A stretch of 64,000 bases of DNA, from the NCBI RefSeq assembly GCF_032884065.1, contig NC_088873.1, positions 29,621,658 to 29,685,657 on the forward strand, written 5' to 3'. Numbering within the stretch: position 1 is the first letter of the stretch; each line of letters opens with the position of its first letter. The notes below the pieces were generated by a model. It was not told the origin of the DNA. It searched no databases and saw only the letters and a program-made list of their open reading frames with translations. Shown here in pieces: positions 1-64,000 of this stretch. The stretch comes from Artemia franciscana. Lineage: Eukaryota > Arthropoda > Branchiopoda > Anostraca > Artemiidae. The position numbers were made by a program, and so were the translations under genes.

Positions 1-277
1 CTTTCAGCCCCCAGAGTAAAGGCTGTAAGCTATTGAAGTTGCCAATTTTTAAGATGTAAGATTTTTAAGGAAAGGATGGTCAAATAAACTTTGGAGGGGC
101 CTAAATTCAATATAAAATCTAAATTTCCCAAGCCCTTTTTCAAGATTTAGCCTGTTTTTCAACCAAAGCTACCGAATGAGCTGTTACCGAGTATAGTATC
201 ATAAAACATTCTCATTCTAGTTCAACGATTTGAGTGTATTTAGCAGTCATTTTCAAGGAACTTAGATAAAAGGTCCA

Positions 278-430
278 ACTTTAGCATAAAGAGTAAGGTT
301 TTGGAGTGGGGTAGCCCCTCTCATATGCAGAGCATTTTGTTTGTTGTAAGTTTTAACTTTACTCCTTAATTTTAGTTGAAAAAAAGATATTTTTTTTTTA
401 TTTAGCTTCTGATATTTTTTCAAATGATGC
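278..430 (+). repeat. Diverged palindrome arm of the dispersed foldback family
   Basis: This stretch resembles the right arm of the family's terminal palindrome: a 'gcgtaaagagcgagg'-like start, a 'tcatatgcagag' segment, then 'gttttaactttactccttaattttag' broken by many substitutions relative to other copies. Its left arm is absent. The flanks 1-277 and 431-645 show no gene or recognisable element. Confidence 0.55.
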
Positions 431-645
431 CCAGGCTCAACCAGGTTATGATGTGGGCTATCAGCAAAATAAACACACCATTTATTGCTTTTAAAGTGTA
501 TGTACCAATAATTGTAAATTGGTTGGTAGCTTCCTGGTTTTTCAGTTCTCTGCTTGATAATTCAAAACATTGGATTGTACGTAAAATTGTGGACAAGATT
601 TGGTTATGTAGTCATAATTTTCGATGAACAGTCTTTATAATAATC

Positions 646-1262
646 AAACAGTTCGTGGTAAGGAACTGTAGTAAGGAGCGACCCGTCTCAATAGTAACCA
701 AAACTCTAAAAAATTGAATTTTGATATCAATAGATACATCAAAAGAATCGCATTTTAATGCTGATTTTAAATATATACGTTTCATCAAGTTTAGTCTTAC
801 CCATCAAATGTTACGAGCCTGAGAAAATTTGCCTTATTTAAGAAAATAGGAGGAAACACCCCCTAAAAGTCGTAGGATCTTAACGAAAAGGACCATCAGA
901 TTCAGCGTATCAGAGAACCCTACTGTAGAAGTTTCAAGCTCCTATCTACAAAAATGTGGACTTTTGTATTTTTTGCCAGAAGACAAATCACGGGTGCGTG
1001 TTTATTTGTTTGTTTTTTTTCTTTTTCCCAGGGGTCATCGTATCGACCAAGTGGTCCTAGAATGTCGCAAGAGGGCTCATTCTAACGGAAACGAAAATTT
1101 CTAGTGCCCTTTTTAAGTGACCAAAAATTGGAGGGCATCTAGGCCCCCTCCCACTCTCTTTTTTCCCAAATTCAACGGATCAAAATTTTGAGATAGCCAT
1201 TTTGTTCAACATAGTCGAAAACCATGATAACTATGTCTTTGGGGATGAAATACTCATCCCCA
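646..1262 (+). repeat. Dispersed foldback family, head and body, truncated
   Basis: The copy starts with the family terminus TCAAACAG and the hairpin ACAGTTCG-loop-(C)GAACTGT. It follows the body for about 600 bp through the 'TGCCCTTTTTAAGTGACC...TTGGAGGGCATC' module and stops after 'ACTATGTCTTTGGGGATG'. The second half of the element is missing. It matches the copies at 53027 and 58269 closely by eye. Confidence 0.85.
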
Positions 1263-1599
1263 TCTTTTAAATAAATCTTCTGTCCTGTCCATGAGCTTGC
1301 AAGAACAAGCTGTCTTACAGGCGCGTTTAAGGAACAGAAATTGCCTTAAGACTGATTATACGCATGAACTAACTACACAACAAATGCTCATAATGCAAAT
1401 ACTGGAGTCACAGTAATAATAATAATAATAACAAAACAAAATCAAAACATTCCACCTTACTCCACCACATACCTCAAGCAACCTTTGAAAAAACAAGACA
1501 AGTAATAAATTGAAACTCATATCTAGAATACATTTTTCCCTTAACTTCATTTCTGAATTCTTCTGACCATTTTTTTTTTAATAATTTTGTTATTATATA
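1263..1599. other. No gene seen; short (TAA)n tract
   Basis: A short (TAA)n run lies near 1413-1432 and a (TA)n run near 1597-1603. I see no coding pattern or recognisable repeat in the rest. Confidence 0.5.
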
Positions 1600-1603
1600 T
1601 ATA

Positions 1604-1825
1604 TGCCAGGATGGGATATAGGGTGGCTCGCTCTTTACGCTAAAGTTTGACTCTTTGCCACAATTATGCTTTTTAAAACAATTAAAAGCTTTAGCGTAAA
1701 GAGCGAGGGATTGCAGAGGGGACAAACCATTTCATATACGGAGTAATTTCTGTTCGTTTTAAGTTTTAATGTCGCTCCTTACTTTCAGCTAAAAAAATTA
1801 GTTTTTTTATTTAATTTCTCTAAAG
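1604..1825 (+). repeat. Foldback palindrome of the dispersed family
   Basis: Inverted arms 'CTCGCTCTTTACGCTAAAG' and 'CTTTAGCGTAAAGAGCGAG' flank a ~45-nt loop. The right arm then runs through 'TCGCTCCTTACTTTCAGCT' to a T-rich end. The left arm is shortened. This may be the second part of the copy beginning at 646, separated by about 340 bp of other sequence. Confidence 0.75.
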
Positions 1826-2074
1826 AAATGTGGGTGGACAGAGACGAGTATTATTGTATACGTGGATGGAAATTATGCATGACTTGTTCTTTTACTCGGC
1901 TGAAGTCATCACGACCTTCACAGTAGTGTTTTCTGATATTTAAATTCATTATACACTTATGTTTAAATATATTTGAACATTTTGTATAGGGACTGGGACA
2001 GTCCAGACTTGTCTCAGTCAAGGTGAGTTGGGGAGAAAATTTGGAGAATATGTTAAACCGAAATAGAAATGCAG

Positions 2075-2590
2075 AAAAAGATACAGAGGAAATGAAAAAG
2101 TTTGTGATACCTGGTGAAGGAAGATTTGTTTTGTGAATAAGAATTAGTGAAAGTACTTAAAGTATTAAAAAATAATAAGTCTCCAGGGGTTGATAGTGTG
2201 GTAAATGAATTTCTTAAGTATGGCTCTAAGGTTAGAAATAAGCTACTGAAGATTATGAAAATCATATTTGGAAAAGGGGGAGTACCAAGTGATTTTAGAA
2301 AAACCTTAATTAAAACACTGTATTAGAAAGGTGATAAGAGTGAATGTTAGTAATTATCGAGGCATTAGTGTGGTCTGGATTCTGTAGACAAAGTTTTAAG
2401 AGAAGAGTAGTGTGGTTTTAGAAGAGGTAGAAGATGTGTGGACCAAATTTTCTCCACTAGGATAATGATTGAAAATTTCAATCAGCCTCATTTTTATAGA
2501 TTATGGGAAAGCATTCGATTCTGTTGATAGAAGAACTTTAGCAAAGGTTTTATCCTTGTATGGTATAAAATGTCTTTTGAACGTCACCGA
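2075..2590 (+). mobile_element. LINE (non-LTR) reverse transcriptase fragment, decayed
   Basis: Translation in broken frames shows reverse-transcriptase signatures of non-LTR elements. These are a 'NNKSPGVDSVVNEFLKYG' block, 'KGDKS..NYRGISVV', 'CGFRRGRRCVDQIFSTR' (the GFR.GRSC.DQI block) and 'FIDYGKAFDSVDRRTL', which contains the F-x-D-x-x-KAFD catalytic motif A. Stop codons (for example in the 'TLY-stop-KGDK' stretch near 2325) and frameshifts show that it is inactive. The region covers only the fingers and early palm of the domain; neither the YADD box nor an element end is recognised. It lies upstream of the phosphoglucomutase gene. Confidence 0.8.
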
Positions 2591-3269
2591 ATACGGGTAC
2601 ATGAATTTATGCATTTTAAAATTTTTGTTCTGCAAATACTTTTAAAACGGTTTTAAAAATCTATTTTCCTTGAGTCTTCACTTTTAGTCAACATGATTGG
2701 TATTTAGACTATCCTGATTTACTATTGATACCACTGAGTTTTTTATTAGTTTTAGCCTGGAAAATAATATCTCTTCAGAAGACGCGCTTACTGGAATTAT
2801 TAAGAGCATTTCACAATTTCGAAAACCACCTGTTAAATTTGATTGCTGCGCCGGGCCCTTTCAAACGTAGGCTCGATTGGGCCCAATCGTTCTAATCACC
2901 CTTTTTCTGGCCCCAGTTATATTAAATACCTAGTCCAACTCAACCAAAATACCATCCGACCAATTTTACCAATACCAATTTTCTTCAAATTCTGACAGGT
3001 ATGAGCTGGTTATTGTCTGATCTATAGACCCAAATCCTCGAGTGTGTACTATATAATATACAAATACCCTAAATTTCTATAAAGAATACTAAATTTAATT
3101 AAACTACAATACCAGTTGATATTGTCCAAGAATTCCCTATTTCAGTGTTACGACTTCAATTTTACTGCTTTTACGTGAGTGACATCTCTCACATTAACTG
3201 TGTTCAAATTCTACTAGATAGAATGTAACATTTGTCGTCTTTTTGACCTTGACCTGACTTTTTTCACAG
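2591..3269 (+). promoter_or_regulatory. Upstream region of phosphoglucomutase; possible noncoding first exon
   Basis: The sequence just before the start codon reads 'ttttttcacag|attttaag', a good 3' splice site at 3269. A good donor, 'gacag|gtatgag', occurs at 2999. An untranslated first exon ending at 2998 with a 271-bp intron is therefore plausible, but no transcript evidence is available. A fragment at about 2855-2925 resembles, in reverse, the hAT-like element at 56698 (it shares the TTGGGCCCAA core). No clear core promoter was identified. Confidence 0.3.
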
Positions 3270-3284
3270 ATTTTAAGCCTGAAA

Positions 3285-31404
<28,120 letters not shown>

Positions 31405-31595
31405 ATAGGCTGCTGTTGTAACAAAATTATTTTGTAACGAGTGAGACCAATGCTAGATTTTTATCAAATTTATTTCATTTTTAATTGACTTTCGTGTTTG
31501 ATTGTAAAATTTAATCTTTGAACCATTATTTATTTTTATCTATTTTCTGTTTCATTCAAAGAGTAAAAATCGTCATTTGTATCTAGCTTGTGTCA

Positions 31596-31601
31596 AATAA
31601 A
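31596..31601 (+). terminator. Poly(A) signal AATAAA of phosphoglucomutase
   Basis: The canonical AATAAA lies 192 nt after the stop codon, giving a 3' UTR of about 210 nt. No better signal occurs earlier. Confidence 0.7.
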
Positions 31602-31721
31602 TCAAAACAAACTAAAAATGTTACTTGGATGATATTGCTCGCATTTTTTGAAACAATTAGTATCTGTTGACACTCGTTTCTTATCATCTTTTTTTTTAAT
31701 TGTTAAGAATAACTTTCCAGC

Positions 31722-32312
31722 CAGCGGCGTCAATTTGTGGAAATTTTGGAGGAGACAAAGTGTAATTGTTGGGGATTGGGCAAAATTTCATTTATTTCGA
31801 TTTCTTCAGTGACAATACCAAGAAGACATTTAATGTCAAATTAAACCCTTTTAAATTGCGATTAAACAGTTTTTAGATGCTGTTACAACAATATTGAAAA
31901 AAGCAGTGTTTAGTTTGTTACAACATCTATTGAACTTTGTCTTGTACTGAGATAAGGCTAAGTTCTTTACTGAACTTGATTTAGAGAAAAAAAGTGATAT
32001 CTGATAAGATGACTTGTTTTGAAAGGATAGCCCTTCACAGTACAAATCATCTATTTTACGACTATATATGCACTTGGGTAAAGCTGAAGTGGCTGATAGT
32101 GTTTGAGCCCGTCCAATGGCGTGAATTTGGGAAGAGGGAGGTGCCCTCTAGATTTGAAGAAAACATTATTTCTAGTATTTCCTTTGATTTTTTTTTTACT
32201 ATCACAGAAAGAACTGAAAAATAACAAAATTTGCCTCACCCCTCCCCCTCTCTAAAATTTTAAAAAATATGTTTTTGCTCCTCCCTCACATTTCCGTGAA
32301 CTGACCCCGCTG
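31722..32312. mobile_element. hAT-like element with CAGCGG termini
   Basis: CAGCGGCGTCAATTTGTGG at 31722 faces the complement of CAGCGGGGTCAGTTCACGG ending at 32312, and the similarity continues into 'GGAAAT...GGAGGAG'. No clear 8-bp duplication is seen. A second, similar head (CAATGGCGTGAATTTGGG near 32117) suggests either a nested pair or an internal boundary. Non-coding. Confidence 0.55.
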
Positions 32313-34265
32313 AACCCTCTTTTGAAAAAAAGGAAGACTATAACTTGTAAATATTAGCCAGACGGAAAGGAACTTAAATTGTAATTTGTCAACTCAGAAA
32401 CGTAAATGCTTTCGATTTATTACATACTCAATTACTTCAGATTATCATTTAAATGTTTTACTAACGAATTAAATTCAGCTCATGTCTAACGAGATATGCT
32501 CAAAGTACCTGTAGAATATCTGGGATTGGTTAAAGGGCTTGTTTATTGCTTTAATGAATTTTTGGTCATATTCTTGATGATAGAAGGCCAATGTTGTTTT
32601 GTTGTTACTATTATTTTTCTTTTTTTTTGGTTTGAAATTTCAAATGTAGTGTAGAAGTGTGGTTGGAATAAAACCTTTTAAATCTATTTCGGTTTTTTTC
32701 CTTCTTTTAAATGAAAGCATGGATAAGAAAGATTTATTCATCATGAAATACCCATACAAAATTTCACTTTACTATTCCCCCAAAGACTCTTTTGCCTGTA
32801 AAGCTAAGTTCTTAACTAGTTAATAGTATGTGAATGACCTAACATCTTTTTCATGACATTTTGAATGTGTCCACCAATCATTTTCAAGCAGAAATACAAA
32901 TTGATGCTTGGAGGGACCTTTTTGATAAAATAAAATCCATAGAAGACCTCAAGAATGACTAAATAACTTTAGTAAAGCTATGAAAATTAGGTTAATTTTA
33001 TATAACGAGGCAGGAATTATATTTTACGTGAAAATGGTGTCTATATCCTCATGAATTGTCATGGAAAAAGAGATTCCCTGAGCAGGGTCGTTGCTAGCCA
33101 AAATGCTTAGGAGGGGGAGGTGTGGGAAGGATTTTACCGACTGTTTAATATCAACAATTAGCATGATGTTCGTTTTGAACATGGTACGTAAAATCACTGC
33201 GCGAGTCGGTAAAATCGCTGCATTTACAACCTAGATTGAGATTTTGGCAGCCTATATGTTATGACACTATTTTCAAGCTCTTTATTCAACCAAATGAAAA
33301 ATTGTGGCACCATTTGTAAAATCAAGTCAGGAGTCGGTAAAACGGATGCGCTTCCCGCTAAGTTCGAGATTTTGTCGGAGAAATCGTATTGCTTCGCGCC
33401 AGGATTTTAACGACTTTTTTTTTACCGAGTGCCCTAAACAATGAGGGGGGTCTTCCCTCTCCCCCGTACGTGACGGGCGTGTCCTTGAGTTCCTGTACGA
33501 AAGGTGCTTAAATCTTCTGCTGATGAAATAAAACGGCTGTGGACATACGAAAGGCGCTATGTGACATCAGTCAAAAACGAGTTATATATCCATTCTGCCA
33601 AAATCAGGCGCGTTCGATCGCTTAGTTTATTCAGAATGAACACATCTTCTTTTGTTATTGAAATATTTGAAATTTCACAATTCACTCAAACATGTTATAA
33701 CCAAATTTCGACCTGTTTTGCAGACCAAAAAGCATTAAGTGCATGACACTCAAAGCCACGAAAATTGTCACTTAGGGTCCAAAATGAGATTGCCACAAGG
33801 CGTGACGTGCTCGACAGAGATATTAAGGCAAATTTACCAAAACATTCTGGCTTCTCCTAAAAATTTTGGAAAATGTCATTTAACACCTTTCATATTTTCA
33901 CAGCTGAAAAGTACCTATTGTGTCCTCTGCTTAGGAACTATTGGTGAGAACAAAATACTCGTTCGCTTTAAACCCCTGTTAATTTAAACTCGCTACCATT
34001 GTTATTCTTTTGCTATTCCTTAATGCAACAATCAGTGCCAACAACAAGTTGGTATTTGTATCGATTTTTGTTTTATGGACATTTAAATATTCTGGACCTG
34101 AACGTAATACATAAATAATATATTCTTACACATAGCAGGTATCTTAACGGAAATCAAACAGTGTTAAGTTATCTTCTCTAATCTTTTTATTATCTACAAT
34201 AAATGAAACCAATCCTGAATTCGAGACAACAAGTGACGTTTCCCTCGTTCAGTCAATACTAATAC
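32313..34265. other. Intergenic: no gene recognised
   Basis: A short repeated phrase, 'gtcggtaaaa(t/c)' followed by 'gagattttg', occurs near 33205 and 33335 with further 'ttttaccga' complements near 33135 and 33421. Otherwise no coding or element evidence. Confidence 0.4.
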
Positions 34266-34672
34266 CAGAGGTGGTTTAGGGGGATGGCAGAGGGGACACG
34301 CCCCGGGCGCAAAATTTCAAGTAAAAAATCTAACGGTTATAATCATTTTGTACTTTTTGAAATTCTATTTTTATTAAAATAAAGTAGAGGACGCAGTTAG
34401 TAAATGAAAATAATTAATACATTATAAATTAATCAATACAATAAAAATAAATTAAAAATAGATAATTCAGCAATACTAATTAAATAATAAATTATAAACA
34501 AAAAATAATAAATAAATAAATTATTATTTAACTTGTAAATTGAACTCTATTTTGTCAATAAATGAAAATTTGATAAAAATTTCGTGCGAAAATTTTGCTG
34601 GAGCCAGGGAGGGTGAGGGGGGAGATAATCAAGATTTGGCCCTGGGCACAAGAGGAGCCAGAGCCGCCACGG
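34266..34672. mobile_element. hAT-like MITE related to the one at 27546
   Basis: It starts CAGAGGTGGTTTAGGGG and shares 'gccccgggcgcaaaatttc' with the 27546 element. It ends with the complement of CCGTGGCGGCTCTGG. The flanks ACTAATAC and GCTAATAA match at 6 of 8 positions. Inside is an AT-rich 'aataaataa' stretch. Non-coding, about 407 bp. Confidence 0.6.
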
Positions 34673-35649
34673 GCTAATAAGCCTGTCGAGTTTAATCTTG
34701 ATGGTCTTTCTTCTTATTTTGCCAAATAAAAACAGTTTCAACAAGTTTTGCTACAGAAGAGGTTTGAGGCGGTCGCTAGTTAGGTGGAATTTCAAGAAAC
34801 AGGCGTGTTGACCTGAGGGTCTAGATAATCAGTGTTTTATGTATTGTGTAATTTATATTATTTCATTCACAGATTTTGAATTAAAGGTTGCTCCACCAAT
34901 GGCTTTTGCGCTATTGTTTCATTGATTTTCATCATCAAAACTGAAACCTTAGACTCTGCTCTGTGTGCGATGAAAGTTTTAACGTGTAACCAGGTAAAAA
35001 AAAAGATTCATGCAAAAAGATAAAGCAATACTTTTTTTTTCAAAAATGATCTACAAATATTTTATTCATTGTTCAGCCAAAATTTTTGAGAACTCAAGCT
35101 TACATGGCGGTGCTGCTCGCAATCCAGACTAGTTAGATAAAAGTAATTAATCTTTATTATTGTGCTATCCCTTAAAAAGTTTAATATTTCAACTGCTTAT
35201 CTTAAAAAGCAATTGAAAGAGAGCATTTTGGTGTAAATTTGGTTGTTTCTTTGTCTTCAGTGAGAGCTTGGAGGAGGGGGGGATTTACTAAAGCTGATAC
35301 TTTCATAATAACAGTGTAGACCAATCAATTTCACATTTTGATGTGTTTTTAAAGTTTTTGTACCACCTCCCCTTAAAAAAATACCCCCCCCCAAGAAGAA
35401 GCACTGGATATCGCCTTGGGAATTATGTGTCAATTTATACCTCCACCCTCCCCTCGTCTCTCCCTTAGAATTAATTCTGTATTTATATGAAAGCTCAATG
35501 AGGATTAGGATGCTTTGGCATGAAAATGCACCCTTTGAGGCATCTCCTTCTCTCCCTATCTACAAAACAATCAGAGAATTCCATTGTATTGTTTTAAAGC
35601 CCTTATATGTATATGTTTGAAATTGTAAACCAATAGGGCATTTACCTAA
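34673..35649. other. Intergenic: nothing recognised
   Basis: AT-rich with several G- and C-runs near 35275 and 35388. No gene or bounded repeat. Confidence 0.4.
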
Positions 35650-35872
35650 GACGGTGAAATTTGTTTAGACCTTAAACATACTCCATATAGGAGTGGGACT
35701 ACCCCTTCCTCGTCCCATCTCCGCTTCATGGTCGTAGAAACTTCGCAGGATGCTCATTCAATCAGAAAATGAGAGTTCTGTTCCTTTTTTTATAAGTCGT
35801 AAGTGACCAGAGACCGATCAGCCGTGGGAGGTATTCCGTGTTTTTTTCCGAGGGAGGGGGGTAAGCAATTTG
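35650..35872 (+). repeat. Diverged member of the dispersed-family body module
   Basis: 'ccatataggag(t/g)gggac', 'tcatggtcg(t/c)agaaact', 'atgagagttct' and a 'taagtc(g/a)(t/a)aagtga' block are shared in order with 50640-50840. The latter part aligns with the 'AGTTCTAGTGCCCTTTTTAAG' module of full copies. Confidence 0.6.
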
Positions 35873-37094
35873 CCCCAGTTTGGATATGGTCACTTTCTTT
35901 ATTCGCTAGCGTTTGTACCGACTGACGCAGAAAACAAAACGAGCCCTTTTCAATGCTTAAATTGTAATTGAGGCATTATAAAAAAAAAAGAAAAAATCAC
36001 AACTGATTAATAATCCTCTAAACTGCACTGTCAAGTCTATGATTTCTGACAACGTGATTGGGATCAAAACGTGTCCCTTAAGATTGATCAACCAAGGAAT
36101 CGTTAATTCCTTGCAGGAAAGCAGTCCAAAATATTGTGCATTCTAATCCTACTGACCTAGTAATAAATCTGGATCATGAAATCTATGCCAACAAGAGAAA
36201 TGATGTAATAAATAATAATGATATTCAGAAAATTGGCAGAAGTGACGCTAAGGTTATTCATCTAGATATGTTTTAAATAGTGATTGCAGGTTAAGTAATT
36301 ATAAGTATGCCCATATTTGCAACTTTTATCTTTATAGCCGTCGTAAAAATTCCTTACTCATTGTTTACAGTTTGTTATCACGAACTGCTTGACAAGTCAG
36401 CTCTTTCATGAGCAGCTGGTGAACTCGTTCAGTGCTCTCGCTCTCTCAGATGCTTGTGAAACCGTTCTGGAAAAAGTTAAGATAGGTTGTAAACTAGCCA
36501 CATTTACTTATATTGTCATGTGGACAAGCTGTTTTAGTAGAATATTGCAGTGGATATAGGGAAGTTAGCCTTAACAGCAGTCGATATCACGTGGTTTGCG
36601 CATGCCAGGTACTGGCATGAACTCACCTACTCGGCTTTTTACAAGCAAGTTTGTTAGCTTATAAACACGCCTCGCGTACTTCAGGCTTTATATAGAAGCA
36701 AATCCTTTGATTATTTTCTAATACATCGGTTATGGTAGAATCTGCGCTGTACTTTGGCATACACTTTTTCTAACTTAGGATTTACACTTTATTTGTAGCA
36801 ATAAAAATAGCCCTTAATAAATGATTTCACTTACGATTTAACTTTGTAGAGTATCAATCTTAAACTGGCTTTTGGTTCTTCTCAGAAGAGCCACTTAATG
36901 CTTTCGTTGCTGTGTTGCTTCCTTTTATTGTACAAAAATGGACTTGTTTCTTTTACTGATAACATTACCCTGTTAGCTCTGCATGATCTGAAATTGAACT
37001 AGTTTCCAATGTCTGTGACGTCTTTGAAGGTGCTTGTCAGTTGTTGGGACACTAGTCGAACAATCTGATTTTCCCTATAGATTTAAACAGTCGT
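35873..37094. other. Intergenic; possible LINE scrap near 36940
   Basis: A frame near 36957 reads 'DNITLLALHD', faintly like the region around the reverse-transcriptase YADD box, but the match is too short to call. An open frame of about 50 codons at 36110-36277 has no recognised family. Confidence 0.25.
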
Positions 37095-37283
37095 AAAAAT
37101 TTAGTTGTAATCAACTCATTATTAGAACCTATCACTCACCCAGATACTCAAAAAGTCACACAAATCTAGTTGTAATCTACTCACCATTAGAATCTATCAC
37201 TCGCACAGATATTCAAAAACTCGCACAAATTTAGTTGAAATCCACTCAACAATAGGACCTGTCACTCGCCTAGAGATTCGTTC
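37095..37283. repeat. 65-bp tandem repeat, about 2.9 units
   Basis: Units start at 37097, 37162 and 37227, exactly 65 bp apart, each with 'aaat(t/c)tagttg(t/a)aatc' and '(c/t)(a/t)atca' elements and 'cactc(a/g)c'. Confidence 0.85.
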
Positions 37284-38569
37284 TTCATCTCATTAGGAGC
37301 TAAACTAGATAAAAGCTAAATGTATTAACTCTATTCCCCGTAATTAATCTAATAAATCCCAGAAATTACGGTGAATTGTGAAAAAACAGAAATTTGTTTT
37401 GTTGCTTTACACTATAATTCACTTAGATGTTTCTTATTTTTAGACCGCTTTTAAGTTTTCTAACTCGGATGTTTTTTATATTTCGACCACTTTTAAGTTT
37501 TTCCTATTATCCTCATTTGGTGTACCAGATGCCTGAATAAGCGACTAATTTCCTAATAGAGTCAAACCATTCTATGGTTGATTCTACGTTTAAAATCCAA
37601 AAGATATGTACTCTTTCTTGTTTATTATTAATTTTTGATTTTTTTTTTCATGGATTTATTTCAAATGTTATTACACTTCTTTTCCGAAATTCATTGAGTG
37701 AACCCTTGAAACAGTGTGTGACAAAAAACTGCTAGTAAGAAGCGGGTCGTGCTTGTATTACTCGTTTGGCTTGAACAGGGTAAAAATGCTATAGAAGTTA
37801 AATCATGAGAACTGTTAAAAGGATATTATATAGCCTCACAGTCTTGCTGAACTAAATTTTTGGAATAAAAAAGCTAGTGATTGAGATCCCTTGTATTTCC
37901 CTGATCGTATGAGAGATGCGAGAGTGAGTTTTTGTTTTCCAGAGATGTGGATGTATTAAAAGGGCTGCTGTTGAAGGGAATTAATTTAAAAAACTTTTTC
38001 CACAAGACAAGTTTTTTAATGAAAAGTAAAGAGCTCTATTAAGCCAATAATGAGCAAAATTAAATCAAATAATCTTCCAAGCGTAAAACTACCACAAATC
38101 ACTATCAATAAATAAATGAAACTCAAACCGAATAAAAATTACAATAAATAGCCGAGTCAAGCCCAGACCAGCTAAAATGGACATGAGTAGGGCTGATAAC
38201 CCGCTTGCCTTCTCAAGACCAGAACACCATTTGCGCCTTATTAAAAAAAAAAAAAAAATCAACAAACAAATGATTGTGGATTATCAGTTCAATTGACATA
38301 ACATATATTGACATTTGTTCCTTAAGGTTTTGATAATTTTTATTTATGAAAGTAAGAAAGGTGAAAATATATCAAATGTATTTTATTTTCAGTAAAACAC
38401 AAATTGTGTTCTGGTCTTGAAAAGGCATGGGGGTTATCAGCCCTACTCATACTTATTTTTGCTGGTTTGGGTTTGACTCGGCTATTTATTGTAATTTCTT
38501 TTCGTTTTGAATTTCATTTATTTATTAATAGTCATTTGGGGAAGTTTTACGCTTGGAAGATTATTTTAC
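37284..38569. other. Intergenic: nothing recognised
   Basis: AT-rich. A weak foldback-family-like arm ('caagttttttaatgaaaagtaaagag') lies at about 38009-38035. Segments near 38160-38230 and 38400-38475 form a loose inverted pair ('ggctgataacccgcttgcc', 'catgggggttatcagcccta'). Confidence 0.4.
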
Positions 38570-40300
<1,731 letters not shown>

Positions 40301-41292
40301 CAAATTATACATTGTGCCCACATCGCTCTTTACTTAGGCAGCGCTATTGCGCTGCCTATGAACCAATGAGAAATGTCTCCTTAGAGGATGGTGAATCCTC
40401 TATAATGGCAGCTTTTTCAATTCTGTCGTCCTTATGGTTACTGATAATGCTGAAGATTCAGTAGATCTTTGTTTAACATCTTAAAAAGTGATTCAATTTA
40501 ATAAATGCAATGCATGATGAACTTGCCTGAGCAAGACTTACTTGAGAGGTCTGATAAGTTGGTCTGGGTTACCCATTAGTAACTTCGGCCGGTCGCACAT
40601 CTGTTCTGACCAGGTTATATAACTAAGATTTTCCTGGCTCAGTAATAGTATTCTTCGTTTGTTTTATTTCTAGCATTTTTTTAGCATTATTTCTAGCATG
40701 AAAATGCTAGAAATTATAAAAAAATAATAGATAATACTAGAAAACTGTAAAGCATGCAATCTTTTCCCACTTGCATCTTCACCCTCTCAGAAACTGACTT
40801 TCAGCACTGCTTATTCTTGGGATGACTAGTTGAGACTTATTTTTATGTTGAGTTAAGGCCCGGCGAAACATCTTTTTTCTTTTACTTACATCCTAAAGAG
40901 CTGACTGGAGGAAAAGTTCGAAAAAAGGAAACTTAACCTGGCGGATCAGCAGCAGCAACACTTAAGTAGGGGAAAATGCATTAGAGCAAATCGATTCCCC
41001 CATTTTAGAACAAAATTGAAAAGAAAATCAAAAGGTGAGCTTTATCAAATTGAACAGTTAGTTGGGATGGTTTAAAAGCTATTATTACAGAAGGTATTTT
41101 GTTACTTGCATAATTTTTTTCCGGTCTAACGGTCTTTGAACTATAAAATGGGAAATATAAAATCGACTAAGTTAATAAACATTTGCAAAAAGCAAACACA
41201 AAAGTCGTGTCTGCAATCAACAGGTCTTGCTGAGAAAGTCTTGTCGCTGTTCACTGACAACTTTACATTACAGCTTGCAAATTTCGTATTCG
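40301..41292. other. Intergenic upstream of the first secreted-protein gene; a perfect hairpin
   Basis: A perfect 11-bp hairpin, ATTTCTAGCAT-GAAA-ATGCTAGAAAT, lies at 40689-40714 next to other 'tagca' units. No gene is seen. Confidence 0.45.
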
Positions 41293-41350
41293 TATATAAG
41301 CAAAGAAAATCTTTAGACTGCAGTTGATTTTTGTTTTGTATTTGGGAAAC
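41293..41350 (+). promoter_or_regulatory. Core promoter and 5' UTR of the 113-residue secreted-protein gene
   Basis: TATATAA at 41293-41299 is followed 27 bp later by GCAGTT (41320-41325), one base off the arthropod initiator TCAKTY. The predicted 5' UTR is about 40 nt and contains TTTGGGAAAC at 41341-41350. The same ten bases recur in the 5' UTR of the paralogue (55341-55350). Confidence 0.65.
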
Positions 41351-41360
41351 TTTCAACAAA

Positions 41361-41412
41361 ATGTGGGCAATTCTACTGACCGTTTTCTTGGGAAGTATTT
41401 TAAGTTCTACAG
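41361..41412 (+). CDS. Secreted Gly/Tyr-rich protein (113 aa), exon 1: signal peptide
   Basis: Encodes 17 residues plus the first base of Gly18. The donor is 'acag|gtacct'. Start chosen as the first ATG after the TATA/initiator pair. The following intron runs 3.6 kb to 45034; its part 41413-42014 shows no gene. Confidence 0.7.
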
Positions 41413-44400
41413 GTACCTTCTAGTGCTTTTAATGTTCCGGCTTCTTGATTCAAAAGAAACGAATCTAGATTTTTCAAGAAAAGAAATATTAAGGTTGAGA
41501 CTATTGCCCCAAAATAAACACAATGGAAAAATAAGCTAAATTTATTTGCTGAGTTTTTTCTGGGTCTCAAGATACTAAAGATTTTCCAAAAGTGTTTCAT
41601 TTGCTTTCTGTTTGCTCTTTTTTTACTATTTATACTTTTAACTATTTTTCCCTTTTTTACTATTTGGAAGACGTTGCTCTCATTAGAAACTCCTTTTGTA
41701 GCATCTTCAGGAATTATTTTCAGGTCCCAATGGATTTAGCAATAAACCATGAATTCGAATCTCATTTGCATGAATAAAGGGGTATTGCAACAAGTATTTC
41801 GGTGTACGCCAGAGTCTGGAGGCATGCAGTCATACCTAAAATTAGATAAAGAATTGGAGGAACAGAGTTAGTAGAAGTAGGGGTAAAACGTTTTTGTTCA
41901 AGCCTGTTGCAGAAGCTGTTTAAATCCTATATAAATTATCGATAAACTGCATATTGATCTTCCTGGTTATGGGGGACGCAAGTCCACGCGATGGCAGATT
42001 CGATCCTAAACGTATATTAAATAAAAAAAAACCTATTTTTTTCATATAAAAGTAAGGAGTAACATAAAAATTTAAAACGTGCAGAAATTATTACGTATAT
42101 GAGGGGTTCGCGCCTCGTAAATACCTCGCTATTTCCTCTAAAGTTAGGAATTTTGTTCCACTTCCTTAAGAATGACCCCTGAATCACAAAGGGTTCAATT
42201 AAAATAAGTAGGTCTTATGAAAGTACTAAAAAGAATCTTACACGAAGAGCATGGTATTAAAGAGGGGGCAACCCCCTCATATACGTAATAATTTCCATTC
42301 GTTTTAAGTTTTAATGTTGCTCCTTACTTTCAGATGAAAAAACTTGTTTTCTTTATTTAAAAAAATAACAACAATTTTTTCAACTTAAACTAAGGAGCAA
42401 CATTAAAACTTAAAACGAACAGAAATTACTATGTATATGAAGGGGGCTTTCGCCTCCTCAACATCTCGCTCTTCACCTTAAAGTTTCTTGGTACTTTAAA
42501 TTATTCTAATTAAACGACCTTCGTGTTTCAGGAATCGTTTTTAAAGAATTGGAACAAAATAAACTTGGATGGGGCAACCTCCCTCATATACGTAATAATT
42601 TCTGTTCGTTTTAAGTTTTAATGTTGCTCCTTACTTACAGTTGAAAAAACTTGTTTTTTAATTTAATTTCTGATCATTGTTCAAATAATACTAGGGTATC
42701 TGGCTTCACCTCCGTGGAAAATCCCCCTCTTCATGGAAATATCCTCCGGAAAATTCAATCCTGCTGAGAATTTACCCTGGAAAATCACCCTTAACGATCT
42801 TCACGCGTAAAATTGAGTTGATAAAGAGAAAGCAAGGGATAAAGAAATTTAGTATGAAAATTCTGGCAAATTCCTCCAGTATAAAGTTTCCACTGAAAAG
42901 TTAACCCCCTGGAAACTTCCTTTTCCTTGGAAAATTTTTCCCGTGCAAAATCCCCCAAGCACAAAATTCACCTTCCCCCCCCCCCGAAAAATTTATGCAT
43001 ACCTCACAATACACTACGTACAAATACATACCATGCGTAAATACTGGGCAAATTTTTAAAATTAGAGACCTTTCCCCAGACGGTGTGGGGGGTCTTGTTA
43101 TCTCCAAAGACATAGTTATTGGGCCTTTCAACTATGCTGAAAAAAAATAGCTATACCAAAATTTTGATCAGACGATTTGGGAAAAAAGTGGCGTCAAGAG
43201 GGAGCCTAGTTGCCCTCCAGTGTATTTGGTCACTTAAAAAGTGCACTAGGAATAGTCATTTCCGTCCGATCTGGCCATCTCCCGACGGGACTCACTGGGT
43301 CAATATGATCCCCCATAGGAAAAAAAATAAACAGGCATCTGTGATCTTTCTTCTGGCAAGAAAAATACAAAATTCCACATTTTTGCAGATAGGATTTTGA
43401 AACCTCTACAATAGGGTTATCTGATACGCCAAATCGGGTGATGGGTTTTTCATTAAGATTCTATGACTTTTAGGGGGTGTTTCCTCCTTTTTTAGAAAAT
43501 ATGGCAAATTTGCTCGGCTAGTAACCTTTGATGCGCAATACTAAAATTAATGAAAATTATATATTTGAAATCAGCATAAAAATTCTTTTCTATTAGTATA
43601 TCTATTCGTATCAAAATTCTGTTTCCTAGTGTTTCGGGTACTATTGAGCCGGGTCGCTTTTTGCTTACAGTTCGTTGCAACGAAATGTTTGACAGATTTA
43701 TAATAAAAAACAGACACAGCAGAATATAATGTTATCATTGCCTTAAACGCTCGAAGCGATAAATCGTCCGCTCTCGCAGAATTTGATTTCAAAAGATTTT
43801 TTTTTATATAAGATAAAGATGAAACAATTTTTTTTTTTCCAACTGAAATGAAGGAGTGACATCAAAACTTGTAACGAATAAGACTTATTCTGTATGTGAG
43901 GTGGGTTACCACTTCCTCAACCCTGGCTGTTTAGGTAAAAGTCTTTTTTCTTTCCCCCTTTTTTTGAAAATAAGGCAAATATTCTCAGGCTCGTAACCTA
44001 TGACCGGTAAGAATGAACCTGGATGAAACTTACTTAATCAACATAAAAATTTGATTCTTTTGATGTATCTGTTTATATCAAAATTCCGTGTTTTAGAGTT
44101 TCAGTTACTACTGAACTGGATCGCTCCTTACTTACACTTCCTTACCACGATCTGACTGAAAGTCATATCATATTACTTTAGTTAGACTAGGCGTGAATAA
44201 AGGCGCAAAGGGGCGATGCCCCTCTTCTTATTGCAAAGACAAATTTTCCGATTTTTTTTTTATTTTCATGTAACCACACTGATTTGGTTCATATTTTGTA
44301 AAATAGTATGCGGTGATGTGTAATGGTGCGTCACCTATTATGGAAAAGGAACAGCGGGTAATTTTTGAGGCGGGGAAAGCTGGATGAAGGCTCAACAAGA

Positions 44401-44901
44401 GGATTTAAATGCAATCTCACTGACTCTTGATATAAATATAGAATGAGCTTTGGGGAAGGGAGGGGAGCGTAGAAATTTACATATAATCCTTTTTTATTCC
44501 AACAGTAGTTTTTGTCTACGTCTTTATCATTGGTATTGTGAGGTTGGACAGGGAGGGAGTCTAATAGCTCTCCTTCCATGGCAAAAATCATTTTGTATGT
44601 ACCACTAAAGTATTTCAAGAATGATAGAGTTTAGTAATGAGCAGTTGCTTTAGAGAAATACAATTTTCAGTCAATCATTTTACAAAAGGTCAGTAAATAA
44701 ACATTTGCAATCACCCATTAACTATGTTGAATGCACTTATAAATGAATCCTAAGTAACAATATATAACATAATATATATTTTCTATTTGAAATGTTTTCT
44801 GGTTGATATAAGATTTTCTGTAGCTTTTTACTTTCATTAGAAAAAAAACTTTTATTGATTTAATTCCGATGAAAAACTGATTTTATATATATATGTATAT
44901 A

Positions 44902-44980
<79 letters not shown>

Positions 44981-47900
44981 TGTTATTGAAGCTCCTGTTT
45001 TATAGAGTTTTGGTTACGAAGCCGTCTATTTCAGGTGACACACTTCCACAAGACTCAATAATTTTTGATGATTATTCATCTATAGCCGCAAATTTTCAAG
45101 AGATTCCACAAGTCAGTGCGGCTTCGCAAGATATTGATGAAGAAGAAGCATCAAATAGATTATTTTTCAGGCGCCATGGCTATGGATACGGTGGAGGATA
45201 TGGTTATGGAGGAGGTAATTTTAACAGTTTCTGTATGGCCAGCATTACTGATTACTAAAGCCTACCATCTAGCAAAAGTTCATGCCTTAATTTTAGTAAG
45301 AGGAAAATTAGCAAAAGGGTAGAGAACTCATGATCAGTCTAATATCCTGAGGGAAAAAACAAGGAATAAAAATGACAAAAACTAATTACTCATCTTGGCA
45401 TCAAAATTGGCTAATATGTGGTTCAGACTCTATAGCCAGACCTTTCTAAAACAATGTTGATACTAGCCCTGTCTCCAAATAAAGGAGGGAACGGTATATG
45501 CAATCCTAGTATGTTGGGGAAGGCTACTTGCACTTAAAGCAGTACATATGGTATTCAGCTCTTGCCGGTAGATGGTTTATGCTTGTTTATTCAGTGTATA
45601 TTTTGTAGAGACTTCGAGCTACCGTTTTATCGACTTATTTCCATGACAACAAAACTAACAATGGACTCTTATTTTTCCATGAGATTTATTAAAAAAAAAA
45701 AAAGTTTATAAGAGAGAATGCAGTGGCGGTGACTAAGTAATGAGTGATGTGTCATCAGCATATTTCTTTTCAATAATTAGTTTAGTCCATTGAGCTTATC
45801 GTACTAAAGAAATCGTCAAATTTGAAAGTGGTTTCATTTGATCGGAAATTATAAGTTTGGTGGCTAATTAAGGGTTAAATAGGATTGACTGCTACCACTT
45901 CTTTTTCTGTTCCCCCTTTTCGCCCCAGGACACCCTCATAGTCAGTCGTGTATCAGACCAAATTGTTGAAATAACCATTAATATAAAATAATTGTTAAGT
46001 CCATAAAATGTATCTTTACGTGATAAAACCTACACAGATCCAAGAAACGGGGCCCCAAATTATGAAATTGGATCATTCTTCCCGTGTATATTATGGTATG
46101 AAGAGTAGAAATGTCACACCATGTTAAACCTACACTGTGCAACAAATCTGATCTGCATTACTGGAGGTATGGCTATGGCCCACCATCATGCACCCGCCAT
46201 CTACTCCCAGTCCTATACCAGCTTTTAAGGCAGAAGGGATGGTGTTATGCAACCCTCCTGGTGCATACAAACCATCCTGGCTGATATGCACCTTGTTTGA
46301 ATTGTACACGGCCTATGACCCGCTATGACTTGTTCAGTGCAATAACGAATTAAATCTTGACTGGAGGCAAAAACGATTTAGGTCTGCAATATCTAAACCT
46401 TGGTTTGTGAGTGGAGGACTTCAGGTCTCCCAAAGTAATCTTTTAGGAATAGACAAGGAACAGATGCTATTCCAAAAACACCTTAAGCCGTGTATGTCAA
46501 TCAGATCTGGACACTCTTTACGTTTTACTGTGTCCTGAGGTGGAAGATATGTGACTGGAAAGCCAAAATACGACAATAGAGCCTCCAATGTCCACCAGCC
46601 CTCCATTTCTATCAGTAAGGTGCTTGAACTTGACATCATTGAACAAAAACATTATGTTTAAGTTTCACACAAAGGAGACAGAGAGGCAACTCGCTACGTC
46701 TCTTTGAACAAAATTAAATTAAAAAAAACAAGTTTTTTAAATGAAAGTAAGGAGCGACATTAAAATTTAAAACGAACAGAAATTACTCCGTATATGAAAG
46801 GAGCTTTTCCTTCTCAACGCCCCGCTCTTTACGCTAAAGTTTGACTTTTTCTCTTAACTCTACATTTTAAAACAGTAAAAAACTTTAGCGTAAAGAGCGG
46901 GGCGTTGAGAAGGAAAATCCCCTTTCATATACGGAGTAGTTTCTGTTCGTTTTAAGTTTTAATGTCGCTCCTTACTTCTATTTAAAAAACTTGTTTTTTT
47001 TATTTAATTTCTGAACGTTTTTGAATCAATGCATGTTTTGATTTTGGCTCTCCGCAGAGGAATAATTAAAACGAAATTCGTATATTTTTTTTTTGGCTAA
47101 TTGGTTTTCTCATAATTTTGATTGAATGATTTTGAGAAAAAAAGAGCGGGGGAGAAAGCCTAGTTGCCCTCCGAGTTTCGGTTAATTAAAAAGGCAACTA
47201 GAACTTTTAATTTTTTTACGAATCTTTTTATAAGTAAAAGACATACGTAACTTATAAATTAGCTTACGTAAAGAACTTTTGTATTCTCATGTTTTTATTA
47301 CACATATGAGAGGGTTCGCCCCCTCGTCAGTACCTCTCTCTTTACACTAAATCTTAAATTCTGGCCCAATTCATTAAGAATGACCCCTGAATCACAAAAG
47401 CCGCAGAATAAATAGTTGAAATTACCAAAAATACTTTAGCGTAAAGAGCGAGGTATTAGGAGGAGGTGAGCCCCTCATATGGGTAATAATTTCTGTTCGT
47501 TTTAAGTTTTAATGCTGCTGCTTACTTCCAGCTGAAAAAAAACTTTTTCATATTTATTTTTTCATTGTTTTTTTTTAAGTAATGCTAGTAAATCCTGCGC
47601 TCCCTTCATGGAAATTTTCTTCCCCCATGACAAATTCCTCGATGGAAAGCTCCCCCAGCATATCCCCCTCTTCTCAACCCCTGCCTCCAACCAAAAAAAT
47701 CCTCCTGAAAACGCCTGTACACTTCCCAATAACCATTACTATATGTAAGCACTGGTCAAAGTTTTGAACTTGTAACCCCTCCCACGGGGACTGTGGGGGA
47801 GTAAGTCGTCCCCAAAGACATAGTTATAAGGTTTTTCGACTACGCTGAATAAAATGGCTATCTCAGAATATTGATCCGTTGACTTTGGGAAAATAATTAG

Positions 47901-50900
47901 CGTGGGAGGGGGCCTAGGTGCCCTCCAATTTTTTTGGTCACTTAAAAAGGGCACTAGAACTTTTCATTTCCGTTAGAATGAACCCTCCTGCAACATTCTA
48001 GGACAACTTGGCTTAAACGATCGCCCCTGGGAAAAAAAACAACAAAAAAACAAACAAACAAATAAACACGTATCCGTGATCTGCCTTCTGGCAAAAAATA
48101 TAAAATTCCACATTTTTGTAGATAGGAGCTTGAAACTTCTACAGTATGGTTCTCTGATACGCTGAATCTGATGGTGTGATTTTAGTTAAGATTCTATGAC
48201 TTTTACGGGGTGTTTCCGCCTATTTTCTAAAATAACGCAAGTTTTCTCAGGCTCGTAACTTTTGATGGGTAGGCTAAGACTAAACTTGATGAAACTTATA
48301 TTTATATTCAGCATTAAAATGCGATTCTTTTGATGTAGCTATTGGTACCAAAATTCCATTTTTTAGAGTTTTGGTTACTATTGAGCCGGGTCGCTCCTAA
48401 CTACAGTTCGTTACCACGAACTGTTTGAAAAAAGGAAAAAGAAATTATACATCAATAGTTCTCGCGGAGTACGGAGGAAAGCAAAAGGATAAAAAGCAAC
48501 AAAAAACATCGACTCTTGGAGATAGGGATGGGATTTACAAAATAAATTATAAATAAATCAATAATACATTCAATCCCCGCTACTGTCGGCAGAAACGACT
48601 GTCACTTTCAATATCTTTTTATGTGTATTGAGTGATGGTAAATTTCTAACTAAATCAAATAGATTATATTTATTTACAATCTGGGAAAGTTGATATCTTA
48701 AACCAAGTCTTGATCCCTCATTTTTAACAAACAGAAAAATAAACTTATTTCTTGCTTTTGATAAATGGCTATGCTTATTTTCAATGAAAATATTCATGCT
48801 ATTGGAAAAATAATCTATAAGTTTTAAAAATGTTATGCCCAAATTAAGAATAAAAACTTGTTGTGGATCAAGAATAGTAAGAAATAAAAAAGATGTGTTA
48901 GTTTCAAATAATTTTTGTAAGTCAATGTAGGCTTGCTGGAAACTTACTTCACCCAGAATCATGTAGTCATCTGTTATCTGAGGAATTGGAGGAAAAAAGT
49001 GACAATGCATTTCCTACAGCGCAAGCAGCCCCTCAACACCCTCCCTCTTTTCGATATCGCTATAAATTTATAGTAGACAGTTATACATTTGGCAATTTGT
49101 TTAGACCGGGTTCATGCAAAGATGTTCAACCTGCATGATTAGAGGTACAAACTGGGTCTGTGACCCCCTCGACACCCCTGCATCTCTACAAAATCTAGAT
49201 ATGTTCTGAATTGATGTAAATGTGTTGGAGAACCGAGCTGTATAATTTTTGTCACCAGTTGCGAAACAATTTAAGTTCTAACACTTAAAAAGGGGAAGTA
49301 ATTGTGGCTTGAGTCGGGAGTCACCCCATATACAGGGTGGGAATGTTACCCCGTGGTTTGAACAAAATACAAAAGTATTTTCTACCTGTATCATTTAAAT
49401 CCAAAGTAACAGGGGATCGTGGCCCCTGCAACATTCTCCGACTAACCACAGGCTATTTAGCAGTAAGGTAGTCAGTCTTGCAGTACCGTCTTTAAGCGGA
49501 TACCTTGCAAGTATTTCCAATCTGTAAGACTACGAGAAATGTGAGTCAGTGCTTCCTCCAATACCAATAGCCCCTGCAGTGACCCTACCATTACCTTCTG
49601 CAAGGTTTTAATAGAAGTTATGCATTTTGCACAGTGTTTAAAGTTGATTAATACAATGATTCTCAGTACGTATGATTAGAGGCATGAAGTTTGTTCATGG
49701 CCTTTTAAAGCCCCACAAAACAACAAGTTATCCATACCTTAAAACGATGGGATAGGGTGATGATACCTTGTAGAGATTACACTCTTTCTCTAAAATTTGC
49801 AAGAAGTGCTTCGCTGAGAGTTTTAAATCGCTCACCTATTCCACTCAAGCCTGAAACTTACGGAAAAAGAACCTTGGAACAAAGAGAGCTAGAGGATGCA
49901 TTTGAAAGCCTTAAAACTCTTAAAACCCATCTACTTTCTATCTGAAAATAGATGGGACATGAATTATGCTGGGCACAGAGACTCATTAAGGCAGACTCCT
50001 CCCAAGAAATTATAGATTACTAACCACTGGTTTTTGGGTTTAGCTCAGAAGGATTCAAAACTCTTATTTAATTAGAAATACGTTCACAGCTTTACGTACA
50101 AGATGTCGTGCAAATCTTGTGGGAACATAATGGCAACTAGAATACAACTGCTTTTGCATATTTGTAAGAGGTTTACAGATGAATTCAAGTTCTGTTTTGT
50201 TCCTTTTACATAATGTTCTGTCTATCTGTCATGCAATTACGTAATGCCCTCTTTGAAAATATCCGTTCAAGGAGTTTATACCCTCGGAAAATACACCCTC
50301 TCACGGAAAATAGCCCCCAGAAAATACCCCAAAGACAAAATAGCCCCATGCGGAGAATGTCCCCCCCCCCGTAAAAATGCCTCTTCGTGGAAAATACCCC
50401 TGTGGAGTATAATCACCCACAAGGAAATTATTCCCAAAAATTTTCTCCTCACTGCAAATTCCCCCGCGACAGTCCCCCCTTCATAAAAATCCCCAGCGTA
50501 AAAATTATGTATTTTTCCCAACGGGGGGGGGGATACAAAAGAAACTTTAAAGAACGCATCACAATGGGAAATTGATATCGACTCCCTTATGATTTCTGAG
50601 AATATTTCTGGTCTACGCCGTTATGATGAAAGTAAAGAATATCATTAAGCCCAAAAGTGAGCAGAGTTTATCCCATATAGGAGGGGGACCGCACCTTCAT
50701 CCATAGATCCTCCTCATGGTCGCAGAAACTTTGAAGGGTACTCATTAGATCAGAAATTGAGAGTTCTAGTCCTTTTCTTTTAAGTCAAAAGTGATTGGAG
50801 ACATACCGGCCACGAGGGAGGGGGTATTTTCCTACGGGGTATTTTTATAAGGGTGAGGATGTTTCTGTAGGGGGTATTTTATGTGGGAGGGTATTTTTTT

Positions 50901-51176
50901 TTTTTTGGGGGGGGGGGGTTGGTTATAAGTCAACCAAAAACATGTGACAAGAAAGAATAGGAGCATAAATTCAAAGCATATATTATACTTTCATGGAAAC
51001 AATCCGTCAAAATATATTTAAATATTTTTACACACAGCTTATCAATTTAATTAATAATTATTTTAGGTTACTATCATCGTCCAATTGTTCCAGCATTACC
51101 AACATACCCATCTTATGGACACAGACCTGGATATGGAGGTGGATTTATCATTGGAGGCTTCCGTGGACGTCGTTAG
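41361..51176 (+). CDS. Small secreted Gly/Tyr-rich protein, 113 residues, 3 exons
   Basis: Exons 41361-41412, 45035-45214 and 51067-51176 join through two phase-1 GT-AG introns. A hydrophobic signal peptide (MWAILLTVFLGSILSSTG) is followed by an acidic pro-region with DIDEEEAS at residues 19-60, then FFRR (dibasic at 63-64), then a basic-aromatic tail rich in Gly and Tyr (HGYGYGGGYGYGG, later GHRPGYGGG) ending FRGRR. This layout resembles precursors of glycine-rich antimicrobial peptides, and also some cuticle or shell-gland proteins. The family is not identifiable from sequence alone. The same architecture recurs in the next gene, supporting the exon model. Exon 1 assignment rests on promoter, signal peptide and phase. 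Confidence 0.75.
42015..43692 (-). repeat. Diverged near-full copy of the dispersed foldback family, with two palindromes
   Basis: On the minus strand it starts at the altered hairpin terminus (43692), passes the 'GGCATCAGAT...CTGATACG' and 'CCCTCCAG...TTAAAAAGTGCACT' regions, and ends in two inverted-repeat blocks, 42360-42670 and 42015-42359. It is more diverged than the copies at 46711 and 53027. It lies in intron 1 of the 113-residue gene. Confidence 0.75.
43835..44160 (-). repeat. Foldback family copy with most of the body deleted
   Basis: The palindrome-side end ('caactgaaatgaaggagtgac') at 43840 is joined directly to the head sequence ('ctcaggctcgtaacctatga...gatcgctccttact'). Strongly diverged. 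The following 44161-44882 shows no gene. Confidence 0.65.
44883..44978. repeat. (TA)n microsatellite, ~96 bp, beside a splice acceptor
   Basis: TA dinucleotides with two TG variants at the left edge. It ends only 56 bp before exon 2 of the 113-residue secreted-protein gene, so its length could influence acceptor use. Confidence 0.97.
44979..45034 (-). repeat. Foldback-family scrap forming the acceptor region of exon 2
   Basis: 'ttttatagagttttggttacgaagccgtc' matches the head sequence of the family on the minus strand ('ttttttagagttttggttac...gagccgggtcg'). As in the copy at 26689, it directly follows a (TA)n tract. The exon begins a few bases later. Confidence 0.55.
45035..45214 (+). CDS. 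Secreted Gly/Tyr-rich protein (113 aa), exon 2: acidic pro-region and first GY block
   Basis: Acceptor 'tatttcag|gtgaca', donor 'ggaggag|gtaatt'. Encodes Gly18 to the first base of Gly78: DTLPQDS, DIDEEEASN, RLFFRR, then HGYGYGGGYGYGG. Both ends are phase 1. Confidence 0.8.
45215..46710 (+). other. Intron 2 of the 113-residue gene, first part: nothing recognised
   Basis: No element or coding fragment recognised. A ~72-codon minus-strand frame at 46421-46639 has no family features. Confidence 0.4.
46711..48428 (-). repeat. Full-length copy of the dispersed foldback family
   Basis: On the minus strand it runs from the intact hairpin terminus (TCAAACAGTTCGTGG, complement at 48428) through both body modules to a large palindrome at 46740-46985. 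The palindrome arms carry 'CAACGCCCCGCTCTTTACG' and its complement and match each other in the copy-specific segment. Very similar to 14780-16489 along its whole length. Confidence 0.88.
48570..49010 (-). CDS. Unrecognised 146-codon open frame
   Basis: This is the longest open frame in the window not explained by a gene or by simple repeats. It begins MHCHFFPPIPQITDDYMILG and ends VVSADSSGD. A potential acceptor ('ctgtag') lies just before the ATG on that strand. It has no signal peptide, no long hydrophobic segment and no motif I know. In AT-rich DNA a 146-codon frame is notable but may be chance, or a scrap of a host or mobile-element gene. It is antisense within intron 2 of the 113-residue gene. 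Confidence 0.25.
   Translation of the reverse strand: MHCHFFPPIPQITDDYMILGEVSFQQAYIDLQKLFETNTSFLFLTILDPQQVFILNLGITFLKLIDYFSNSMNIFIENKHSHLSKARNKFIFLFVKNEGSRLGLRYQLSQIVNKYNLFDLVRNLPSLNTHKKILKVTVVSADSSGD
49011..50639. other. Intron 2 of the 113-residue gene, middle: C-rich decayed repeats
   Basis: 50260-50520 is a run of 'ggaaaataccccc'-like phrases recalling the 'catggaaatatcctcc' part of the dispersed family. No gene is evident elsewhere; a 62-codon frame at 49757 is unremarkable. Confidence 0.4.
50640..50840 (+). repeat. Second diverged body-module repeat, partner of 35650-35872
   Basis: Shares 'ccatataggag', 'catggtcgcagaaact', 'gagagttctag' and 'ttttaagtcaaaagtgattgga' with 35650-35872 and, more distantly, with full dispersed copies. 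Followed by a poly-T/poly-G patch near 50895-50922. Confidence 0.6.
51067..51176 (+). CDS. Secreted Gly/Tyr-rich protein (113 aa), exon 3: C-terminal block
   Basis: Acceptor 'attttag|gttact'. Encodes YYHRPIVPALPTYPSYGHRP then GYGGGFIIGGFRGRR and TAG. The basic end contrasts with the acidic pro-region. Confidence 0.8.
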
Positions 51177-51225
51177 GCCTGCAAGTTTTATAATCCATTA
51201 ACATTATTTTTTGCAAATATATTAA

Positions 51226-51231
51226 AATAAA
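51226..51231 (+). terminator. Poly(A) signal AATAAA of the 113-residue gene
   Basis: Lies 50 nt after the stop codon, giving a short 3' UTR. The stretch 51232-51837 beyond it holds nothing recognised. Confidence 0.7.
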
Positions 51232-51837
51232 ATATTATCTATAATTTTATCTATTAAGTATTTTTAGCTTTAGCATATTTGTGAATCCCCATTATTCATA
51301 ACTTTCCAAATACTGTCCTGCTATTAGCCCTTTAAGAAGAAGTCCTGCTCAGCCATATGCACTCAAACCTTGTTAGAGAATAAAATAAGTGTTGTATCTT
51401 ATCCGAGGTAGTATCATTATTACCAAAACAATTACTCACATACATCTGAAGAATTCTTTCTTTTTTTAATTGTTTTGGTTTTGTGTTTCTTCTTGTAAGA
51501 TTTTTCTTTTTCTATAATATATTTTCAGAGCCGCATTTATAAAAGGAAGAAAAAGAAATCAATAACAGTGGTTAAAAATATATTTCAGCACCTCTAGCTC
51601 TAAGACTGCTGCAGTTTTGTGCAAGAAACTAAGTGTTACTGGAACAAAATTTAACGCCCTCCCCCTTAAAACAAGAATAATGAAAAAAATTTCTCACATT
51701 TAGAATTTTTCAATTTGCTTCCTGTAATCAACTTGATTACATCCATTTTCAATATTTAAAGTATTTATAATTTAATTTCGTCAATATTTCAATATATCAA
51801 TTGAGCCGCACAATGTACACTTCCCAATTAAATAGAA

Positions 51838-52170
51838 AAAAAATTATTAAAAAAAATTAAGGAGAAAGATTAAAACTTAAAACTTAGAAAGATATTTGTA
51901 CATAAGTAGGACTGTCCCTTCTTAATCCCTCGTTTCTTATGTTCAGTTTATTAGAGCTTTAAAAAAGCTTCTTATTTCAATCCAGGTGCTTATGTGTTTC
52001 AGCAATGTTAAAAAATTAGGATAAAAAGCCAAACTTAAAAATATAAAGTGAGTAGCATAGAAAGTGAGGGGTATATAAGGGGTAACCCTCCTCATATACG
52101 AATATATACTGTCGTTTTAAGTCCAATATTACTCCTTAATTTTAGCTAAAAAAATTTGTTTTTACCATTA
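51838..52170. repeat. Strongly diverged foldback palindrome of the dispersed family
   Basis: 'aattaaggagaaagattaaaacttaaaac' on the left and 'gttttaagtccaatattactccttaattttagct' on the right are the family's outer arms. The inner arm pair around 51960-52060 is decayed. Confidence 0.65.
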
Positions 52171-52326
52171 AATTTCTGATCCCCAATAATTTGGAAAAAA
52201 TTATTATATTGCCCCTACCCTTGAGTATCTGGATATGGACCCTTGTTCCCCCCCCCCTCTTGCCCCCTGCTCTGGGAGCCGCATTCTTGACTTCAGTTGC
52301 CATATTCACAACATTACCGACTAGAT

Positions 52327-52698
52327 TTAGTCTTTGGCTGGTACTGAAAACCACGGCTTTTTAAACTTTATTCGCAGAATAGCTTGAATGCTACCTTCAT
52401 TGCCTGTCAATGTACTGTATCCATCGAATCCCGGACCAACATATTTTTGAGGTAAATCAAGGATGAATAATATTCTCCGGTTGAGTAAATCAATGAATAC
52501 TCCTTCTGTTAGTTCATTTCCTCTTGGAAGTAAGTCATCAATATTGCAGAAAATAATTACAGAACTGATTGATCCAATTATTTCTCTATTTTAAGTAATC
52601 GTCCTTCGATAAAAATTTTGCAACCGCGTATCTAATGGAACAGTTTCCAAGAAGGTTATACTGGCAGTAGTTGCTGTAGCAGAAATTTCAAAATTCAT
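52327..52698 (-). pseudogene. Unrecognised coding relic, interrupted
   Basis: A minus-strand frame of about 124 codons reads like protein (for example IDDLLPRGNELTEGVFIDLL and later DLPQKYVGPGFDGYSTL). It is interrupted, so it is not an intact gene. Composition is balanced and unlike the Gly/Tyr genes nearby. I do not recognise the family, and an origin from a host gene or from a mobile or viral source cannot be separated here. It sits between two foldback-family repeats; 52699-53026 continues without a recognised feature. Confidence 0.3.
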
Positions 52699-53026
52699 GT
52701 CAGCTAAAGGTGAAATTCTTTAAATTTTGGCGAAAAGCAATTTTATCTAATATAAGCTGTACAAAGCATCATAATAATATCTATTATAAATTGGACCGAT
52801 AAGCCGGAATATATTATGGAAGTTTGGCAGAGAGGTTACAATATCTAGCGCAAGTAAGACCAAGAAGAGGTAATATCCAGTGTAAGTTGGGTTTCCTAGG
52901 GGGAGGGATAGCAGCCCCTGCTGAGTCTATTTGTTGAACAAGCTCATTTGAGAAACTTTTGAAAAATGTGATTTAATTAGACTATACTGGGTACTTTTTT
53001 AATGTCCAACCCCACTCAAGAATTTT

Positions 53027-54722
53027 CAAACAGTTCGTGGTAACGAACTGTATTGAATTTTGATATCAATAGCTACACCAAAAGAATTGCATTTTAATGC
53101 TAATTTTAAATATATAAGTTTCATCAAGTTTAGTCTTACCCATGAAAAGTTACGAGCCTGAGAAAATTTGCCTTATTTAAGAAAATAGGGGGAAACACCC
53201 CCTAAAAGTCATATAATCTTAACGAAAATCACACCATCAGATTCAGCGTATCAGAGAACCCTACTGTAGAAGTTTCAAGCTCCTATCTACAAAAATGTGG
53301 AATTTTGTATTTTTTGCCAGAAGACAAATCACGGTTGCGTGTTTATTTTTTTTTTTTTTTTTTTTCCCAGGGGTCATCGTATCGACCAAGTGGTCCTAGA
53401 ATGTCGCAAGAGGGCTCATTCTAACGGAAATGAAAAGTTCGAGTGCCCTTTTTAAATAACCAAAAAAATTGGAGGGCATCTAGGCCCCCTCCCACGCTCA
53501 TTTTTTCCCAATGTCAACGGATCAAAATTTTGAGATAGCCATTTTGTTCAGCATAGTCGAAAACCATAATAACTATGTATTTGGGGATGATTTACTCCCC
53601 CGAAATCCCTCGGGGAGGGGCTGCAAGTTACAAACTTTGACCAGTGTTTACATATGGTAATGGTTATTGGGAAGTGTACAGACGTTTTCAGGGGGATTTT
53701 ATTTTGTTTGGGGGGCGGGGCTGAGGGGAGGGGAATATGTTGGAGGATATTTCCTTGGAGGAATCTGTCATGGGGGAAAAAAATTCAAGGAAAAGGGCGC
53801 ATGATTTTCTTGCATTACTATAAGAAAACAATGAAAAATAAACATGAAAACGTTTTTTCAAATGAAAGGAAGGAGTAGCATTGAAACTTAAAACGAACAG
53901 AGATTATAACGCATATGAGGGGTTCTAAAAATACTTTAGCATAAAGAGCGAGGTATTTAGGAGGAGATAAATACCTCGCTCTTTATGCTAAAGTATTTTT
54001 AGTAATTTCAACTATTTATTCTACGGCCTTTCTGATTCAGGGGTCATTCTTAAAGAATTGGGACAAAACTTAAGATTTAGTGTGAAGAGCGAGGTATTAA
54101 CGAGGATACAAACCCCCTTGTATACATAATAAAAATATAAGATTATAAAAGTTTGTTACGTAAGTTGCTAATTTATAAGTTACGTATAATTTTTACTAAT
54201 AAAAACGTTCGTTAAAAATTAAAAGTTCTAGTTGCCTTTTTAAGCAACCGAAAAATTGGAGGGCAACTAGGCCTCCTTCTCCACCCCTTATTTCTCAAAA
54301 TCGTCTGATCAAAACTAAGAGAAAGCCATTTAGCCAAAAAAAGAATTAATATACAAATTTCATTTTAATAATTTATGTGCGGAGAGCCAAAACCAAACAT
54401 GCATTAATTCAAAAACGTTCAGAAATTAAATAAAAAAAACTAATTTTTTTTAGCTGAAAGTAAGGAGCGACATTAAAACTTAAAACGAACAGAAATTACT
54501 CCGTATATAAAATGGTTTGTCCCCTCCGCAATCCGTCGCTCTTTACGCTAAAGTTTGATTCTTTGTCACAATTCTACTTTTTGAAACAATTAAAAACTTT
54601 AGCGTAAAGAGCGAGGCATTGCGGAGGGGACAAACCATTTTATATACGGAGTAATTTCTGTTCGTTTTAAGTTCTAATGTCGCTCCTTACTTTCAGCTAA
54701 AAAAATTAGTTTTTTTTTTATT
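53027..54722 (+). repeat. Full-length copy of the dispersed foldback family
   Basis: Starts TCAAACAGTTCG and carries the perfect terminal hairpin ACAGTTCG-TGGTAA-CGAACTGT (53030-53051). About 45 bp are deleted just after it. Both body modules follow. A remarkable perfect 35-bp hairpin lies at 53925-54002, and the terminal palindrome (arms around 'CGCTCTTTACGCTAAAG') occupies about 54455-54700. No coding capacity. Confidence 0.88.
53925..54002. repeat. Perfect 35-bp inverted repeat with 8-nt loop
   Basis: Arms 53925-53959 and 53968-54002 are exact complements (centre 'GAGGTATTTA'-ggaggaga-'TAAATACCTC'). Other copies have only the right arm here, with 'ggggctcacctcc'-like sequence in place of the left arm. 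Confidence 0.95.
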
Positions 54723-55298
54723 TAATAATTTGTAAAATCTGAGAAAAACTGGTTTGTCTATCTGCAGTAGGTTATAATTAGCTTAGTCTTGCTGAGAAGA
54801 AAATGCGATGCAGGTATATTTTTATTAAATATTTAATATATCGAGGTGATTAGGTTACGTATTTAACTTAATCTGGTCTGGGCGGTTTGCTCTCTGTATT
54901 TTTTTCTGTAGTTTCCATAGTTATGATCCTAAAGTGCTGTATTTTCATCATATTTGGTATATTTCATTAGGACTAATCTAACTTCAGTTCTTGGGTGGGG
55001 TCCGGATATTTCACAAATACCCTATATTTCTATAAAGGAACCCCAAACAATCGTGCTCTTGTTTATAAACATATTAGAATGTTTGAAATCTACATTGGTG
55101 AATGACGTCAAATGAAACTAGATTGTTCGGTGAATAACTGTCTCGCATTATGCCTGACGCCTAGAGTTTTTGGACAGGTTATCCAACAATGCCCAAGAGC
55201 AGCCAATCACCTGCACAAAACATTCAGAATACCGCTGCAATTGCCTGGAAAACCCCAAAATAATGTCCATTGTCGTTAGTGAAAATAATTGAAATTGG
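54723..55298. other. Intergenic before the second secreted-protein gene
   Basis: No repeat or gene recognised. Likely holds upstream control sequence of the gene starting at 55377. Confidence 0.4.
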
Positions 55299-55350
55299 TA
55301 TAAATCTTGCATGCTTTTGGGTTTTGTGTCAGTCAGCTTTTTTGGGAAAC
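55299..55350 (+). promoter_or_regulatory. Core promoter and 5' UTR of the 76-residue secreted-protein gene
   Basis: TATAAAT at 55299-55305 and TCAGTC at 55329-55334, a perfect arthropod initiator, 30 bp from the TATA start. The predicted 5' UTR is 46 nt and contains TTTGGGAAAC (55341-55350), shared with the paralogue upstream. Confidence 0.78.
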
Positions 55351-55376
55351 GACAAACAAGTCAAATATTATACACT

Positions 55377-55431
55377 ATGTTGAAGCTCGCATTATTCCTT
55401 GCCTTGTTCACAATCTTTGCTGCAGTAATTG
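55377..55431 (+). CDS. GGY-repeat protein (76 aa), exon 1: signal peptide
   Basis: Encodes 18 residues plus the first base of Ala19. The donor is 'aattg|gtaagc'. The first ATG downstream of the initiator is used. Confidence 0.82.
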
Positions 55432-58400
55432 GTAAGCCTAATGGTTCCTTATTTAAGATACTTAATATTAGAAACCTTTAAATGTAAATTAGTTAACGTT
55501 TTGAAAGAATACCCCCCCCCATTCCTTCCATGTAAGCACAGTTTTCTTCGAAGGAGGACTAGTAGTGATAAAAAGCATTTTACTTGGTAATCTAAATAAT
55601 TAGTCGCCACAAATTCTAGGATTTTTTTTAATCCAGGAGAAGGGCTCGGGTCAGAGGCCCTCCATCTCAGTAAGTGTATCTCACAGTACCCCATCCTTAC
55701 AAAATGTGAAGATTATTTTTTATAAGGGAAAATCATAGCGCTTACAGATTAAACTTTTTGTAAAAAGTCAATGAAATTTTCGCAAAAAGTCAAAAGGGGC
55801 AATTTTCAATCTAATTTTCATAAATTATCTGGAGGTCTGTGCATTGTCTGTTAGGAGATACGTCTTTGATAGCCTAAAATACAATCTTGGCTATGCATCC
55901 TGCGATAGTCCGTGAAGCTGTTTAATAGTTTACATTCAATTTGATTAGCTGATGGATGTCCTTACGGTGATATATGAAAGTACCTTATTCGTGAACTTTA
56001 TAAACTTTCTTAAGAAGCTTACACAAAGATGTTTGGAAATAAGCTATGTCTTGACCTAGATACTTAAAAAAATTCTTTGTTTTATTTTTCTCAAATTGGG
56101 ATTACAACTCGCTGCCTTTGACTCGGTATGACCAATAGATTGCTTTGATCCGCGCATTTGGCTCTGAAGATATTGATTAAGTTTCCTGTTCTTCCAAAAA
56201 CGGTTCAATATTCCATTTTATCACTAGTATAAATAGTAAAATAGTTCAGCATTTGCTTTCCAGCCAGTCAAAGCAATTTTAGCAGTTAAGCCGCAGCTGG
56301 GGACTTTCTTGAAAAGAGTCAATAGTTATATTTTTGTGAAAGCTCCTTAGCCTGGTTCTCAACAGCTAATGCCTTTAACTAACAATCAATCGACCAGTAT
56401 AAACATAAATGCATATGAGTTTGACCAGTGATTGGGAATCAGACACGCATTACCAAAATAAAACTTTAACTTTTCTCAGTAGATTGTGAAATTTGACTAA
56501 GATTCACCAAAATAACTTTCCCCTGTATACTCAGCTATAATCATTAAACTCTCTTTTGGAGAGGGTTAACAGCCTTAAAAAATGTGTTTGGAGAGCTAGC
56601 TGTTTGAAAATACACCCTGGACTGTTCTTTGCGTTAGGAAAACTTCCTGCTCTTTTATGGATGCATGTGGTTCATGGTTCATTCAACTTATCAAAATCAG
56701 GGCCAGATAAAGAACAATTGCACCGGTTGGGCCCAATCAGGCCCCACACTTGAAAAGGCCCCCAAAAAATCAAAATACATTTGTTTTAAGTTTACATTAC
56801 TTTATGAGATTTATTAATATGTTTATTATTATATAGGCCTATATAACATACTTTATAAAATAGAAGACCGATGCATGTAAAATTTCATGTCAAATTTATT
56901 GAAATTATTCGGATAGTCCTAAATTAGGGAGAATTTGCAAAACATACGTGAACTATACGTACGTAAACTATTATGCATACATATTTTATTTAAATATTTA
57001 ACATATAGAAAGGGCCCCTCAATAAAAGATCAAATTAAGCCCCACACCTATTCAATCTGGTCCTAATAAAAAGTTACAACTTTAAAAGAGAGGTGACGAT
57101 GAATTATTACTGGTTTTGTAATTCTAACCAAAATCTTAAAAATTATTATATCCCTTCCAGCTTTTCCTCAAGACGAATTATCTGTGGATGAAGATGCAGA
57201 GAACCGATTCAGATATTGGGGTAAGGTATTTTTCTATATTTTATTGGTATTTTATATATTGGTATTTTATATATTGGTATGTTATCTATATATTTTGTAT
57301 ATTTATATATTTTATTTACATGACTTCGACTCTTTGGTTTTTAATCCGAATTTTCAGATATTATTTCAGAGCACTTCCAAGATCAAACAGATTTTTTAAT
57401 GAAACACTTAAGAAAGGTTCAAGCGATCCCTTTATGTTATTTGGCTGTATTTTTTTTATTATTATTTCGTTAGTTATGTTATTACATTATTTTTACATAA
57501 TCACACTCAAAATTCTGTGTGCATTTTACAATGCTCCTTATGAAAAATGAGAATAAGTCTTCGCCGCTGCTCCTTAAGAAACATATTGTCCAGATCAATA
57601 ATTTTCATATTTCTTTGTGTCTATACTTAAATACAAAAAGTATGAGTCACTCAATACCGAATTAATTAAAAATTACCATGCGTTCGCACTTACCTGCTAA
57701 TAGGTACAAAATAATTTTTCTTTCATTAGTTTCTCGTTTCCTCATATTTTTTCCTTAATTCTTATTCCAATCAATTTCTTCCATTTTAATTCAAGTGTTT
57801 TTCTTCTTCAAGTTCTATTCAAGTACCTAGAACTGATTGCGACATCGGGTGTCATTTATGACAATGTTTACTGAATTAATTTATCACTCTATTTCTACTT
57901 TTGTACATCCTTTTCCAGGTTTATTCAGTGAATTTATAGCTCTGTGCAAAAACAACTTTAAAAATCTAATTTATTTTAGAATCTATGGATCATTTGTCAT
58001 AGATTCATAGAAAAGCAGTACTAAAACAGACATAACTACATATTACACTTAGAACTTCACCCCCGCCCCCTGATGTCCAAGTTTGTACCATGCGGCATAC
58101 GTATTAATTTGATTGGTTTAAATTTCTTTATTCCGTCTAATGGAAATAACTTCATGCGTACACGCATCCCTCAGTGGATGAGCGAGAACTATTTTGGGCT
58201 TGGGTAATCGACCAGGAGTTTTCCAGCAAAAGAATCAAACAGAATCGGCGAATTGGGTAATCGCCGAATCAAACAGTTCGGGGTAACGAACTGTAGTAAG
58301 GAGCAACCCGGCTCAACAGTAACCAAAACTCTAAAAAATGGAATTCTGATACCAATAGCTGCATCAAAAGAACTGCATTTTAATGCTGATTTTAAATATA

Positions 58401-61400
58401 TAAGTTTCATCAAGTTTTGTTTTACCCATCAAAAGTTACGAGCCTGAGAAAATTTGAAAAATAGGGGGAAACATCCCTCAAAATCATAGAATCTTAACGA
58501 AAATAACACTATCAGATTCAGCATATCAGAGAACCCTATTGTAGAAGTTTCAATCTCCTATCTACAAAAATGTGGAATTTTGTAATTTTTGCCAGAAGGC
58601 AGGTCATGGCTGCGTGTTTGTTTGTTTATTTGTTTTTTTTTCCAGGGATGATCGTATCGACCCAGTAGTCCTAGAATCTTGCGAAAGGGCTAATTCTAAC
58701 GGAAATGAAAAGTTATAGTGCCCTTTTTAAGTGAACAAAAATTGGAGGGCACCTAGGCCCCCTCCCACGCTAATTGTTTTCCCAAAGTCAATGGATCAAA
58801 ATTCTGAGATGGCCATTTTATTCAGCGTAGTCGAAAAACCTAATAACTATGTCTTTGGGGACGACTTACTCCCCAACAGTCCCCGTGGGAGGGGCTACAA
58901 GTTACAAACTTTGACCAGTGCTTACATATAGTAATGCTTATTGGGAAGTGTACAGACGTTTTCAGGGGGATTTTTTGGTTGGGGGAGGGGTTGAAAAGAG
59001 GGGGATATGTTGGGGGAACTTTCCATCGAGGAATTTGTCATGGGGGAAGAAAATTTTCATGAAGGGAGCGCAGGATTTTCTAGCATTATTAAAAAAAAAA
59101 CAATGAAAAAATAAATATGAAAAGTTTTTTCAACTGGAAGTGAGGAGTAGCATTAAAACTTAATACGAGCAGAAATTATGACGCATATGAGGGGCTCACT
59201 TCCTTCTAATACCTCTTTCTTTACGCTAAAGTATTTTTAGTAATTTCAACTATTTATTCTACGGCTTTTGTGATTCAGAGATCATTCTTAATGAATTGGG
59301 ACAAAATTTAAGCTTTAGTGTAAAGAGCGAGGTACTGACGAGGGGGTGAACCCCTCGAAAACATGAGATTACAAAAGCTCGTTACGTAAGCTTATTTATA
59401 AGTTACGTTTATCTTTTACTAATAAAAACATTCGTAAAAAATTAAAAGTTCTAGTTTGCTTTTTAAGTAACCAAAAAATGACAACTTGACAACAGGGCAA
59501 CTAGGCTTCCTCCACCGTTCCTTTTTTTCTCAGAATCATTGGATGAAAACTATGAGAAAGCCAGTTAGCCAAAAAAAAAATAATAATCTTGCAAATGCCG
59601 TGTTAATTATTCCTTTGCGGAGAGCCAAAATCAAAACATGCATTGATTCAAAAGCGTTCAGAAATTAAATAAAAAAAACAAGTTTTTTTAGCTGAAAGTA
59701 AGGAGCAACATTAAAACTTAAAACGAACAGAAACGCTGTCAACTCATCAACGCCCCGCTCTTTAAGTTTTCGCTCCTTACGTTTTAAGTTTTAAGTTTTA
59801 ATGTCGCTCCTTACTTTCAGCTAAAAAAAACTTGTTTTTTTTTAATTTAATTTAGGTAAAGCCTACCGCACCTTACTTTCTTAGACTCGAAAAATCGATA
59901 TCTGGCTTAGAACTGGATGCTATAAGTTTGTATATTTGAGGGTAGGTCACTAAAAAGTTCGAATATATCAGCATTTGCCCGTCCTTGTGAGTGGAATTGC
60001 AAGTTTGAAACATAATAGCTAACTATTTATTTGGAAATACTGCACCAGTATGGAACGAGACTTATCAATATACCCCCCCCCCCCTGTATAGCAACTTAAA
60101 CACCATAGCCATCATTCAGGTATTCTTGGGGCACACCTTCTCCCAGAGGTAATTTTTTCAGGACGCTCATCATTTCTTATGTATTTTTTAATCAAAATTT
60201 AAACTTTGGTTTAAGGACATTGGGATAAGGGAGGTTGGGTGTCGTAGCCGTCGGCATCTATCAAACAGTTCGTGGTAACGAACTGTAGTAAGGAGCGACC
60301 CGGCTCAATAGTAACAAAAACTCTAAAAAATTGAATTTTGATATCAATAGCTACATCAAAAGAATCGCATTTTAATGCTGATTTTAAATATATAAGTTTC
60401 ATCAAGTTTTAGTGAACCTTTAATGAAATGAGTTGTCCCCTCCGCAATCCCTCGCTCTTTACGCTAAAGTTTGACTCATTGCCACAATTCTACTTTTTAA
60501 AACAATTAAAAGCTTTAGCGTAAAGAGCGAGGGATTGCGGAGGGGACAACTCATTTCATATACGGAGTAATTTCTGTTCGTTTTAAGTTTTAATGTTGCT
60601 CCTTACTTTCAGCTAAAAAAATTAGTTTTTTTTTATTTAATCTAATTCAACAATGACAATGACATTTAGTGTGGATAAACAATATAAAATTGTAGAAAAA
60701 CAACAGTCAATTTTCCAGTAAAAGAGCAACCCCAGACCCGAAATGAACCGAGAATTTTCTTGTTTATGAGAAGGGATGCTGTTCCTTAAGCCTCTCACAT
60801 TTTATCCTAAAGTCTTAACATGTTCCCAGATATTAAACACTCTCGAAATTGCACAAATCACACTCTTCATCGTAAGTTTTTGGGTCACTCATTCCTTTTA
60901 TTAAAAAAGCTTTTCAGGTACTTAATTAGCAGGTTAAGATATCATTACGATTGTTTTAAGTAGAACCATGCTGTTTACGGATTGTTTTTCTGTTACCATA
61001 GCTTCTATCTCCGTATAGGTATTATAGCTATTATTGTTACCCGTAAGCTTTCTTTGATTAAACTAGATGGGAAAACCGAACTTGGAAGAAACAGGTAGGG
61101 AGATTCGGATGATTGCAGAAAAGTAGAGTTGGAGATTGGGAGCCAAAGGATAAGAAGACCAAGCATAACCCTCGTTACTTATTAAGTCAATTGTTTAGTG
61201 TTTAAAAATTCTTGGTTTCTAAGAAAAAAAACCTGAATATTCACGAGCCCACAACATAGAACAGCAAGTTATTTAAATTACAACTACTACTACTACTAAC
61301 GAATCACTACATCACCTAGTTAACTGAGGCCAACATAGCTACGCACGCTCCTCCTCCATCCCAATCTATTCAAAGCCTCCCTCTTTACACCATCCCAGGA

Positions 61401-62165
61401 AGTTCCCGTTTCTTTTAAATCTTTCTTTATAACATCCTCCCACCGCAGACGAGGGCGATCTGCTTTCTGTCCAGCCCTAGATGGTTGGCCGAAAAGGACA
61501 ATCTTCGGCAATCTGTCATCCTTCATCCGCAGAACGTGCCCTAGCCATCTCAACCTTTCTTTCATTATAACCCTAGAAAGTGGGGTTGAACCACATTTTT
61601 TGTAAAGCCGTCCTGGCTGAGTGGTTGGCGCGCTAGCGTGGGAATTCTTTGTCCAAGGGGCACGGGTTCAATCCCAGTTGTAACCAGTTATTTAGTTTGG
61701 GACGGGGGTCAGTGGCGTGACTCTGTAAGCTCAGCCAGAGTCGACCCAGCTCTAAATGGGTACCTGGAAAAATCTGGGGAAGGTAAGCAGGAAGGGTGTG
61801 TGAAAGCACAGGATGGTTGGTCCCCAACCCCCCTTCCACTTCCTGGCTGAAGGTCCATGAAACGGAGATCAGCACCGCCGGTTTGGACCTTAATGGTTTA
61901 GTGCCGTCTTACTTACTTTACTTACTTACTGTTTGAAATACGATCAGTCAGCCTCCATTGATCTAGTTAAATCTTCATTTATTTAAATTAAATGAATATT
62001 ATATTCTATACTTTAATTTTTATTTATGATAATTCTCCTTTTTTTCTAGGATACAGACCAGGCGGTTATGGTGGCTATGGCGGCTATGGCGGATATGGTG
62101 GCTACCGTCCTTATAGGTATGGTGGATATGGCGGATATGGTGGATATAGGCCATATTACGGATAA
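55377..62165 (+). CDS. Small secreted GGY-repeat protein, 76 residues, 3 exons
   Basis: Exons 55377-55431, 57161-57220 and 62050-62165 join through two phase-1 GT-AG introns. The signal peptide is MLKLALFLALFTIFAAVIA. A short acidic segment FPQDELSVDEDAENRF (20-35) follows. The rest is YW-G-YRP, then GGY repeats broken by YRPYRY and YRP and ending RPYYG. There are no cysteines. The mature part resembles YGGYG-type antimicrobial or cuticle peptides known from nematodes and arthropods; that is analogy, not identification. It parallels the 113-residue gene upstream in exon plan, pro-region and 5' UTR motif, so the two probably arose by duplication. No canonical AATAAA is seen in the first 150 nt after the stop. 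Confidence 0.8.
55432..56697 (+). other. Intron 1 of the 76-residue gene, first part: nothing recognised
   Basis: No element or coding fragment recognised. Confidence 0.4.
56698..57065. mobile_element. hAT-like MITE in intron 1 of the 76-residue gene
   Basis: CAGGGCCAGAT at 56698 faces the complement of TAGGACCAGAT ending at 57065. The flanks ATCAAAAT and ATAAAAAG match at 6 of 8 positions. The interior carries 'ttgggcccaatcaggcccc' and 'agggcccctc...aagccccacacc'. Non-coding, 368 bp, and it ends 95 bp before exon 2. Confidence 0.5.
57161..57220 (+). CDS. GGY-repeat protein (76 aa), exon 2: acidic segment
   Basis: Acceptor 'ccttccag|ctttt', donor 'ttggg|gtaagg'. Encodes Ala19 to the first base of Gly39: FPQDELSVDEDAENRFRYW. 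Confidence 0.8.
57221..58268 (+). other. Intron 2 of the 76-residue gene, first part
   Basis: A short 'attttatatattggt' repetition lies at 57238-57290. Nothing else recognised. Confidence 0.4.
58269..59850 (+). repeat. Near-full copy of the dispersed foldback family
   Basis: Hairpin terminus with one mismatch (ACAGTTCG-gggtaa-CGAACTGT), both body modules, a second-palindrome region at 59105-59360 and a collapsed terminal palindrome at 59690-59835 from which most of the inner arms are lost. Intron 2 of the 76-residue gene. Confidence 0.85.
59851..60262 (+). other. Between two foldback copies: nothing recognised
   Basis: A C-run lies at 60071-60084. No gene or repeat. Confidence 0.4.
60263..60640 (+). 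repeat. Foldback family copy with the whole body deleted
   Basis: The first ~150 bp (hairpin terminus to 'atcaagttttagt') is joined directly to the terminal palindrome. The inner arms, 60423-60469 and 60513-60559, are exact 47-bp complements around a 43-nt loop. It is the shortest copy retaining both ends. Confidence 0.88.
60641..61263 (+). other. Intron sequence: nothing recognised
   Basis: No element or coding fragment recognised. Confidence 0.4.
61264..61565 (-). mobile_element. LINE ORF2 C-terminus and (TAG)n tail
   Basis: The open frame 61565 to 61320 encodes ERLRWLGHVLRMKDDRLPK, RPRLRWEDVIKKDLKE and VKREALNRLGWRRSVRSY, the usual C-terminal end of endonuclease/reverse-transcriptase non-LTR proteins (the WLGHVLRM block). 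After the stop codon a (TAG)n tail lies at 61281-61299. The piece is 5'-truncated but its 81-codon frame is open, so it is younger than the other LINE scraps here. Its 3' end matches the fragment at 9237-9353. Confidence 0.85.
61607..61931 (+). mobile_element. tRNA-derived SINE with (TTAC)n tail
   Basis: The 5' part is tRNA-like with RNA polymerase III promoter boxes: A box TGGCTGAGTGG at 61614-61624 and B box GGTTCAATCC at 61665-61674. The Ser/Leu-like A box suggests a class II tRNA ancestor. A ~230-bp unrelated body follows ('cagctctaaatgggtacctgg', 'accgccggtttggacctt') and the element ends in TTAC repeats (61909-61931). It inserted about 40 bp from the LINE fragment. It is a retroposon, not a working tRNA gene, because the tRNA fold is incomplete. 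Confidence 0.9.
62050..62165 (+). CDS. GGY-repeat protein (76 aa), exon 3: GGY repeats
   Basis: Acceptor 'tttttctag|gataca'. Encodes YRPGGYGGYGGYGGYGGYRP, YRYGGYGGYGGYRPYYG and TAA. The repeated 'ggctatggcgg(c/a)tatgg' DNA makes length variation by slippage likely. Confidence 0.85.
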
Positions 62166-63774
62166 ATATATTCCATGGAAACCTGCAACACTTCTTTGTT
62201 TATAGTACTTATTTAATGTTATACTTTGCGCTATTTATTGATAACAAACACTCATATGTCTATACTACTATTTCTTACTACTTTTGTATAATCTCAGCGC
62301 CCATTTCATCGACATGGAAAAGGGGAAAGCAGGCTTAAAAGAGAAAAGGATTGAAAGGATTAAAAGAGGAAAAGAACGGTATTGGATTGTACAGTCTCTA
62401 TAGGTGGCGCTTATCCCTTGCTTCATGACTGTTCAGACAGAAATTTCATTAGGGGGGGGGGTTATCCTTTTCAAAAACAAAACTATTCCTTGAAGATATG
62501 ATCTGCTGTCATTTGCTATATCCCAAATGATCTGGCTTGATGATACCAAAATTAATTACAAGAGCATATATCCCTTCGTTGGTTTTACTATGTGAAACTA
62601 GCTTTCTATTGTTACCAAATAATACAGCATCAGGGTTGCCACCGAAGGCTAAAAAATCCGCTTTTCCTTTCAGAAAAGAAACACCGAAAAATGACAAGAA
62701 GACAAATTCGAGATTAAAAGCTTTGGCATATTGAATATATCCGTATCTATCAAGTAAACCAATCAGGATGTTGACATTTATTTTAGCAACTGGTAAAAAA
62801 GTGTACTTTATTGCCTCACACTATCTAAGCCTCAATGTAGTAAGGTTCACTGGAATTGAATGAATATTTTACGCTTGGAAGCAGGAGTCTGAGGGTAGAC
62901 TCCAACCAAAATTGGGGAAAGACGTAACTTTTTCTAAAGTTAAAGTTAAATAGGAGCTAGAAAAAACCTTCCCGGGGCATAATTTAGGTTTTTAGTTTCT
63001 TTCTTGGAAGTTTCAACCTCATAACACAACTATTTTCCAAAATAAGTTCCTCGAAGCAGACTGAAGGAATTCTAACGCAGATAGAAGCAGAATCAGAAAT
63101 TATACATTTACACATGTCTCCAAATACACAAGGAGAAACGGGTGAATACAGGGTAAAATTCTAGATGGGGGTAATTTTGCTTTGAATGTATCTACCTCCA
63201 CCCCTACCCGTGCACTGACCTTTGATTAACTTTGACACACTTTGTTCATAAGAGTGAAACATTCAGAAACGTATCTGCAGCATACAATTCAGAAAAACGC
63301 GTTTAACTTTGAAAATAAAACCCAAATAGCTTTTTTCTATCTCGGGTCATATGTATTGTGTTTTAGAAACTTGGGGTTAAAGGAAAGTAGATCCAACCGA
63401 AATTAATGAAAAGTATGATTTTTTCCAAGTTAAGACAGGTAAAAAATGTCTTCTATGCAGTTATCTAAGCCGTAGAATAGGAAAGAAGTTGAAATGGAGG
63501 CCCCTTCCCGTTGCGTAATTTTGGAGCTGAGTTCATTTCTGAAACTTTCTCTATACATAGCCTTACCTTTTTAAGCGTTAGTATTTTAGTTTAGAAAAGA
63601 AATAATATAATAAATTGTGAGAGCCAGCCGCAAACTGAAAATCTTACCTTTTGTTATAAATCTTTTGACCACCCTCTCTTGGATTTCTCTTAACTTTCCT
63701 TCCTCATTAATTAACATAGGTCATACACCTTGTGGCTGTCTCCTCAGGTCGGCTTTTTGATAAATTAAATAAAA
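62166..63774. other. Downstream flank: nothing recognised
   Basis: A poly-G run lies at 62452-62461. No coding or element evidence on either strand; short frames near 62509-62734 overlap on both strands and look like chance. Confidence 0.45.
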
Positions 63775-64000
63775 AAACAAGGGGGGAGTTACGTGGGAGG
63801 ATATCTCCATGGAGAAAATTCTCATGGGGGAAGAAAATTTCAATGAAGGGGGAGCAGGATTTTCTAGGATTATTTGAAAAAACAATGAAAAAATAAATAA
63901 GGAAAGTTTTTTCTACTGAAAGTAAGGAGCAGAATTAAAACTTAAAACGAACACAAATTATTACGCATATGATGGGTTTGCCTCCTCGTTATATCTCATT
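63775..64000 (+). repeat. Foldback family copy, cut by the window edge
   Basis: Begins in the middle of the body ('gggggaagaaaatttcaatgaaggg', 'agcaggattttctag') and runs into the second palindrome's left arm ('gaaagtaaggagc...aacttaaaacgaac'). It continues beyond 64000. Confidence 0.8.

Follow-up and report, generated by a model that had tools for sequence, protein, structure and literature searches.

The window, i.e. the whole 64-kb stretch of Artemia franciscana DNA analysed here, has a G+C content of 34.8% and holds exons of a phosphoglucomutase gene identified by Pfam. No open reading frame of at least 150 aa from a start codon is present in the window. It contains 89 stop-to-stop frames of at least 75 aa; eight of them were searched in Pfam, of which four matched phosphoglucomutase and four gave no match. 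An Rfam search of the window at gathering scores returned 0 matches. An open frame of 115 aa at 61320-61667 on the minus strand has no match in Pfam; judged by eye, we take it to resemble the end of a LINE protein. The window further includes a tandem array at 24191-25779 (period 283, 5.5 copies, 78% matches) and a large inverted repeat at 38067-38566, the 186-bp arms of which are 86.6% alike and which is unmatched by copies A and H of the element described below.

Anatomy of the element and its copies

Self-comparison of the window and alignment of seven copies delimit a non-coding element of ~1.7 kb (Table 1). From 5′ to 3′ it consists of a TC start, a hairpin with an 8-bp stem, a body, an internal palindrome, a second body piece and a terminal palindrome of ~300 bp that runs into the 3′ end TTTAA(T). 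Copies A, B and C are full-length, and so is G, but its terminal palindrome has collapsed. F and H are shortened, E is an older copy with two palindromes in tandem, and D is a palindrome alone. The 13-mer in the head of copy H occurs unchanged in F, with one change in B, C and G and with more changes in E, and it is deleted in A. A broken element head on the minus strand, beginning at 27216, passes into a 196-bp (AT)n array (26944-27216), and at 38582-40294 a 230-bp tandem pair lies together with four stretches whose likeness to the part of the element body near 53367-53633 is 68-73%.

Table 1 Copies of the element in the window and their parts
Feature	Position	Strand	Remarks
Copy A, full-length	53026-54726	+	head, body, internal palindrome M, body 2, terminal palindrome
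Copy A, terminal palindrome	54425-54726	+	loop oriented as in H
Copy A, new hairpin inside internal palindrome M	53925-54002	+	35-bp perfect stem; 42 bp recopied as reverse complement
Copy B, full-length	14779-16489	-	terminal palindrome 14779-15069; internal palindrome K 15365-15612
Copy C, full-length	46708-48428	-	terminal palindrome 46708-47010; internal palindrome L 47295-47572
Copy D, old terminal palindrome	23001-23285	-	without full element; loop as in B and C
Copy E, old	42015-43692	-	tandem palindromes at 3′ end: E2 42363-42672, E1 42015-42362
Copy F	644-1815	+	middle rearranged; left palindrome arm a 19-bp remnant at 1627
Copy G	58269-59853	+	internal palindrome Q 59109-59370; collapsed terminal palindrome 59662-59853
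Copy H, short	60261-60641	+	5′ head and terminal palindrome; without body and outer left arm
Copy H, inner palindrome	60423-60559	+	47-bp exact arms, 43-bp loop
5′ terminal short hairpin (copy H)	60266-60285	+	CAGTTCGTGGTAACGAACTG; adjoins TC start
13-mer in head of copy H	60287-60299	+	AGTAAGGAGCGAC; inverted repeat, 12 of 13, at 60595-60607 within the 3′ palindrome

Arm matching among the copies of the window

In the inner palindrome of copy H the arms 60423-60472 and 60510-60559 reach a complementarity of 98% over 50 nt and differ at 0 of 47 positions in their exact part, as a preliminary description of this DNA had reported for the copy at 60263. As DNA the palindrome strand folds at -62.6 kcal/mol, and none of 200 shuffles folded as low. 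It had also been claimed that other copies carry a different sequence in the same place and that the opposite arm then changes to match. The first part does not stand for CCTCCGCAATCC, which is copy H's own motif and nearly identical in the copies at 54455 and 1604. The second part stands insofar as left and right arms are sisters in all five terminal copies, but the match is imperfect outside H, with differences at 3 of 94 places in A, 5 of 93 in B, 4 of 93 in C and 15 of 90 in the old copy D.

These results come from 13 palindromes cut out of the window. Five terminal palindromes (A, B, C, D and H) formed the main test, from which the rearranged G and F with its lost left arm had been left out; a separate comparison took in K, L, Q, E1, E2 and R, and a pooled test covered 11 palindromes. 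Over the inner arms of the five terminal palindromes, identity is 92.6% within copies, 79.4% between left arms and 82.3% between right arms, and the true pairing of arms is the best of all 120. In the pooled test the within-copy value for the inner arm is 77.4% vs 70.1 and 67.6% between copies, which 0 of 20,000 permutations reached. Summed over the ten copy pairs, which are not independent of each other, 69 column comparisons differ on both sides and 65 of these are concordant, while one-sided differences number 47 for the left and 41 for the right; twelve arm columns are concordant in every copy. A tree of 16 arms joins the left and right arm of each of the five terminal copies tested as sisters, with bootstrap values from 54% (D) to 90% (H), and for the terminal palindromes a tree splitting left from right arms is rejected (AU test, p 1.6e-4 and 9.8e-5). 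The arms of the old palindrome E1 are 76% alike. Arm divergence increases with copy age among the window copies, the numbers of which are too few to part ongoing conversion from drift.

Arm matching across the genome

The A. franciscana assembly (1,270,528,402 bases in 6468 contigs) was searched with two palindrome queries, and 40 places out of 1792 and 40 out of 6682 first-look candidates were scored. Sixty genomic stretches were taken, which together with the window contain 165 arm pairs, some of them overlapping. The terminal span is represented by 78 arm pairs; 72 of these could be oriented by the body and 70 have two good arms. Copies H and F could not be oriented and are absent from the set of 70. 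Because the loci were picked by similarity to two window palindromes, the sample is biased.

Aligning left and right arms separately over genomic copies, as the preliminary description had proposed, revealed an excess of identity within copies: 0.919 on average, against 0.882 for left-left, 0.876 for right-right and 0.877 for left-right comparisons between copies, with 0 of 10,000 permutations as high. The claim that arms are more alike within than between copies thus holds for the 70 genome copies (91.9% vs 87.6-88.2%) as for the five of the window (92.6% vs 79-82%). Within the first 92 columns the excess recurs in the A/H subset (22 copies; 0.970 vs 0.958 and 0.959), in the B/C clade (nine copies; 0.951 vs 0.897 and 0.894) and among the other 39 copies (0.905 vs 0.892 and 0.874), each time with 0 of 10,000 permutations as high. 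The effect is therefore more than a difference between subfamilies.

The nearest same-side arm elsewhere is on average 0.950 alike in the 70 copies, and the partner within the copy equals or exceeds it in closeness in only 7 of 70 cases for left arms and 13 of 70 for right arms. Since an arm is usually more distant from its own partner than from a same-side arm elsewhere, the matching appears to arise mainly in source lineages that spread. The co-variation "copy by copy" that had been proposed is accordingly real as an excess within copies, but it does not as a rule extend to the individual copy, in which the partner is seldom the closest arm and private changes mostly affect one arm (see below).

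The internal palindrome lacks the matching

The internal palindrome of the same elements serves as a control and is without within-copy matching. In the window, K, L and Q have a within-copy identity of 66.8% vs 94.1% and 92.8% between copies, 0 of 163 column comparisons are concordant, and pairing of left with right arm is rejected for each of the three (p 1e-5 to 8e-4). Over the inner half of the 33 internal palindromes that were oriented, of 46, the within-copy value is 67.3% vs 74.6% and 85.4% between copies, and 6983 of 10,000 permutations were as high. With a likeness of about 67%, the arms of the internal palindrome have moved much further apart, and divergence alone could stop conversion. 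Matching is kept in the terminal palindrome only, perhaps because that is the working terminus folded during transposition and the internal palindrome a former terminus, or perhaps because its arms stayed alike enough to convert.

The left arm of the internal palindrome of copy A bears a scar, i.e. a 42-bp stretch recopied in reverse complement that now forms a hairpin with a perfect stem of 35 bp. Judged by their span, corresponding arm pairs are present in 23 of 61 sequences; a source element therefore probably carried the scar hairpin.

Inversion of the loop

The loop of ~43 bp has opposite orientations in copies A, H and F and in copies B, C and D, one being the reverse complement of the other (alignment scores of 18-23 in reverse and at most 3 in forward orientation). 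Among the 72 oriented terminal copies, the loop points one way in 53 and the other way in 19. On a tree built from the second body piece of 63 copies, loop orientation changes five times, three to five times in bootstraps, and at least two changes are forced by well-supported branches. Our best estimate is that the terminal loop was inverted three to five times, and at least twice. The internal loops all have one direction in the 33 oriented copies (33 of 33). Outside these 33, the loop of E2 in the window is inverted relative to E1, K, L, M and Q; together with the scar within the internal palindrome this means that copying was not confined to the terminus. Among the footprints of template switching, within-hairpin matching is thus present in the terminal and absent in the internal palindrome, and both loop inversion and a new perfect stem were found.

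Divergence of the arms and distribution of variants

Between copies A and B, divergence amounts to 24.7% in the inner arms, 14.4% in the whole arms and 13.0% in the body; between B and C the values are 12.6%, 8.6% and 9.0%. The inner arms diverge faster than the body and the whole arms about equally, and still they are paired, so that pairing was kept without slowing substitution.

Private changes in the A/H subset affect both arms in two cases and one arm in 39; in the other 48 copies the numbers are 10 and 59. As private changes are mainly one-armed, matching of the arms seems to take place from time to time in source lineages, with copies drifting after insertion. For shared variants in the A/H subset (22 copies), 13 carriers have the variant on both arms and 22 on one, which differs from the private changes (p 0.00048); in the other 48 copies the counts are 105 and 326, and the contrast with private changes is weak (p 0.089). 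Counted per variant, 4 of 11 in the A/H subset are mostly on both arms and 7 of 11 mostly on one, and in the other 48 copies 9 of 96 and 87 of 96, respectively. A one-arm variant at column 79 is common to seven A/H copies, although a recurrent C to T change could mimic such sharing.

Element ends and insertion sites

In 39 copies with both ends, two of which share one head, the last two places before AAACAG are T in 97% and C in 92%, giving the 5′ end TC; the base before it is A in 67% and T in 23%. The 3′ end is TTTAA(T) and not the CTRR of Helitrons. The 3′ boundary was fixed by requiring one of six hexamers, for which 61 of the 72 oriented copies qualified. A per-copy search for target duplications in seven copies gave no clear case (H being the best, p 0.05), and a column-by-column test in 39 copies, which relied on the motif-defined 3′ boundary, detected none either (the highest z over thousands of offsets was 3.2). 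The 3′ flanks of these 61 copies are T-rich with little G at the start (3% at +1) and A- and G-rich from +8 to +12; this bias reflects either a preference for certain targets or an error in placing the 3′ end.

Discussion

To judge from its ends, the element is probably a rolling-circle, Helitron-like transposon. It shares with Helitrons, as defined in PMC4067079 and PMC4778049, the 5′ TC start and the 3′ hairpin; its mostly-A 5′ flank and the lack of a detected target duplication may fit the insertion of Helitrons between A and T. It differs from them in ending with TTTAA(T) instead of CTRR, in being non-coding and in its palindrome of ~300 bp as compared with 16-20 bp. The authors of the A. 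franciscana genome put its share of Helitrons at 8.81% (PMC11492255). Likeness to the Helentron/HINE/DINE-1 group, as characterised in PMC4067079, lies in a 13-bp subterminal inverted repeat (11-15 bp for HINEs), palindromes at both ends, the lack of a detected target duplication and the many copies; the palindrome of our element is however far longer, and its 5′ flank is mostly A where theirs is T (T-T insertion). In Galileo/Foldback elements, long inverted repeats are 98-100% alike within a copy and 79.5% on average over all copies, for which the authors propose recombination and conversion (PMC3573991). Those repeats form both ends of the element, whereas here the whole palindrome lies at the 3′ end and the 5′ end is unrelated save for the 13-mer. 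The element does not fit Galileo/Foldback, as the palindrome is wholly 3′-terminal and there are no long inverted repeats at both ends. Nor does it fit a MITE, given ends unrelated except for the 13-mer and no target duplication found in the sets of 7 and 39 copies. Literature naming Artemia yielded no description of the element, which is no proof of absence. Searches for relatives gave 0 matches for each of three patterns in viral contigs and 0 matches for a 24-mer in genome contigs; matches of a 17-mer in 13 bacterial contigs were taken as chance and not used.

We think it rather likely that the palindrome is the 3′-terminal region of a high-copy, non-coding, probably Helitron-like element of A. 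franciscana, and that in spreading lineages intramolecular copying occasionally makes its two arms alike again. The palindrome would fold, or a polymerase would switch template between the arms; one arm would be rewritten from the other and the loop sometimes turned round. Such homogenisation would be occasional and happen in lineages that keep copying themselves, and the copying may take place in a folded state during propagation, with the palindrome acting as a terminus or terminator used in transposition. Within-copy matching, loop flipping and the scar are all explained together by arm-to-arm copying in spreading lineages, whether through template switching or through repair of a folded intermediate. 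Loop inversions and the recopied stretch fit arm-to-arm template switching or conversion with the footprints described for RNA hairpins, where a single event is predicted to yield several compensatory changes at once, to invert the loop and to create new perfect stems; that work covers RNA genes with short stems, in which compensatory changes combined with loop inversion were extremely rare (PMC8794818). Structure more conserved than sequence is likewise reported for maintained inverted repeats of Caenorhabditis, which are not copies of a mobile element but lie between genes, belong to gene pairs and were compared across species (PMC1803023).

The preliminary description had offered arm-to-arm conversion or hairpin templating on the one hand and selection for a foldback structure on the other. 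The loop inversions, the internal scar and the fast divergence of arms that stay paired speak more for the former. If only well-paired terminal hairpins could transpose, independent arm mutations would be kept only when compensating, and pairing would be retained in the terminal and not in the internal palindrome, as observed. In the Helitron Helraiser the 3′ hairpin is the terminator, and about 90% of activity is left after exchange of the stem sequence (PMC4778049), which would let stem letters drift so long as they stay paired. The need for two mutations should however slow the arms, which change as fast as the body and in their inner part faster, and the loop inversions and the recopied stretch require a copying event. 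Nor do mismatch types give a clear sign of RNA pairing. G.U exceeds A.C by 201 to 144 among all mismatches of the 70 terminal copies, as RNA pairing favours, but shared mismatches are counted repeatedly here and a G.U excess is likewise present in the internal arms (194 to 102), which are not homogenised; among private mismatches there is no significant G.U bias (15 to 8 and 2 to 7), and the five window copies have 9 to 11. We regard such selection as unlikely, though as the most serious rival. Plain chromosomal gene conversion or inversion between the near-identical arms of resident copies, independent of transposition, seems to us somewhat less likely again. Arm-to-arm conversion has been discussed for long inverted repeats (PMC1803023), and in a separate count over the 70 copies nine private changes matched on both arms vs 61 on one arm, where ~0.05 would be expected by chance. 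Private changes are nevertheless mainly unmatched in both sets of copies, and old copies such as D and E1 have drifted apart.

Two further readings tie the copying more closely to transposition. Parvovirus ends are copied through hairpins, and the palindrome could in the same way be remade from one arm at each transposition, matching being reset every jump. Younger copies indeed match well and the loop flips. Such a reset predicts that the partner arm is closer, but the nearest same-side arm usually is, and one-arm variants common to several copies, such as that at column 79, point in the same direction, although recurrent C to T changes could mimic the latter; for these reasons the reset at each jump is disfavoured and appears very improbable. 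The terminal palindrome might instead be rewritten and flipped during transposition, though not at every jump, through a folded single-stranded intermediate in which one arm templates the other, giving a eukaryotic rolling-circle element a self-correcting hairpin that works like the flip-flop hairpin of parvovirus telomeres, with a former, internal terminus left to decay; this stronger version of homogenisation in spreading lineages we hold to be improbable, to much the same degree as conversion in resident copies.

Compensatory change is usually taken as proof of a selected structure. As a terminal and an internal palindrome are carried by the same elements, for which first-look candidates run to thousands in a single genome, arm copying and selection can be distinguished here. 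Concerted evolution of inverted repeats is already known, and the flipping terminal palindrome with its internal control is the unusual part. If homogenisation is tied to transposition, a folded intermediate would be recorded in an abundant element for which we found no description in the literature. In copy E, the two palindromes in tandem, one of them with an inverted loop, may stem from read-through past an older terminus.
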